A stretch of DNA of 64,000 nt from Ogataea parapolymorpha DL-1. Its lineage: Eukaryota; Ascomycota; Pichiomycetes; Pichiales; Pichiaceae. The notes beneath the pieces are model-generated. The model was not told the origin of the DNA. It was given only the letters and a program-made list of their open reading frames with translations, and ran no database searches. Of this stretch, positions 1 through 64,000 are shown piece by piece. A program made the position numbers and the translations under genes. How positions within the stretch are numbered: the stretch's first letter is position 1; each line of letters starts with the position of its first letter. The DNA lies in NCBI RefSeq assembly GCF_000187245.1, contig NC_027863.1:432735-496734 (forward strand), given 5' to 3'.

Positions 1-93
1 GCGGTACTTAACGAGGATTTGATATTTAGATGTCCACTGTGTAAGGGAAGCACTGCGTCGTTGAGTCATCAATCAACTGAGCAAACTTCATAA
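1..93 (+). CDS. C-terminal tail of a zinc-finger (RING-like) protein, 5' end outside window
   Basis: The first frame is open from base 1 to a TAA at 91-93 and encodes 30 residues. It contains FRCPLCKGS, which looks like the last Cys-x2-Cys pair of a RING or related zinc finger, followed by a short Ser/Thr/Gln-rich tail. A CPLC pair close to the C-terminus is typical of RING proteins and of some Vps-class C subunits. Only the tail is visible, so neither the gene nor its function can be named. It would end about 200 bp before VMA1, in the same direction, which fits the compact spacing here. Confidence 0.35.
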   Translation, partial: AVLNEDLIFRCPLCKGSTASLSHQSTEQTS

Positions 94-297
94 GCCTAAA
101 AACGTGTTCCTGATTTCCGTGTAACATAAAATACTGTTGTGGAAGATGTGTTTAAACAGGGCTCGTAACCGGATTTACGAAAACAGCATACTTGAAAGCA
201 GCCTCAATTTTAAACGATAAATTGCAAGGTAGGAATTGCATCGTCACCTGCATTATAGATTGCAAGGATTTTGTGAAGTAGTTCGGGAATCTACAAT

Positions 298-2270
298 ATG
301 GTACGTATAGAGTTTTATAAAGCTGAAATGGTTGGGCTTCGCCGTAGTTACACAAGTTGTGCGATTTGTGAAGCTTAGCCTCGGGATTTTAGTTCACTGT
401 CGTTTACTAACCTACTAAACAGGCTGGTGCTTTAGAGAATGCACGTAGAACTATCCAAAAACTATCTTTGGATGCTGATGAGTCACTTTATGGTCAGATA
501 TATTCTGTTTCTGGTCCCGTGGTTGTTGCTGAAAATATGATCGGGTGTGCCATGTACGAACTCGTCAAAGTGGGTCACGACAATCTTGTCGGTGAAGTCA
601 TTCGAATTGATGGTGACAAGGCTACTATTCAAGTTTATGAAGAAACTGCAGGAGTCACTGTTGGAGACCCTGTTTTGAGAACGGGAAAGCCTCTTTCAGT
701 TGAACTTGGCCCTGGATTAATGGAGACGATTTATGATGGCATTCAAAGACCTTTGAAGGCGATTAAAGACGTTTCACAATCGATTTATATCCCGAGGGGC
801 ATTGATGCGCCAGCTCTGTCGCGTACTGCAGAATACGAATTTTGTCCGGGATCTTTGAAAGTTGGAGATCATATCACAGGCGGCGACATTTTTGGCTCTA
901 CGTTTGAAAATTCCCTAGTTTCGGATCATAAGATCCTGTTACCACCGAGAGCCCGAGGTACAATTGTTTCTATAGCGGAGCCTGGCTCTTACCATGTGAA
1001 TGATCCTGTCCTTGAGGTTGAGTATGATGGGGTTAAACATGAATACTCTATGATGCATACGTGGCCAGTGAGAGTCCCTAGACCTGTTGCACAAAAGCTT
1101 TCAGCAGACTATCCCTTGCTTACAGGTCAACGGGTTCTCGACTCTTTGTTCCCTTGTGTTCAGGGTGGAACGACATGTATTCCTGGTGCGTTCGGCTGCG
1201 GTAAAACTGTTATTTCACAATCGCTTTCGAAATACTCGAATTCGGATATCATTATTTACGTTGGCTGTGGAGAAAGAGGCAATGAAATGGCAGAAGTTCT
1301 AATGGAGTTCCCAGAATTATTCACTGAACAGAATGGTCAAAAAGAGCCAATCATGAAACGTACCACTTTAGTCGCCAATACTTCTAACATGCCTGTTGCG
1401 GCAAGAGAAGCGTCTATCTACACTGGTATCACACTGGCTGAGTATTTCAGAGATCAGGGAAAAAATGTTTCCATGATAGCAGATTCGTCCTCCAGATGGG
1501 CAGAGGCTTTAAGAGAAATTTCTGGTCGATTAGGAGAAATGCCAGCTGATCAAGGTTTCCCGGCTTGTTTAGGAGCCAAGCTCGCCTCATTTTATGAAAG
1601 AGCAGGCAAGTCGGTTGCTCTGGGCTCTCCAGATAGGTTGGGTTCGGTCTCTATTGTTGCTGCTGTGTCTCCTGCAGGAGGTGACTTCTCAGATCCGGTT
1701 ACCACTTCTACCCTTGGTATTACCCAAGTTTTCTGGGGTTTGGATAAGAAATTGGCGCAAAGAAAGCATTTTCCTTCTATCAACACGTCGATCTCGTATT
1801 CCAAATATACGAATGTTTTGAATAAGTATTACGATGCCAACTATCCGGAATTTGCAAATTTGAGAGACAAAATCAAAGAGATCATTTCCAATGCTGAGGA
1901 ACTAGAGCAGGTTGTTCAACTCGTTGGTAAATCCGCTCTATCAGATTCGGACAAGATTATTTTGGATGTTGCCAACCTCATCAAAGAAGACTTTTTGCAG
2001 CAAAACGGCTACTCTACGTATGATGCGTTTTGCCCAATTTGGAAGACTTATGATATGATGAAAGCCTTTGTCACTTATTATGACGAAGCCCAAAAAGCTG
2101 TTGCAAATGGCGCTCAGTGGTCCAAGCTTTCCGAGGCCACAGGAGATGTTAGGCATGCCGTGTCATCTGCTAAGTTTTTTGAACCTAGCAAAGGAGAGGC
2201 TGCTATTTCCAAGGAGTTCGATACACTTCTGAGCAGTATTTCTGAAAGATTCCAAGAGGCCGCTGAGTAG
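298..2270 (+). CDS. VMA1: V-type proton ATPase catalytic subunit A, spliced, intein-free
   Basis: This is the catalytic A subunit of the V1 sector of the vacuolar H+-ATPase, which hydrolyses ATP to acidify vacuole and endosomes. The gene is join(298..300,423..2270) and encodes 616 residues, against 617 for mature S. cerevisiae Vma1. The open frame of exon 2 has no ATG before residues conserved in the family. It starts [16 protein letters not shown], which matches the yeast N-terminus after Met. An ATG at 298-300 followed directly by GTACGT, with TACTAAC at 405-411 and AG at 421-422, supplies the start. The P-loop GAFGCGKT lies near residue 255. The junction that holds the VDE intein in S. cerevisiae (YVGC then GERGNE) is uninterrupted. 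CTG is read as Leu in the conserved HKILLPP stretch. Identity is certain; the first exon is a strong inference. Confidence 0.96.
301..422 (+). other. Spliceosomal intron in VMA1 after the start codon
   Basis: The intron is 122 nt, with 5' site GTACGT, a perfect TACTAAC branch sequence at 405-411 (a second TACTAAA follows at 413-419) and a 3' AG at 421-422. Removing it fuses ATG to GCT and restores the conserved N-terminus of the V-ATPase A subunit. Exon 1 codes only for the initiator Met. Confidence 0.88.
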
Positions 2271-2472
2271 CTCTTGTATACATGGTTCCGATCTCACATA
2301 AATAGTAGTAAAATTCCGGCTGATCAGTGCTTTTGATATTTTTTCTGGTTTCTAGCGCAGACACGAAATCCACAAATAAACGCTTTTTTTCCTCTGTTAT
2401 TAGTTGACATAGGTGAAATCTCTCGGACAGCAGTTACAGAGACTATTTGGACTATTTTCGAAAACCTTGATC

Positions 2473-4671
2473 ATGAATTTTCTCACTAAAACTATCAATT
2501 CTACCATCGGTTCATTGACAGGTAGCTCAATACCATATGATTTAGGACAGAGAGTAGTGAATGGAGTTTGCAGTGATTCTCTCGAACCAAACTCTGTGTG
2601 GAATGTTTATGAAGCAACTTCTCGCAAAGAGCCTCGTGTGCGGGTAACTGTATTTGAGTTTGATCTCAAGAACCCGCGAGCGTCAAAGTATGTGCTGTTT
2701 GCAAGAAATGCATTCATGAAGCTTAAATCTTTGAGTCTTTTACCAGGAATTCTAAACATCGTTGATTTTATTGAAAACGATTCATTTCTCTACATAATAA
2801 GTGAAAGGGTGAAACCATTGGGGAGCGTATTGAGGATGGGATCGAGTGATTCTATGTCACAATATGAGCTTTTGTTATTGGGAATATATCAAGTTACAGA
2901 AGCTTTGAAATATCTTAACAAAGAAGGATCATCCATTCATGGTTCGCTTAGCAAAAACTCTATATTCGTGAATGAAGCAGGCGAATGGAAACTTGGCGGC
3001 TTCGAGCTCGTCGTGAATATCCAAGATCCTGATACGGAGATTCTGAGCCGAGCATTTGATTTGCCTACTTATCTGTCGACTATACACCCACCTGAATTAA
3101 ATGAACAGAGGTTGGATTACATTTCAAGCGCCAGTCTGGTCCAGCTCTTAAAGCTTGATGCCTATGATCTGGGTGTTTTCATCTACAGCGTTTTCAATTC
3201 TGAGGTACAGAATCTCGATCCTACCAAACTTAACAAACCAAGCAAGCTTCCAAGATCTCTTGCATCGCACGTCAAAAAGCTCCTTCATATATCGCCATCC
3301 GTAAGATACTCAGTGGAAGAATTCTTAAATGCTGGAATGCAATCATGTTTCAACTTACCGCTAATCAGTGTCTCGAAACATGTTTCAGAGCTTAGGTTGA
3401 AATCCACGGCTGAAAAACTAGAGATATTTAACTCCCTAGATGAACTCGAACAACTTCCTGATGGCTTTTTTGAGTATAAGATTTTGCCAGAGCTCATCTC
3501 CACCTTTCAGTCTTTGTCGACCAACCAAGATAGCCAGCAGTCTGCTCTCTTACTATTGATTTTAAAGCGTGTGGATCAACTGGATAAAAGAACTTTCCAG
3601 CACCAGGTTAAACCTCTCGTATTGCGAGCATTTGAACTTCCAGATAGAGCAATCAGGATTACACTCCTGAGTTCGTTACCAACGATCATTGATTATTTTG
3701 CACCTTATGAAATTCAAGATAAAATCTTTCCGAATTTGGTTCAAGGCTTCAACGATACTAATTCGTCGATACGAGAAGCTACATTAAAGTCGGTACTTTC
3801 AATTGCAGATAGAGTATCAGTCCGACAGCTCAACAATGACATTTTGAAGTACATGGCAAAACTTCAAAACGATTCAACACCGGAAATCAGAACTAATACG
3901 ATAATCTGTCTATCCAAAATTGCAACATACATGACTCCTTCTTCAAGAGCTGCCGTACTCGCCACTGCTTATTCCAAAGCGTTGAAGGATCCGTTTGTAC
4001 CCTCTCGGGTAAGTTCATTGCTTGCTTTCGAAAACTCTATTGAGTACTTTACTCCAGATGTGTGTTGCTCAAAAGTTCTGTCAGCTATTGCTCCTGCTTT
4101 ATTGGACAAGTCGTCGAAGGTGAGAATAGAGGCCCAGAGAGTGTTTGACTTGTACTTTTCGAAAATCAATGAGGCTGCCAATCATTTACCATTAGACAGT
4201 GAGGAGACCGTAAATTTGGAAAGCCAGAATTCAGAAAATATACTTTCTCGATTAAACACGCTTTCCCTTTCGAGTATGAAATTGAAGAATACGCAATCAT
4301 TATTATCAGGCTTGGGGTCTAATGCACATTCAGGATCCACGGTGAGCTTGACAATGAAACAGGAGAACCCTAGCTCAGAGTCTCTGAATGCTGATCGGTC
4401 CTTGAAAAACTTCTCAACTGCAAATGTAGAGGACGGCTGGAATGAGATGGATAGTGATTGGGATTCTACTTCTGATTATCAAAGCAAATCTTTACTTCCA
4501 CATCTGGAGGCGAGTCAAAAACTCCAAGAAAGCAAACAGCTCAAAGCTGCTCACCAGCTCATCAAAGACATTCCACAAACACCCAAAAGACCACTTAAGT
4601 TACAACCCAAATCCAAACTGAAGCTCGATTTGCTTGACGATGATGTTGACGGCTGGGCAAATGAGTGGTGA
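2473..4671 (+). CDS. CEX1: SCY1-like pseudokinase with HEAT repeats, CEX1 type
   Basis: The 732-residue product has an N-terminal protein-kinase-like domain (about residues 15-290), then an alpha-helical HEAT-repeat region (about 320-590) and an acidic tail ending DGWANEW. The kinase fold lacks catalytic residues: HGSLSKNS stands in place of the HRD loop and GGF in place of DFG, so it is a pseudokinase. This architecture is that of the Scyl1/Cex1 family. Yeast Cex1 (761 aa) is a cytoplasmic factor that receives tRNAs leaving the nuclear pore and also acts in COPI traffic. I start at ATG 2473 (MNFLTKTINS, like Cex1 and Scyl1 N-termini); the frame extends upstream only to a GTG. Two tryptophan-rich acidic patches (DGWNEMDSDW and the terminal DGWANEW) resemble the COPI-binding tail known in this family. 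Confidence 0.85.
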   Translation: MNFLTKTINSTIGSLTGSSIPYDLGQRVVNGVCSDSLEPNSVWNVYEATSRKEPRVRVTVFEFDLKNPRASKYVLFARNAFMKLKSLSLLPGILNIVDFIENDSFLYIISERVKPLGSVLRMGSSDSMSQYELLLLGIYQVTEALKYLNKEGSSIHGSLSKNSIFVNEAGEWKLGGFELVVNIQDPDTEILSRAFDLPTYLSTIHPPELNEQRLDYISSASLVQLLKLDAYDLGVFIYSVFNSEVQNLDPTKLNKPSKLPRSLASHVKKLLHISPSVRYSVEEFLNAGMQSCFNLPLISVSKHVSELRLKSTAEKLEIFNSLDELEQLPDGFFEYKILPELISTFQSLSTNQDSQQSALLLLILKRVDQLDKRTFQHQVKPLVLRAFELPDRAIRITLLSSLPTIIDYFAPYEIQDKIFPNLVQGFNDTNSSIREATLKSVLSIADRVSVRQLNNDILKYMAKLQNDSTPEIRTNTIICLSKIATYMTPSSRAAVLATAYSKALKDPFVPSRVSSLLAFENSIEYFTPDVCCSKVLSAIAPALLDKSSKVRIEAQRVFDLYFSKINEAANHLPLDSEETVNLESQNSENILSRLNTLSLSSMKLKNTQSLLSGLGSNAHSGSTVSLTMKQENPSSESLNADRSLKNFSTANVEDGWNEMDSDWDSTSDYQSKSLLPHLEASQKLQESKQLKAAHQLIKDIPQTPKRPLKLQPKSKLKLDLLDDDVDGWANEW

Positions 4672-4762
4672 CTTTCGGCTTTTGAGGACGAGGCTCAAAA
4701 TTGACACTCGTGTGTATTATCAATTTTTGAAAACAATTTCTCGTGCAGCCCAAAAAAAAATG

Positions 4763-4854
4763 CTCCTTATCAGGGGCTCGAACCCTGGACATTTCGGTCG
4801 ACTTCCGAATAAATCCTTAAAAGCCGAACGCTCTACCAACTGAGCTAATAAGGA
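4763..4854 (-). tRNA. tK(UUU): tRNA-Lys (anticodon TTT) with intron
   Basis: On the minus strand the sequence from 4854 to 4763 folds as a complete tRNA: a 7-bp acceptor stem (TCCTTAT with ATAAGGA) and discriminator G, a D arm with GCTCAGTTGGTAGAGC, and a T arm with GGTTCGAGCCC. The anticodon TTT is followed by A37 and then a 19-nt intron at 4817-4799. The exons are 37 and 36 nt, giving a 73-nt mature tRNA close to S. cerevisiae tRNA-Lys(UUU), which also has an intron here. A run of T on the minus strand (A run at 4752-4760) is the Pol III terminator. The gene marks the left edge of the gene desert. Confidence 0.96.
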
Positions 4855-5227
4855 CGGAACTGCTTATCTAAGATATTTGACATTCACATAGACCTGAGAT
4901 GAGCCATTTACTGACACAACAAATTTGGTAACAAGTGAAGAAACAATACAAGCACGAGTAACGTATACTCAAAGTAGATGGAAGCTTTGCGAAGCAGGTG
5001 ATTTGCTTCAGCTTGAGGATATGATCGTAAAACTGTGTATGAGTCTCATATTTGCTTCAAATTATGTAAGCCAACGATGGTAATGATATTTACGCACGTG
5101 ATATACCGGCTCAGCAATCCGGCTAATTTAAACTGTGAGATGGAGCCCAAGGTCAGTCTAGTCTTGGTTACACAGAATAGTCGTGCATCCAATCTGGCCT
5201 CGAGAAAACGGCCGTTCCATGTATAAC
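4855..5227. other. Spacer between tRNA-Lys and LTR A
   Basis: There is no gene here. One E-box octamer reading ATCACGTG on the minus strand (5095-5102) is a possible Cbf1-type site. Nothing else stands out. Confidence 0.4.
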
Positions 5228-5509
5228 TGTTGAAACTTTGTTTTGATAAATGTAATGTCAACAGTCATTATTCTTCCTTCAATAGTAGGACTATGTATCA
5301 GATAGTTGATATCTTTGGTATACCTTAGTCCCTCACTTATAAGTGGGATATGACACACCCTTATATATTATTTGGTTAGTCTCATATGTGATTCAGATTT
5401 GTATCATCTGAATCTGAGGCACATAGAATGCATGTGCTAAGACCCACAAACTTCAGATCAGGATAAGCCGCACAGCCATGATATAATCTATGACTATCTT
5501 ATCTCAACA
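5228..5509 (-). repeat. Solo LTR A (minus orientation), with 5-bp target duplication
   Basis: This 282-bp element is bounded by TGTTGA and TCAACA and matches the other three copies over its whole length when reversed. Direct repeats ATAAC flank it at 5223-5227 and 5510-5514, a perfect 5-bp target-site duplication. No internal retrotransposon body is attached, so it is a solo LTR left by recombination. It contains a TATA-like TATATAAGG and two small hairpins. Confidence 0.93.
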
Positions 5510-8500
5510 ATAACGTGTTAGACAATTGTTAAGTATGTACCTGTCGCTTGGTTTGCAGGTACTTTCAAATTTTGTATCTGGGTACTAGCGATGCGAGTGT
5601 GAAACGTTACAAAATTTAGACAAAACCCAAGATCAGTAGGAATAGGTCTCAAATCATTTGTCCAATAATTAAGTATGAGCTTCAGTTGCTGATACCAGCT
5701 ACCTTAGCTACTTTAATCATTTTTCATAAAACCTATTCAGAATAATGCTACGAGTTCACCATTTAACTTTTAGAATATCAAGAATTTAGTTATAGTCCCA
5801 CTATTTCAAAGAAACCTTAAACCCAGAAATGTGTTCCAAACTAGGCAGTCGGTATCTCCCGCATCACTTTTGAGCAAGGTGTTGAAAATAGTCATGCGAG
5901 TGCCAGGAACTAACGACACATGTCTAATAAGTTTATTGAAAACTAATGAATACATTAGGTACTTGGTATCACGGTGTCTGTATAAGTTATGATGAATCGA
6001 ACAAAGATTTCGCCTATTTTATGACCATTCGTTCAGATTATAAATGGAAAAGACAAGCTCGAATAATTCGAGGGGATAGACTTATCAAGCTTTAAGAATC
6101 TATATCTTTGATGTTCACTCGACTATTACAGAGCTTCCCTTTTACCTTTTTTATGAGTAAGTTGCCTATCCATTAACTAGAGCAGTCAAAGTGGGATATG
6201 CCTTCGAGTCCCTGTAGACATGTTCCATAGGATAAAATTGTTCCTTTACCGAGTAATCAAAAACAACTGACATGATCTTTCATAAATAAAAAACTACTGA
6301 TATTAAATATCCATGCCTCAACCTTTTTCTACGTATCCCCCAACTTCCCTGGTGCGCCCTCATAATAAGCCAGACGCGTCAAGGAGGCAATCTCAACATT
6401 AAAATTTACATTTATTCTTATCGGTGGCAAGCTGTTGAATTCTGATGTTGAATTCTATTCACATAGTACATACACCGAATTGAAGAGATATCTCAAGAAT
6501 AAAAGTATTTGTAATCTCAATAACTTGAACATCATACAAATCTCCTGCTTCAAAGGAATCATAATATGGAAATATATTTATATATATATCACATAAAGTT
6601 ATACATTTAGAAATATTGGAATACCTGGATAATGGAAGTATTTTCAATATTTCATGTTTGGAACCTGGTCCGTCTCCGCTACAGGATAAGCTCTTGGAGT
6701 GATCATGATTGACTCATTGATGAGTAAATTTGTTAAAGGAATTCTGTTTTCAGGTTAGGGAATTTTTAGGGAAGTCATTTTAAGATTATAGATAAGTATC
6801 TCTTAACAAACCATTTCTTGTGCTTTAGGATGTGCAATGTGGGTCTCATAATTGCCTGCACACGTCTAGCATTATTATGCACGAGCCACAAATCTCTCAA
6901 ATCAGGATACAATGACTGAAATACAATAACATCTTGCGGAAGCCAAAGGCTATGATCTCAGATAATGAAAAGAATGTCATTTCACCGAATGAGTCATGTA
7001 GTGTTCATTAGCGAGTAAATTACCTAATAATGGACTTCTTTCACCGGGTATGTCTTTTTATTTTTCCTTTGTGTAGCCTAATGTTCAATCAGAAAGCCAG
7101 AGAAAATAGAGGGACAAGATACAGTCACAATCTCAACAGCCAAAACGTTATGTATATCAACTAATATTGCGGCAAAAGCAACGTTTTAGGTGAAGACATA
7201 AACTGAGGTAACTGTTGAACCATGTATATATTCTATCCCAAATTTGTATAGCTAGTTAAATTCACAATTTTATACTTAAAAATTACGCTTGTTCATGATC
7301 GCCAGATGTGAAACTTTTTTTATGTTTCACTTCTAAATGAAATTTATGGATCGACTGCAACATTCTCAGCAAAACAGGATTCTCAATAACCAGAGGCTGT
7401 ATAAATATATTACCCCTTTATAGATTGCCAAAAAAACACAGCCTCTTCTCTACTTCCACGGACATACAAAAAATGCGAAATGCTACAATTGTGGTGCTGA
7501 TCCAAAATTTGATAAGATGAATTGTTTTATTTGAGACTGAAGTTTATTCTTAGCACCTACCCTCACTTAATCGGTACGAATCCTATATTACCACAATCCT
7601 AGTTAGGCAATGAACTAAGAAAATCCTAGTCCAGATAGAAGTTTCGAACTTTCAATTGGTTTGGGCTAATATATATAGCGAGATTGCTGAGAAAGGATGA
7701 CTAAGTTATGTGAGTGACGAAGTCTTTTGTGTCTTGATAAGCAGTTGGAGAGCTAGTTGGACCTGGGAGTATTCTAATACCTTTCATATTTAAGTTTTCC
7801 AGTACATGAGATATACTGCACGCTCCATTCTTAACTTTTTAGTGAAGAAAGAAATGTAAGAGACGAGAACATAAGTTCCCTTTTGGAAAGCAAAAAGAAA
7901 AAGTTTTAGCAGAGTTCGCTTATTAAGGATACATTTTATTGATCATGACCTTCCACCCCATTTTTATCTTAGGATAGATATCATTAATTTGACTTTGTCG
8001 TTTTTGCTTTGATGAGTACTCATTGGCTTCTTTTGACCAAAAGAAAGTTCCTTGAGTTGCGTACCTTCGAAACTTAGAAAACAAACATGACTACATTGAA
8101 TCAACCCAGACGGTGTCGTAGACATGCTCAACTTGTTGGAGATTCCAAAAGTATACTCAAAGCAGCACGGTTACTTTTTCGTGTGTGATTTAGTTCCATA
8201 GTTTAGCAATGTCAGCAACATGCATAGCTGCTAATTCATATTGGATGTGTCTACCTTTAGCGAAGAGGAAGCAATAGTCCATGCAAGACTCCCGAAATAT
8301 TTGTTAAGACAGTTGAATGCATGACCTTTATAATTTGAGGAGTGAAGAAAGTCAAAAATCTGCTCATGACATTAGTTGCATGCTATTTTTTAGGTACCTG
8401 GTTATGAAAAGCCTGTCAGATCAATGACCTTGCTGCCTACCCTCCTCCACCTCCAACGTGTGTAACATGTGCATATATGTTTTGAGTAAATATTCAAAAC

Positions 8501-8687
8501 CAGCGGCTTGTAGCGAATCAATAAGTGTACATGAAATAGCAAATATGCCTAAGTATAGCTCGGTTGCAAAGTACAACGTGATCATTTATCAAAGCTACGT
8601 ATCGCAAAGATTGCAAAGTGTGCGAACTGTTTTATTTCAATCTCCAAGGTGCCAACCAGCAGATAGGTGGTAATTTTAATGATGTTG
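5510..8687. other. Non-coding AT-rich spacer between LTR A and LTR B
   Basis: There is no supportable gene in these 3.2 kb. I see a probable decayed LTR (about 6731-6975) and a 9-bp inverted repeat (7392-7400 with 7438-7446) around an AT-rich core. The remainder is unremarkable AT-rich sequence dense in stop codons. Confidence 0.5.
6731..6975 (-). repeat. Probable decayed LTR of the same family
   Basis: Within 6841-6975 the order GGTCTCATA, GCCACAAAT, TCAAATCAGGATA and CTATGATCTCAGATAAT follows that of LTR A (AGTCTCATA, CCCACAAAC, TTCAGATCAGGATA, CTATGACTATCTTATCTC). A weaker TGTT-starting match sits near 6731. No target duplication or clean ends remain. The match is by eye and could be partly chance, so the boundaries are approximate. 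Confidence 0.35.
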
Positions 8688-8931
8688 TGTTGAGATAAGA
8701 TAGTCATAGATTATGTCATGGCTGTGCGGCTTATCCTGATATGAAGGTTTGTTGGTCTTGTTGAGATATGCATATGAGGCTAACCAAATAATATATAAGG
8801 GTGTGTCATATCCCGCTTATAAGTGAGGGACTAAGGTATACCAAAGATATTAACTATCCGATACATAGTCACATTATTGAAGGAAGAATAATGACTGTAG
8901 ACATTACACTTATCAGAACAAAGTTTCAACA
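8688..8931 (+). repeat. Solo LTR B, internally deleted, with 5-bp target duplication
   Basis: This 244-bp copy runs from TGTTGA to TCAACA and is flanked by TGTTG at 8683-8687 and 8932-8936. It lacks the roughly 40-bp segment that in the other copies holds two short hairpins, and has a short unrelated bridge there. The perfect target duplication shows that the shortened form either inserted as such or was deleted after insertion. Confidence 0.92.
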
Positions 8932-11842
8932 TGTTGCATGAATTCCCCAAGATAAAACCGACTGGAGTTTAGTAACACTATCCCTTAAATTTGTGTCTCT
9001 TTATTAAAAGGAAAACAGGTGGACGCGCACCACCTCGGATTCTGTCATAAAGTGAAGGATATTTCCTGTGAGATTACCCGCATGCTGTGATCGCTTTGAG
9101 AAAGTTCTGCACAGGTAGAGCATCTGCCGAGGCCGTAATCTTTTAATATATGTATTAACCTTCATGTTGATTTTTCCCTGCGCTCAATTGCCCCTTGTAC
9201 TGCAATCAGACGTGTGCAACATCTCTAGTGCTTACACGTTGAGATAGAAGACCTTTACAGATTTCGCATTATTTTTGCTTTTGGTATGAACACAGATTTA
9301 CGTAATCATTATTTCTCTCGACCTCTTCATCTATATATGCTCCATGTTGGATTATGGACTTCAGCCTTACAGTGCTTTGACTACCCTGTGTTCTCTCGAC
9401 CGCTGAACTGTGGATTTTGCACACCACCACCACAATCAGAGTACGCCGGTAGAAAAAATGTTGTTTGCTCCTGGATTGTTCGGTTCGGATTGACATCGCA
9501 TTTGTCGTTTCCAACTTGAAGAGATGGTTTCGGAAGCCAAGCGACTTGCTATTAGCCGGAGTTAAGCGTTCGCTCAAGTATCTGAAAAACACGCCTGATG
9601 ATTGTTCTCTTAAGACTGAAGCCCCCAAGTGTGAATTGTAGGGTACGACGATAGAGATCGGAGAGGTGTAAACAGTCATGAGCTACCACTTGGGTACGTA
9701 TGAATACTTGCGACTGTTCGTATTACATGGAGGTCAAACAAACAAGTCACAGTGACCTCACGATCCACTAATGCCAAATACTTAGCAATGGAAATGTAAT
9801 GGATGAGCTTGTATGGCTGACAAGGTCGCAAGGCTTTGGAATCAACTGGAATTTTGCACCTCCAATACCACAACTTCACAAGTGAGTAACACCAGCACCA
9901 TGGAGTTAAATTAGCATTCAACCTATTATCCTCGGATCAGGGACCATATTCAGAAAAATCACTTGAAACTTGAGCAAACTCCGGGCAAGCATTGTTAGAC
10001 CTATTGTTGATAAACACAGTTCCAGAAGCTACGCTTATCCCTTGCTGATTAAAGATAAATTCAAAAACTTATGATAGATACACGACTGAGATAGTTGTTC
10101 TGATAACGTCCAGTCCCAAGTTGAAAGGTCTGCGGCTCAAAATGATTTGTAAAAAAAAACTATATGAGGAGACCACTACTTTGATGTTGTCTGACATGGG
10201 TAAGAACGCAGTCGTCAAGTCAAATCTACTAGTCAATTAGCCATACACGAACGCTCCAGCATGAATTGCTTTTGTTGGCAGTTGAACAAGAGAACTGTCA
10301 TTGCATTCATTTGATGTACTATGCAATGCGGTAGATTCTTGTTTGAGAATTCGAGTTTCCGTCGTTGGATACCACATAATACACAAAGTTTTAGGTTAGT
10401 CGATAATTCCTCGTACCGTCTAGCAGAGCAGTATAAAAAACCCGTGTCCAATACATTTCATAACACCTCACACTCGTTCTTCTGTATTTATTTTATCAAC
10501 AAGTATTCGAGCTGGCTTATGATGGGAGTCATCCGCGATGCACTGCAGAAACTTGCTGATTCTTCTTCTCTTTATAAAACTTTCAATTGGAAACAGCCCT
10601 CATCAACTAAACCACGTTTTGGTTTGTCGTAGCTGATATTTTGATATCGGGAATCGCAATTGAGGGTTGATTTTTCATCAATTATTTACAGGGTTTGCCT
10701 ATAAACTTCTGAGCTGGTGTTAGAGATTACTTAGGTGACTATTCTCTAGTGTGCCTATTAAAGATTATGAGCACGTTTAGATTTGTGGTAAGCTTTTTTT
10801 CAAATCGGATGGTCTATATTTTTTTACATACTAAACTTTGAGTTAATTACACCCTACAGACCAAAATAGGATGCATGATATTTCAAAGAGACATATCCAT
10901 GTATGATCCCAACAAGATTAGAGCTTTTAGTGTATCTTGTTGCTTAACAATATCAAAGATGCGATGATGTAAATTCGGATCCGAAGTGGGAGTTGTAGAT
11001 GTTATGTCGCAGATTTCAGCATGCGCGAAGCTGATATGGTATCTGATGTGGTATTAATCCTACGGTTGACGACAAATACATGATTCGGTATTCCAACTAG
11101 GATTTTCTAGATACCGAAAGATTAGACTGAAGGACTGACTTTACTCTCTTCTATCCTTGTCATAGATGACACTAAATTTACTCAATACTTGAAAAGGAGT
11201 GTTCATGCATTGCCAGAGTTACCTTTGAGTTTATCTACTGTGGATTCTCTATTAGATACCACTCAGCTAGTTGTGATATCGCAGTATGCGTTTCATCCTA
11301 AATTGAAGATAGGCCCTGCCAGGGATAACATTTATGGGTTTTATCAACACAAGTTGTATAAAGTAGCAGAGCTCCTACGTCACTACACCTAACAAGTTCA
11401 GATGGTCGTGCAAGCGCCAAAGATAAGATCTTGGAGTTTGATAGAATTATCCCTACGAGTTATCCGAAGTTGCTCATCTATTCCAGTGTGAGACAAGTAG
11501 TTTCACATCATTCTGCGCTTTGTTAGTTTAATAGATATGAAAAGAGTGGGATGCTCCCTTTTGTTTTTTCACAAGATGTATACGATGTTTTAATTACTGA
11601 CACTACATTTTCTTCTATATTTCTATTGTGTACCTCCCATACATGTATGTGATATATTGCTAGAATTCAAGATCTGAAACCGGTTGCAAGTAGAATTACT
11701 GGCGTCTTGAATATCCGTCTCTCCCACTTAGTTTCTGGTAAATCGGAGGTTCATGCTTGTTCCAATCCGCATAAAATGAAGCCAATCAAAAATTTACATA
11801 AGTATTGTTACCAATCAAGCTAGAAGCGATAGTACTGGATTT
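8932..11842. other. Spacer between LTR B and LTR C, containing a copia pol relic
   Basis: Apart from the degraded pol sequence listed separately (about 9270-10640, minus), I see no gene. A GGTGG/CCACC hairpin lies at about 9018-9035, without a tRNA fold around it. Confidence 0.45.
9270..10640 (-). pseudogene. Decayed Ty1/copia-type pol (reverse transcriptase and RNase H remnants)
   Basis: Reading the minus strand in shifting frames gives retrotransposon motifs in the correct order. Near 10570-10490, PARILVDKINTEE resembles the KARLV.KGF stretch before the RT core. Near 10330-10250, HQMNAMTVLLFNCQQKQFML resembles the copia RT HQMDVKTAFLNG motif. Near 9840-9750, AKYLALVDREV resembles the RNase H EAEY.AL....E motif. 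Near 9630-9600, PISIVVPYNSHLGASVL resembles I..DN.SAI.L. Near 9550-9460, SKSLGFRNHL and SKQHFFYRRTL resemble KHI..R.H and KQ.AD.FTK.L. Spacing in the RNase H part is close to normal; the RT part appears to have lost about 100 codons, including the YVDD box. Frameshifts and stops make it non-functional. This is motif matching by eye, not a search. Confidence 0.5.
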
Positions 11843-12133
11843 TGTTGAGATAAGATAGTCATAGATTATATCATGGCTGTGCGGCTTATCCTGATGTGAA
11901 GGTTTATGGGTCTTCGCACATGCATTCTATGTGCCTCAGATTCAGATGATACAAATCTGAATCACATATGAGTCTAACCAAATAATATATAAGGGTGTGT
12001 CATATCCCACTTATAAGTGAGGGACTAAGGTATACAAAGATATTAACTATCTGATACATAGTCCTACTATTGAAGGAAGAATAATGACTGTAGACATTAC
12101 ACTTATCAAAACTAAGTTTCAATAGTTTCAACA
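11843..12133 (+). repeat. Solo LTR C, no clear target duplication
   Basis: It begins TGTTGAGATAAG and matches LTRs A and D over about 280 bp. The 3' end carries an extra copy of a TTTCAA-type end, so it closes as TTTCAATAGTTTCAACA at 12117-12133. The flanking five bases (GATTT and CCAAA) do not match. It is either an older insertion, a product of inter-element recombination, or altered at its end. Confidence 0.85.
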
Positions 12134-13117
12134 CCAAATGGTCTATTATTTGAAATAAGAACATAGGATAAGAAATTGCACTCTTATATTAGCCACATTA
12201 ATGAAGGATATACAAAAAGCGGGGCTATCTCCAGTTAGTTCCGAAGGAGCCAATTCAGAGGTTAGGTTGTCAGGGAATGCATTTGATTTTGTTAATGAGG
12301 TGTCCGCTTCCAATGTTAATGTATATTATACGAACTATATCCAACAGGGACAATTGAGACTCTATTATAACTGTGATAGTCTTCAACATGGTGGTTCTCG
12401 TTCAAACGGATTATATTCGAATGTTGAGGAAACAATGCTAATAGGGTACTGAACCCTTGTATATGCTCGAAAAGTGATAGCAATTCTAAGTAATATCTTG
12501 AATTATATTTATTAGAGGCCTAGAATTCATGTTGGGTGGTACCGAGCTAGAAAAGAGTCCTTATTTTGACTGTTCGTAAATCTCTCGACCTTAGTTATAG
12601 TTTTGAGGTCAAAAAAAATGTTTTTCGTGATTCAGAGCTTGTTTTTAACATGATATTTTGTTTGAAACTGCCTACTTTTGGAGCCAATATCATTATATCA
12701 CGTAGGGCCATTGAAACTCGTCTGTACTCCATTTTCAACACATCCTCCGATTTAAGATTCAGGCTTATTAAATCTTAAGCTAGCAAACTTCATTACTTAC
12801 TGGCTGTGCCTACACTAAGTAGTCCTTGCACATAACAGAACATTTAGCGTTATGCAAGTATACACTAGAGTGTGGGAAGAAAAGCAAAGCAACTACCCAC
12901 GTTACCAAAAAGCATAACGCTTGCTTACATATCAACTAAGTTCATCATGAGAATGGTGAATGCATCAGACTTCCATCACAAAAGCGCAATCCATTTCATT
13001 GACTTGTTGGTATCCATCGATGAGATCTTGTAACTCACAAGTAGGCATCAGTGATAAAATATTTTTACACAAACCCTGCCTGCTTCAGCTTTAACTTGTT
13101 CAGTTTTAATCAAAGGT
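12134..13117. other. Non-coding spacer between LTR C and LTR D
   Basis: Nothing supportable is seen. Short open frames at 12201-12452 and 12566-12778 have no recognisable motif; the second lacks a usable ATG at its start. Confidence 0.4.
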
Positions 13118-13400
13118 TGTGGAGATAAGATAGTCATAGATTATATCATGGCTGTGCGGCTTATCCCGATATGAAGGTTTGTGGGTCTTAGCACATGCAT
13201 AATATGTGCATCAGATTCAGATGAAACAAATCTGAATCACATATGAGACTAACCAAATAATATATAAGGGTGTGTCATATCCAACTTATGAGTGAGGGAC
13301 TAAGGCATATCAAAGATATTAACTATCTGATACATAGTCACACTATTGGAGGAAGAGTAATGACTGTAGATATTTCACTTATCAGAACAAAGTTTCAACA
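13118..13400 (+). repeat. Solo LTR D, with 5-bp target duplication
   Basis: This 283-bp element starts TGTGGA (one change from the TGTTGA of the family) and ends TCAACA. AAGGT repeats flank it at 13113-13117 and 13401-13405. By eye it is more than 90 percent identical to LTR A in reverse. No internal coding region is attached. Confidence 0.93.
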
Positions 13401-13754
13401 AAGGTTACTTTTCTAAGACGTATCAGACGGTAGCTTAGCACATAGCGCATTCGACAGAAACATCAGAAAACCTTATATTGTTTTCAATTACTTAATCACA
13501 CACGCTGACAGTTGATTTTCAATAGTAGCACGACTATCATCAATTGACAAAAGGTTATACAGTATTCCATTAGGTGGCTAAATGACCTCTACTATTGACA
13601 TATGTTATAATCAGCATTATTTATGAGGGAACAAATTTTGTGGGAGTCCAGTTATTTAGCTAATGCTCGCATGCTTTGCTTGGTTACGTAACCTGAAAAG
13701 TTTCATGAGCTAATCAAGCGTGCACAGTAATCGGTTTTAAAAGAAGCTCGAGGC

Positions 13755-13900
13755 TTGAAGGCTTTAGATCCGAGCATCGTCAGACCATATTCAGGAATGC
13801 AATTGCGTATGACGGTGCTCCTAGTAATTTCTGGCGGCTTCCTTCTATGCCGTGTTGTGGATTGTTTTTCTCATAAGCCACTTGTCAACAACAGATGTAC
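13755..13900 (+). pseudogene. Possible second copia RNase H scrap
   Basis: The plus-strand frame reads SGGFLLCRVVDCFSHKPLV, which resembles the copia RNase H stretch of the form ST/SGG....G..I.WFSHKQ..V that precedes the EAEY motif. It is on the opposite strand to the larger pol relic. The match is a single short block and may be chance. Confidence 0.25.
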
Positions 13901-14673
13901 TTGGCTAGGCTTTTCAATTTCCAGTGATATATACATCACAATAATTGTGTTTTATTACATCTGATATCTATATCAATGCGTCCTACGCCGTATTTTATCA
14001 CGGTTGCTGAATCATCCTGCAAAATAATTCGTCTCAATTGCAAAAATTACGGTTAGCCGCGTATCATATTTACGTAATTTATCTTATAATAGTTTACATA
14101 AAAATATGTAGATCACGTGAGTAAAGTCAGAACGCAATGATCATCTGATAAATTGAAGTAATCTACCGACTTGGGGACGGAGTATTCATCTAATAGTAAG
14201 GACTATGCATTATTTTTGGATCAACATGAGTGTTCTTAATTACTGCAGGGGCTGAAGGCATGACTTGCATTACAGCATTTCTTCAGAAGTTCGGTGTACA
14301 CGTCAGCTTCAAGGTACGAAATATCATCTTTGGAGAGTTCATATTCGCTGATGAATACCATCGCACTTTCTGATATTGTCGTTTCTATTGAGTGACCTCA
14401 CATCCTTTATGACCAAAGCAAAGGTACGTTTTTCGGTACGACTATTTTCGAGACTTCTAATAGAAAACTCGTGATGGACGCATTTTCATCAATTTATGCT
14501 GTATTCAGATAACTGTATTTTCACTCAAGCTGCTCTTGCTTTCATCCAGTCAAAAATCTTTTGAGAGGTGGTGATGCAATTTGTAGAATTACCTCCTAAC
14601 AACTGAGTTTTCCACGGAATATTGAGAGTGATCTGAGCACCTCCAGAATCTTTAATCAGGTGTATGTCTGTAT

Positions 14674-15120
14674 TCATGTCAACCTCCAATGCGTTCCCAA
14701 CGACCTAGCGGTAGTGAGTATCAATAATCCTCCCATTATGAAGAGACCTAGAGCTTCTTTCGTCAGACCTGAGTAAATAGTCAAAGCTTGCGCAACCGTA
14801 GTCAACACTTCAGCTACAAAAATTATGATGCATTCAGTATCTGTACTATTTAATAGCCTCAATTAAGTTTTAACATCACCCGGAGTTACACTCTCATACA
14901 TAGAATCCGACCAGTTGTAAAAAGCTTTGATGAGGAATCAAAAAAGCTTTCCCCACCAGGAGCGCCGAATAATTGACCGTGAATGTGGAACGTCTCATTA
15001 GTTTGCATTAAAGACTGTTCAGCACCAAGGGATAAGGGGATACATGAACAGAGTGGATATAGAAATTGCAAGACATGCAACCCATCATCGTCAATGAAGA
15101 CTTTCTTTGCATAGGCTATG
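14674..15120 (-). pseudogene. Possible dead gene encoding membrane-like segments
   Basis: Two consecutive minus-strand frames look protein-like. The first, upstream part reads AKKVFIDDDGLHVLQFLYPL and is then interrupted. The second reads TVAQALTIYSGLTKEALGLF followed by a hydrophobic run ending in a stop at 14674. A single frameshift and one stop would join them. I do not recognise the family. It could equally be chance open sequence beside DGA1. Confidence 0.25.
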
Positions 15121-15704
15121 AACTTGAAGGCTTAAGACAGCAGCAAATTTCAAGATTACATATCTATAGTTCTTTTAATTCTCGAAAATGGGGAACCACA
15201 GAGCTTTATTGGTTTAGTTGGGACGCCATTCTGTTTTTCTGATGGGTATCGAATAAAGGGTCCTTATATTTATCTCACTTATTGTTTCACTACTATAAAT
15301 ACAACAAAACAGCTGACCAAGAGAAAATTCTCTGAACTAGTTTGGATTGTTTAGTTTGAATGCCACACATCTTTTGCAAAGTGTTAGTCACCAATCATCT
15401 CGCCCCAGCAAATTATCTATAGTTGGTTTGCGCCCCATAACAAACAACAAACTGCAAAACTCCTTTTGAAATCAAGACACGACGAAAGAAAAACGAAACT
15501 TTACAACTGAGAATGCAACGTCCTCGGTTACTTGATAGTCGTGTTCATTAACAACATCTACGTTTGAAATGCAAGGCACCAGTTAACCAGGAATATATTC
15601 ATAATTTTTCCTATTTAGGAAAAGCACATAAAAATTGGTAAGAATGTGCTGCTACAGAAATTCAAAACTGCAATTTGAAGGAAAGCGTAATATGTGTTGG
15701 CAAT

Positions 15705-17105
15705 CTATTCAACAATGTTCAGATCGCGATCATGTTCTAACAGGTATTTGTCTTTGTAAGTGGCGAAAAGCTCTTGTAGAGCTTGCACGTATAAGCTATG
15801 GTAATAATCAATTTCTTCAGGGGACACTACGTCTCCGTACTTTCTCCCATGGAGCCTTCTAACTGTTATGGGAGCTCCAGTGACAATGTGGATCGGACGT
15901 CTGTGGGGAAGAAGTCCAAAATCATAGTTCAGCAGCCCACGAGAAACTATTATAGGAAGAGTAAACCCAAAATTCTTTTTGAGTCGAAGTTGGAACCATT
16001 TGAGTAACTGGCGTATATAGCCATCATTCTTGTTGTTAGAATTCTCCGTCTCATTAGTGTAGTACACGTCATAAATGTTGTTCTCGCCAAATGCGTACAC
16101 TGGCACCAAACATATATCATCATTATTAAATCTTCCACTTGCCTGGAGTGCTAATTTGACAAAACCTTTTCGCCTCTTCAATACGATAGAATTCAGATGT
16201 GGTTTTGCAAGCAAACTTTCACTTGCACCACCGACCACAATAACCACGCTGTGTCCTTTGTCCAACAAAGATGAAATGTTTTTTTTGGTCACAGCAGTAC
16301 ATCCCAAGCTCATCAAGTAATCACGATAAAATGGAAGCTGAAACTGGTTTACAAGTGTGGTTACAAAACAGCGGATTCCTGGAAACAGTTTCGAAAATCC
16401 TGCACCTTCAGTTGCGAACCCCGCGAACACTCCCATAGCGATAACGCCATGAGGATGATAGCCAAAAATGTATCTAGGCCCTGTAATTGTCTCTCTTTCG
16501 ACGGTTTTTTTTCTTTTTTGTATCACTTTCCATCTGAACAGTGAACTCAGCAAGAAGTTTGGGGTGACAGATGCGAAAAGCGGCGGAATATCGAACTCCT
16601 CTAATTCAACTTTTATTGGGGTTTTGGTAGGGGACAGTTCTTTGCTTCTATGGAGACGGACTGGATAGTAATTGGCAAAGTGCTTATACAGGCCCCAGTT
16701 TGACATTGATCGAGAGTATCTGTTGAGCGCATTACCATTAGAAGGGGTACGGTCAAATAAATAAAACCTGAACGTGTAAACGAGGAGAAATGGCCACATG
16801 AACGGATAACACCATAGGTAGAAATATATGAATGGAAGAACAACTATTGAACTACCATGTAGAAAGACTGCTAAGGTCTCCAGTCTCTTGACCAAGGGTG
16901 TCGATAATGGTGATCTGACAGGAGTCTTGGTTTTGGAGAAAATACATGACGCTTGAGAAGGTTTGCAGGTACTGAATGTCTCGTTGGGAAAAGAAGGCAA
17001 CTGAGAAATTGAAGCTGAGTCTATTTTAAGAGAAGTTTGATCCGTTTGGGGTTTGACTGCCTTTAATTGCTTGTCAGATTTTCCGGCCGCCGCTAAGATT
17101 CTCAT
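15705..17105 (-). CDS. DGA1: Diacylglycerol O-acyltransferase (DGAT2 family)
   Basis: This enzyme makes triacylglycerol from diacylglycerol and acyl-CoA at the ER and lipid-droplet surface. The 466-residue product has a poorly conserved N-terminus of about 80 residues and then a hydrophobic hairpin (about residues 85-125, including FIYFYLWCYPFMWPFLLVY). The DGAT2 signature YHPHG lies in GPRYIFGYHPHGVIAMG (about residue 215), and the family's GGASES block follows near residue 295. I start at ATG 17105 (MRILAAAGK); the frame upstream reaches only a TTG before an in-frame stop. It is the first host gene to the right of the desert. Other yeast DGA1 proteins are of similar length (418-520 aa). Confidence 0.93.
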   Translation of the reverse strand: MRILAAAGKSDKQLKAVKPQTDQTSLKIDSASISQLPSFPNETFSTCKPSQASCIFSKTKTPVRSPLSTPLVKRLETLAVFLHGSSIVVLPFIYFYLWCYPFMWPFLLVYTFRFYLFDRTPSNGNALNRYSRSMSNWGLYKHFANYYPVRLHRSKELSPTKTPIKVELEEFDIPPLFASVTPNFLLSSLFRWKVIQKRKKTVERETITGPRYIFGYHPHGVIAMGVFAGFATEGAGFSKLFPGIRCFVTTLVNQFQLPFYRDYLMSLGCTAVTKKNISSLLDKGHSVVIVVGGASESLLAKPHLNSIVLKRRKGFVKLALQASGRFNNDDICLVPVYAFGENNIYDVYYTNETENSNNKNDGYIRQLLKWFQLRLKKNFGFTLPIIVSRGLLNYDFGLLPHRRPIHIVTGAPITVRRLHGRKYGDVVSPEEIDYYHSLYVQALQELFATYKDKYLLEHDRDLNIVE

Positions 17106-17615
17106 CCCAGCTTTGAAGTAGCGGTTGTAGATCAATATCTATGGTATTTAGTCACAATCCACAAAGTTCCTATATTATGACCGACAGAAAGCACCAGACC
17201 TCGTGAGCCAACAAACACGACTAAAAGCGTGACGATGCTTCAGAATATTGACACAGCAAAATCCTTTAGATTCCGTATTACATAATCGAACCAAGTTAGT
17301 AATTTGAGTTGAATTTGACTCCCTATTGAAAATGAACGGTAGCTAGTACTCCATATGGAGCAAGAAGCACAACTGCGGCTTTTTTTTCAAGCCAGGCACT
17401 ATGGGTTGTTGTTCGTTACCCTGCTGTGACTGAAGCGGCCGGATTTCCGTACACATAGTTGTAGAACATAGGAAGAGGTACATAAAGCATCAAATAGTCA
17501 ATACGTAGGCCTACGCTATCAAAGGATACAAACATTTTTCACGTACTAATTTAGTTCCTCAAACATTAATTTCAACGTGAGGCTCATATTCATTAAGCTT
17601 TTATGGATAATGCAT
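17106..17615. other. DGA1 upstream region / SIT4 3' flank
   Basis: These 510 bp separate two minus-strand genes. I see no gene and no clear regulatory site. Confidence 0.4.
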
Positions 17616-18563
17616 TCATAAGAAGTATTCGTTTCCATTTTTTTGGTTCTTAGATGGGTTGATTTTTAGCGTGTCATCTGGAACGGCACTGAATATTTGG
17701 AAATTAACGTTCAAATTGTCATCCACTTTCATCACACTGGCAACATTGCCACATCGATAGCAGTAATTTGGGGCAGACCAGACAGTCACCACGTCTTTAT
17801 CAGGAAAATGGTATCTGAATCCTTCCATGACTAGCTGGTGAGCGCGCGCGATCAACTGCAAATTATTGATATGATTAAACTCTCTGGCTACCTTTGCCCC
17901 AAACAACCACCCCGCACCTCTTGGAGAAATCGCCCAAGTATCTACATTATCCGGATCTGACCAAACAATGTCGCAAAATCCTCCTTCATGGGGCACCTCC
18001 TGAGCCCTGCTTAGAACTCTTATTTGGTCTAGCATACGGATTTCTGGAGAAAGGCCGCCATGAATACAAAGAATTTTGCCGTCTATTATTGCACTGAGAG
18101 TAAGGAAATCAAACACTTGACAGCAGTATTTCCACACCATTGTTGAGCCATATTTGTTCAAACACTCTTCATAGAATCCGTACACTTGCGTTATCTGTCT
18201 CGATTCATGATTGCCTCTCACCAATGTTATATGTTGTGGGAATTTAACTTTGAGAATCATTAACAACGTGAACGTTTCAAGCGAGAAGTACCCTCTATCG
18301 ACGTAATCACCCAAAAAGATATAATTAGTGCTTAGGCCAGACTGAGAAGGAAACCCTCCCGCAATTTTGAACAATTCAAGAAGATCGTGAAACTGACCAT
18401 GGATATCACCACAAACAGTAACAGGGGACCTGACAGGTTGAATGTTTGACTCCTCCATTAAAAGATCTTTAACTTTTTCGCATAGTTGCTTCATATCATT
18501 CTCCGGAAGAGCTTTGCAGTTTTTGATGTCCTCGAACCATTGATCTGGACCTCGCTCTGACAT
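17616..18563 (-). CDS. SIT4: PP6-type Ser/Thr phosphatase catalytic subunit
   Basis: This is the PP2A-like phosphatase catalytic subunit that works with SAP subunits in TORC1 signalling, G1/S progression and tRNA-modification-linked responses. The 315-residue product (S. cerevisiae Sit4 311) carries the metal and active-site motifs GDIHGQ, GDYVDRG and RGNHE and the C-terminal YFL shared by PP2A-like enzymes. The start MSERGPDQW aligns with Sit4 MVSRGPDEW, so ATG 18563 is the start; the frame upstream begins only at a TTG. The stretches [20 protein letters not shown] and [13 protein letters not shown] identify Sit4/PP6 rather than PP4 (PPH3) or PPG1. A four-residue insertion after GGFP is the only notable difference. 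Confidence 0.95.
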
Positions 18564-18968
18564 GACCTTGAGACGCAAAGATAGTACTGTTACGTTGGAA
18601 GTTCGTATTTTTGCTTTCAATTAATTAATTGACCGGCAAATTGTAGACGTCGCTAATTTAGTATAATAAATAGAAATAAGCCTTTGACTCAAATGTATGA
18701 ATATAATGCTCTTCAAAGCTGAAAGATTAAGCTGTAACCATAAAAGTCAGGAAGCAAGTGATTCAACCTATTATCGACTTGAACTTATGGAGGTAACCTT
18801 ATAGTGCCTTTTAATTTCCAATTACTCAAAACGTTTTCTTTTCGGTCGCTGAGATTTACGAAAGAATTTTACTGACACGAAGTCAAATCGACAGATCCGA
18901 AAACCTAGGTTCTCTTTAGAAGTTTTACGTAGTGTTGCCCTGTTCAAGCTTCATCCTGAAGCGCAAGG
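18564..18968. other. SIT4 upstream region / ARG1 3' flank
   Basis: These 405 bp lie between two minus-strand genes. I see no gene or clear site. Confidence 0.4.
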
Positions 18969-20216
18969 TTACAAACTTAAAACCTTACCATCTTCTCTGG
19001 CCTTTTCACCATATTTCTTGATCCTGATGGATTGGACGGCAATGAATCCTGAAGCATCTTGAGGTTGGAAACCAGTAAGTTCATCCATGGAAGATTCAGT
19101 AGCATCGTAAAGCTTTTCGGTGGATGATGATCTGCCCAAAATCGTTACAGACCCTTTGTAACACCTAGCTCTCACAAGCCCATTGACAGTATTTTGGGAA
19201 GGCTGAATCATGGATCTGACATATTCACACTCTGGAGTGAAATACATTCCATTGTAGAGCAATTTGGAATATGTCGGCGTAACGAAAGCATCTCTGATAC
19301 TTCTAACCTCTCTGTCAAGAGTCAAACCTTCCAAATCAATGTGTGCTGATCTCAAAAGAGTCAGGCCAGGTGTTTCATAACAGCCCCTGGACTTTATACC
19401 AATGAATCTGTTTTCAACAATATCTATTCTGCCGACACCGTTTCTTCTGGCAATCCCATTGGCCGTTATGAATAAAGTGACGGGGTCAGTCACTTCCTCT
19501 CCATCAGAAAGAATGAGTTTCTTAGGAATTCCTTTTTCGAACTCGACAACAAAGTCTTCTGGTTCATCAGGAGCATCGATAGGATCAACCGTCAACTTCC
19601 ACATATCTTTAGGTGGCGTTGTATTTGGATCCTCGAGAATACCAGCTTCAAATGAAATATGGGCCATGTTCTCATCCGTAGACCAAGGTTTGGCTTTAGT
19701 TTGAGTGACCGGAATCCCCTTCTGGGCAGCGTAATCGAGTAAGTCTTTTCTTCCCGCAAATCTTTCAAAGAAGGATGGATCTCTCCAAGGTGCAATGACT
19801 TTCACATCAGGCTTCAAAGCATAGAAAGACAATTCAAATCTAACCTGGTCATTTCCCTTACCGGTGCAACCATGGGAAACAGCAAAACAGCCTTCCTTTT
19901 CCGCCACTTCGATTTGAGCTTTCGCGATAACAGGTCTGGCCAACGAAGTACCCAACAGGTAAACATTTTCATAAATTGCATTAACTTGCACAGCTGGAAA
20001 CAGCACCTGTTCAACGAATTCTTTTCTGACATCGACCAGGACATACTTGGTTGCGCCAATTGCAAGGGCCTTTTCCTCAGCAGCTGCGAAGTCCTCCTCC
20101 TGACCAATATTTGCCATGAAAGCAATCACTTCATAACCCTGCTCTAGGAGCCATGCAAGAATCACAGATGTATCCAGACCTCCAGAATATGCTAAACAAA
20201 CCTTTCCTTTTGACAT
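18969..20216 (-). CDS. ARG1: Argininosuccinate synthase
   Basis: It catalyses ATP-dependent condensation of citrulline and aspartate, the next-to-last step of arginine synthesis, in the cytosol. The 415-residue product (420 in S. cerevisiae) begins MSKGKVCLAYSGGLDTS, with the N-type ATP pyrophosphatase loop SGGLDTS. It continues with VSHGCTGKGNDQVRFE and WSTDEN, all diagnostic of the family. ATG 20216 matches the yeast start exactly; the ten in-frame codons upstream begin at GTG and are not used. A TATATA element and a Gcn4-like half site lie upstream, in keeping with general amino-acid control of ARG1 in yeasts. Confidence 0.97.
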   Translation of the reverse strand: MSKGKVCLAYSGGLDTSVILAWLLEQGYEVIAFMANIGQEEDFAAAEEKALAIGATKYVLVDVRKEFVEQVLFPAVQVNAIYENVYLLGTSLARPVIAKAQIEVAEKEGCFAVSHGCTGKGNDQVRFELSFYALKPDVKVIAPWRDPSFFERFAGRKDLLDYAAQKGIPVTQTKAKPWSTDENMAHISFEAGILEDPNTTPPKDMWKLTVDPIDAPDEPEDFVVEFEKGIPKKLILSDGEEVTDPVTLFITANGIARRNGVGRIDIVENRFIGIKSRGCYETPGLTLLRSAHIDLEGLTLDREVRSIRDAFVTPTYSKLLYNGMYFTPECEYVRSMIQPSQNTVNGLVRARCYKGSVTILGRSSSTEKLYDATESSMDELTGFQPQDASGFIAVQSIRIKKYGEKAREDGKVLSL

Positions 20217-20292
20217 CCCTTTGTTTTGACACGGTGAGCGAATCACTAAAAGACAACTAACAACTACTAAAAATTTTCAAGTGACGATGAAA

Positions 20293-20328
20293 TATATAAG
20301 GTCCAGATACCCTGAAGAGAATGAGTCG
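20293..20328 (-). promoter_or_regulatory. Putative ARG1 promoter elements: TATA and Gcn4-like site
   Basis: TATATA at 20293-20298 lies about 80 bp upstream of the ARG1 ATG. CGACTCA (plus-strand TGAGTCG at 20322-20328) is one base from the Gcn4 site TGACTCA. Gcn4 control of ARG1 is known in S. cerevisiae; its use here is inference. Confidence 0.35.
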
Positions 20329-20979
20329 TAATGTGTCAGAGTTCCTAACCACACGCGGAAAATTTTCAGAATTGCCGTTTTAGGAATGGCCCTAGCGATT
20401 GATGATAGACAATCAAATTATTTAGACAGTGCTTGTACTCAACCTATAAGCGTTAGCCAAAAACCCTTTTTTTCACCTAAAGCTATCATTTTTCTGCAGC
20501 GGAAGGGTTTCAAACTCCAAGCCCACTTGCACTGACTTGCATTTTATATTTGCTATTCACCGGGCACTAAAGAGCTTGAGAGATTTTCACGGGAAGAAGC
20601 AGAATCAAGAAAACATCAGTAATACACTCCGCACACTAGGATATAAAAGGGACAAGAAAAGTACATGCTTGTGTATGAAATCAGGGAACTAAGTGAATGG
20701 TCAACTTTAATTCAGCTAATGCGACATGTTATTAAACTGTCACTTTAATCACGCACTGAGAAGTTCAGACAAAAATCATCTTAAAAGCTAGAAATAATAT
20801 GATGAGAGAAAATGCTGGACTTCAAGTGTGCAACGTCGTCAATACTACACTAAAACAATAATTTTGTTGGTAACCGTAAGGATGTAAATTTCTATTTTAT
20901 TACACTAGAAAAGCCAACAATTATTTTCGGGCTCTCTATTCCAGTATGTGGATCACTCGATTAGTTTTAGCGCGCAAGT

Positions 20980-21017
20980 CCTAGCGGCTAAATTTTATTC
21001 AGGTATATGCCGCTAGG
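20980..21017. promoter_or_regulatory. 9-bp inverted repeat with GCGGC/GCCGC arms upstream of UGA2
   Basis: CCTAGCGGC (20980-20988) is mirrored by GCCGCTAGG (21009-21017) across 20 bp, about 185 bp upstream of UGA2. Paired CGG/CCG triplets are typical of Zn2Cys6 regulator sites; S. cerevisiae UGA genes are controlled by Uga3 through such a GC-rich element. The assignment to a Uga3-like factor is inference. Confidence 0.35.
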
Positions 21018-21155
21018 TACGATAATGCCACTTATTGCCAAATATAAATAGTTTGGCGAAGGCAGTGCAATCGCAAAAACCGATTAGGAAGGGAGAACAG
21101 AGCTTTGAAGTGCGCTAAAATAAATATTGGGACTGCATTTTTCATCCACAGGCAC

Positions 21156-21163
21156 TATATATA
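21156..21163 (+). promoter_or_regulatory. Putative TATA box of UGA2
   Basis: TATATATA begins 45 bp before the ATG of UGA2. The close spacing is on the short side for yeast TATA elements but not unusual for highly regulated genes. Confidence 0.4.
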
Positions 21164-21200
21164 CGAGCTAAATTTCTATCAACAGTAATTCAAAAAAAAG

Positions 21201-22700
21201 ATGTCATCACAGGCAGACATCGATCAACTAGCTCAAAATTTTGGCATCAAGAATGCAGAACTGATTAAGACAGGTGCTTTCATAGGGGGCGAATGGCTTC
21301 ATTTCAATGACGAGACGTTTTCTGTTGAAGACCCGGCCACCAATAAGCACCTGCTGAAAGTTTCTAATACGCCTATTGAAGTTGTGGAGCAAGCCATCCG
21401 TGATGCAGATATTGCATTCAAAGAGTTCAAAAAAACGACGGGCAGGCAAAGAAGTTTGTTACTCCGAAAACTTTACGACTTGATGATTGAAAATGGTGAA
21501 GATCTTGCCAAAATTTGCACCATAGAAAATGGTAAACCTTATGCTGATTCCTTGGGGGAGTTGAAATACGCCTCGTCCTTTTTCGAGTGGTTCTCGGAGG
21601 AGGCTCCTAGAATAAATGGTGATAACATAGCTTCCGCAGATCCCAGCAGACGGATAATCACCTACAAGCAGCCAATTGGACCAGTCGGTATTTTAACACC
21701 ATGGAATTTTCCAATTGCGATGATCACAAGAAAATTAGGAGCAGCTTTTGCTGCGGGATGCACGGCTGTTATCAAACCAGCCACCGAAACCCCGCTTTCA
21801 GCGTTGGCCATAGCAGTTCTTATCGAGAAAGCCGGTTTCCCTAAAGGCGTTGTGAGCATCATCCCAGTCAATCAAGAAAGGACCAAAATTGTTGGACAGA
21901 TGTTCTGTGAATCTCCGTTGTTGAAGAAAATTTCTTTCACGGGTTCAACTGGTGTTGGTAAAATTCTTATGGCCCAGTCCGCTTCCACTCTTAAAAAACT
22001 ATCATTTGAACTAGGCGGAAATGCACCATTTATTGTCTTCGATGATGCAGACGTTGATCTTGCTGTGCAGGGTGCTATCGCATGCAAATTGAGACAATCT
22101 GGTCAGACATGTGTTTGCGCTAACAGACTATATGTCCAAGAAGGGATTTATGAGACCTTTGCAAAAAAGTTAGCTGATGCGGTTGGCAAACTCAAGCTGG
22201 GCAATGGACTGGAATCAGGAACTACGCATGGGCCTTTGATTCATCAAAGAGCCGTCTCAAAGGTCAGGTCACATATTAAAGACGCTGTCAGCAAAGGAGC
22301 TAAGATAGTTACTGGTGGCAATGTTGAAAAATCTTTAGGAGATAATTTTCATCAACTTACCATTTTGGTCGATGTTCCCTTGAATGCAGTAGTGACGAAA
22401 GAGGAAACGTTTGGCCCATTAGTTCCATTGATCAAGTTCAGTACTGAAGAGGAAGTCATTGACCTTGCTAACGATACTGAGTATGGTCTGGCGGGTTATT
22501 TCTTCTCGAAGGACTACGCTAAAGTGTTTAGAGTGAGCGAGCAGCTCAACAGTGGTATGGTGGGTGCCAATACCGGGGCCATGACGGAAGCTGCTCTTCC
22601 ATTCGGTGGTATTGGCTGGTCAGGATTTGGAAGAGAAGGTTCCAAGTATGGAGTGGATGATTACGTTGTTCTAAAATCTGTTGTTATCGGTAATGTTTAG
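21201..22700 (+). CDS. UGA2: Succinate-semialdehyde dehydrogenase
   Basis: It is an NAD(P)+-dependent aldehyde dehydrogenase that oxidises succinate semialdehyde to succinate, the last step of GABA use. The 499-residue product (497 in Uga2) has the ALDH motifs PWNFP, FTGST, ELGGN (catalytic Glu) and GQTCVCANR (catalytic Cys). It ends with the GREGSKYGVDDY stretch typical of SSADH rather than of acetaldehyde dehydrogenases. The ATG follows an A-rich leader and is the only sensible start. It is divergent from ARG1 and convergent with ECM15, ending 55 bp from its stop. A related succinate-semialdehyde-like ALDH of other specificity cannot be excluded, since the identity rests on family motifs. 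Confidence 0.87.
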   Translation: MSSQADIDQLAQNFGIKNAELIKTGAFIGGEWLHFNDETFSVEDPATNKHLLKVSNTPIEVVEQAIRDADIAFKEFKKTTGRQRSLLLRKLYDLMIENGEDLAKICTIENGKPYADSLGELKYASSFFEWFSEEAPRINGDNIASADPSRRIITYKQPIGPVGILTPWNFPIAMITRKLGAAFAAGCTAVIKPATETPLSALAIAVLIEKAGFPKGVVSIIPVNQERTKIVGQMFCESPLLKKISFTGSTGVGKILMAQSASTLKKLSFELGGNAPFIVFDDADVDLAVQGAIACKLRQSGQTCVCANRLYVQEGIYETFAKKLADAVGKLKLGNGLESGTTHGPLIHQRAVSKVRSHIKDAVSKGAKIVTGGNVEKSLGDNFHQLTILVDVPLNAVVTKEETFGPLVPLIKFSTEEEVIDLANDTEYGLAGYFFSKDYAKVFRVSEQLNSGMVGANTGAMTEAALPFGGIGWSGFGREGSKYGVDDYVVLKSVVIGNV

Positions 22701-22755
22701 GTATTCCGATTCTACTCTTCAAAGTAGCTTAGAAGCACGCAATAAGGCTTATCTA

Positions 22756-23119
22756 TCATTGCGAATTGAGCTTTTGCTCCACAACCAGAACTTTATCCTC
22801 CGCCGTTTGGCGTTTGTCAGTCCTAGTTCCAACACGAATATCACTTTGGATCCTCAAAACCCCCATTTGGTGGACCGTCTCATGTAACTTGCCGATCAGA
22901 TTCATAACCTCAGACCACTCTCCTTCAATAGTTGTTCCTGCGCTGTGTAACGTGCTTTTCAAACCGCTTGCTTGGATTTCTTTCTCAACAGCAACGATAT
23001 AATCCGAAACAGAAGAATTCGCCGTCCCGATCTGAGTGGTCAGCAAAAGTATATTTCCTAGAGTCTTAATCACTTACAGGAATCAAGCAAACATCTGCCA
23101 AACAATGTAAATCAACCAT
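22756..23119 (-). CDS. ECM15: UPF0045/MTH1187 family protein, spliced
   Basis: The gene is complement(join(22756..23031,23078..23119)) and encodes 105 residues (S. cerevisiae Ecm15 has 104). It belongs to a small tetrameric ferredoxin-fold family reported to bind thiamine; the cellular role is unsettled. Exon 1 gives MVDLHCLADVCLIP and exon 2 continues IGTANSSVSDY, which together align with the Ecm15 start around CLADVCMVPIGT. Exon 2 contains the family stretch STLHSAGTTIEGEW and the conserved DIRVGTRTDK. The unspliced frame would lose the conserved first strand, so the intron is strongly supported. The ATG at 23119 is followed by an intact frame up to the GTAAGT donor. Confidence 0.9.
23032..23077 (-). 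other. 46-nt intron of ECM15
   Basis: Read on the minus strand, the donor is GTAAGT, a CTGAC branch-like element lies 8 nt before the end and the acceptor is CAG. Splicing joins CCT (Pro) to ATC (Ile) and restores the family sequence VCLIP-IGT. The intron interrupts the frame with an in-frame stop shortly after the donor. Confidence 0.87.
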
Positions 23120-23499
23120 ATTATCGAATTTGGAAGCAAATAGATAAGTATCTAAATTTCTGAAGAAAATTGGTTAAAATTAGATTATCATTTTTTATCC
23201 CTGATCATTACGCAATACATTAGTCATCGACAAACCAATTTGTCCCTTCGAAGAACAGATAGATCAATATCTTCAGGAACTCTTCTCCAAATAAGCTTTT
23301 GAGAATTTGTGCTTTGGCTGAATTTGTAGTTTGGCTATTGAAATTCAGGAGTTTCCTTTGTTTTCAATTTAGTACACCCGAGACCGGTCATCATCAGGCC
23401 GGAAAAGCTAATTTCTAGACTGACTGGAAATTGACTAATTAGGTACAGCTGCGTTGCGACTCTGGATGGATCCTCTGGAGGTGGGTAGCCAACGAAAAG
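23120..23499. other. Divergent ECM15/CMR2 intergenic region
   Basis: These 380 bp are AT-rich in their ECM15-proximal half. I see no gene or recognisable site. Confidence 0.4.
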
Positions 23500-26400
23500 A
23501 TGGACTTCACAATTCCAAGGAACTGCCCTCAAGTAGTTGAGGACCAATTATTGAGACTCATCAATGAATACCAAGAAGGTTATCTTACCGAAAAAGGCTA
23601 CATAAACAAAAGACTAGAAATTCTTCAATCTGCATCCTCCAGACCAACGACTTTACCAAAAACACCATTATCAAAAAAAGCAACGACCCTAAGCAACTCC
23701 ACATCCACCTCTACTCCCGTTCCATCAGAAGTTCATGAATTCGAACTCAATCTAGGTGAAAATAATTGTTTTCCAGATGACCATAATGAAAATTTGACCC
23801 AGCCTTTAACGTATGAAGATGAACCTTTTCCATACCTGGAACCTTCCTTGAATTATTTCCAACAATTTGACGTACCGAGGGAATTACAGAAACCTCTTGA
23901 TCCAAGAGATGTTGACGAAATGCTTGAGCAGAAATTCAATAATCTGCCTAGCATTCTGAGACACAGAGGCTCAATTTATAAGAGAGAGGCTGCTATAGTC
24001 ATTGTTGATGCGAAGGGCAAAGAATCGCAGTCCATATCTTGGGAAAGGCTATATTTGAGAGCTGAAAAAATAGCACAGAAAATCAAGAACAAAGCAGCTC
24101 TTTATCCAGGTGATCGTGTTTGTCTTATTTATCAGAATATTGAAGTCATAGAACTAGTCATTGCTGTGTACGCTTGTTTCTTGTCTGGAACGGTGGCTGT
24201 TCCAATGAATAGTGGTTTATCATCCAAGGAGCTGGTAAAAATTATGACTGATACCCAGTCTCATCTTTGTTTAATGTCTGATTCGGTCTACAAACATTTT
24301 GAGAGACAGACAAACGGATCCAAGCTTTCAATTTGGCCTAAAGGTATGGATATATGGAAAACAACTGATACAGGGCTGGCTGCAAAAGATGAAGACCCAC
24401 CAGCGATGAAAATCAGCGATCTCGCCTATATTCAATATACCAAAAGCTCTTTTGGCGAGCTTAGGGGTGTTGTGATTTCTCATAGGACTATAATGCATCA
24501 AATGAGCTCGTTGTTGTCAATTTTTACGAGCACGCCGACCATGGATACGCAGGAATTCGTGAGATCAGATATCAGGTATTCAAGTTCCAAAAATGTGCTT
24601 TTGAGCACTTTGGATGCTCGTGACTCGATTGGCTTGATTTTTTCAGTATTGTTCACTGTGTTCACTGGAAATACTCTACTTTGGATGCCGCAGCGATTGA
24701 CGGAAGTTGCTGGCCTACTAGCCCATGTCATATCAAAGTACAGAGTTTCCGTTATGCTTTCCGATTACTTGAGCTTAAAGCAAGTTGCCTACAATTATCA
24801 ATCTTTTCCACAAATGACCAGAACTTTCAATAAGAAAGTCAAAGTTGATCTGTCATGCGTTAAGTGGTGCTTGATAGACACAGTTATTGTGGACTGTGAG
24901 TTCAATGATATGCTTGTGAATAGATGGTTCCGTCCGCTAGGACATAAATCACCGCGCCAAATTATCGCTCCTATATTAGCCCTCAATGAACATGGAGGGA
25001 TGATTATATCAATGAGAGACTGGATAGGTAAGGAGGAGAATCTGGGATGCACATTCCACAGTCCAATGGCAGATGATTTGCCCAACGATGCTTACGAAGA
25101 TGACGATGAAAATGATGAAAATAACAAATTATCGGAGCTCTTAATTGACAAAGCTTCGCTAACTTCAAACACTGTTAAGGTAGTAAGCGATAGGCCTCCT
25201 CCAATTTCTACTCTCATGGACAACGGTGAATCTTCCAAGTACATTAGAGTAGGTGCATTTGGATACCCGCTGCCTGATGCCACTCTTGCGATTGTAAATC
25301 CAGAAACTCGGTTTCTCAGTGGTAACATGGAAGTTGGGGAGATTTGGGTGGACTCACACTGTATCTCCGGAGGATTTTGGAGCCTTGCGGATGCTACCCA
25401 ATCTATCTTCCAAGCAGAGTGCTTGGATTATGAGGGAATTCTCAACTTGAAGTTTGTTAGAACGGGATTGCTTGGATTCACATACAATGGCAAAGTTTAC
25501 GTTTTGGGCCTCTATGAAGATAGAATCAGTCAAAAAGTAACATGGTACGATCAGTATTTGCAGCAGAAGAAAAAAGATGCGACACATTCATTGAAACAAC
25601 AGATAAACCAATATAGGTATCACTATGCAGGTCATCTGGTAAAGACGCTAGTTAGAAATATGAACGAAGTGTCGGACTGTTCATTTTTTAACATCACAAT
25701 AAACCGTGAACACGTGCCTATCGTGATCATTGAGTCACCATCAGCTCAAATGCTACCTGCAGCAGTAGCCACACACTCAGGAGACCGATTGAACTATCCA
25801 GCTCTGGATGAGATCGCTTCAAAAGCATTTCAAATTCTTGAACAGATGCAAAATGTCCGCCTGCATTGTATCCTTTTATGTGCGCCAAATTCACTTCCAA
25901 GAACTCCAAGGAGTGGTAGACCAGAGATCGCCAATATGCTTTGCAAGCGGCGGTTTATGGAGGGAAAAATACCTTCCGTTTATGTTAAATTCAATCTATC
26001 AAATTCATTGAGTGCAATACCCCACGGAGAAGACATTACCGGCGGAATCTGGTCTCTCTACTCTTCCAATTCTAGAGTAGAGGCTCTTAACTACACAGAT
26101 CTCCAATATTCAGGTCTGGATCTGAGAGAAAAATGTATGGATGATCGGACAAACTTGGAGCTAACAGAGTACAAATCGATACTTGAACTATTTAAGATAA
26201 GAGCTTCCAAACAGGCGGATGAGATGGCATATGGAATTATTGACAGACAAAGTGTTAAAGAAAGCAAATCACTGTCCTGGAAAAAAGTGGAAATGAAAGT
26301 ATTCGCAGTTTGTTCTTACATTCTTGAAAAGCAAAATCTCAAATCCAGTGACTATGTTATTTTGATGTACCCTTTATCTGAGGAAGTGATTGTGTGTCTA

Positions 26401-28086
26401 TATGCTTGCTGGCTTGGAGGGCTGGTGCCCATTCTTTTGCCTCCTTTGGATGTTACTCGACTTGAAGAAGACACGTTGTCACTTGTAAGCATCATTAAAG
26501 ATTTCAACGTACAAGCAATATTTGTGAACAATGATACGGAAACATTATTGAAAAATAAACCGGTGAACTCCAAGATCAAAACCCTTTCAATCCAACTGAA
26601 GATCAATATTCCCAAGTTTCGAAATACTTCTAAGCATACCAAATACCCCAACAGCTCAAAGGTGATGTATCAAAAGATGGAGCAGTATAAATCCAAGCCA
26701 CGAAATAAGAGAGATGAATGTCTAGTGTGGATTTCTTGGACCGAGGATCATCAGTATAAAGGAACGAAATTACGACACTCAAATTTGATGGCTATGTGTA
26801 AGATTCTCAAAGAAACATGCCAGATAAATAGCACAAAACCTTTATGCGCCTGTGTGAGGCACTGTTCAGGGCTTGGGTTCCTTCAATCGATGATGCTAGG
26901 CGTCTACTTAGGAACCACAACATATCTGATATCGCCTTTGGACTATTCATTGAATCCTTCCAAATTTTTTTTGAGCTTGGATCGTTATAAAGTGGAAAAC
27001 GTGTTTGTCACAGAAAAAATGATAGCATATGCCATCGAGAATCCTGCCCCAAAAAAGTGTGATTTGTCTTCTTTGAAAAACCTAATGATTGGTTGGGATG
27101 CCCGTCCATCCGGAAAACTACTGAATGCCTTTTTGAACCATATGCAACTGACAGATTTGTCGCCTTTTGCTGTGTCCAATGTGTATCAGCACGATCTCAA
27201 TCCTATGATATCATTGAGATCATACCTGTCTTTTGCCCCCGTTGATTTGTGGGTCGATCCTCTCGCATTGACTCAAGGATATGTGTCATTGGTCAATCCT
27301 AGTGATTCGCCGTACGCAATTCATTTGCAGGATTCTGGCATAGTTCCTGTGAACACACAGTTAGCAGTGGTCAATCCTGAAACATCCAAGATTTGCAAAG
27401 TTGGAGAGTTTGGAGAAGTCTGGGTTTGCTCTGAATCGACAGTTTCAAATGTAACAATAACACAAACGGGAAAGTTTGATGATTCTAGACTGAAAGCCAA
27501 AATTGAAAATTGGAACAACGATTTGGACTATATGAGAACAGGAGATCTTGGGTTCTTACACAATATTGAGAAGACTCTAGATAATGGAAGCGTTGTTGAA
27601 ATGCAACTACTTTTCTACTTGGGAAAAGTTGAAGAGACTTTTGAGGTTTTGGGAATGCAGTACTTCGCGATTGACATCGAGGAATCAATAAATGCACTTG
27701 TTGGTTCTTTACTTATGACATCGAAATCTTGCCCAACAAGAAGCTGTGTGTTCAAAGCTGGCGACTATGTTGTCGTGGCGATTGAAACGGGACGCCCTAC
27801 GAATCACTTGAGTTCGCTAGTGCCGTTGATTGTCAGCAAGTTACTTAATCAATTCGGGCTTATAGTCGATATCGTTACTTTTTACGAACCTAACCAGATG
27901 CCAATTTCACGACTTGGTGAGGTGCAGCGTGCTAAGTGCCTGAAGAAGTGGATGAAAGGAGAATTAAAATTACTGCAAACCTTCGGTATCAGTGAAGGTG
28001 AGGAAAAAATGAAAAAGGTAATTCAGTTGATCAAAGAAACAACCGACAAGTCATTCAGTGAAGCAAGGTTAGACTGTTCTACATAA
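23500..28086 (+). CDS. CMR2: DIP2-family protein: DMAP1-binding domain plus two adenylate-forming domains
   Basis: The 1528-residue protein starts with a DMAP1-binding domain (about residues 5-45, VVEDQLLRLINEYQEGYLTE). Two tandem AMP-binding (fatty acyl-AMP ligase-like) domains follow, about residues 155-720 and 885-1490. This is the DIP2 architecture, represented in S. cerevisiae by Cmr2 (YOR093C, 1648 aa). Work on DIP2 links it to control of a subset of diacylglycerols in the ER and vacuole. The usual acyl-CoA-synthetase catalytic stretches are degenerate: the P-loop-like block reads YTKSSFGELRGV in domain 1 and WISWTEDHQYKGT in domain 2, so classical ligase activity is doubtful. Acidic and Ser/Thr-rich linkers separate the domains. 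The start is an ATG following an A-rich leader. Confidence 0.9.
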   Translation: MDFTIPRNCPQVVEDQLLRLINEYQEGYLTEKGYINKRLEILQSASSRPTTLPKTPLSKKATTLSNSTSTSTPVPSEVHEFELNLGENNCFPDDHNENLTQPLTYEDEPFPYLEPSLNYFQQFDVPRELQKPLDPRDVDEMLEQKFNNLPSILRHRGSIYKREAAIVIVDAKGKESQSISWERLYLRAEKIAQKIKNKAALYPGDRVCLIYQNIEVIELVIAVYACFLSGTVAVPMNSGLSSKELVKIMTDTQSHLCLMSDSVYKHFERQTNGSKLSIWPKGMDIWKTTDTGLAAKDEDPPAMKISDLAYIQYTKSSFGELRGVVISHRTIMHQMSSLLSIFTSTPTMDTQEFVRSDIRYSSSKNVLLSTLDARDSIGLIFSVLFTVFTGNTLLWMPQRLTEVAGLLAHVISKYRVSVMLSDYLSLKQVAYNYQSFPQMTRTFNKKVKVDLSCVKWCLIDTVIVDCEFNDMLVNRWFRPLGHKSPRQIIAPILALNEHGGMIISMRDWIGKEENLGCTFHSPMADDLPNDAYEDDDENDENNKLSELLIDKASLTSNTVKVVSDRPPPISTLMDNGESSKYIRVGAFGYPLPDATLAIVNPETRFLSGNMEVGEIWVDSHCISGGFWSLADATQSIFQAECLDYEGILNLKFVRTGLLGFTYNGKVYVLGLYEDRISQKVTWYDQYLQQKKKDATHSLKQQINQYRYHYAGHLVKTLVRNMNEVSDCSFFNITINREHVPIVIIESPSAQMLPAAVATHSGDRLNYPALDEIASKAFQILEQMQNVRLHCILLCAPNSLPRTPRSGRPEIANMLCKRRFMEGKIPSVYVKFNLSNSLSAIPHGEDITGGIWSLYSSNSRVEALNYTDLQYSGLDLREKCMDDRTNLELTEYKSILELFKIRASKQADEMAYGIIDRQSVKESKSLSWKKVEMKVFAVCSYILEKQNLKSSDYVILMYPLSEEVIVCLYACWLGGLVPILLPPLDVTRLEEDTLSLVSIIKDFNVQAIFVNNDTETLLKNKPVNSKIKTLSIQLKINIPKFRNTSKHTKYPNSSKVMYQKMEQYKSKPRNKRDECLVWISWTEDHQYKGTKLRHSNLMAMCKILKETCQINSTKPLCACVRHCSGLGFLQSMMLGVYLGTTTYLISPLDYSLNPSKFFLSLDRYKVENVFVTEKMIAYAIENPAPKKCDLSSLKNLMIGWDARPSGKLLNAFLNHMQLTDLSPFAVSNVYQHDLNPMISLRSYLSFAPVDLWVDPLALTQGYVSLVNPSDSPYAIHLQDSGIVPVNTQLAVVNPETSKICKVGEFGEVWVCSESTVSNVTITQTGKFDDSRLKAKIENWNNDLDYMRTGDLGFLHNIEKTLDNGSVVEMQLLFYLGKVEETFEVLGMQYFAIDIEESINALVGSLLMTSKSCPTRSCVFKAGDYVVVAIETGRPTNHLSSLVPLIVSKLLNQFGLIVDIVTFYEPNQMPISRLGEVQRAKCLKKWMKGELKLLQTFGISEGEEKMKKVIQLIKETTDKSFSEARLDCST

Positions 28087-28129
28087 AATAGTACATGCAG
28101 CTATATTCAGAAAATGTGATCTTTCGTCG

Positions 28130-29233
28130 TCAATGCCCAGAAGGCCCAAAGTGCTCGTCCAGAATTCTGTATTTCATTTTTGTATACCAATTGTTCAAAT
28201 CTTTGTAGTCTTGATGCAAGGCAACGATAATCAATGTCATATTATCGAACCCGATGCCAGTTATTGTATTTGCCATCCTGATACAATTATCAAGAATTAT
28301 CTCATTGATCTCAGGTAGTTTTTTTCCTAGCGAGAGATGATGCCTCACCAAACGTACCAATTCATGAGACTTGTAGCAATCCCATATTCCATCGCAAGCA
28401 AGAATAAAGAACTCATCAAGCTGAGTAATCTTATGTATGAGAATATCGGGTTCTGCAGTAACTTGATATTCTTCAGGAGGAGTATATTTGTGTTTGGCTG
28501 TTCTGAACATCAGTTGTCTGGAGTAATTGTTTTCTGTATGCATCTTGAAGCCGAAATCTCCAAAGGCTCTACTCAAAGCCAAAATTGAATTCACTCTGTT
28601 GGTAGAAACGTATCCTCCGTCGCTGTGGATTCGCATTAGCTCACCCAGGTTCCTTGGCTTATGATCAAAAGATAGCGTTTTTGTGGCTCCCTTTCGACTC
28701 AATATACACCTTGAGTCACCGGAATTAGCAACAAATGCGTAACCACAAAAGATCATCAGCACCACTGCTGTTGTTCCACTGTTGTTATCGTGATGGCTAT
28801 AGAGCATGGAGTCACATTTCATAAATGATGATCGCAGAAGCCGAGGAAAATCAATTGTCTTTAACACTTCTTCGCAATTCAAAAGCTTGGATCTAGATAC
28901 CTGAGGCAAATTGTTGATCGTCACTATAAGCTCATCTCGCAAAAGCGATGGCAGTTTTTGGCTAACATATCTAGATGCTCCTGAACCGCCATGTCCGTCA
29001 AAGACACCATAGATGTTAATTTGAAGAGATTCCAGATCACACTCTGTATTCTCATCTTGTCTTCTGATGTCAACTCCCTCTTCCGTCACGAATATTCTTT
29101 CGTTCAAATCACAGAACGCGTCTTCCATGGTCAACCTATATCCTTGCATTTCCCCGATTGAATGCGATATATGATCATGTTGGACAAGTGTGATGTTTTT
29201 CTCTGTGATCGGCTGCGAAAGAAGCTGCCCCAT
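28130..29233 (-). CDS. PTC4: PP2C-type protein phosphatase
   Basis: This is a metal-dependent Ser/Thr phosphatase (PPM family). The 367-residue product (Ptc4 393) starts MGQLLS, identical to the yeast protein's first six residues and a good N-myristoylation signal. It has the PP2C motifs MQGYRLTMEDA, VFDGHGG, SGDSRC and ACDGIWD, which carry the metal-binding Asp residues. ATG 29233 is the only start that fits. It lies next to TPS1 on the same strand, the arrangement of PTC4 (YBR125C) and TPS1 (YBR126C) in S. cerevisiae, which supports orthology. Confidence 0.93.
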   Translation of the reverse strand: MGQLLSQPITEKNITLVQHDHISHSIGEMQGYRLTMEDAFCDLNERIFVTEEGVDIRRQDENTECDLESLQINIYGVFDGHGGSGASRYVSQKLPSLLRDELIVTINNLPQVSRSKLLNCEEVLKTIDFPRLLRSSFMKCDSMLYSHHDNNSGTTAVVLMIFCGYAFVANSGDSRCILSRKGATKTLSFDHKPRNLGELMRIHSDGGYVSTNRVNSILALSRAFGDFGFKMHTENNYSRQLMFRTAKHKYTPPEEYQVTAEPDILIHKITQLDEFFILACDGIWDCYKSHELVRLVRHHLSLGKKLPEINEIILDNCIRMANTITGIGFDNMTLIIVALHQDYKDLNNWYTKMKYRILDEHFGPSGH

Positions 29234-29455
29234 ATTGTGATTTACGAGATGATTCGGGAAACCAAATTTATTACGCCCTCCAGCTCAATTGGATCAAATT
29301 AATTTGGTCAAATATATTGTTATCGTTCAATTTTTACAGCCCAACAAAATGATAACTTTATCTACTTTATTTTTATCCTATTAATGTATAAATGTATAAT
29401 ATAAAACTCTTCAAGTACAAATGAACCTTTCAAAATATCCCGCAAACCACAGTAA

Positions 29456-30883
29456 TCACACTCTCGTCAATTCTTTCACAAAGTTCTCTCCCCAATAACT
29501 TGCAGTATATTTCTCAATGTACTTGAACATCTTCTGAAAATTGCCCATCCTTTTCTCTTCACTCATGATCAAGCCTTCGTAAATGGCTTCACTGAGTTCT
29601 TCTGTATTCCACGGATTCACTACGAGAGCGCCATTCAATGACTGAGCAGCTCCCGCAAATTCACTTAAAACTAGAGATCCCTTTCGCTCTTGTTGACAAG
29701 CGATGTACTCATAACTGACCAAATTCATTCCGTCCCGTGTCGATGACACTACACAAACATCACTAGCAGCGTAAACAGATATCAGCTCTTGGAAGTTCAC
29801 GCTTTTATGAAGAAAATGGATAGGAACAAATTCGACGGTACCAAATCTACCATTGATTCTTCCCACTAGCTCATTAACAGCTGCCCTCAAAGATTGATAT
29901 TCTTCAACGTCCCCTCGTGAGGGGACTGCCACCTGTATCAAAACAACTTTTCCAATCCACTCAGGGTGTCTTTCCAAAAAAATTTCAAACGCGTGGAGTT
30001 TTTGAGGTACACCTTTGATGTAATCCAGCCTGTCCACCCCAACAATAAGTTTACAATCTTTACCAAACCTGGTTTCCAGTTGTTTTATCCTGCTTTTGAC
30101 CTCATCAGTCTTAAGACCATTCAAGAATTTGTCAACGTCAATGCCAATTGGATAAGCACTGACAGTCACCTGTCTATCATTATAGACAACACCTTGTGGG
30201 CTCGTTCGCAATTTCAATATTCTTTCAACTGAACTAAGGAAGTGACGGACATAATCATAGGTGTGGAAACCTATCAAGTCACAACTAAGCACTCCTTCGA
30301 GAATTTCCTTTCTTACAGGAAGTATCCTGTAAATTTCGCTTGAAGGAAAAGGAGTATGAAGGAAAAACCCAATTTTGACATTCGGTAGCCCCTTCTTATT
30401 TAGTTGGTCTCTTAATAATGAAGGTAACAGCATGAGATGATAATCATGTACCCAGATAACGTCCCCATCTTTTATCTCTTTTAAGATCGTTTGGCAAAAT
30501 AGTTTATTTGCTTCCAAATAAGCGGCCCAAGCAATTTCATCAAAATTCATCTCCCCAGGGTGGTAGTGGAACAATGGCCAAAGTATAGAATTGCTAAAGC
30601 CGTTATAATGTAAGTCTGCAATTTCGTCACTCAACCATATCGGATAACAATTGAACTTTTCCTTCAAATCCTGCTCAACAGTTTGTCTTCCCTGTTCGCT
30701 ATCAACAGACATCCCAGGCCATCCAAACCATCGAAATGGATTTTTGAGCCCCTGTAATGCCGTCACCAATCCGCCTGATGACATAGTATAGTCGTATCTA
30801 GGTTTCCCATTTTCATCATCTTCAGTCTTCTTAATAGTGACTGGAATTCTATTTGAAACCACTATAACATTACCTTTGACCAT
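29456..30883 (-). CDS. TPS1: Alpha,alpha-trehalose-phosphate synthase (UDP-forming)
   Basis: This GT20 retaining glycosyltransferase makes trehalose-6-phosphate from UDP-glucose and glucose-6-phosphate in the trehalose synthase complex. The 475-residue product (495 in S. cerevisiae) contains VVSNRIPVT, WFGWPG, VHDYHLMLLPSLLR, FFLHTPFPSSEIYR, VDRLDYIKGVPQKL and DGMNLVSYEY, covering both substrate sites. There is no phosphatase domain, so it is TPS1, not TPS2 or TSL1. ATG 30883 begins a conserved N-terminal beta strand. The neighbour PTC4 conserves S. cerevisiae order. An AGGGG stress-response-like element lies 155 bp upstream. Confidence 0.97.
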   Translation of the reverse strand: MVKGNVIVVSNRIPVTIKKTEDDENGKPRYDYTMSSGGLVTALQGLKNPFRWFGWPGMSVDSEQGRQTVEQDLKEKFNCYPIWLSDEIADLHYNGFSNSILWPLFHYHPGEMNFDEIAWAAYLEANKLFCQTILKEIKDGDVIWVHDYHLMLLPSLLRDQLNKKGLPNVKIGFFLHTPFPSSEIYRILPVRKEILEGVLSCDLIGFHTYDYVRHFLSSVERILKLRTSPQGVVYNDRQVTVSAYPIGIDVDKFLNGLKTDEVKSRIKQLETRFGKDCKLIVGVDRLDYIKGVPQKLHAFEIFLERHPEWIGKVVLIQVAVPSRGDVEEYQSLRAAVNELVGRINGRFGTVEFVPIHFLHKSVNFQELISVYAASDVCVVSSTRDGMNLVSYEYIACQQERKGSLVLSEFAGAAQSLNGALVVNPWNTEELSEAIYEGLIMSEEKRMGNFQKMFKYIEKYTASYWGENFVKELTRV

Positions 30884-31766
30884 TGTATCAATTGGGTAAT
30901 AAATGATTAGCTTTAAGGATGAAAAGTGTAGCTTGATTTGCTATAGGGAAATGTTATTTTTCCTTTATATTCAATTATTGCTTTTTAGAAGTTCGTGGAA
31001 TTTTCGAAAATAATGTCTCACCATGAAAAGTTTCAAAAGGGGTTTTATAGCTTCCGAGCCTCTCATCTGGAGATTCATAGTATCCTCATCACAATCTATT
31101 GGCGGTAAGTCTGTTTTCTATTATAGGATTAATCAATCTATTGCTGTGTCTGAAGGGTGCAACTCATGATATTACACCCTCACACCATGTCAACTGCCCC
31201 ATGTTTGACATTCTTCAAATACTAGAATAACATTTGCTTCCTTCATCGAAAGTTTTGGGACAGGAACAAAGCGTGCCGTATATGGTGTTGTTACGAATCG
31301 GGCCATACATACCTCAGATACCTATATACGACAAGAATCATTGGGGAAATTCGATTCATTTCGAATCGATCATTTCCGTATGTGCAAAAGGTACGATAAG
31401 GTTTTGATTTCACTGGTGAGTGTACCTTTTATCCCCCATTTTGACGTGTTCGACTCGTGGATAGCGATCCCAAATTCGAGAAAGCTTTTAAAAGCCGCAT
31501 TCGCATTTGGCGCTGACGAATTCGATGGAATTCTATCGTGGCTGCCTCACATCGAAAGCTGAAAGAACTATTTTTTTTTAACGAACGGTTCACAAATCTC
31601 GACTATTTTTTTTCGCGATATAACGTAATGAAATCCGAAAAGCTTTGTTGATAATTTTCCTAATGTGGTATTTGAAGATCAAATGCTAAACTAAGCAAAC
31701 AGGCGAATAGATTTTAGAGTCTATTGACACCAAGCTGATATTTGTGGAGTTATTGTGTTTGCAGTG
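30884..31766. other. Divergent intergenic region between TPS1 and an unrecognised gene
   Basis: These 883 bp hold the TPS1 promoter with one STRE-like element. An open frame at 31341-31562 has no recognisable motif and no support as a gene. Confidence 0.4.
31038..31042. promoter_or_regulatory. STRE-like element upstream of TPS1
   Basis: AGGGG, the core bound by Msn2/4-type factors, lies 155 bp upstream of the TPS1 ATG. TPS1 is a stress-response-element-controlled gene in S. cerevisiae. A five-base match is weak evidence alone. Confidence 0.3.
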
Positions 31767-32828
31767 ATGTGGAGATATTTCTGGTCTAGAAATGAGGTAG
31801 CCGTCAATGTTCCGAGATACCAGGGAGGCGAAAACGAAGATTCTGTTGATCTTCAAATCAAATCTTTGATGTATATGTTTGAGAGACTGAAGATATATAA
31901 TTTTGCCCCCTTTCTCAAGATTTTAGACTCAGGGGAAGTCTCTTTTGACTGGCTCTCGAAACCTGACGCACCAATTCATCCTGATGTGATTATCAACGAC
32001 AAGTTGGACTCGGTTTATGACATCCAATCATTCAAAAAGATTCTCCTTGACGACCCTTATCGAATTCTGATTGACTATTGCAAAAACAAATTCAGGTCGT
32101 ATTTGATTCTAAGTGATAGTCCTAAAGAGTTCTCAGAACTTCCCAAGTTCATGGCTCCAGACTTTCAATTTACAATATTGAAAGCCAACTCTTCGGACAA
32201 GAATTATATTGATGTGTTGGTCAACAAATCTGATATATATAAAGAACATAATATTAGCCAACGAGTGAAGACAGATATTGCGAGAGAAATCATTGCTGCA
32301 CAAAGAGCCTGTTCTAATGACAAGGTTTTCGATAAGAACGATAGAGCAAAGATTATTAGATTTTATGTTCAAAAACTTGCATACCACATACAGGTGGAAA
32401 GGATCTATAAGGCAACTTTGAAGTCAAAAGAACAAAGGCTTCAAAGTACCAGGGCCATACTACTGGACGCCAGCAGGCCAAGAGGATTGAAATCTCATAG
32501 GTCTGCAGTCAACCTGCAAATCTCTCAACCGCTGAAATCCAGCAATCGCAGTACTTTACGTGCTAAACCATCCATGTCAATTATGAAACTTGATAAAGTA
32601 TACTCCGAAAGTACCCAAGAATCGGATTCATCGGACACCCTGATATCATCTGAGACATCGGAAACGGGAAGCGATAACTCTCTAGAGACGCTATTCCCTG
32701 TAGTCGAAATGCGCTCCGAAAAAAGGTTTACGGAAGAAGAGAAGAATTTCACGTACGAGCAAAGCAAATTAGCAGTCAGGATAAGGGTTGAACGCGAAAG
32801 AACCCACTTGCAAAAGTCACACGCATAG
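31767..32828 (+). CDS. Unrecognised protein, 353 aa
   Basis: I do not recognise this gene. From the first ATG (31767) it encodes 353 residues, starting MWRYFWSRNE. The first two thirds look globular, with many hydrophobic and charged residues (for example FAPFLKILDSGEVSFDWL and RAKIIRFYVQKLAYHIQ) and helical segments. The last third is basic then Ser/Thr-rich and acidic (about residues 235-310, with repeated SS, ES and TS), and it ends in a charged helix. There is no signal peptide or clear transmembrane segment. The frame opens at GTG 31755, just after a TTTGCAG that could be a splice acceptor, so an upstream exon is possible. It converges with SRB2, 34 bp apart. The length and uninterrupted frame make a real gene likely. 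Confidence 0.8.
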   Translation: MWRYFWSRNEVAVNVPRYQGGENEDSVDLQIKSLMYMFERLKIYNFAPFLKILDSGEVSFDWLSKPDAPIHPDVIINDKLDSVYDIQSFKKILLDDPYRILIDYCKNKFRSYLILSDSPKEFSELPKFMAPDFQFTILKANSSDKNYIDVLVNKSDIYKEHNISQRVKTDIAREIIAAQRACSNDKVFDKNDRAKIIRFYVQKLAYHIQVERIYKATLKSKEQRLQSTRAILLDASRPRGLKSHRSAVNLQISQPLKSSNRSTLRAKPSMSIMKLDKVYSESTQESDSSDTLISSETSETGSDNSLETLFPVVEMRSEKRFTEEEKNFTYEQSKLAVRIRVERERTHLQKSHA

Positions 32829-32862
32829 GCAACAGAGCTTCAATATTTTCATATTGTTATAT

Positions 32863-33633
32863 TTAAAACTGCAACGCATCGCAATATTGCTGACATAAGT
32901 CACTTAGATAGTCCAGCTTAGTCTCGTTGAGAACGTTGAAGCACAAGTTGCCTTCTGGAAACTTGTACAAATCTATCAAGCTTTTGATCTTATTGATGCT
33001 ATTCGTAAATTTAACAATCAAACCGTTACGCTCCAAATTATCGTCTTGCTGAATTTCATCGTCAAGGTGTTCTATTTCGATAAGAAATCCTTTGAATAAT
33101 CCATGGAGAAAGCAGTTACTGGTTCTCAGCCTGAATTTTTCATTTTGACCGTTTTCATTCAATCCAGGCACAGAAATAATGTATCCATATCCTCCTTCTC
33201 CCTTGATCGTTTGCTTTACAGTCCAAAGGCTGGCAAGTTTTTTCGTTATAAGTCGCTCAAAATTCTCCATTGTCGTTCCCATATTGTTGGCGCATCCATG
33301 TTTGATGTGCTCTATAAGTGCTGAGTTTTCAGGACTTGAAGAATCATTGAAAAGTGTGCCGGTATTTGGAATTTTTGTGATGATGGATTTCGAGTTATTA
33401 ATTATACTAATCGTTTGGTTGCTATAATATGACAATTGAAGAGTGTAGAGGTATCTGTTGGCTATCTGGTTTGGTTCAAAGTTTGCAGGCCTTGAAAATT
33501 TGTTATTCAGAAATATCTTGAGCTCAAAATTCCAAGGGCCAAGCGATTGCGGCAATTCATTGGACAAAAGATCGTGGAATGTGGTAATCGTGGTGGGTGT
33601 GGCATTTTGAACAAATAGTACACTATTTTGCAT
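32863..33633 (-). CDS. SRB2: Mediator complex subunit 20 (head module)
   Basis: Med20/Srb2 is a subunit of the Mediator head that, with Med18, contacts RNA polymerase II and the general machinery. The 256-residue product (210 in S. cerevisiae) begins MQNSVLFVQNATPTTITTF, aligning with yeast SAVIFVERATPATL. It shares IKGEGG (yeast IKGDAG), GLFKGFLIEIE (yeast GFKGLLIELQ) and the terminal QQYCDALQF (yeast YQYVRALEL). About 45 extra residues sit in the middle, between the conserved strands. ATG 33633 is the natural start. It is divergent from PRP9, with 115 bp between starts. Confidence 0.87.
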   Translation of the reverse strand: MQNSVLFVQNATPTTITTFHDLLSNELPQSLGPWNFELKIFLNNKFSRPANFEPNQIANRYLYTLQLSYYSNQTISIINNSKSIITKIPNTGTLFNDSSSPENSALIEHIKHGCANNMGTTMENFERLITKKLASLWTVKQTIKGEGGYGYIISVPGLNENGQNEKFRLRTSNCFLHGLFKGFLIEIEHLDDEIQQDDNLERNGLIVKFTNSINKIKSLIDLYKFPEGNLCFNVLNETKLDYLSDLCQQYCDALQF

Positions 33634-33748
33634 TAGATGATAGATAACATCTTTGTTTGAGTACGTACGCTGTCACCATCAGAAATAAAAATGATACAAC
33701 AAAATTTATAGATTTAGATACACAGCCCGTAAGATAAATTTTACCCTA

Positions 33749-35215
33749 ATGTCCTTGGAAGAGAAGAGAGCAATATTGGAGGATTTGGATCGGATGGAAT
33801 ATGCTATCGCAACTAGGTTCTGTAAATTTTCTGATTTGTATCAGCCTTCGCAACTTGAACGATCACGCATCTCGTCTTCTGACAAAGAATCATTGGCAAA
33901 AACTGTATTACTGAGACTTGAAATAAAACGTTTCTTGGACAGGAGACGGTTCCAAACACGAAAATTGAGTTCATTATTATATGATCAAGATCACTTACAT
34001 ACCTTGAGGGAATTCGATGATTGTTATATGCGTCTTTCAAAAAAACATGATCGATTGTTACATTTAGGATTGAATGCTAATGATGTCGAGAAAGAAGAAC
34101 TAGATAAATATGCTTTGTATTCAGGTGACAAAGGAGAGAAATGTAACAGAAGAAGGCTGTTGAGTTCTTATGCAAGAGATCTTCGACTATCGTCAATGTT
34201 TGGCCCGAAAGAGGCTTTAGGTGAAATTTTAGACCTGAGCGAGAATTTCAAGGAATGGTTAAATTTACCAAAAAAGCAGTTCTCCTATGGGGAAAATATG
34301 CCATCATATGCAGATTATCTTTCAGGACTTACCAAATTCGATTGCGAAACCTATGATAAGGAGTCTGTTCAATATAAGACCTACATCAAGAACCTTGCCG
34401 AATATTTGTCAAATTTCTATATTAAAACTCGTCCTTTGAATAGACCTGAAATTGACATCGATCGTATCAAGCAATCTTTTTCTTCCGCATTAATTGGCGA
34501 TGGAGATAATGTTTATTGCCTGATTTGTCAAAAGGACTTCGCAAAATTGTCCGTATTCAATTCTCATTTGAATGGAAAAAAGCATAAAAAAGCAGTATCA
34601 AGAACTGAGACTTATCGAGTTGCTCTGAACGAGCATTTGGTGATAGAGACCATAAAACTTCTCAATAAAGAACTCGAAAACACGAAAAAAGAAGCTGAAA
34701 GGTACTCTTCTTTAAGTTTTAGAGAAAAAGAGCTTGAAACTAATGACGCTAAGAATCTTTCTGATTACGAATATGAAACTATTGCTGATTCTCATAATGA
34801 CCATAAGTTTGATGACCATGGAGACCTCCATCATCTTGGCAATGACGAAACTTCACCAATCGGTCCGGATGGAAAGCCAATCCCTTTATGGCTGTGGAAA
34901 CTCAAAGGGTACGATATGGTGTTCACATGCGAGATCTGTGGAAACGTTAAGTTCAAGGGTAAAGAAGTCTTTCACAGCCATTTTACAGAGCCAACGCATT
35001 TGCATGGACTCAAAATGCTCGGTGTTATGGGGGAATATAATGCATTTCGAGACTTAAATAAGATTGACGACGTCCTGGAGCTCTCCAACTATTTGGAAAA
35101 AAAACAGAGAAATGATGCACAATACAAAGATGATGGGGTTGAAGTGGAAGATGAAGAGGGTAATGTTATGAGTAGAAAAGTCTATGAACAATTAAAGAAG
35201 CAGGGTCTAATTTAA
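33749..35215 (+). CDS. PRP9: Splicing factor SF3a subunit 3 (SF3a60)
   Basis: Prp9 is a subunit of the SF3a complex of the U2 snRNP, needed for pre-spliceosome assembly in the nucleus. The 488-residue product (530 in yeast) has a long helical N-terminal region and a U1-type C2H2 zinc finger (YCLICQKDFAKLSVFNSHLN, about residue 255). An acidic His-rich stretch comes next, then the conserved PIPLWLWKL motif and a C-terminal matrin-type finger (FTCEICGNVKFKG with HSHFTEPTH). These are all diagnostic of SF3a60. The ATG at 33749 is the first in the frame. It converges with PTA1, 30 bp between stops. Confidence 0.95.
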   Translation: MSLEEKRAILEDLDRMEYAIATRFCKFSDLYQPSQLERSRISSSDKESLAKTVLLRLEIKRFLDRRRFQTRKLSSLLYDQDHLHTLREFDDCYMRLSKKHDRLLHLGLNANDVEKEELDKYALYSGDKGEKCNRRRLLSSYARDLRLSSMFGPKEALGEILDLSENFKEWLNLPKKQFSYGENMPSYADYLSGLTKFDCETYDKESVQYKTYIKNLAEYLSNFYIKTRPLNRPEIDIDRIKQSFSSALIGDGDNVYCLICQKDFAKLSVFNSHLNGKKHKKAVSRTETYRVALNEHLVIETIKLLNKELENTKKEAERYSSLSFREKELETNDAKNLSDYEYETIADSHNDHKFDDHGDLHHLGNDETSPIGPDGKPIPLWLWKLKGYDMVFTCEICGNVKFKGKEVFHSHFTEPTHLHGLKMLGVMGEYNAFRDLNKIDDVLELSNYLEKKQRNDAQYKDDGVEVEDEEGNVMSRKVYEQLKKQGLI

Positions 35216-35245
35216 CGTCTTTAGATATGTCGTTGTTTCGTTCTT

Positions 35246-37417
35246 CTATTGCTGAGGACCATACTTTTTGAGGTAAATCGAGCATTCCCTTTTTAGCGCA
35301 TCATCGCTGCTTGTATCATTTAGCATGTCTGTAAGTAGCCCCAAACAGTCGTGTAACACGGGTGGCCTGAACATAATGAGATATAACAAAGATTGAAAAC
35401 CGAGTTTGGATCTAACAGGATCTTTACACAAAGATCGAATTTTTGAGATGAGACTCTTATCCAGGTAAGGTAACTCGCTCATCAATCTGATGAAAAGTTT
35501 TCTGTCACTCGATTCCAAGAATGGAATCAAATTGTCTAAGGTAAATGCACAGTATGTCATATAATTTCCGTCTCTCAATGGCTGAATACCTGTGGTATCA
35601 CGTATCTCAGAGTAATATTCTTCATTTAGCCACTCAATGACTCCATCAATTCTATTTCTCATGTCGTCTTTGAAGTAGTTAAATACAGAATTCCTCATAC
35701 AATTGGCTAGCTCATAATCAGCTAGTCCGCGGGTTGCAAGTCGAGAAAGGATTTTAATCCAAGACTCTTCATTCCAATTCGAGATCGCAAGTTTATCGAG
35801 CGCATTTTGTTGTATCGAAGAATCTAAGCTTGACTTATTTTGCTTGACCTTTTGAGCAGACAGCTTGACGAAGTTGCTTATAATAAGTCCCAGTTGCTCT
35901 TTCTTATTGTTGAGAGAAAATTCAGTAGGTACCGGAACCAGAAATTCTCCCTTCAATTCGTCATCACTATACGTGTCATCAGTTTCGTTTGAGGTTTCAT
36001 TTCCAGTATCTGCCTTTATCTTCCTACGTACACCATCTTCGTCATCCTCTGTACGCTTTCTTTTCAAAGATCCTTCATTGCTAGGGGGGATATATATTCC
36101 TTGAAAAGCGGTATCGGTGTTCGTTGTAAGGTCTTTATATCTATCAAAAACGATTGTCAGACCTTTTACCAGCTTGGCAGCGCTTATCTTCTGTAAAGCT
36201 GTAACAACCATTGAGACCAGTATATCTGTTGGGATAGATGACATATCAAATTCTGTCAATTGATCATTTGGCTTGATCAGATTGTATATGGATTTATAGT
36301 CATGGGATCTGGCAATCTTGGACTCGTTGTAGAATAGCATATTGTTTCTCTGTATAGCCTCAACCTTCTGTTTCTTTATCTCTTTCACCTCGGGGTCATC
36401 ATCGTCATCAACGTTTAGTATTCCCTTTTGTCTTTGATCTCGTGCCTTGTCCACCAAGTAGTTGAACTTATTCTCAAATCTAGTTCTCAGGCCCGGATCC
36501 TTTGCCAAGAACCCTTTGTTTAAAAGTATAGAAATCAGGCACTTGTCGACTCTGTCATTAAACCTTTTGATGAGTTTCATTTTAAGCTTTTCTTCTCGTT
36601 CGAAACGTGGTTCAATCTTCAATTGCGACTCGTAGGCTAGGACAAACATAATAAACTTATTCGAGAGGAATTTGGGTCTTGATTTGAACAGCGTCATCAT
36701 TGTAGACATGATCGTGGTGAATATTGCAGTTGGAAGCAAAACATCATCATTCAAGACTGCAAACAGATTGTCTAATAGATTTTGTGCTTGCGACGACAAA
36801 TTTGAATTTAAAAGAAACGGATGGTTACTTTTAATCATAGAGACCGATATATCATGTTCGATATCAATACCAGAGGAAGACGCCGGGAGTTGAACTTGAA
36901 TAACTTTTCCGATTAGTTTGATCAGGGAAGTTTTGCATGCTATTGATCTCGAGAGGTCAGTTTCCGGATTATATGGCTGTAATGGATATGAAGAGGGCCA
37001 CTGAGAAAGTAGGTAGTCTTTGACATCAGAGAGGCGTTCCCATTCGTCTTCGTTCGGATTTTGGACCATCTGCATAAAAATAAGATCGTATGTAGCGTTG
37101 AGAATATCAATACACTTCTGTATAATCAAGTAATTTGGAGATCTCTGTTCGTTACGAATTATCAAATAATCGAGAAGCTGAATCACTTTGACAGACTGTT
37201 GGCTTCTTAATTCGAAAGACTCGATTTTTTTCTCGTAAAAGGCCTTGTAGATAAAGCTCAAACACTGATACTGAAGTCGAAACTCGTTACATGGGGTTCC
37301 TATGCATATAGAGATTGTTGTGTCAAGAATTTGCTCAAAAAAGTTTGGATGATCAAATGCCAATTTTTCGGCTTCTTTCAATTGATCGAGCTGTTTCGAA
37401 TCTAGGTCTGTGGTCAT
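35246..37417 (-). CDS. PTA1: Symplekin-like subunit of cleavage and polyadenylation factor
   Basis: Pta1 is the symplekin-like scaffold of yeast CPF that links Ssu72, Ysh1 and other subunits in mRNA 3'-end formation. The 723-residue product (785 in yeast) opens with a helical HEAT-type domain, the Ssu72-binding part (about residues 1-300). A conserved central stretch follows (YNLIKPNDQLTEFDMSSIP, about residue 385), then an acidic and basic linker with KRKR, and a helical C-terminal domain. ATG 37417 is well placed. The assignment rests on overall architecture and the symplekin/Pta1 N-terminal and central motifs; no catalytic residues exist to check. Confidence 0.82.
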   Translation of the reverse strand: MTTDLDSKQLDQLKEAEKLAFDHPNFFEQILDTTISICIGTPCNEFRLQYQCLSFIYKAFYEKKIESFELRSQQSVKVIQLLDYLIIRNEQRSPNYLIIQKCIDILNATYDLIFMQMVQNPNEDEWERLSDVKDYLLSQWPSSYPLQPYNPETDLSRSIACKTSLIKLIGKVIQVQLPASSSGIDIEHDISVSMIKSNHPFLLNSNLSSQAQNLLDNLFAVLNDDVLLPTAIFTTIMSTMMTLFKSRPKFLSNKFIMFVLAYESQLKIEPRFEREEKLKMKLIKRFNDRVDKCLISILLNKGFLAKDPGLRTRFENKFNYLVDKARDQRQKGILNVDDDDDPEVKEIKKQKVEAIQRNNMLFYNESKIARSHDYKSIYNLIKPNDQLTEFDMSSIPTDILVSMVVTALQKISAAKLVKGLTIVFDRYKDLTTNTDTAFQGIYIPPSNEGSLKRKRTEDDEDGVRRKIKADTGNETSNETDDTYSDDELKGEFLVPVPTEFSLNNKKEQLGLIISNFVKLSAQKVKQNKSSLDSSIQQNALDKLAISNWNEESWIKILSRLATRGLADYELANCMRNSVFNYFKDDMRNRIDGVIEWLNEEYYSEIRDTTGIQPLRDGNYMTYCAFTLDNLIPFLESSDRKLFIRLMSELPYLDKSLISKIRSLCKDPVRSKLGFQSLLYLIMFRPPVLHDCLGLLTDMLNDTSSDDALKRECSIYLKKYGPQQ

Positions 37418-37664
37418 GGGGATGGGTATGATTTAAGAATGGATCTCCGTCCAGTTGAATTAAAACGTAAGCAAAATAAGTCCAATAAACAAGCCGTGAT
37501 ATGGTGTTTTCTTCTTACGATATGAAAGCAAGTATTAGACGATTGGGATTAGTTCATAAACCGTAAAATTAAACAAACTTAACATGACAAGGATAAATTT
37601 ACTCAGAAAAATTAAGGTCTTACAATTACCCGGATATTTTTGGGAATCAATATAGAATTCGAGT

Positions 37665-38387
37665 TTATCGTAAATGGGGTGGGAGCTCTTGATTGGGTAC
37701 ATTTGGGGCAAAATCCTCACCCATCAAATGAGGAGGCACTTCGGATTGGCCCTCACTATATCCTTGAGATTCCTGATGCTGAGGTGGTAGGTAATTTTCA
37801 CGGTTTTGAGGGACGGTGTGATGTCTTTGTCTTTCTCTGTATGTATTCCTGCCTCTCGCTCTTCCCCTGGTATTTCTATATCCGCTCCTTCCATTTCTAT
37901 CAAAGGCATCCCTTCGGCCATGCTCATAGCGATGTCCATACTGCTGTTGTGGTTGCCTTTGTCCGCCGTCAGCACCTCTACCGAACTGCCGACCTTCTTC
38001 AAATCCAGGATCTAAATCTATCTCCATCGAACGCCCATTCACTTTCGTTTTATTGAGGTATTTGATTGAATTTAACGCTCCACTTGGTGTGTCGAATATG
38101 ATAAAACAGAATCCTGTAGGAGTTAGCTTGTGTTTATCAAGGCCCATGATGATTCTCACAATCGTGCCACAATTGCTAAATAGCTCAAACAATTGTTCTT
38201 CAGTTGTATCGAATGAAAGCTTCCCAATATAAACTGTCGAGGAAGACATTGACTTCTTCAGATTTGAGTACCCATTAATCTCATCTCTTCTGGCTTTGTT
38301 GAGAAGGTATGAAGAAGGTCTGTCAAGTCTAAACGTAGAATTCTTGAAATTTGGTGCATCAAATTCTCTCAAGTCAGAGCTCATCAT
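37665..38387 (-). CDS. CBC2: Nuclear cap-binding complex small subunit
   Basis: This is CBP20, the RRM subunit that binds the m7G cap of nuclear transcripts together with Sto1/CBP80. The 240-residue product (208 in yeast) has the characteristic N-terminal region ([20 protein letters not shown]) and the RRM with [10 protein letters not shown] (RNP2) and TGFCFIIF (RNP1, about residue 95). [16 protein letters not shown] follows, matching yeast closely. The C-terminal tail is rich in Arg, Gly and Gln, longer than in S. cerevisiae. The upstream frame begins at TTG, so ATG 38387 (or the adjacent ATG 38384) is the start. Confidence 0.95.
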
Positions 38388-39198
38388 GCAATAAGATAGA
38401 TAACTAAAAAGAGTCCAAGTACACAAGGTTGCGAAATCGGTTTTATTTCAAAAACTTTATTTGGTGTTCGTGCACCTCTACACTCTACACCTGCGCATCT
38501 TTATGAAAGCAGATTATTAAACTCGAGAAGAATGAGAAAGCACTCTCGATTGGATGATCGAAAGCCGAAAAAGGTAGACATTGGCCAGTCCGGTTAGTCA
38601 AGGTTATCATGCAAAATCAATATTGTACAGCGCACGTAGTATCGATTCATACTAAAAAGGCAGCCAACTCGCGAAACCTCTATTTTTTAGAGACAAGAAC
38701 TTCAAGAACAGAAATGTGTTCAGTCTTGATTGCATACCTTCAACTTGTCAACGAGATGAAATCCGCTGTGAACAATGGAGCTTCGGTTGTAACGAACGCA
38801 GGATAAAACTCAACAGCGAAGCTCTAATGCTGATTTGGTACGCGTTGCTTGGTTTGGCAGAATCTGCCTAGTTTCTGTCAATTCATAACCCCGAAATATA
38901 TGAACGTAAGTTTGAGAACTGAGCCAAACAGCACACGTCGATGGGTTAGGTGCCTTTGATCAGTAGCTTTGTATTTGGTGATCCCAGCATATAGAGCTTT
39001 GTTAGTGAGGATACAGTAAGCTCGGCTTGTGTACCATTGACACTAGAAGCTGTGAATTGTTTCGGACATCATTCTGACCTTTAAGTCCGCACAGAATATT
39101 GGCAGATTCTGGCAGAAATTTCCTGAGTGATAGCCAAGGTACTATATAAAGACACTAAGCCCCTCGTTTTCGATTTCAATTAACTAGCAAATACAGCA
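38388..39198. other. Divergent CBC2/HMX1 intergenic region
   Basis: These 811 bp hold no supportable gene. A TATATAAA lies 56-49 bp before the HMX1 start. A short frame at 38609-38806 has no motif. Confidence 0.45.
39143..39150 (+). promoter_or_regulatory. Putative TATA box of HMX1
   Basis: TATATAAA is a consensus TATA element about 50 bp before the HMX1 ATG. HMX1 is a regulated (iron-responsive) gene in S. cerevisiae; I found no clear Aft1-type site nearby. Confidence 0.45.
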
Positions 39199-40071
39199 AT
39201 GCGGAGTGCTTTATCAACCCAATACCGTAAAGAGTTCAATATTCCAGCAAAAGATGACTTGGGGGCACTGGGTAACAGAATCAACGCTGAGACGAAACAA
39301 GTCCATGACCAGATCGACACATTTGTGACAATGAAGTTCGCTATTGCGTTGAGGAACCAAAGGGTCTACAGACAGGGGCTGCAGGCCTTTTATCATATCT
39401 TCCGCCATATTGAGATAGCTCTTGAGCGTGAGATGGAAAAAGACCATAAATATTCTCAGATCATCAAGGATATATACAAACCTGTTCTATGCAGAACAGA
39501 GCCTCTCCGCAAAGATTTGATGTACTTCTATGAAGGACAGCCACAGAAGTTTGAAAACCCGATCCTGCCCCTGCAAATTGAATACGCGCAATACATTCTT
39601 GAAAGCACCAAAGAAAAACCTTATCTTCTTTTAGCGTACATGCACGTGATGTATTTGGCATTGTTTGCAGGTGTCAAAATTCTGAACTCGCAAGTTATGA
39701 AGTCTCTCAGGTTGTTTCCAAAAGTCAAAGGCAAATCTCGTGATGATGCTTTGAAAGAAGGTACAAATTTTTTTACAATTGATGTTCCTGATACTGAGGA
39801 ACTGAGGGCTGTGTACAAAAGAGATTATGAATTGCAAACAAGAAACAACTTGTCGGAAGATATCAAAAGGGAAATCATCGAGGAGTCAAAGTACATTTTT
39901 GAAATGACAGGAAGAATTGTGAAAGAAATTGAAGCACACAACATGGCGAAGCTTCAATCAAGTGTGACCTATCAAATGCGGAACAGTGCCCACTACGTAA
40001 TAACTGCTATCTTGATGCTTTCGGTTTGTTATTTCGCTAAGAATATGATCGCTCACATCCTTCTTAAATAA
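39199..40071 (+). CDS. HMX1: Heme oxygenase, tail-anchored
   Basis: It degrades heme to biliverdin, releasing iron, and is an ER tail-anchored protein in yeast. The 290-residue product (317 in Hmx1) starts the catalytic domain with LGNRINAETKQVHDQIDTF, aligning with yeast LANRINFQTRDAHNKINTF, including the proximal heme-ligand His. It also shares HVMYLALFAGVKI (yeast HVLYLALFAGGKL) and GTNFFT. The distal-helix glycine region of mammalian enzymes is poorly conserved, as in Hmx1. The C-terminus is a single hydrophobic helix (YVITAILMLSVCYFAKNMIA) followed by a short tail. ATG 39199 is the clear start. Confidence 0.93.
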   Translation: MRSALSTQYRKEFNIPAKDDLGALGNRINAETKQVHDQIDTFVTMKFAIALRNQRVYRQGLQAFYHIFRHIEIALEREMEKDHKYSQIIKDIYKPVLCRTEPLRKDLMYFYEGQPQKFENPILPLQIEYAQYILESTKEKPYLLLAYMHVMYLALFAGVKILNSQVMKSLRLFPKVKGKSRDDALKEGTNFFTIDVPDTEELRAVYKRDYELQTRNNLSEDIKREIIEESKYIFEMTGRIVKEIEAHNMAKLQSSVTYQMRNSAHYVITAILMLSVCYFAKNMIAHILLK

Positions 40072-40136
40072 TGACTCATTTAAGCTTAATGAAACACGCT
40101 CATTTTTTTTCTTGTTACTGAGGTTATATTACTAGC

Positions 40137-40727
40137 CTACTGGCTAAGCAAAAACTCTTTCAGCTTTGCTAGAGCTTTGGATCTGTGGCTTATTCTGTTT
40201 TTTTGAGGACCTCGTAGCTCAGCATATGTTTTTCCCATTCCATGAGGCTCGAAAATGGAATCAAAACCGAAATCCTGAGGGCCCCTAGAGGGAACAATCT
40301 CACCAGTAGTGACTCCTTGGAATAGTTTGACATCCGCATCAGGGCCCTCACAGTAACCGAAGGTCGTAATCGCATTGGCTGATTTATCCTCAAATCCATA
40401 TAAAAGCTTGTTCAAACCATCTAGCCCCAGTTTTTGATGGAACCATTTGATATATGGTCCAGGGAGGTTGTTCAAAGCATTGAATCCCAAACAAGTATCC
40501 TCTACTATAACGGGAGCTCCTAGTAGTTTAGCTGCCTGCTTGGCTTTATGGATGGTGACTTCCTCAATGGATCCCTGAATTTCATCCAGATCCAGCTTTT
40601 CGTTTTTTATAATGTAATTTCCTACCTTTGAGCCACCATCTACAGATTGGGGACTCCCATCTGAAAGAATTGCAACCACCTCTTCCAGTTTCTTTGGATT
40701 ACCGGTAACAAAGGTAACTGTGGGCAT
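40137..40727 (-). CDS. HAM1: Inosine triphosphate pyrophosphatase
   Basis: It hydrolyses ITP, XTP and other non-canonical nucleoside triphosphates to monophosphates, cleaning the nucleotide pool. The 196-residue product (197 in yeast) begins [17 protein letters not shown] with the Ham1/ITPase motif TGNxxK. It has [21 protein letters not shown] and the C-terminal [17 protein letters not shown] 40727 fits the family start; the longer frame upstream starts at GTG. The family is easily recognised and uniform in length. Confidence 0.97.
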
Positions 40728-40854
40728 TATGAGTAGAGGATGGAACAATTTACAAACGACGAAAATTAAATTCACCACGAAAAAAAAAGTTTTTTCAATT
40801 ACATATATTTAACTTTCGGATTACCAGCGATACTAGCGTGCTTCAATCTAGATA

Positions 40855-41100
40855 TTGCAAAAATGGCCGAAAGAAGACAAAATACCACTTAATAATTCAA
40901 CATCGATCTTTGCAGTGTCTTTGTTGATTCGCTTAGTGGAAACAAATCATGTACACAATATCGGTATTGTGTTAGAAATCAGGGGATTAAACATTTCTCA
41001 GGATATTACGACGTGTGCTATGTGCGTTAGCGGAGTAGCAAAAGCAGTACGGTTAAATTTTAGTAGCTTGTACCCAGGGACAGTAATAGGTTCGCAGTAG
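40855..41100 (+). other. Open frame of about 80 codons lacking an ATG, possibly Alba-like
   Basis: The frame opens at a TTG two codons after a stop and runs to TAG at 41098-41100. It reads protein-like, with VLEIRGLNISQDITTCAMCV and a terminal TVIGSQ, which faintly recalls the Alba fold (GRAISKA and IGSQ blocks). No in-frame ATG precedes this part, and I found no convincing splice donor upstream that would supply one. It may be a coding exon whose start I cannot find, a pseudogene or chance. Confidence 0.25.
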
Positions 41101-41156
41101 GCAAATCAAAGAATCCATAACTAGCAAATCTAACTCAAAATACACCCACCGCTAGC

Positions 41157-41210
41157 TGTACCATTTTCCTTGACGTTACGGACTCAGTATCTCTGACGTC
41201 AAACGGTACA
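41157..41210. promoter_or_regulatory. Nested inverted repeat containing a CRE-like TGACGTCA
   Basis: TGTACC (41157-41162) pairs with GGTACA (41205-41210), and TTGACGT (41170-41176) pairs with ACGTCAA (41196-41202). The inner right arm contains the full ATF/CREB palindrome TGACGTCA (41194-41201). It lies 160 bp before a tRNA-Glu gene. A role is unknown. Confidence 0.35.
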
Positions 41211-41372
41211 CTCTGTGATTTTCAGTTTCTCATAGGCTTCTCATTCACCACGAACGATGCACATTGATAAAGCACACGTTTTCGAATGTTAATTGTACTC
41301 CTCTCCCGTCAACTTGTATATTCCCACTGTTGACAGGTTGTGTTGAGTTGACACTCAGCGTAGGTATAATTA

Positions 41373-41444
41373 TCCGATGTAGTGTAACGGCTATCACAGT
41401 CCGCTCTCACCGGGCAGACCGGGGTTCGACTCCCCGCATCGGAG
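41373..41444 (+). tRNA. tE(CUC): tRNA-Glu (anticodon CTC), copy 1
   Basis: This is a 72-nt intronless tRNA with acceptor stem TCCGATG/CATCGGA and discriminator G, a D arm GTGTAACGGCTATCAC, anticodon loop CTCTCAC (anticodon CTC) and T arm CGGGGTTCGACTCCCCG. A T-rich terminator follows. The body closely resembles S. cerevisiae tRNA-Glu. Confidence 0.97.
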
Positions 41445-41518
41445 TTTCTTTTTTTAATATAAAAACTTGATGATAATCTAGCTGGTTAACTACTGGTCTG
41501 AGGTGTATTGTGACATTC

Positions 41519-41590
41519 TCCGATGTAGTGTAACGGCTATCACAGTCCGCTCTCACCGGGCAGATCGGGGTTCGACTCCCCGCATCGGAG
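41519..41590 (+). tRNA. tE(CUC): tRNA-Glu (anticodon CTC), copy 2
   Basis: It is identical to copy 1 except for one C-to-T change in the variable loop (GCAGAT instead of GCAGAC, last base at about 41567). It lies 74 bp downstream of copy 1 in the same orientation. Internal A and B boxes are intact and a T-rich terminator follows. Confidence 0.96.
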
Positions 41591-42281
41591 TCGTTTTGAT
41601 TTTCTTTTTATACTAATATCAGCTGTGCGTGCTTCTTTAGACGTTCAAAAAACTTTGCTAGTAGGCTGAAATGCTGGACATTAAAGCCATTACAACTAAT
41701 TGGCATAGAATTGCCTATTTTTATATATAATTCCTATCTCAGACGGATTTTTTACCGCTATGGTCTAGAGGTTTTTTTTGAATCTTCTTTCACCTGAGGT
41801 AGTCAACTCGCGTCACCCAAAATAGTAGTCCTCTCAATTCTCGTCCAATAATGAACTTTGTCAGAGGAGTCTAATGATGGCAGTGATACGTCGTTACTCA
41901 TAAAATTAGATAATAGCACAACTATGATAATGGCAGCAATGATTCAAGATTGGAGTTGTTCGAGGGGTGGCGAAAACTATGGTCCGGATATGTTGAGAAA
42001 TTCCTCCCTTGCAAAGACTCAAGACTACCCATCGTGATTTTCAATCAAAAAAGGCAATCAAGATCTTTCTCGGCCAGGCATAATAAATTCTATTGGTAGG
42101 GCAAACTCCCTTTCTCCATTGAGTTTCCCAACCTCCTTGTACACTTGATACTTTCGACCAACTCTAGCGACGTGCAGCACTGACTCTTAATGTTGTCAAC
42201 ACTTGTCACCGTTTACACCACTAGGCCAGCTCTCGCTACTTGCTCTATGTTTTGACCCAACTCATAGAAGTGTCAACTACA
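41591..42281. other. Spacer between tRNA-Glu copies 2 and 3
   Basis: These 691 bp contain no gene, tRNA or LTR that I can recognise. Confidence 0.45.
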
Positions 42282-42353
42282 TCCGATGTAGTGTAACGGC
42301 TATCACAGTCCGCTCTCACCGGGCAGACCGGGGTTCGACTCCCCGCATCGGAG
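42282..42353 (+). tRNA. tE(CUC): tRNA-Glu (anticodon CTC), copy 3
   Basis: It has the same 72-nt sequence as copy 1 and is followed by a run of ten T residues as terminator. It lies about 170 bp before the ZTA1 start codon. Confidence 0.97.
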
Positions 42354-42525
42354 TTGCTTTTTTTTTTCTTTCAATTTAAAGAAAGCATCGTTGGAGCCAC
42401 AATTTAACATTACTAATTAAATTACGAACATCAGGAACAAATATATATACCGCATCGTGCTTGCAACTTTAACTTTCGCCACAATTCAAACTCGTTGACG
42501 AAGTCAATTGCAATTCCTTCAAGCA

Positions 42526-43536
42526 ATGACCATCCCGAAGACCCAGAAAGCCGTCTTTTTCGAAGAGAATGGTGATCTCGACGTCATTAAATATGACGAT
42601 ATTCCTGTCCCTGAAATCGGAGAAGGAGATGTGTTGATTAAAAACAAGTATGCTGGCTTGAATTATATTGAAACGTATTTCAGGACAGGACTATATCCTA
42701 CGGAAAAGCCGCATATTTTAGGCCGTGAGGCAACAGGTGAAATCGTGAAAGTGGGTTCTAAGGTAAACAATTTGAAGGTTGGAGATAAGGTTGGATATCT
42801 TTCGACTGCTACGTTTGCACAGTATACGAGATTTCCTGCAACAGGAAACATATTGCGTCTTCCATCTGATGCAACTGATGAAAATCTGAAACTGGTTGCA
42901 GGTGCATTACTTCAAGGTTTGACCGCATTGACCTTTATTTATGAAGCGTACAATGTGCAGAAAGATGACTATATTTTGGTCACCGCAGCAGCTGGAGGAG
43001 TTGGCCTTCTTCTTTGCCAGCTTCTTTCCAAGCTCAAGAAAGCCCATGTTATTGCTTATGCATCGACAGATGAGAAGCTCAAGCTGGCTCAAGAAGCAGG
43101 CGCCGAATTCTTGGTCAATTCCTCCACCACCACTTACGAGGAGCAGGTCAAGAAGATCCTTGACATAACCGGCGGGAAAGGTGTCGCAGCATCATTTGAT
43201 TCGGTCGGACGTGATACAGCGGACCTATCACTAGCAGTGATTGGAAGAAAAGGGACGTTTGTCTCTTTTGGAAACGCTTCTGGCCCAGTTCCACCTCTTC
43301 AACTCGGAAGGTTGTCTGCGAAAAATCTGAAGGTAGTCAGACCAGTTTTGTATGGCTACATCACTGAGCATGAGGAGTTTGAAAAGTATACTAACCAGCT
43401 TTTCCATTTGATTGACTCAGGTGAGCTCAAAATTTACATAAGCAGGGTTTATCCATTGGAGAAGTACATTGATGCGGCTCGCGAATTCGAAGGTCGCAAG
43501 ACCACAGGAAAACTAGTTTTTGAGATACCACAGTGA
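42526..43536 (+). CDS. ZTA1: NADPH-dependent quinone reductase (zeta-crystallin)
   Basis: This zinc-free medium-chain dehydrogenase reduces quinones with NADPH; the yeast protein also binds AU-rich RNA. The 336-residue product (334 in Zta1) has the N-terminal GroES-like domain (NYIETYFRTGLYP, LGREATGEIVKVG) and a Rossmann fold with AAAGGVG (about residue 155). The family's VRPVLYGYI stretch lies near residue 273. The frame upstream of ATG 42526 begins at TTG, and MTIPKTQKAVFFEE fits the usual start. The zinc-binding residues of alcohol dehydrogenases are absent, as expected. Confidence 0.95.
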   Translation: MTIPKTQKAVFFEENGDLDVIKYDDIPVPEIGEGDVLIKNKYAGLNYIETYFRTGLYPTEKPHILGREATGEIVKVGSKVNNLKVGDKVGYLSTATFAQYTRFPATGNILRLPSDATDENLKLVAGALLQGLTALTFIYEAYNVQKDDYILVTAAAGGVGLLLCQLLSKLKKAHVIAYASTDEKLKLAQEAGAEFLVNSSTTTYEEQVKKILDITGGKGVAASFDSVGRDTADLSLAVIGRKGTFVSFGNASGPVPPLQLGRLSAKNLKVVRPVLYGYITEHEEFEKYTNQLFHLIDSGELKIYISRVYPLEKYIDAAREFEGRKTTGKLVFEIPQ

Positions 43537-43541
43537 GATTA

Positions 43542-43551
43542 GTCACGTGAC
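43542..43551. promoter_or_regulatory. Perfect Cbf1-type palindrome GTCACGTGAC
   Basis: This ten-base palindrome sits 6 bp after the ZTA1 stop and 285 bp before the PPQ1 start. It matches the strong E-box preferred by Cbf1-like bHLH factors. Which gene, if any, it serves is unclear. Confidence 0.35.
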
Positions 43552-43835
43552 CAAATACATAGGATTATATTATATTATGCTGAAAATAAACTGTCAATTT
43601 TACCTACGTGTCGCGTGTACCACCCATTATAAAGAGTTCCGTACAACGCCTTAGTAGTTCAAACTGAATTAATTTTTTGAACGAGTTATTACTTTTGAAG
43701 GCGTTGTCAAATTATACTTTATTCCGCTAATCGCCGCTCAATATAATAGCCTCTGTTTCGCATAGCAGTACAATCACGCAAATTTAAATCTCTAGTACCA
43801 TATCAACATCTTCTGTGTACCTTCGATTGAAGAAT

Positions 43836-45431
43836 ATGGGAAATTCGCCCAGTAAAGATGGCAGTTCAACCTCTTCTGTGACAACCAGCGGCTCATCTCC
43901 GGATGATCCAGACCCGTCGCGTAAGCCGCGACCTGATAAGACACATTTAACCAACGAGCTGCGCAGCAGCAAACACAACATTAATACCATTAACGACAAT
44001 AGTGGTCGACTTATGCAAACGCATACGACGGCCACAGCTACTGATGAAATCAACGATGATGGTACGACCTCACTGGTATCCCCATTCGACGACGAGAACG
44101 GCGTATCCTCTTGGATGATTTCGAAGCAACCTTGTCCTGAAGATGACAATTCCTACGGGCTAGAAATTGCCGCTTCCATGGCACAAACGTTGAATATATC
44201 GAGGTCCCCACTAAGGGATGTTACTGAGGATGTATGCTCTTCTTTGGACAGCAATACAGATTCCTGCTTTACCAATGGCTCTTCCTCTTCGATTAGTTCT
44301 ACCACCACTCCGCCACACTCAAAAGAAACTACTCTTTATCCAATAGCAGAGCAAAGCAAAGAATCCACACCGGATTTAAAGTCTTCGAAGATTTCAAAGT
44401 CTCCGAATGCTGCTGAAAGTCTGGCTCATTTTTTAGCAAAGGATGTCTCCAAAGGTAACACCGTTTCTTTTACAAAAAAGCCTTCTACGTTTGCAGTGAA
44501 TATTGATGGAGTCATTGAAAGGTTAGTTGAGGCAGGATTGGCCAAGAAATCTCCGAAAAAATTCATGGTTTCTGGTGCGGAGATAAAAGCTATATGTGCA
44601 AAAGCGAGAGATGTTTTCATGAGGCAGCCGACCTTATTGGAACTCGCTGCTCCTGTGAAAATTGTTGGAGATATTCATGGTCAATTCAACGATCTCATTC
44701 GCATTTTCAAGCTATGTGGTTTTCCGCCGAATGCCAACTACTTGTTTTTGGGTGACTACGTTGACAGGGGTAAACAATCCCTAGAAACTATCATTCTTCT
44801 TTTGTGTTTGAAAATCAAGTATCCGGAGAACTTCTTCATGTTGAGAGGAAATCACGAAAGTGCGAATATCACCAAGATGTATGGCTTTTACGATGAGTGC
44901 AAACGTAGGGCGAACTTGAAAGTTTGGAAAAACCTCGTTGATGTTTTCAACACCCTTCCCGTTGCGGCTACGATTGCAGATCGTATTTTCTGCGTTCATG
45001 GAGGACTATCCCCTCAGCTGACGGATCTGAATCAGATCAAGAAAATTCAACGACCTACAGACGTTCCTGAATCTGGCCTACTGGCAGATCTTTTGTGGTC
45101 TGATCCGCAAGACCCAACACAATGTTCTTCCAAGGCTTCTCTTTCTGTGAGTGGAGACTGGTGTGAAAACGATCGAGGCGTTTCATACTGTTTCAGTCGA
45201 AAGGTTGTTCAGAAATTTTGCGACCATTTCCAGTTTGATTTGGTTGCCAGAGGCCACATGGTGGTTGAGGAAGGTTATGAATTTTATTCTAAACGGAAGC
45301 TTGTAACTATTTTCTCGGCACCAAATTATTGTGGTGAGTTTGACAATTGGGGCGCTGTCATGAACGTCAACAAAAAGCTCATGTGTTCATTTGAACTTCT
45401 CAAACCTTTTTCCGTCAAAAGAAAGAAGTAG
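43836..45431 (+). CDS. PPQ1: PP1-like Ser/Thr phosphatase, PPQ1/SAL6 type
   Basis: The 531-residue product has a Ser/Thr-rich, disordered N-terminal half (about 1-225) and a PP1-like catalytic domain with GDIHGQ (about 276), GDYVDRG, RGNHES and SAPNYCGEF. The stretches [34 protein letters not shown] and FELLKP match S. cerevisiae Ppq1/Sal6, a phosphatase whose loss enhances nonsense suppression, better than Ppz1/2. However, the protein starts MGNSPSK, an N-myristoylation signal typical of PPZ enzymes and absent from Ppq1 (which starts MRRSPS). About 15 extra residues (around [15 protein letters not shown]) are inserted before DW.ENDRG. The start is ATG 43836; the frame upstream opens at GTG. 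It could be a lineage that retains features of both subfamilies. Confidence 0.85.
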
Positions 45432-45611
45432 ATCAATACAATGAGCGTGATTCACCTTTTTTTATCGTGGAAATTGATTGACATTACGATTCCGAGTTTG
45501 CATTTACGTCCATGTTTATGTTCCTACATCTGCGTTTTAACGAGTACACATGTTTTTCATCGCCAGTTTATAATTTGATTTTAATAAACGATTTAAGTTA
45601 TCTCAAACAAT

Positions 45612-47885
45612 CTATTTGTTATGGAAATGGTTATGGTTCTTTTTAGTCCCTCCGCATTTGCATATCACGTCAGAAGGTATGACCTTGAAGATTTCATTAT
45701 CCTGAAGTTTAATGGGGTGTGGTCCATCTATGGTACACAGAGAATCAAGCGTCACCACGGATGCTGCTCTAGACATTCCTGTAGACTTCAATTCTGGTGA
45801 ATATTCTGTTTGAGGGGTAGCTTCTTCTTGGTTATCGCCCACATCATCTTTCTCATCCTGCGCGTTTACAGGACTATTGAGTGAAAGTTTGCCAATATTC
45901 GGCTTTTCTCCCTGGTATTTCGAATGAACAGAAATGGTCAGAGGGGAATCTGGAGAATACAAAGATGAAGAAGATGAGTTTTGCTTTCTTTCCTCTAAAT
46001 CCTCGTGTTTTGGCAATTCATTAGCCACAGCTATATCCACCATGGATGAAAGTTGTTTTTTGGGCTTGCCTACATCAAGCATACTTGATGTACGAGCCAC
46101 CGATTGAATAGTTGACGCTCTTGACCTAGCAGAAGCTAGGGAGCTCATATTGGAAGAACTTTTGGGAGCCAATGCAGATGAATGGGAAACAGAATGTGAC
46201 GAATCAAGGGAAGATGCCGAGGAGCTATTGTGGCCATACTCGAACCTGCCTTTAAAGTTTGAGTCTGGGTGATGGAAAAAATTGCATTCGTACTCATTTT
46301 CATCAATGCACATCTCAGCTTGTTGGAAAGTTGGGTCATTGAAAAGGTCATAAAGAGTATATCTGGTGGATGCTTGGGGGTCTGCTAGACGCCAAGCAAT
46401 TCTAGCAACACCTGGATCTGAAAACCTTTTGGCAAATCGAGACTCAATCGCAGGACATTTGGTATAGTCATTCTTTCTAAAGGAAGGATTTTTCGAGCAC
46501 AACTGAGAATAAGAGATTTCATAATCTCGATACTGCGGACATGTTTTTCTCGAGCTTTCTGCAAACGGTGTACCGCCGTAGAAGAGAACGAAAAGTAGCA
46601 ACCCCAGTCCCCAATGATCCATTTTGAAAGGATTATAAGGAGTTCTTTTGGACATGGGCACATCGTGCAGTGCTTCAACTTCGGGAGGCTGGTAAGGAGG
46701 CGATCCGACAAGCTGTGTACTATATTTGATGTCCGAGCTAAAATCGCCAGGAATCTGGTGTCCATAATCAGAAACACCAAAATCTGTGAGTTTAACACAG
46801 CCACTAGCAGTCAACAAAATGTTCTCTGGCTTGATGTCTCGGTGGACAATGTCACATTCATGCATATACTTGATCCCGTAAGCCGTTTGTTTGAACAGAC
46901 ACAACTTTTCTGCTGGTGTCGTGAGAGACCAGTTAGGGGAGGTCATGACGGTAAAAAGGTCTGCTTTACACAGCTCCAGAACAAAACCCCAGCCTCTCGT
47001 AAGGTTTTGCTGGTGAGGGATTCTGATAAGCGCATAGCATTTCACGATATGGAGCCCATTGAAGAGGTTTCTATGAATGATATATTCTTTGGACGCACGC
47101 TGGTAAAACTCGCTAGGTGTTTCGCCCTTGAATAACACAAACTTCTTTAATGCATACACTTCTTTGGGCTTGTTGATTTTATGGATTTTTCTAACTGATG
47201 AAGAAGCTCCTGATCCTATATTGCCTGGCTCGTCCTTTGGAAACTGATATTCATCAAATAAAACTTGATGTTCCAACTTAAACTCATCGGGAAGGTGATC
47301 ATTGGGCATATCTACAGGATATGGTAGCACATTTGTATCATCATCAACTGCATCAAAAGTGCGAGACTTTTTCGATTGAGACGACGAATTGCTGAATTGA
47401 AGACCGCTATTGTTGATTCCAAAAGGATTGTACTCAAGTTTCTGGGGCTTGTTTGGTTTGTATTCCTCCACAGAAGGAAGTCCCAATTTTGCGGTCGGTC
47501 TGGGAACTGTGGTATCTCTTGGCGAAGCAATAACGTTGCCCGACGTTCCCAAAAGATCGTTCATATTCTTGTTTGACTTTGATATTATAGAATGGCCCAA
47601 ACTTGTATTTGATTTTGCCAACTTGCCCTTCGGTCCGTAACTGTCAGACGAGCTATGTCTTTGAGGAGCTTCTACGACATGTGAATGACTAGGCTTCAAA
47701 TGTCTTAATATATTATGCGATTTGTCCTTGGACTTAAAATGGTTGGCTTGACCGTTACTTTTTGGAAGCTGATCATCACGTTCATGGTGCTTATTAAACG
47801 TCTTGTTTTGCAACTTCTTGAGGAATTTATTTGTCTTCGACCCAGTAGAACTTGTCGAGTCGCTGTCAGTAGACGATGATGGCAT
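45612..47885 (-). CDS. PTK2: NPR1/HAL5-group protein kinase, PTK2 type
   Basis: Ptk2 activates the plasma-membrane H+-ATPase Pma1 and affects polyamine uptake and salt tolerance. The 757-residue product has a long Ser/Asn/Lys-rich N-terminus and a kinase domain (about residues 230-520) with IGSGASSSVRK, VHRDIKPENILL (about 345) and TDFGVSDYGHQIP. GSPPYQPPEVEAL is next, then a long insert before DHWGLGLLLFVL. The stretches ARIAWRLADPQASTRYTLYD and DLFNDPTFQQAEMC match Ptk2 and Ptk1 closely. The C-terminus is Ser-rich and disordered. The first codon of the open frame is TTG, so ATG 47885 is used. It converges with PPQ1. PTK1 cannot be excluded as the closer paralogue. Confidence 0.88.
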   Translation of the reverse strand: MPSSSTDSDSTSSTGSKTNKFLKKLQNKTFNKHHERDDQLPKSNGQANHFKSKDKSHNILRHLKPSHSHVVEAPQRHSSSDSYGPKGKLAKSNTSLGHSIISKSNKNMNDLLGTSGNVIASPRDTTVPRPTAKLGLPSVEEYKPNKPQKLEYNPFGINNSGLQFSNSSSQSKKSRTFDAVDDDTNVLPYPVDMPNDHLPDEFKLEHQVLFDEYQFPKDEPGNIGSGASSSVRKIHKINKPKEVYALKKFVLFKGETPSEFYQRASKEYIIHRNLFNGLHIVKCYALIRIPHQQNLTRGWGFVLELCKADLFTVMTSPNWSLTTPAEKLCLFKQTAYGIKYMHECDIVHRDIKPENILLTASGCVKLTDFGVSDYGHQIPGDFSSDIKYSTQLVGSPPYQPPEVEALHDVPMSKRTPYNPFKMDHWGLGLLLFVLFYGGTPFAESSRKTCPQYRDYEISYSQLCSKNPSFRKNDYTKCPAIESRFAKRFSDPGVARIAWRLADPQASTRYTLYDLFNDPTFQQAEMCIDENEYECNFFHHPDSNFKGRFEYGHNSSSASSLDSSHSVSHSSALAPKSSSNMSSLASARSRASTIQSVARTSSMLDVGKPKKQLSSMVDIAVANELPKHEDLEERKQNSSSSSLYSPDSPLTISVHSKYQGEKPNIGKLSLNSPVNAQDEKDDVGDNQEEATPQTEYSPELKSTGMSRAASVVTLDSLCTIDGPHPIKLQDNEIFKVIPSDVICKCGGTKKNHNHFHNK

Positions 47886-49004
47886 GGCCAAAGTGGTCTT
47901 CTTTCAAAAGTCGGCTTTTTCACGTACGAATTATGGTACTTTGAATACCAAAAGCCTTTGTATCCAGAAACAGCAGCTGCTGGGGTGTAATGAAAGAATC
48001 CTTCCGTGAAAAAGTACTGCGTTTATGCCAGAGTAAGTCAATACACCGAAAAGTCTTTTCTATTTATTTTTTTGATAATATTTTTCTCTGCACGCCGCAT
48101 ATACAAACTTACTGCATGCGGGGGATGGGGGAGTATGGCAATTTTGGAGCAGGCAATTTTTACGGTGACCGGAAAAATATCGCGGTTTGCCTGCGGCACA
48201 AATTTCGTTTGATTAATCCACCATAGTACGAGAATAATAGCTCACTTGTGTAAAACAGCCTTACCCAGAAATAATTACCCTGCGCAAGGTGACATAGATC
48301 GCACTTCAAAAATCGTCCTCAAAGACATGCTCAGTTAAAAGATTCTGGGCACCAATCAGAGGATGTCACCCTTTCGTGCTGAAGTGTGAATTTGTGTATT
48401 ATGAAGATAGGTTGAGAATTTAGCTGTTGAAAGTTAACACAGTGAAGCATCAGTTAAGTATGAGCTGTTATTGTGCGTGAACTTCGTCAAGTCAGTCCAC
48501 TACTTCCTATGTAAAAGACCAAATCGGGAGTTTGACGGTAGAAAGCCAAGTGTTTACTCGAAGACTCTGCGAAACACCTGTCATTTGATCTGATGCTCAC
48601 ATATTCGGGTGTCTCAGAAACCCTGCTGTCTGACCATATATCGAAGAAAGCTGTTTCCTAATAATACATCCATTTAAATTAATCTGCTTCAAGGTAGTGG
48701 TGTAAAAGTTTCAGTAGAAGTAGATTGTTTATGAATTAAGTGAGGCTCCCACAGCATAACCGACTTCACGTCTATCACATGAGGTAATCTTTCATGAGCA
48801 CACTTTATTTATTACGTCTGCGCCCAAGTTGCCGCATATTGATTGGGCCACCGAAGTGCCAAGACTGGAATCAGCAACGCTGGCAATTAGCAGTCAAGAA
48901 GCAGCTTCTCGAGCTGCGAGATCAGCAGGTTTTGTTATTACAAAACATAAAAAGGGAGGCGTCAGTGGGGTTAGCTGCAAGAGGGACTACAGCTCAAATA
49001 GTTT
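47886..49004. other. 1.1-kb PTK2 upstream region / DID4 3' flank
   Basis: No gene is supportable here. Two G5 runs separated by AT (48120-48124 and 48127-48131) resemble binding sites for C2H2 regulators of the Mig1/Msn2 type and lie about 235 bp upstream of PTK2. A plus-strand frame at 48794-49252 is partly the shadow of DID4. Confidence 0.4.
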
Positions 49005-49691
49005 TCACCTCTTTAGCTCATTCAGTCTCGCTTGCAAATCGTCATCAAGCCCACCATCAACACCGACAGCCATTGCTTGATTTTTGGACCCAGTATTTGT
49101 CTCTACGGACACATGCCCAATGCCCTCGGGTACACTATCCAAGAGCTTTGTATTTAAGTCAATTCCCATCTCGTCCAGGACTTTGCCAACAACCTCGTCG
49201 ATTTCCTCTTCATCGTCCACATCAATCTCGTCGTCCATTAGGTCATCCATAACGTCGTCTACCATCTCTTGTTTTTGATCCATTATGTCCATAGATTTCT
49301 GAAACTCCATGGTTATTCTAGACAACCCTTGAATGTTCATTTGCCCATTCATACCATTTAACAGTCGGGCGGCATCTTTCATGGAACTGGTCATCTGGTT
49401 AGATGATCTCATAGTTTGTAATCTGAGTGAAATCGCTTGTAACTGTGTTTTCATTTTATCAAACTTCTCCACTTGTTTTCTTGTTCTTATCAGGTCCCGG
49501 GCCTGGACCTTGATAGCTTTCATTTGGTTGGCCCTTGCAGACTTTTTGATATCTTGTATCAACTTTTTTTCTTGTTGTTGTAGCTTCATTTTTTCTCTTT
49601 CTAGTTCCCTCTGAGTTCTCTCTAGTTGTCTTTGGTTTTTTCTCATTTGCTCCTGAGGCGTAAGCCTCTTACCAAAAAGCCAATTAAACAT
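49005..49691 (-). CDS. DID4: ESCRT-III subunit Vps2
   Basis: Did4/Vps2 (CHMP2) is an ESCRT-III filament subunit acting with Vps24 and the AAA ATPase Vps4 at endosomes. The 228-residue product (232 in yeast) starts MFNWLFGKRLTP, and has the basic helix pair (NQRQLERTQRELEREK) and an acidic linker. The C-terminal MIM1 motif DDDLQARLNELKR binds Vps4. ATG 49691 gives the same start as the CHMP2 family. An alternative spliced start is possible: an ATG at 49749-49747 directly followed by GTATGT, with a CAG acceptor 34 nt later, would add MAFSSSSS in frame. The neighbour MRP17 is divergent, as in S. cerevisiae (YKL002W/YKL003C). Confidence 0.95.
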   Translation of the reverse strand: MFNWLFGKRLTPQEQMRKNQRQLERTQRELEREKMKLQQQEKKLIQDIKKSARANQMKAIKVQARDLIRTRKQVEKFDKMKTQLQAISLRLQTMRSSNQMTSSMKDAARLLNGMNGQMNIQGLSRITMEFQKSMDIMDQKQEMVDDVMDDLMDDEIDVDDEEEIDEVVGKVLDEMGIDLNTKLLDSVPEGIGHVSVETNTGSKNQAMAVGVDGGLDDDLQARLNELKR

Positions 49692-49822
49692 GCTGCTAGA
49701 ACTTGAAAATGCCTGAATTTAATTCCTATCTGTGTTTTCTACATACCATTGACAGGCTGTGTAAGGATGCTAGAAAAGAACGAAAGCTCAAAATTTTTAG
49801 GAGAATCGAATATTGAACAGAA

Positions 49823-50246
49823 ATGCTTTACGAGTTAGCTGCTATTGCGAGGGTGGCTAACCCTTTAGCTGCTCATGTTGAGGCAAAAGAGTACGTTTAA
49901 CTTAATTCTATATCTAACGTATAGATTAGCGACAACGCTGGGAAAGATGATCATTAGAAATAACGGTGTCGTTCGAGAAGTGATTGGATTGGGACTCAAG
50001 CCATTACCTAAAATTTTCAAGAAAGCGGGCGAAAGACATTTCCAGGGTTCCCATTTCGTAATCCTATTTGATTCCTCTAGTGCTGTCCAGCGTGAAATCC
50101 TCAGATCCTTGAAAAATGATCCAAGAGTCATCAGATCGTTTTTGACTAAAGTGGACGATTCAAAAAATTATAATGCTGGCTCGTCAGTGACAAGAGCTAT
50201 CAAGGCTATCAAAGAACATGGGTATGAGAAATCAATTCCACTATAG
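49823..50246 (+). CDS. MRP17: Mitochondrial small-subunit ribosomal protein bS6m, spliced
   Basis: Mrp17 is the bS6-type protein of the mitochondrial ribosome small subunit. The gene is join(49823..49890,49925..50246) and encodes 129 residues (131 in yeast). Exon 1 gives MLYELAAIARVANPLAAHV and ends in EAKE; exon 2 continues LATTLGKMIIRNNGVVRE. Together they align with Mrp17 MLYELIGLVRI..., [22 protein letters not shown] without a gap. Exon 2 also contains YLPKI-like PLPKIFKK and FDSSSAVQREILRSLKNDPR, close to yeast. Read without splicing, exon 1 runs into a stop within the intron and exon 2 lacks the conserved N-terminus. The divergent pairing with DID4 is conserved with S. cerevisiae. Confidence 0.93.
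49891..49924 (+). other. 34-nt intron of MRP17
   Basis: The donor GTACGT starts at 49891, TCTAAC with the branch A at 49917 follows, and TAG ends the intron at 49924. Only 26 nt separate donor and branch A. Its length is not a multiple of three, and removing it joins GA to A (Glu) to give the conserved EAKEL. Yeast introns shorter than about 50 nt are rare, so the size is notable. Confidence 0.87.
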
Positions 50247-50310
50247 CCTACGGATTTTGTAAATAGTTGATGGGAATGGGTTTGTTTGAATATGTAGAAG
50301 ACAGGTCATG

Positions 50311-51648
50311 CTAGTCAATGACATTTCCGATGTCATGGTACAGTTTATTCTGCTCAGCGCCAGTAACAACTGTTAAATGAGATCCGGGTTGTGGTTTTGC
50401 ATGGACAGTAAGTTCTGGCTTTTGCTTTTCGAAACGGTGCGATGGATCTTGAATGTAAACGGGCTTTGTGGGGCCCATCAACGCGTTTAGCAACGGATTG
50501 TTGAGCGAGCGATAAAGTGAAAATTTCATGCTAGGCTCTTCCATTATGGAAGAGCTTGATAAAGATGCGATGGGGCACGGTGGTGATTCCTTCAACTTTC
50601 GGTCGGTCACTTTTATATCAGAAGACTCCATAACTCCTCTGATATCTTCCTCAATAGACCTGGCTTCTTCGAAAGCATGCATCAAGAATGGAAGCTTTTC
50701 TGTTAAAGTAGTCTTATGCAATGAAGAGTTGTGTGCAGCGTTGAAACTACGAAACCTCTCAGATTTGGCTCGTTTCAAATAATCTGCCTTTTCTGGATTT
50801 TCATCATCACCACATAAGGTGTCAGACATGGTGACTGAGGAGGAAGCCGGAGAGTCAGGCCTTTCACACAGCTCATCCGAGGTAATTTCCGGCAATGACA
50901 ACAATCTCTCTGGTTGACGTGACAGTCTGTCTAATTTCATGGTCTCGAACATTTTCTCCACTTCTGTAACAATGGAAATACATTCCATAGCTCCTATTGT
51001 GTCACCTGTACTGATGCAGTCATTGATCTGTTGGAGCAAATTATTGATAAAAAGTTTATAGTTGATGACTGTTTCCTCCGTTATATCGCCATACTTGCGG
51101 TCTTCCTCTTCGTAGATAAGATTCTCAAGGTCTATTCCTATGTTGACTAGTTTTGCTTTTGAGTAATGAATTGAGACCTGGTCAATTAAGCTGGATCTCA
51201 ATTTCATCACTCTCAACATCAGCTCGGTCAAAATCGTTCCGGGATCACTAATCCGTTGCAACGGGGTCATAAAGCGTGCTCCTGCATTGACCTCATCTAT
51301 CTCTATTCCAAGCTGCTGCAAATTCTTATGCAATTCCAAACAGTTGTTGGCAACTTTTCGAGCGAGACTCGAATTGAAAGTACGCTTTTTCTGATCTTCT
51401 TCATCCAGAATCAACGATTGAGAAAGCTTGAATTCCAGAGCCTGAAACTCCCAGTTATAGATCTTGAGCTCGATCGTTTCAAGGTCCTTAAGGATCTCGA
51501 ATGATTGTATACACCAAGTTTTGATCTCGTGGTCATTTATGCTGTTTATATGCCGGATTAACTCGTCTGACTTGCATTTGTCCTTATTCAGTTGAGTGTC
51601 TTTCAAAAGATTAATCAAAGGATCTATGTATGGAGCCAGAGTTTCCAT
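50311..51648 (-). CDS. Coiled-coil protein, 445 aa, possibly KAR9-like
   Basis: I do not recognise this gene firmly. The 445-residue product is helical over about residues 1-250, with charged heptad-like stretches (for example ELMLRVMKLRSSLIDQVSI). After this comes a Ser/Pro-rich, probably disordered region (250-445) with many potential phosphosites (RPDSPASSSVTMSDT). The block ARFMTPLQRISDPGTILTEL weakly resembles a block in the middle of Kar9 (ERFASPIRHTPSFTLEQL), the adaptor that links microtubule tips to actin cables during spindle positioning. The general layout, helical half then basic Ser-rich half, also fits Kar9 (644 aa in yeast), but the protein is much shorter. There is no transmembrane segment. 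ATG 51648 is the first in the frame. It converges with MRP17. Confidence 0.75.
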   Translation of the reverse strand: METLAPYIDPLINLLKDTQLNKDKCKSDELIRHINSINDHEIKTWCIQSFEILKDLETIELKIYNWEFQALEFKLSQSLILDEEDQKKRTFNSSLARKVANNCLELHKNLQQLGIEIDEVNAGARFMTPLQRISDPGTILTELMLRVMKLRSSLIDQVSIHYSKAKLVNIGIDLENLIYEEEDRKYGDITEETVINYKLFINNLLQQINDCISTGDTIGAMECISIVTEVEKMFETMKLDRLSRQPERLLSLPEITSDELCERPDSPASSSVTMSDTLCGDDENPEKADYLKRAKSERFRSFNAAHNSSLHKTTLTEKLPFLMHAFEEARSIEEDIRGVMESSDIKVTDRKLKESPPCPIASLSSSSIMEEPSMKFSLYRSLNNPLLNALMGPTKPVYIQDPSHRFEKQKPELTVHAKPQPGSHLTVVTGAEQNKLYHDIGNVID

Positions 51649-52020
51649 ATTGTGCCAAATTTGACCCTTTTTTTATCAAAATAATTTTGTCTATCTTTCC
51701 ACCAGCTAAAGTGGTGTGCTTCCTACTATTTTTTTTCCACCCCACATCAGATCAAGAAAGAAGGCTGTGTAAGAGCAAAAAAGGATACTTGAGTAAATCA
51801 CTCTTGCCTACTGTAAGAAGCTACTTAATGTTGCATTGATCGCAGCAGATTATGCCAATTACAACAAAAGTAAATGCCGGGGACTATTTTTGGATTTTTA
51901 CCATATACGACTTTTTCAACTATAGCGCCCCGGAATTCGTTTTTGGCTCCGGAAGATAAACGAAAAGCTGCATATTAAATTATTTTGCCTTCCATTAGCT
52001 TTTGCAATAATAAGATCCCC
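51649..52020. other. Divergent intergenic region, 372 bp
   Basis: It separates the coiled-coil gene from the ICT1-type gene. T-rich stretches (51661-51740) are present. No gene or clear site is seen. Confidence 0.4.
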
Positions 52021-53343
52021 ATGTCTGGAGCCAGATTAGCCCATCCGGTAACTATCCAGGATAAGGAGAAACCAAATGTCAGCTACTGGGACTCGTTCAA
52101 GCTGTATTGGTCCTTCAAACCTCTCAGTTACTATGAAAATCAAATTTTGTCGTTTTTGCCCTTTTATCCCAATCCCTCGGACACGAAACGTGCCGAGATA
52201 ATCAACACAGTGATAGACGACAAAAACAATTACATTCACGAATTTCTGGTGGAAAATATCGAGAAATCTGATGGCGATGAGCCGCTGGACATCGTTCTTG
52301 TGCATGGTTACGGCGCAGCATTGGGATTTTTCAGTGCTAATTTTGACGGATTAACAAAATTTCCTGGAACAAGGCTGCACGCAATTGATCTTCCTGGCTT
52401 TGGTCTGTCAAGTAGGCCACCATTTCCGAACCTGAAAGGTGATACTGCGGACGATGTGATAAAAAGTGAGGAGTTCTTTATTGATGCCATGGAAAAATGG
52501 AGAATAGCGAAAGGACTTAATCAGTTCGTACTGATTGGCCATTCACTAGGAGGATACCTGTCTTGCTGCTACTACATGAAGTATGGAACAGATATTGTGA
52601 GCAAGATTGTGCTGGTATCACCAGTTGGTATTGAACGGTCTGACCTCTCATTTTACGTCACAAAGGAGCACTCACTTTCGATAGACAAGGAGACGGAATT
52701 GGCCAGAAGAGAGGGTATCGATTTAACAAACGAATTTACTGATCACCAAGCTGACCGCACACACGTGGAGGAGCTCGATCACACCAATGACGTGGTTTCT
52801 ATCACTTCGGACTCGAGCGACACAGATACCTCTAGTTTGATGACCCAAGTTAGAAGAGCTCCTCAAGTTGGCAAATTATTCACGCGCCTCTGGGAAAGAA
52901 ACTATTCTCCATTCCAAATTTTGAGGCTATTCGGCCCTTTTGCAGGAAAGCTTGTTTCAGGATGGACGTTTAATAGATTTTCGCATCTACAAGACCCAAA
53001 CACTCTCCTCAAGATTAACGAATATACCGCCAAAACTATGCTTGCAAAGGGTTCCGGAGAATTTGCCCTCACCAGGATACTTGCACCAGGAGCTGTTGCT
53101 AAACTTCCATTGTCTGAAAGACTGCCTGATAAAATCAAGATCAAATCCCTGTGGCTATATGGTGATGTTGACTGGATGAGCAAAGAAGGGGGCTACGAGA
53201 TTGTGAAAGAAATAAACGAGAAAAACAAGGACGATGAGAACGCGAAGGCAAAATTCAGAATTGTGAAGAATGCTGGTCATCACGTCTATTTGGACAATGC
53301 TTCCGATTTTGAGTATCATGTGTTAAAATTTATAAAAGACTGA
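52021..53343 (+). CDS. CGI-58/ABHD4-5 family alpha/beta hydrolase (ICT1/ECM18/CLD1 type)
   Basis: The 440-residue product is an alpha/beta hydrolase with the oxyanion block VLVHGYGAALGFF, nucleophile elbow GHSLGGY (Ser near residue 180) and LYGDVDWM (catalytic Asp region). NAGHHVYLDN contains the catalytic His and the HxxxxD acyltransferase motif of the CGI-58 family. In S. cerevisiae the family comprises Ict1 and Ecm18 (lysophosphatidic-acid acyltransferase-like) and Cld1 (mitochondrial cardiolipin deacylase). An acidic insert (about residues 235-285) sits between core and lid. I cannot separate the three paralogues; there is no clear mitochondrial presequence. The frame upstream opens at TTG, so ATG 52021 (MSGARLAHPV) is the start. 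A tRNA-Lys lies just downstream. Confidence 0.87.
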   Translation: MSGARLAHPVTIQDKEKPNVSYWDSFKLYWSFKPLSYYENQILSFLPFYPNPSDTKRAEIINTVIDDKNNYIHEFLVENIEKSDGDEPLDIVLVHGYGAALGFFSANFDGLTKFPGTRLHAIDLPGFGLSSRPPFPNLKGDTADDVIKSEEFFIDAMEKWRIAKGLNQFVLIGHSLGGYLSCCYYMKYGTDIVSKIVLVSPVGIERSDLSFYVTKEHSLSIDKETELARREGIDLTNEFTDHQADRTHVEELDHTNDVVSITSDSSDTDTSSLMTQVRRAPQVGKLFTRLWERNYSPFQILRLFGPFAGKLVSGWTFNRFSHLQDPNTLLKINEYTAKTMLAKGSGEFALTRILAPGAVAKLPLSERLPDKIKIKSLWLYGDVDWMSKEGGYEIVKEINEKNKDDENAKAKFRIVKNAGHHVYLDNASDFEYHVLKFIKD

Positions 53344-53376
53344 ATGAAATAAAAATAAGCCACAATTAAAAAATTA

Positions 53377-53449
53377 AGCCCGACGCGGGGCTCGAACCCG
53401 CAGCCTTGTGATTAAGAGTCACACGCTCTACCGATTGAGCTAGCCAGGC
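53377..53449 (-). tRNA. tK(CUU): tRNA-Lys (anticodon CTT)
   Basis: The minus strand reads a 73-nt intronless tRNA: acceptor GCCTGGC with GTCGGGC and discriminator T, D arm TAGCTCAATCGGTAGAGC, anticodon loop ACTCTTAAT (anticodon CTT), and T arm GCGGGTTCGAGCCCCGC. The discriminator and overall body agree with S. cerevisiae tRNA-Lys(CUU). A T run follows on the minus strand. Confidence 0.96.
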
Positions 53450-53582
53450 TTTGCTGTTCTCACGTGTATCCAATTCAAATTTCCACCCGTGAATATGAAG
53501 TTGCAAGAGCCCGGATGAAGTTCGCGATTAGTTTTTTTGTCAAAACTGAAAAATTTAATACTGTATTAAATTTAGCATCGCC

Positions 53583-54137
53583 ATGCTCCCGTTGGCAGGA
53601 CCTTGTAAGGTCGTGAATCAAATGTTGCAAACCAGATCTTATGCTGTCTTAGGAAGACCCAAGATTGCAAGTGTTCTTCCAACACGTCCTAGAAAAAAAA
53701 TCAGGGTTGGAAAAGCGAGACCGGCCATATATCACAAATTCGACACCTTAGTTGAACTCTCGGACGGATCCGTCATTACCCGTCGCACACAGATACCTAA
53801 AGAAGAAGCGAGAATGATTGTTGATCAGAGAACTAACCCTCTGTGGAATCCATCTAAGCCAGATATGTCGCAACTTGATGCCGAGAATAATGGAAGAATG
53901 AGCAAATTCAAGAGCAGGTTCTCGCAATTTGAACATTCTGGTAAGACAGAAGAGGAGGTAAAGGCTGAACAAGAAACCTTGGAGAAAGAGAGGAGAGAAA
54001 GAATCTTGAGTGGTACTGGTGTCAAACTCGATGAGACACTTGCAGATGATTATGTTAGTGTGTTGGGAGAAAGTTACGTTGCCCCGAAGCTCGGTGGGAA
54101 AGTTGCTCGAAAGGAAAAAGGAAGCAAGAAACGTTGA
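53583..54137 (+). CDS. MRPL36: Mitochondrial large-subunit ribosomal protein bL31m
   Basis: Mrpl36 is the bL31-type protein of the mitochondrial large ribosomal subunit. The 184-residue product (177 in yeast) has a basic N-terminal presequence and the conserved core [15 protein letters not shown], then [15 protein letters not shown] and [10 protein letters not shown]. Each aligns with yeast (KIQLGKSRPAIYHQF, ELSDGSVVIRRSQYP, QRNNPLWNPS). The C-terminal third is charged and rich in Glu and Lys, and ends KKR. ATG 53583 starts the presequence. It converges with CUE2, only 20 bp between the stops. Confidence 0.95.
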
Positions 54138-54157
54138 GATAAATGTATATAGCGCAA

Positions 54158-55111
54158 TCATGTTTTTTTGCCCATGACCTTGAATCCTAGAACAATGTCT
54201 TCAAAAATGTAATTTTCTGAATTAAGAATCCGATGAACCAAATTCCTTAATTTTGGCACGCCCCCACTACTATGGAAACCCCTTCCTGTGATGATATCCA
54301 AATTACCCACATATATTGCCTTTTTTCCGCGCAGATTGGTTCCCTCGATAATTCTCTGTTCCATTTCGTATCTCCACCAGAATTTTAAAACCTGTTGAAC
54401 GCAGTGTTGGGCTTCGGAAACTAGTAATCCATGCAAATCTAGTTTGTTTGTTTTGAGTGCACCATCTATGATTTCCTGCAGAGGGTCGGGCGGTCGGCCA
54501 AGCGACATGGAAGAAGGAGACGTGGATGGCAGGGGCTTCAATGTAGACACCGACTGGGGGCTAGAATTAGGGTTCAGCATCCAAGTAGCCAGTTGGATGG
54601 TTCGGTGAACGTCACCCCCAAAATACTCCAAACAGTCTAGATAAAATCGTTTTTCTATGTTGTTGAGATAAGGATTTGTTTGTTTTGACTCAGATATCAC
54701 AGCCAGCTGTTTGCTATACTTGCTTGCAAGCTGACTATCGGTAAGACTCCAGCCCAGCTGGATGATTTCACGCACTGTTTTCTTGATGTCTTTCGTTTTC
54801 TGATATATGGCTTTTACGCGATCCAACGAGCACGAGAGTAAGCTGCTCAGGACAGATAAACAAGGATCAGATTTGGCAGACTTTATATTTGGCTTCGTGT
54901 GGTTGACCTTCGGTTCGGGCGATTTCAATGTCAGATCAGAAGGCACAAGTTCGCTTCTTTTTGGATGCTTCAACATCTCATAGCTTAATAACTCTTCTGC
55001 TACTTTTTCCAAATCACCCTTGTGATCCTCCACAGCTTTTTGGATTGCCTCGAAGGGCACATCTGGAAACATCTCCGCTGCCTGGAGAGACTGTGTAAAT
55101 AGAGTAGACAT
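54158..55111 (-). CDS. CUE2: CUE and Smr domain protein, no-go decay endonuclease type
   Basis: Cue2 cleaves mRNA at collided ribosomes in no-go decay, with CUE domains reading ubiquitinated ribosomes and the Smr domain cutting. The 317-residue product (443 in yeast) starts with a CUE domain with MFPDVP (about residues 5-45). A second CUE-like helical segment follows (about 75-125), and the C-terminal Smr domain (about 220-317) carries the hallmark LDLHG and the TGRG loop (IITGRGFHSSGG). The linker is short, so it is smaller than yeast Cue2, but the domain order agrees. ATG 55111 is the first in the frame and 223 bp from the divergent SAN1. Confidence 0.88.
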   Translation of the reverse strand: MSTLFTQSLQAAEMFPDVPFEAIQKAVEDHKGDLEKVAEELLSYEMLKHPKRSELVPSDLTLKSPEPKVNHTKPNIKSAKSDPCLSVLSSLLSCSLDRVKAIYQKTKDIKKTVREIIQLGWSLTDSQLASKYSKQLAVISESKQTNPYLNNIEKRFYLDCLEYFGGDVHRTIQLATWMLNPNSSPQSVSTLKPLPSTSPSSMSLGRPPDPLQEIIDGALKTNKLDLHGLLVSEAQHCVQQVLKFWWRYEMEQRIIEGTNLRGKKAIYVGNLDIITGRGFHSSGGVPKLRNLVHRILNSENYIFEDIVLGFKVMGKKT

Positions 55112-55333
55112 GAGTGAAGAGGTCTTTGTAGGGATTGGTGGGTTGCCTCCTATACGAGAGCTAATAACATTTATTAAATTTCAAGTTCAATACCAGCTTG
55201 CAATGGATAAAATCGTTTTTTTTTCTTGAGACAAAGACCGTATCGTATCGCCCATAGGAAAAAATCAAGTTGTAATTTTTTGACATAGGGTTTATCAATT
55301 GCAAAATAAGCATAATAAAGGCGTGCGTCTTGG

Positions 55334-56944
55334 ATGAGTGTTTCGACTAGTGATTCTGGACGGCTGGTTTTACCTGCGGTTGTTATACAGTACGCGGATG
55401 GGACCAGCCAAAATCTAATCATCGAGGTCGGTCCGGCCAACAGCAATAACACAAACCAGGCTCAAGAAACAACAGAGAGATCTCCGGAGCGTACTCAAGA
55501 GCCGAACCCTTCTGTTGTGGATGCGGAGCAGCCCTCTGCACCCTCTGGGATCCGTGGAGTTGATTATCCAGCATTCGACGTTTCCAACGAAGGGGTTTAC
55601 CGTGAACAGCATATAGCCAACAATCTGCTGGATAATTTGATATCCCCGTTCTATCGGTCTTTGGACGGAAATACCTCAACATCTCAACAGACCAATAATA
55701 TCTCGGTGCCGTTCTATAGAAACCTGACTCCAGCATCAGAACCATCCCGGAACATTATTCTTACTGTTAACTACATTTATGGCCAACCGAACCCGCTGCA
55801 GCCTAGTGAGAACAACAACAGTTTGTCGGGTTCTCTCATTCTGCATGTGCCGAACATCAATGAAAGCGATGACGAAAACCTACAAGTTTTGATTCGACTG
55901 GCGACTACTATAGCACTAAGGACCATTGCGACGTCGGTTAAAAAAGCATCAGGAATTTCTGCAGAGCTGTTCGATAAGTTAGAGGTTAAAAAAACTGCAG
56001 AATTGAAGGACAAGCAATGTGCAATTTGTTATGACGATTATGAGGACGAAAACCCCGAGACTGCTAACCAGATCGGCCAAAAACGCAAGCGAGCAGAAGA
56101 TGAAATCGATGAGATGGGAGAGCACCAACCAAAGAAAATGCGCAAGATGGAGAACGAACTCAAATCTCAGAGCGCGGCTACAAACTTGGCCAAGAAGGAA
56201 GTGGTTTACAATCATGTTCCTGTAGAAATGCCGTGTGGCCATATTTTTGGCAGGAGTTGTCTTCGAGAATGGTTGAAAACCAATAATAGCTGTCCGCTTT
56301 GCCGACACAGTATGCTTCACGGCAATGAGTCGTCTGCTGGCAGAAACTCAGATTCCGAAAACGAAACTACTATTATTCTGCCTAACTTGGCCAGAGTGAT
56401 TAGCGAGACCCGGCCATTGATTGAGGGATTCAACTCAAGACACCTCACTTTTGTCATGCCCGACCAAGATAGCATCGAGCCTACGGGGGCAGTACCTGTT
56501 CCTCTACCGACGCCTGTCACACCACAGGAGCCCTTTGCTTCTCGCTCATCATCTACAACCCATACTAGCGTTCTTGGTCTGGTTAGGGGACTGCTTCAGA
56601 ACTTGAACGGCAGGCTCCGCAACCCGGTGCGGGTCAACGAAGGTGAACCGTCAAGCTTAATCAATCAAGACTCTTTACACCGAATGCCTATCATCCGGAC
56701 AAATCAACCAGGCCCTCCTTTGAATCATTCATCTTTTCTGACCAGAAGAAGACGGGTCGTCCAGCCACGTCGTGTTCTCAGATCTACCGGACTGTCTTCA
56801 CAACAGTTTGTAAACAGGGATCCGCTTTTTCCTGTTGGTGTGGCCAGTCGTCGTACAAGCGACGGCGTGCGCACGTCCACTATATCTTCAAACTCCAACG
56901 AAGATGAAGATCCGCCTGTTGCCGAGAGAGATACTGATATTTGA
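55334..56944 (+). CDS. SAN1: RING ubiquitin ligase for nuclear protein quality control
   Basis: San1 is a nuclear E3 that recognises exposed hydrophobic patches on misfolded proteins through its disordered flanks. The 536-residue product (610 in yeast) has a disordered N-terminal half, then a RING finger beginning CAICYDDY (about residue 230). A long charged insertion with KRKR follows, and the finger ends PCGHIFGRSCLREWLKTNN with SCPLCR (about residue 325). The split RING with a large insertion and the disordered C-terminus match San1. The ATG at 55334 is the only good start; the gene is divergent from CUE2. Confidence 0.87.
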   Translation: MSVSTSDSGRLVLPAVVIQYADGTSQNLIIEVGPANSNNTNQAQETTERSPERTQEPNPSVVDAEQPSAPSGIRGVDYPAFDVSNEGVYREQHIANNLLDNLISPFYRSLDGNTSTSQQTNNISVPFYRNLTPASEPSRNIILTVNYIYGQPNPLQPSENNNSLSGSLILHVPNINESDDENLQVLIRLATTIALRTIATSVKKASGISAELFDKLEVKKTAELKDKQCAICYDDYEDENPETANQIGQKRKRAEDEIDEMGEHQPKKMRKMENELKSQSAATNLAKKEVVYNHVPVEMPCGHIFGRSCLREWLKTNNSCPLCRHSMLHGNESSAGRNSDSENETTIILPNLARVISETRPLIEGFNSRHLTFVMPDQDSIEPTGAVPVPLPTPVTPQEPFASRSSSTTHTSVLGLVRGLLQNLNGRLRNPVRVNEGEPSSLINQDSLHRMPIIRTNQPGPPLNHSSFLTRRRRVVQPRRVLRSTGLSSQQFVNRDPLFPVGVASRRTSDGVRTSTISSNSNEDEDPPVAERDTDI

Positions 56945-57085
56945 TAGTTTGTAATACATTTGCATCATTTAGTAAGTAGCCACCAACCTAAAAGTGCACC
57001 CTCGCACCACGGTTATAAATAATTTCGAAATCAACTTGATCAAGTTCTCTTGTCTTAAACTCCATTCGAGCAGCTCGCATTACTG

Positions 57086-59026
57086 ATGGCTTTGTTGGAG
57101 ACAATCCAGCGCAAAATCAATAAGTATGGGCTACTGCCCAAACTGGTGCGATCTCTGCCCAAGATCTCTACTCTGCTGACATTATTGGGTGTGCTATGGA
57201 TCCTTATGTTACCACTTGATGGCCAGTTCCGGACCACATACATTTCAGAGAACGCCCTTATGCCATCACAGGCATATTCATTCTTCAGAGAATCGGAATG
57301 GAATTTTGTGAGAGGCTATAGAGATCAGATTATCGAGCACATCGATGATCCAATGGAAGACAGGCATGAGATGCTGTCTTCCTGGATGAAGACTATTGGC
57401 TACAAAACGTTTGAGTACGAGTCCCATAATGGTTCAAGGACTACATATGGAATTTACCATGTTCCAAAGGGGGATGATACCGAGGCAATGGTGATTGTGG
57501 CCCCTTGGACAACCAGTGATGGAGAGAAAAATATTGGGGGACTAGCCCTGACCATGGGGCTAATCCGGTACTTCCACAGACTGTCGATCTGGTCGAAGAA
57601 TATTATTGTGGTGTTCCCAGAAGATGGCCAGGATACTCTGAGGAACTGGGTGGATGCCTATCATACCACATTGGACGAAACAGGAGGATCTATGGAGAGT
57701 GCTATTGTGATTGAATATCCTTCTGAGAGCGATGAATTGGATTATGTCGAGGTGAACTACGTGGGTGTCAATGGCCAGCTGCCAAACTTGGACCTCGTCA
57801 ATTGTGCTGTGATGATCAGCGAGCATGAGGGTTTCAAGGTGTCGTTGCACAATACACCAAAAGGCCAACTTTGGGCTAATGATTACCCCTCTCGACTCAC
57901 CACGTTATTGAAAGGCCTGTATGCCATGGCAACTGCTGGTCTGCTGCCTGAGACAGGGGGTGGAAACGGCTGTGAGGCTTTTAGTGGATGGAATGTTCAA
58001 ACTTTAACTTTCAAAGCTAAGGGCACAGAGGGACGTGATATCACAACCTTGGGAAGAGTCATTGAGGCTTGTTTCCGTGCGGTCAACAATCTATTGGAGA
58101 AGTTTCATCAGTCATTTTTCTTTTACCTGCTGCTTACTCCCAATCATTTTGTCTCCATCGGAAACTACCTTCCAGCAGCAGTGCTGACCGCAGCAAGCTT
58201 TGTTATATCTTCACTTAGTGCATTGCTCACAAATAACAATGTCAACAACAAGCATATCAATTTCAACGATGCCGCTGTCAGGGTGGATACTCTTCCCTTG
58301 ATAAATGGGCTGTTGTTATTCGCTACTGTCACCGTGGGCTCAATATTTTGCGGAACGATGTTGATGTGGTTTTCTTCAACCGTGTCTTTTGCAGACAATA
58401 ACAAACTGTACACTATGCTTACTTGGGGGCTAATTTTGACAACCACTACTGTGTCAACTCTTCCGTTGGTTCTCAGGTACAAATTGCAACCGTCAGCGGC
58501 AATCTCGCAAACCGTGAGAATAGCCAATGGTTGCTCGCTTTTTTACCTCGCTTTTGCGCTGGTGAGTCTTCTTGTGCTAGATTTTTCTCTCTCACTTCTC
58601 ATATCCCTCGCAGCATTCCCTCTGACCTTTATTAGATATGGAGCTTTAAGTCAGAACCGCAAGAACAGCATATGGCTGATTTTATCATCACCATTTTTAT
58701 GGTTGGCAATTGTTGGAGTGGCCCACAAATTGGAATTCCAGCTGGACATTGTTAGAAATTTGATCCAGTATTTCTCCTTGCCCTTGCTGAAACACGAACT
58801 GCAAACAAAGATCTTCGATACTGACTGGCTCAACCCAACCTTTCTCCAGGATGTGCTACAAGGACCAGTAGAAATATTCTACGGGTTGCTCACTGGCTAC
58901 AGGAGGTTCCAGACATGGACATGGATGGTTATCAGTTTTGCGTGGCTTCCTGTGTGGATTATGTCTCTGATCATCACCTGCATTGATGTGCAAATTGGAG
59001 ACTCTGAGAAGAAAAAAGTGAACTAG
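57086..59026 (+). CDS. GAA1: GPI transamidase subunit
   Basis: Gaa1 is the multi-pass ER subunit of GPI transamidase that helps present the GPI anchor for attachment to proteins. The 646-residue product (614 in yeast) has an N-terminal membrane segment (about 25-45). A large luminal domain with a Zn-peptidase-like fold follows (IVVAPWTTSDGEKNIGGLAL, about residue 135), then six or so C-terminal membrane segments (from about residue 340). The conserved NALMPSQA block lies near residue 55. ATG 57086 begins the gene. It converges with ALT1, 34 bp between stops, the same neighbour and orientation as in S. cerevisiae (YLR088W/YLR089C). Confidence 0.95.
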   Translation: MALLETIQRKINKYGLLPKLVRSLPKISTLLTLLGVLWILMLPLDGQFRTTYISENALMPSQAYSFFRESEWNFVRGYRDQIIEHIDDPMEDRHEMLSSWMKTIGYKTFEYESHNGSRTTYGIYHVPKGDDTEAMVIVAPWTTSDGEKNIGGLALTMGLIRYFHRLSIWSKNIIVVFPEDGQDTLRNWVDAYHTTLDETGGSMESAIVIEYPSESDELDYVEVNYVGVNGQLPNLDLVNCAVMISEHEGFKVSLHNTPKGQLWANDYPSRLTTLLKGLYAMATAGLLPETGGGNGCEAFSGWNVQTLTFKAKGTEGRDITTLGRVIEACFRAVNNLLEKFHQSFFFYLLLTPNHFVSIGNYLPAAVLTAASFVISSLSALLTNNNVNNKHINFNDAAVRVDTLPLINGLLLFATVTVGSIFCGTMLMWFSSTVSFADNNKLYTMLTWGLILTTTTVSTLPLVLRYKLQPSAAISQTVRIANGCSLFYLAFALVSLLVLDFSLSLLISLAAFPLTFIRYGALSQNRKNSIWLILSSPFLWLAIVGVAHKLEFQLDIVRNLIQYFSLPLLKHELQTKIFDTDWLNPTFLQDVLQGPVEIFYGLLTGYRRFQTWTWMVISFAWLPVWIMSLIITCIDVQIGDSEKKKVN

Positions 59027-59060
59027 ATATATCAATACATCTCCATTACATGGTCTATAA

Positions 59061-60602
59061 TCACTGGTGTTCTTTCATGAACTTTGCGTGGAAGTTTTTC
59101 CAATCTTCTATCCATTCCGTTCCTGGGGCCAAGAATGTGGTTCTGACGTGCCAAGTGCCTTCGACTTGTCCGAACCCAGAGCCAGGAACTGCACAGATAC
59201 CCGTGTTCTCCAAGAGTTGACCACAGTAATATTCATCTGGCTCCATGCCCACCTTGGCAGCCTCCTCGAAAACTTTTTTGGTCAGAGTCAGGCTAGGGAA
59301 CAGATACATGGCGCCTTCCGGCTTCTGGCAGGTAACACCCTCCATTGTGTTGAAAGCTTCGTACAACAAGGAAGATCTCTCCTTCAAAGCCTCATGAATA
59401 GCATCTCTTTCCTGTTTATAAAGTGGGTAAGACTCCTGGCCTTCGGTAGGAGGGTTAATCATCAGCTCGACCAAAGCCTGACCTGAAACTGGAGGGCACA
59501 ACGAGATGGAAGCCAGCTTCAAGAGCTGTGCACGAACAGAGTCTTCAAAACCAACTAGCTCCATGTATCCACCTCTCTGGCCACATTCTCCAGAAATTCC
59601 CTTGGACGTGGAGTGGAGAGAAGCGAGCTGAACGTCGGCAAACTTGCCAGAGCCATCGGCTTCTTGCAACTGTTTGAGGACCTTTTTGACCGAAACAAAC
59701 TGGCCATTGAAGATATTTTCCTGATAAACCTCATCAGCAATGACAACCAGGCCATATCTGGCAGCTACTGCCAGTAAATCAGCAATGGCCTCTGGTTTCA
59801 AAATAGCCCCGGTTGGGTTACCAGGGTTGATCAGAACCAAACAGCGCGCCTCGACGCCCTGGGCCCGAGCGTCCTCAATGATTTTCACGAGGTCTTCGGC
59901 GTTGATAGACCAGTCGTCTTTTTCGTTGAGGTAGTATGGCAGAGCTGTGGAATTGTTCAGAGCCAAAGACGCAGTATATAGAGGATATTGTGGGATAGGA
60001 ATCAGGAATCCGGTTTGGGGACCCAGAGAAAGCAAACTCAGAAGGTAAGAAACGGCAGTGGAGGCACCAGCAGTGAGGAAAATGTCGTCTGGTGAACTTT
60101 CGTAGCCGTCTCTCTCGGAAATAAAGTCCGCAACCCGTTGTCTGATGTAAGGCACACCTTGAGAGTGCGAATATGCACCAACAGAACCAATGTAGTCGAG
60201 GAGCGTTCTTGCACGCTCAATCAGGTCCTTTGGAAGGACGTCGACTACAGCTTGATGGTTCATCAATTCAGGGTACTGCAATAGAGCCAGCACCTGTCTG
60301 TAGAAAGTGAGGGGTTTTTGGTCCAGCTGCTGAGGGTTTCCAATGTTGGCGTTGATGATCTTGTTGAACGGCAACGAGTGCGACTTGTTAGCAAGTTGGT
60401 TTCTCAGCTCCTCTGCCTTGGTGGGGATTCTTCCACGAACAGCATACTTAGCGTTGAGAGCATGAGGGTTTAAATCTGAGGCCGTCAACCGCGAGGCAGG
60501 CACAAAAGTGGAACTGAGCTGTTTCTTGAACACGCTCTCGGCAGCAGGCATGGCAAATAGCTTGCTGAAATTACGGATTCCCATCTGTCGGAAGCGAAGC
60601 AT
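59061..60602 (-). CDS. ALT1: Alanine aminotransferase, probably mitochondrial
   Basis: This PLP-dependent class I aminotransferase interconverts alanine and pyruvate with glutamate and 2-oxoglutarate. The 513-residue product has the alanine-transaminase stretches NANIGNPQQLDQKPLTFYRQ, GAYSHSQG, LINPGNPTG, ADEVYQENIF and STSKGISGECGQRGGY (with the PLP-binding Lys). The end is PGSGFGQVEGTWHVRTTFL. The first 30 residues are basic and hydroxylated (MLRFRQMGIRNFSKLF), a plausible mitochondrial presequence, so ALT1 fits better than the cytosolic ALT2. It is convergent with GAA1. ATG 60602 is the first in the frame. Its bases are clearly more GC-rich than those of genes near the desert. Confidence 0.95.
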   Translation of the reverse strand: MLRFRQMGIRNFSKLFAMPAAESVFKKQLSSTFVPASRLTASDLNPHALNAKYAVRGRIPTKAEELRNQLANKSHSLPFNKIINANIGNPQQLDQKPLTFYRQVLALLQYPELMNHQAVVDVLPKDLIERARTLLDYIGSVGAYSHSQGVPYIRQRVADFISERDGYESSPDDIFLTAGASTAVSYLLSLLSLGPQTGFLIPIPQYPLYTASLALNNSTALPYYLNEKDDWSINAEDLVKIIEDARAQGVEARCLVLINPGNPTGAILKPEAIADLLAVAARYGLVVIADEVYQENIFNGQFVSVKKVLKQLQEADGSGKFADVQLASLHSTSKGISGECGQRGGYMELVGFEDSVRAQLLKLASISLCPPVSGQALVELMINPPTEGQESYPLYKQERDAIHEALKERSSLLYEAFNTMEGVTCQKPEGAMYLFPSLTLTKKVFEEAAKVGMEPDEYYCGQLLENTGICAVPGSGFGQVEGTWHVRTTFLAPGTEWIEDWKNFHAKFMKEHQ

Positions 60603-60758
60603 ATTAAATACAGAATCGATGACTCGAAACTTTGCGCATAATTTTTTTTTGGGCCGTCGGGACTATATTCTGATAAATTACCTTTTGGGAAGTTTGCGCG
60701 GGGATCGACCAAAATAGAATCATCATCGTTACCTAAAAACCTGTACTCTACACACACC

Positions 60759-61574
60759 TCAATTGGACTTTTTGCCAAACTTAGGCAGGTAAATAGGCTT
60801 GATGGTCAGGTAAGAGTTGCCCTCGTCAAATACACCGGCTGCGGCGTTGTACCATGCGATGAAAGCGGTGATCACTCCAAACACACCTCCCGCAGTGACA
60901 CATCCGGACGACGGAGCTAGGTGGCCGACAGCGAGCAACAGGAATGTGAGGTCAAGGAACGCAAAGAGCAAGAAAAATGCGACGGTGGATTTCATGGTGC
61001 AAAGCATCAACATAAAAGTGAAAATGGTCCAGCCCAGTAGGTAGAAACCGAGCGCGTTGCTCAGTTCCACTTCATCCTCGTAAGCGTCAGCAATATGAAA
61101 GAAGGGGATGAATATAGCAGCGTAGCTCATCCAGAACCCACCATATGAAGATAGAGCCATTGCACCGAACGTATTCTGCAGGGCCAACTCCCACATTCCT
61201 GCAAGCAGCTGGACTAAACCTCCGTAGAAAGCGGCAAGACCGACCACCACGTTGGGGGTGGAAACACCCATGGCTCCGGCATTTATCATCGACAAAACAA
61301 ACGTTGTCAGTGCGAAAGCGGACAGCCCCAGAGGCGCTGGATTAGCGAATTTGTGAACACTTGGAGGAGCATATCCAGGTTGCAAAGTACCACCGAACGC
61401 ACTAACAAGATCGCTTTTTAGGTACTTGCGACCTCCCAGCCAAAGGTACTTGCCATCATCGGAGTGAACCACGGACTGAAGGCCTTCTTCCTGGACTGCG
61501 GTAGGTTGAGAGTGGGACGATCCAACCTGATCGTCAACTATTTGTTTTTCGACGTCCTCGTTAAATTGTGACAT
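60759..61574 (-). CDS. Acetate/succinate transporter family (GPR1/FUN34/YaaH)
   Basis: It is a six-span plasma-membrane protein of the family that includes yeast Ady2/Ato1, Ato2 and Ato3, and that moves acetate or ammonium. The 271-residue product has an N-terminal cytosolic tail and the family signature NPAPLGLSAFALTTF (about residue 80). Six hydrophobic segments follow (about 85-105, 115-140, 145-170, 180-200, 205-225 and 230-255). The residues after the first segment (FYGGLVQLLAGMWEL) also match. I cannot tell which paralogue it is. The frame upstream begins at TTG, so ATG 61574 is the start. Confidence 0.9.
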   Translation of the reverse strand: MSQFNEDVEKQIVDDQVGSSHSQPTAVQEEGLQSVVHSDDGKYLWLGGRKYLKSDLVSAFGGTLQPGYAPPSVHKFANPAPLGLSAFALTTFVLSMINAGAMGVSTPNVVVGLAAFYGGLVQLLAGMWELALQNTFGAMALSSYGGFWMSYAAIFIPFFHIADAYEDEVELSNALGFYLLGWTIFTFMLMLCTMKSTVAFFLLFAFLDLTFLLLAVGHLAPSSGCVTAGGVFGVITAFIAWYNAAAGVFDEGNSYLTIKPIYLPKFGKKSN

Positions 61575-61819
61575 ATGTGTCAAAGTATGCAAAAGCCCGG
61601 GAATCCTCCTCGGTATTTATAAGTGCCACCCCTTCACTGGTGTGAGAACTTACGAATGGCCTTTTCTGCATTGTATTCAGAGTCACGCACTGGCAATAAA
61701 AAAAGTACGTGTGGGGTTAAGCTCTCGGGAGGGTCCATAATAAATTATTACCCTCGCCCGATTGGGCCTTGCCTTGGCCAGAAAATTTACGAAATTTGAG
61801 GGGTTGCCAGGTGCGGCAT

Positions 61820-64000
61820 TCAATACAGCACAGGATGCCGATTACTTGACCCCCTTGCCATGGATATGTTCGGTGCAGATTTGGAGTTCTCACCACTTAC
61901 CCCACCTGAAAGAAACCCTTGTTCCTTGAGCTTTCGTCTGTTATGCTTCAGTAGTGCCTCCATGAGACTGTTGAGATCGACCAATTCGCCCAGAAGGAAC
62001 CTCTTCACATTGAACTTAATCCGGTAATTCTCCAACACCTCAATAATCAATTTCATCACCACTGGCTCCGACTCGAATAATCTAGGGTGACCGGACTTCA
62101 GCCGATTTAGGTTCCCCACAGCTTTTCCCTGGTTGACAGGAAGAAGTAGCAGATTTCGGTATATTTGCTTGAGAGTCTGGTATTCTTTGGTGATGTTTGC
62201 GGAGTGGGAGGAGGGGCCGGGTCCCGTTGCACCGCCAACCCCACCAGACGAGTCGGTTCTTTTTAAAAGCTTCTCTCTACTGTGGAATGGCAAGTAGTCC
62301 TGATCCATGATCCTATCGAATTCTTCCATCGTTGTGGAATTTGGGACTCTGCTCAGATCTGCAAGTATGTCCTCGTGCGTGTCCAGATCCACCAGGCTCT
62401 CCAGCTTTTTCGGCAGACACAGCCCCAGATAGCCGTTCGAGGCAGTTTTTGTGAACCACCCCACGTCGTCCAGCATCTCGGAGCCGAGGTCTGTTTGGGA
62501 AATCAGCCCCAGAACCAGAAAACATGTGCCTCGGATGGACGCATTTTGCGATTTGACACAAATCGAGACAATCTCGTTCACGACGCCTGTCATATCTAAA
62601 AGACACACCCCACGGTCCGACGATCCTATGTGGCCGATTGCCCACAGCACAGATTTGAGGTCTGTCACATAATCTTCTTGCTCACTGCACGGCGTATTGT
62701 AGTAAAACTCCGACTCCTGACCTGTCTGGATTAAATTGGCGTACGAGTTGACCACGCGCGAAAATGAGTCGAACGTTCCAGTCACCTCAAATAGCCGCAG
62801 TCCATCAGTTGTCCTCACCAGTCCCCCGAAAAAGTGGTACGGCAGCTCGTTGGGGGCCTTTTCATTGAAAAGTTTCTGGGCCAGATACGTCTCTATGTGT
62901 TGCACGTAGTGCTTGTTTTTGGACTGGATCCAGGCTTCCATCTCCTCATCCACAAAGTCGTACTCTTGCAAATACTCGAACCCAGGCCCCGTAGCCAGAA
63001 TTTTGAGCATCAGATTTATGCCGCTCGGTGTTTCCAAAACACCGATCGACGGCCGGTACTTGATGATTTCCAGCACTTTTTCCTCATCTTTAGCGAAAGA
63101 AGTCAGCAACTCCACAGAAAGCTGTCTGATATTCTCTTCTGGATCGCACAGCTGGCCCACCAGCAAACGACACGCGAAACTCTCACATTCTTCATTCTCC
63201 AATAGATTTCCCAGCAGCCGAACAGAAAATAAACGCAACGAAGGACTCGAGGTACTCGCCACCTTGCTGAGAATGATCCGCATATGACTGTTAGAATTGT
63301 ACTTCATTTCCTTGATAATGATCTTCACTAGGTCTGGTCGGTGTGCTTTCTGGTCAGTTATATGGTACAGCATGTCGAAAAACCACCATTGCTCCAACAT
63401 CCGCAGTCCGTTCGGGTCTGCTGAAAGAACTCCAAGGAACGAAAAGTAGCCGTAACTGAGCGTCGTCTCCAGCTTGGTTTTGGAGAAAAGTGGGTCCCCT
63501 GCCGTGATTCCACTGTACGGGTCGACCTGTGCGAGACACTCTGCTATCTGGGGCAAAACCTTGTTCTCCGTCAGATACTTGACTCCCTCGGCGTTAGAGA
63601 GCAAATTCTTGAAGATTTCGCAGCCAACTTTCACGAAAACCAAATTCGACTTCGTCTTGCGCAGCGAAGCAAAACGGTATTTGAACGGACGGTAGAACGA
63701 CATCAGTCGCTTGTAAAATTTGGTGGTTCGCACGGTTTCCTCAAAGTTGCGCGAGTCTCGCAATGGGCCTTGCATTAGCTCAGTGATCAAGCTCCAATTC
63801 CATTTGTAGTAATCTTTGGTAGCCAAAACATGGGTATCTGAAACTAGAGTTTTCAATTGTGTTGCGTCGACACCGCACAGCATTTTCAATCGCAAATCCT
63901 TGAATACCTGTTCCGATAGTTTCACGTGGACGTGCTCTGTAAGAATGAGGTTGGAATTATGGTGGTTTCGAAGGTATTTCTCAATCTGCTTGTTGAGCTC
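61820..64000 (-). CDS. AVO3: TORC2 subunit Avo3 (Rictor homologue), C-terminal part
   Basis: Avo3/Tsc11 is the Rictor-type scaffold of TOR complex 2, which controls actin, sphingolipids and cell growth through Ypk kinases. The visible 726 residues run to the C-terminus and the frame stays open to the window edge, so the 5' part (about half of the 1430-residue yeast protein) is outside. The sequence is helical repeat material: SVRLLGNLLENEECESFACR and ELPYHFFGGLVRTTDGLRLF belong to the Rictor middle repeats, and ILWAIGHIG-type VLWAIGHIGSSDRG with IRGTCFLVLGLISQT is the Rictor V-domain signature. The C-terminal stretch (GGVSGEN and later) is Ser/Gly-rich. The GTG at 63925 is an internal codon, not a start. 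Confidence 0.92.
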   Translation of the reverse strand, partial: ELNKQIEKYLRNHHNSNLILTEHVHVKLSEQVFKDLRLKMLCGVDATQLKTLVSDTHVLATKDYYKWNWSLITELMQGPLRDSRNFEETVRTTKFYKRLMSFYRPFKYRFASLRKTKSNLVFVKVGCEIFKNLLSNAEGVKYLTENKVLPQIAECLAQVDPYSGITAGDPLFSKTKLETTLSYGYFSFLGVLSADPNGLRMLEQWWFFDMLYHITDQKAHRPDLVKIIIKEMKYNSNSHMRIILSKVASTSSPSLRLFSVRLLGNLLENEECESFACRLLVGQLCDPEENIRQLSVELLTSFAKDEEKVLEIIKYRPSIGVLETPSGINLMLKILATGPGFEYLQEYDFVDEEMEAWIQSKNKHYVQHIETYLAQKLFNEKAPNELPYHFFGGLVRTTDGLRLFEVTGTFDSFSRVVNSYANLIQTGQESEFYYNTPCSEQEDYVTDLKSVLWAIGHIGSSDRGVCLLDMTGVVNEIVSICVKSQNASIRGTCFLVLGLISQTDLGSEMLDDVGWFTKTASNGYLGLCLPKKLESLVDLDTHEDILADLSRVPNSTTMEEFDRIMDQDYLPFHSREKLLKRTDSSGGVGGATGPGPSSHSANITKEYQTLKQIYRNLLLLPVNQGKAVGNLNRLKSGHPRLFESEPVVMKLIIEVLENYRIKFNVKRFLLGELVDLNSLMEALLKHNRRKLKEQGFLSGGVSGENSKSAPNISMARGSSNRHPVLY

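Follow-up and report, generated by a model that had tools for sequence, protein, structure and literature searches.

A gene-free cluster of Ty5-type copia retrotransposon remnants as a probable regional centromere of Ogataea parapolymorpha DL-1

In the window, the whole 64-kb stretch of Ogataea parapolymorpha DNA analysed here, 11,033 bp without a gene-sized open reading frame (ORF) separate an ORF ending at 4671 from one starting at 15705 in the window's ORF list. Elsewhere in the window no gap between ORFs exceeds 1,798 bp, and the median gap is 242 bp, which bears out the 10.8-kb stretch without an intact gene described in the initial annotation; the boundary given there (4855-15704) starts just past a tRNA-Lys gene, and the desert itself begins at 4672. 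Its interior holds a 136-aa and a 103-aa ORF, neither of which matched a Pfam family, and the genome relatives of the 103-aa ORF occur only in copies of block X, one with a stop and one split in two pieces. Clusters of long terminal repeats (LTRs) in this genome are named C1-C7, the window cluster being C4. The features are as follows.

4672..15704, no strand: gene desert and putative centromere region (no gene-sized ORF; one LTR cluster per contig)
4762..4854, minus strand: tRNA-Lys (ttt) gene whose anticodon arm carries an insert (ARAGORN; Rfam RF00005, 57.3 bits)
5228..5509, minus strand: solo LTR of family A, 282 bp, TG..CA ends, target site duplication (TSD) GTTAT
6000..6127, no strand: weak old repeat, 68% match to the C1 cluster, E 2.5e-5
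6675..6920: old LTR-like repeat, from a sensitive cluster comparison
6883..6907, minus strand: weaker second copy of the 25-bp motif (18/25), inside the old LTR-like repeat 6675-6920
8688..8931, plus strand: solo LTR of family A, 244-bp deleted subtype, TSD TGTTG
9096..11668, plus strand: block X, 2.6 kb, held in common only with clusters C2 and C7
9486..9980, plus strand: decayed copia pol remnant (RNase H region) within block X, from tblastn with the intact C2/C5 polyprotein
around 10074-10163: old LTR-like trace, from the cluster comparison
10114..10138, plus strand: 25-bp motif, found nowhere in this genome outside the seven cluster deserts
11843..12124, plus strand: solo LTR of family A with an altered 3' end, TSD not found
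13118..13400, plus strand: solo LTR of family A, TSD AAGGT

The tRNA-Lys gene sits on the left border of the desert. tRNA genes were considered as general cluster borders and rejected as such: in the 23 cluster loci scanned, they occur at only one C2 locus, one C6 locus (two genes) and, doubtfully, one C3 locus.

The four solo LTRs of one family reported earlier were confirmed, and family A LTRs carry the marks of retrotransposon insertion, namely TG..CA ends and a short target duplication. Perfect 5-bp duplications flank three of the four copies in the window and 14 of 29 copies genome-wide, compared with 7 of 812 mismatched end pairs in a control; the duplication at 8688..8931 is less telling, as it is the same as the first letters of the LTR. 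Traces of an older LTR, also proposed before, were recovered at three places (6000-6127, 6675-6920 and about 10074-10163), though weakly. They are visible in the sensitive cluster comparison only, since a genome search with 6600-7000 returned nothing but itself and the match of 6000-6127 is barely better than the sole match from four control stretches (E 1.8e-4).

Searching the 8.87-Mb genome (7 contigs) with the family A LTR gave 31 matches, all of which fall within one cluster per contig on all seven contigs, the clusters measuring up to about 12.4 kb and none of them lying near a contig end. This is the pattern of exactly one gene-free LTR cluster per chromosome that had been suggested as a check on the centromere reading. 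On the window's contig the search returned just the four copies described above, in line with the earlier remark that the window holds no further copy. Another equal desert elsewhere on the chromosome had been named as evidence against a centromere; no other desert with a family A LTR was found on the contig, a result that holds just for LTR-bearing deserts. In genome profile searches, all four RVT_2 matches (at least four in total) and all six integrase-core (rve) matches (at least six in total) lie in clusters. The dispersed full-length copies in gene-rich DNA that were likewise expected to speak against a centromere were not found by the LTR, RVT_2 and rve searches, which score best candidates only, so that remote or decayed copies outside the clusters could escape them. 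Gaps without ORFs of at least 150 aa surround the clusters on all seven contigs and span 10.9-18.5 kb, with retroelement ORFs left out of the count and four gaps ending at the edge of the examined sequence.

The desert had also been described as AT-richer than its surroundings. Its GC content is 37.3%, compared with 42.0% in the remaining window and a mean of 45.5% in 19 clean 2-kb samples from the same contig, yet the contrast with the other spacers of the window (38.6%) is small. A twentieth sample, at 32% GC, would have hinted at a further AT-rich desert on the chromosome, but it turned out to contain withheld letters and was left out. The GC difference is therefore mostly due to the absence of genes, and the AT-richness of the desert is weak evidence for a centromere.

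The elements in C2 and C5 share 99.98% identity across 4,652 bp, have identical LTR pairs and carry a single open frame of 1382 aa with rve ahead of RVT_2, the copia domain order. Their 5-bp TSDs differ (ACTCA and CTTCT), and this, together with their near-identity and intact frame, suggests that recent insertions entered the clusters. They account for all four places at which a second LTR family, LTR-B, was found. In all four elements (C1, C3, C2 and C5), the primer site at the inner end of the 5' LTR is complementary to the tRNA-Met anticodon region. It matches two tRNA-Met (cat) genes, which we take to be of the initiator type, over 12 bases in C1 and C3 and over 10 in C2 and C5. The 12-mer has five matches in the genome, namely two elements, the two tRNA-Met genes and one locus lacking a tRNA, compared with a single match for the backward control. 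An anticodon-type tRNA-Met primer site is diagnostic of Ty5, and by this sequence criterion the cluster elements are of the Ty5 type of Ty1/copia.

Block X is 95% identical to its C2 copy and 86-91% identical, in four pieces, to its C7 copy; the alignment reaches 11649, and homology to C2 up to about 11668 was read by eye. The decayed copia-type pol sequence of the initial annotation was found here as RNase H-region matches interrupted by stops and frame changes. The same stop and the same frame change occur in the pol remnants of the C2 and C4 copies, which points to block X having been copied between centromeres after pol had decayed. The C7 copy is without that stop, so copying later than the lesion is established for C2 and C4 only. 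Independent transposition as the sole cause was rejected, given the lesions common to C2 and C4 and homology continuing about 1.1 kb past the end of the old LTR, an end placed by eye. Conceivably, block X is a non-autonomous element that was moved in trans.

One cluster per contig, the TSDs of the LTRs, elements found only in clusters, the Ty5-type primer site and the block common to several clusters lead us to read 4672-15704 as very probably the gene-free regional centromere of one of the seven O. parapolymorpha chromosomes, formed by long accumulation of Ty5-type copia elements. CENP-A chromatin and the kinetochore would be held at this place epigenetically, and the Ty5-type integrase would be drawn to centromeric chromatin, so that new copies enter almost only there. 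Recombination between LTRs would remove the insides of elements and leave solo LTRs, older copies would decay in place, and segments would occasionally be exchanged between centromeres. A centromere of the Komagataella or Candida tropicalis type, in which an inverted repeat flanks a mid region, differs from the window cluster: no kilobase-long inverted repeat around a mid region is present at 4400-16200, where only LTR-derived inverted pairs were found, with a longest ungapped block of 224 nt. A CENP-C-type domain was found in the genome, as expected in any such yeast. For CBF3, the machinery of a sequence-defined point centromere, there is no NDC10_II match in this genome, and none in the control genomes either; the absence of CBF3 was dropped as an argument. 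Among the matches listed in our survey, which does not extend to Hanson et al. 2014, the reference given for such mapping, no CENP-A or Hi-C centromere mapping for Ogataea was noticed.

The best-surviving alternative, which we hold to be rather unlikely, is a sequence-defined centromere, in which a factor of the kinetochore or of CENP-A loading would bind the 25-bp motif, or an LTR module with the motif, the retrotransposons being guests. With up to 3 mismatches allowed, the motif has 11 genome matches, 11/11 of them in six of the seven deserts, and the backward control has none; the seventh desert has copies at 19/25 and 18/25, and no match of at least 18/25 occurs in the window at 22001-64000. 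Mean pair identity is 0.84 within the motif compared with 0.27-0.36 in the 30-bp flanks (15 pairs from six copies chosen for their motif); the flanks are unrelated. Similar centromeric motifs are described, in the part of PMC12711049 concerned with them, for Wickerhamomyces anomalus (21 bp) and S. quercuum (17 bp). Against this, the motif was chosen because clusters share it, a choice that by itself accounts for part of its occurrence there, and the number of copies ranges from one to four per cluster. A shared-word search starting from C6 missed it: the best 17-mer reached 84 against 82-85 in shuffles and the best 24-mer 109 against 103-106, with 4 shuffles per setting (another run used 6 shuffles, with block X copies unmasked).

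The motif also lies in repeats resembling old LTR starts and could thus be a promoter element of LTRs, or just the best-kept part of old LTRs. Membership of LTR-A or LTR-B was rejected: with the motif alone, 128 and 561 of 2000 shuffles score equally high, so that the similarity falls short of significance, and a two-sequence profile search gave weak matches at the 5' end of each LTR (E 0.036 and 0.06). We consider it unlikely, though worth stating, that the motif was inherited from Ty5-type LTRs, kept after LTR decay for kinetochore building, and spread and refreshed by retrotransposition and inter-centromere copying. If true, these loci would stand, in a living yeast, midway between centromeres made of retrotransposon clusters and centromeres defined by sequence.

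That the Ty5-type integrase targets the clusters simply as safe havens, silent and poor in genes, while the centromeres lie elsewhere, is very improbable. Ty5 in S. cerevisiae targets silent chromatin, and low GC and few genes are not specific to centromeres, both of which would suit such havens, but there is exactly one cluster per contig and none by contig ends. In addition, the O. polymorpha MAT locus, which lies beside such LTRs, is subject to centromeric repression according to the relevant part of PMC5720833. Neutral decay would account for most of the desert text if the desert had arisen by chance, with ordinary repeats and no chromosome function, but this reading is hardly credible given one family with TSDs, one cluster on each of seven contigs and zero matches elsewhere.

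The reading of these loci as likely centromeres has been known for DL1 since 2013, and our main finding is a confirmation. As set out in the part of Ravin et al. 2013 (PMC3866509) that deals with LTR clusters, those of Hansenula polymorpha DL1 are likely centromeres: they are AT-rich, mostly gene-free and mid-chromosome on every one of the seven chromosomes, and contain 290-bp solo LTRs of the Ty1/Copia group in direct and inverted orientation as well as some full-length elements. They are probably the same loci as the seven clusters here, and the 290-bp LTR fits our 282-bp family A LTR. About half of the Ty/Copia sequences lie within these regions in that account (PMC3866509), whereas everything found here lies in clusters. 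Block X, common to three clusters and copied between centromeres, and the 25-bp cluster-only motif appear to be additions, no mention of either having been found in the portion of that paper (PMC3866509) on which we draw. Such loci are cited as Ty5-cluster centromeres in a passage of PMC12711049.

The sister species Ogataea polymorpha, also with seven chromosomes, has Ty5-like (Tpa5) elements and LTRs described as centromeric in the pertinent parts of PMC9019687, PMC5720833 and PMC8496258, as here. The passages of PMC12711049 on other yeasts place Ty5-like clusters at the centromeres of Cyberlindnera sargentensis and Scheffersomyces stipitis as well. In C. sargentensis, the elements are all apparently pseudogenes and the centromeres were placed by Hi-C (PMC12711049), whereas here two copies have an open frame and the placement comes from sequence. 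Whether Ty5-type LTRs make centromeres or merely gather there is left open in those passages (PMC12711049); the cluster-only motif and the post-decay copying could give this question concrete sequences in a genetically tractable yeast. In W. anomalus, a short motif likewise has its strong matches confined to centromere regions, with Ty5-like elements near it in some isolates, but that motif is 21 bp, tandem and clear of LTRs (PMC12711049, same passages), whereas the present one is 25 bp, has one to four copies per cluster and is probably seated in old LTR-like repeats.

Matches to the 282-bp LTR family of the gene desert (LTR-A) number 31 in the genome, two fragments counted, in an assembly of 8,874,589 bases and seven contigs (C1–C7; the window is C4 432735-496734). 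They are distributed as 6 on C1, 2 on C2, 8 on C3, 4 on C4, 3 on C5, 4 on C6 and 4 on C7, and on every contig they are confined to a single stretch of at most ~12.4 kb, located about one third or two thirds along the contig. The count of LTR clusters per chromosome that the initial annotation had proposed as a check thus gives exactly one on each of the seven contigs. As it had also stated, the window holds no copies elsewhere, all four C4 matches lying in the desert cluster. Domains of copia-type pol follow the same distribution, with at least four genome matches for the reverse transcriptase (RVT_2) and at least six for the integrase core, every listed one inside the clusters; these counts are lower bounds, as the genome searches score best candidates.

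We therefore consider it highly probable that the desert is a centromere of the epigenetic regional type, with Ty5-type elements attracted to centromeric chromatin. The element distribution, the target duplications, two recent insertions, the Ty5-type features and a block shared between clusters are direct observations. The centromere would be specified and maintained epigenetically, CENP-A would be present at the desert, and centromeric chromatin may draw Ty5-type elements through targeting by their integrase. Ravin et al. 2013 (PMC3866509) describe such clusters as likely centromeres, and passages of later papers (PMC12711049, PMC8496258, PMC5720833) regard Ogataea polymorpha centromeres in the same light, so that the centromere finding is correct and had already been published as an inference by Ravin et al. 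Among the matches listed from the openly licensed literature, we came across no study that maps CENP-A or applies Hi-C to centromeres in Ogataea.

The gene desert itself is borne out by the spacing of adjacent genes, which is 11,033 bp across it (window 4672-15704) compared with 1,798 bp for the second-longest spacing in the window and a median of 242 bp. Its left-hand neighbours are a tRNA-Lys gene and a kinase-like gene whose product has HEAT repeats; on the right it is bordered by a diacylglycerol acyltransferase gene. The Pfam comparison covered 30 of the 39 window ORFs of at least 100 aa, including both small desert ORFs, for which it gave no match. The AT-richness of the desert stands relative to the remaining window (37.3% GC, or 37.6% once LTRs are masked, versus 42.0%), but the other spacers are nearly as low, at 38.6%. 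Along C4, GC averages 45.5% and ranges from 39.5% to 53.5% in 19 of 20 samples, the other being set aside for missing letters; the trough is mostly the absence of genes, plus a wider dip surrounding the cluster. The longest ordinary spacer (window 40795-42353) carries an snR5-type snoRNA and three tRNA-Glu (ctc) genes.

Four LTRs of one family were confirmed in the desert, all on the plus strand except one on the minus, with TGTTGA..TCAACA ends and a length of 282 bp if complete, the same length as the LTR reported for the 8.87-Mb O. parapolymorpha DL-1 genome in a passage of PMC9019687. The size of the assembly and its seven contigs also agree with DL-1, as do the closest named relatives listed for one protein, O. 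angusta and O. haglerorum at 98%. Perfect 5-bp target duplications flank three of the four, although one of these, TGTTG, is weaker evidence because the same letters begin the LTR. Genome-wide they flank 14 of 29 copies, at least four of which are termini of two full-length elements rather than solo LTRs, compared with 7 of 812 pairings of ends from different copies. A second family, LTR-B, was found in a genome search of best candidates solely at the termini of two elements:

Apparently recent Ty5-type elements
C2:345826-350477, LTR-B termini, open 1382-aa frame
C5:453859-458512, LTR-B termini, open 1382-aa frame

The two elements are 99.98% identical, neither shows a difference between its own two LTRs, both frames are open and the target duplications differ, which indicates that the insertions are recent. 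In the C1 and C3 elements the reading frames are broken, and the two LTRs of the C3 copy match at 96.5%. The 5' LTRs are followed at their inner end by a primer site with complementarity to tRNA-Met genes in the anticodon region; a passage of PMC12711049 calls such a site diagnostic of Ty5.

The clusters also share sequence, most clearly a 2.6-kb repeat, block X.

Copies of block X
window 9096-11668
C2:341927-344468, 95% identity to the window copy
C7, four pieces between 564850 and 571642, 86-91% identity

No further match was found in the genome beyond C2 and C7. The block contains pol remnants with a stop and a frame change, confirming the decayed copia-type pol described initially; both changes are common to the C2 and C4 copies, and the C7 copy does not have that stop. 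Since the block occurs in only three of seven clusters and two copies share disabling changes, it points to copying between centromeres. The C7 copy is scrambled (C7:564339-572160), and LTR–LTR rearrangement is suggested because an LTR is found within 90 bp of five of the eight ends of its pieces (at a sixth end the distance is 224 bp, and two have none nearby). By eye, two near-identical C7 LTRs retain halves of a single insertion site in X. Another, older block is common to C1:315441-317461 and C3:917990-920268 (69-83% identity). In the cluster comparison, the reversed desert gave zero matches and four 11-kb control stretches from the window gave 0, 0, 1 and 0.

A 25-bp motif, TCCCAAGTTGAAAGGTCTGCGGCTC, lies at window 10114-10138. 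With the C2 and C7 copies of X masked, its 24-mer scored 120 of 144 across the six other deserts versus 103-105 in four shuffles, and its 17-mer 87 versus 82-83; the same search begun at the C6 desert did not recover it, and copies there match at 19 and 18 of 25 positions. A pattern built from the found copies, allowing at most three mismatches, has 11 genome matches, every one within the desert of one of six clusters; its backward reading has none. Six copies, one per cluster and chosen for the motif, average 84% identity compared with 27-36% in ungapped 30-bp flanks. By eye, the copies fall where older LTRs seem to begin, and TATA-like tracts follow downstream. On the plain reading the motif may be a promoter element of Ty5-type LTRs, and on a bolder one an LTR-derived centromere element; the data do not choose between them. 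Both LTR families, A and B, also give weak profile matches at their 5' ends.
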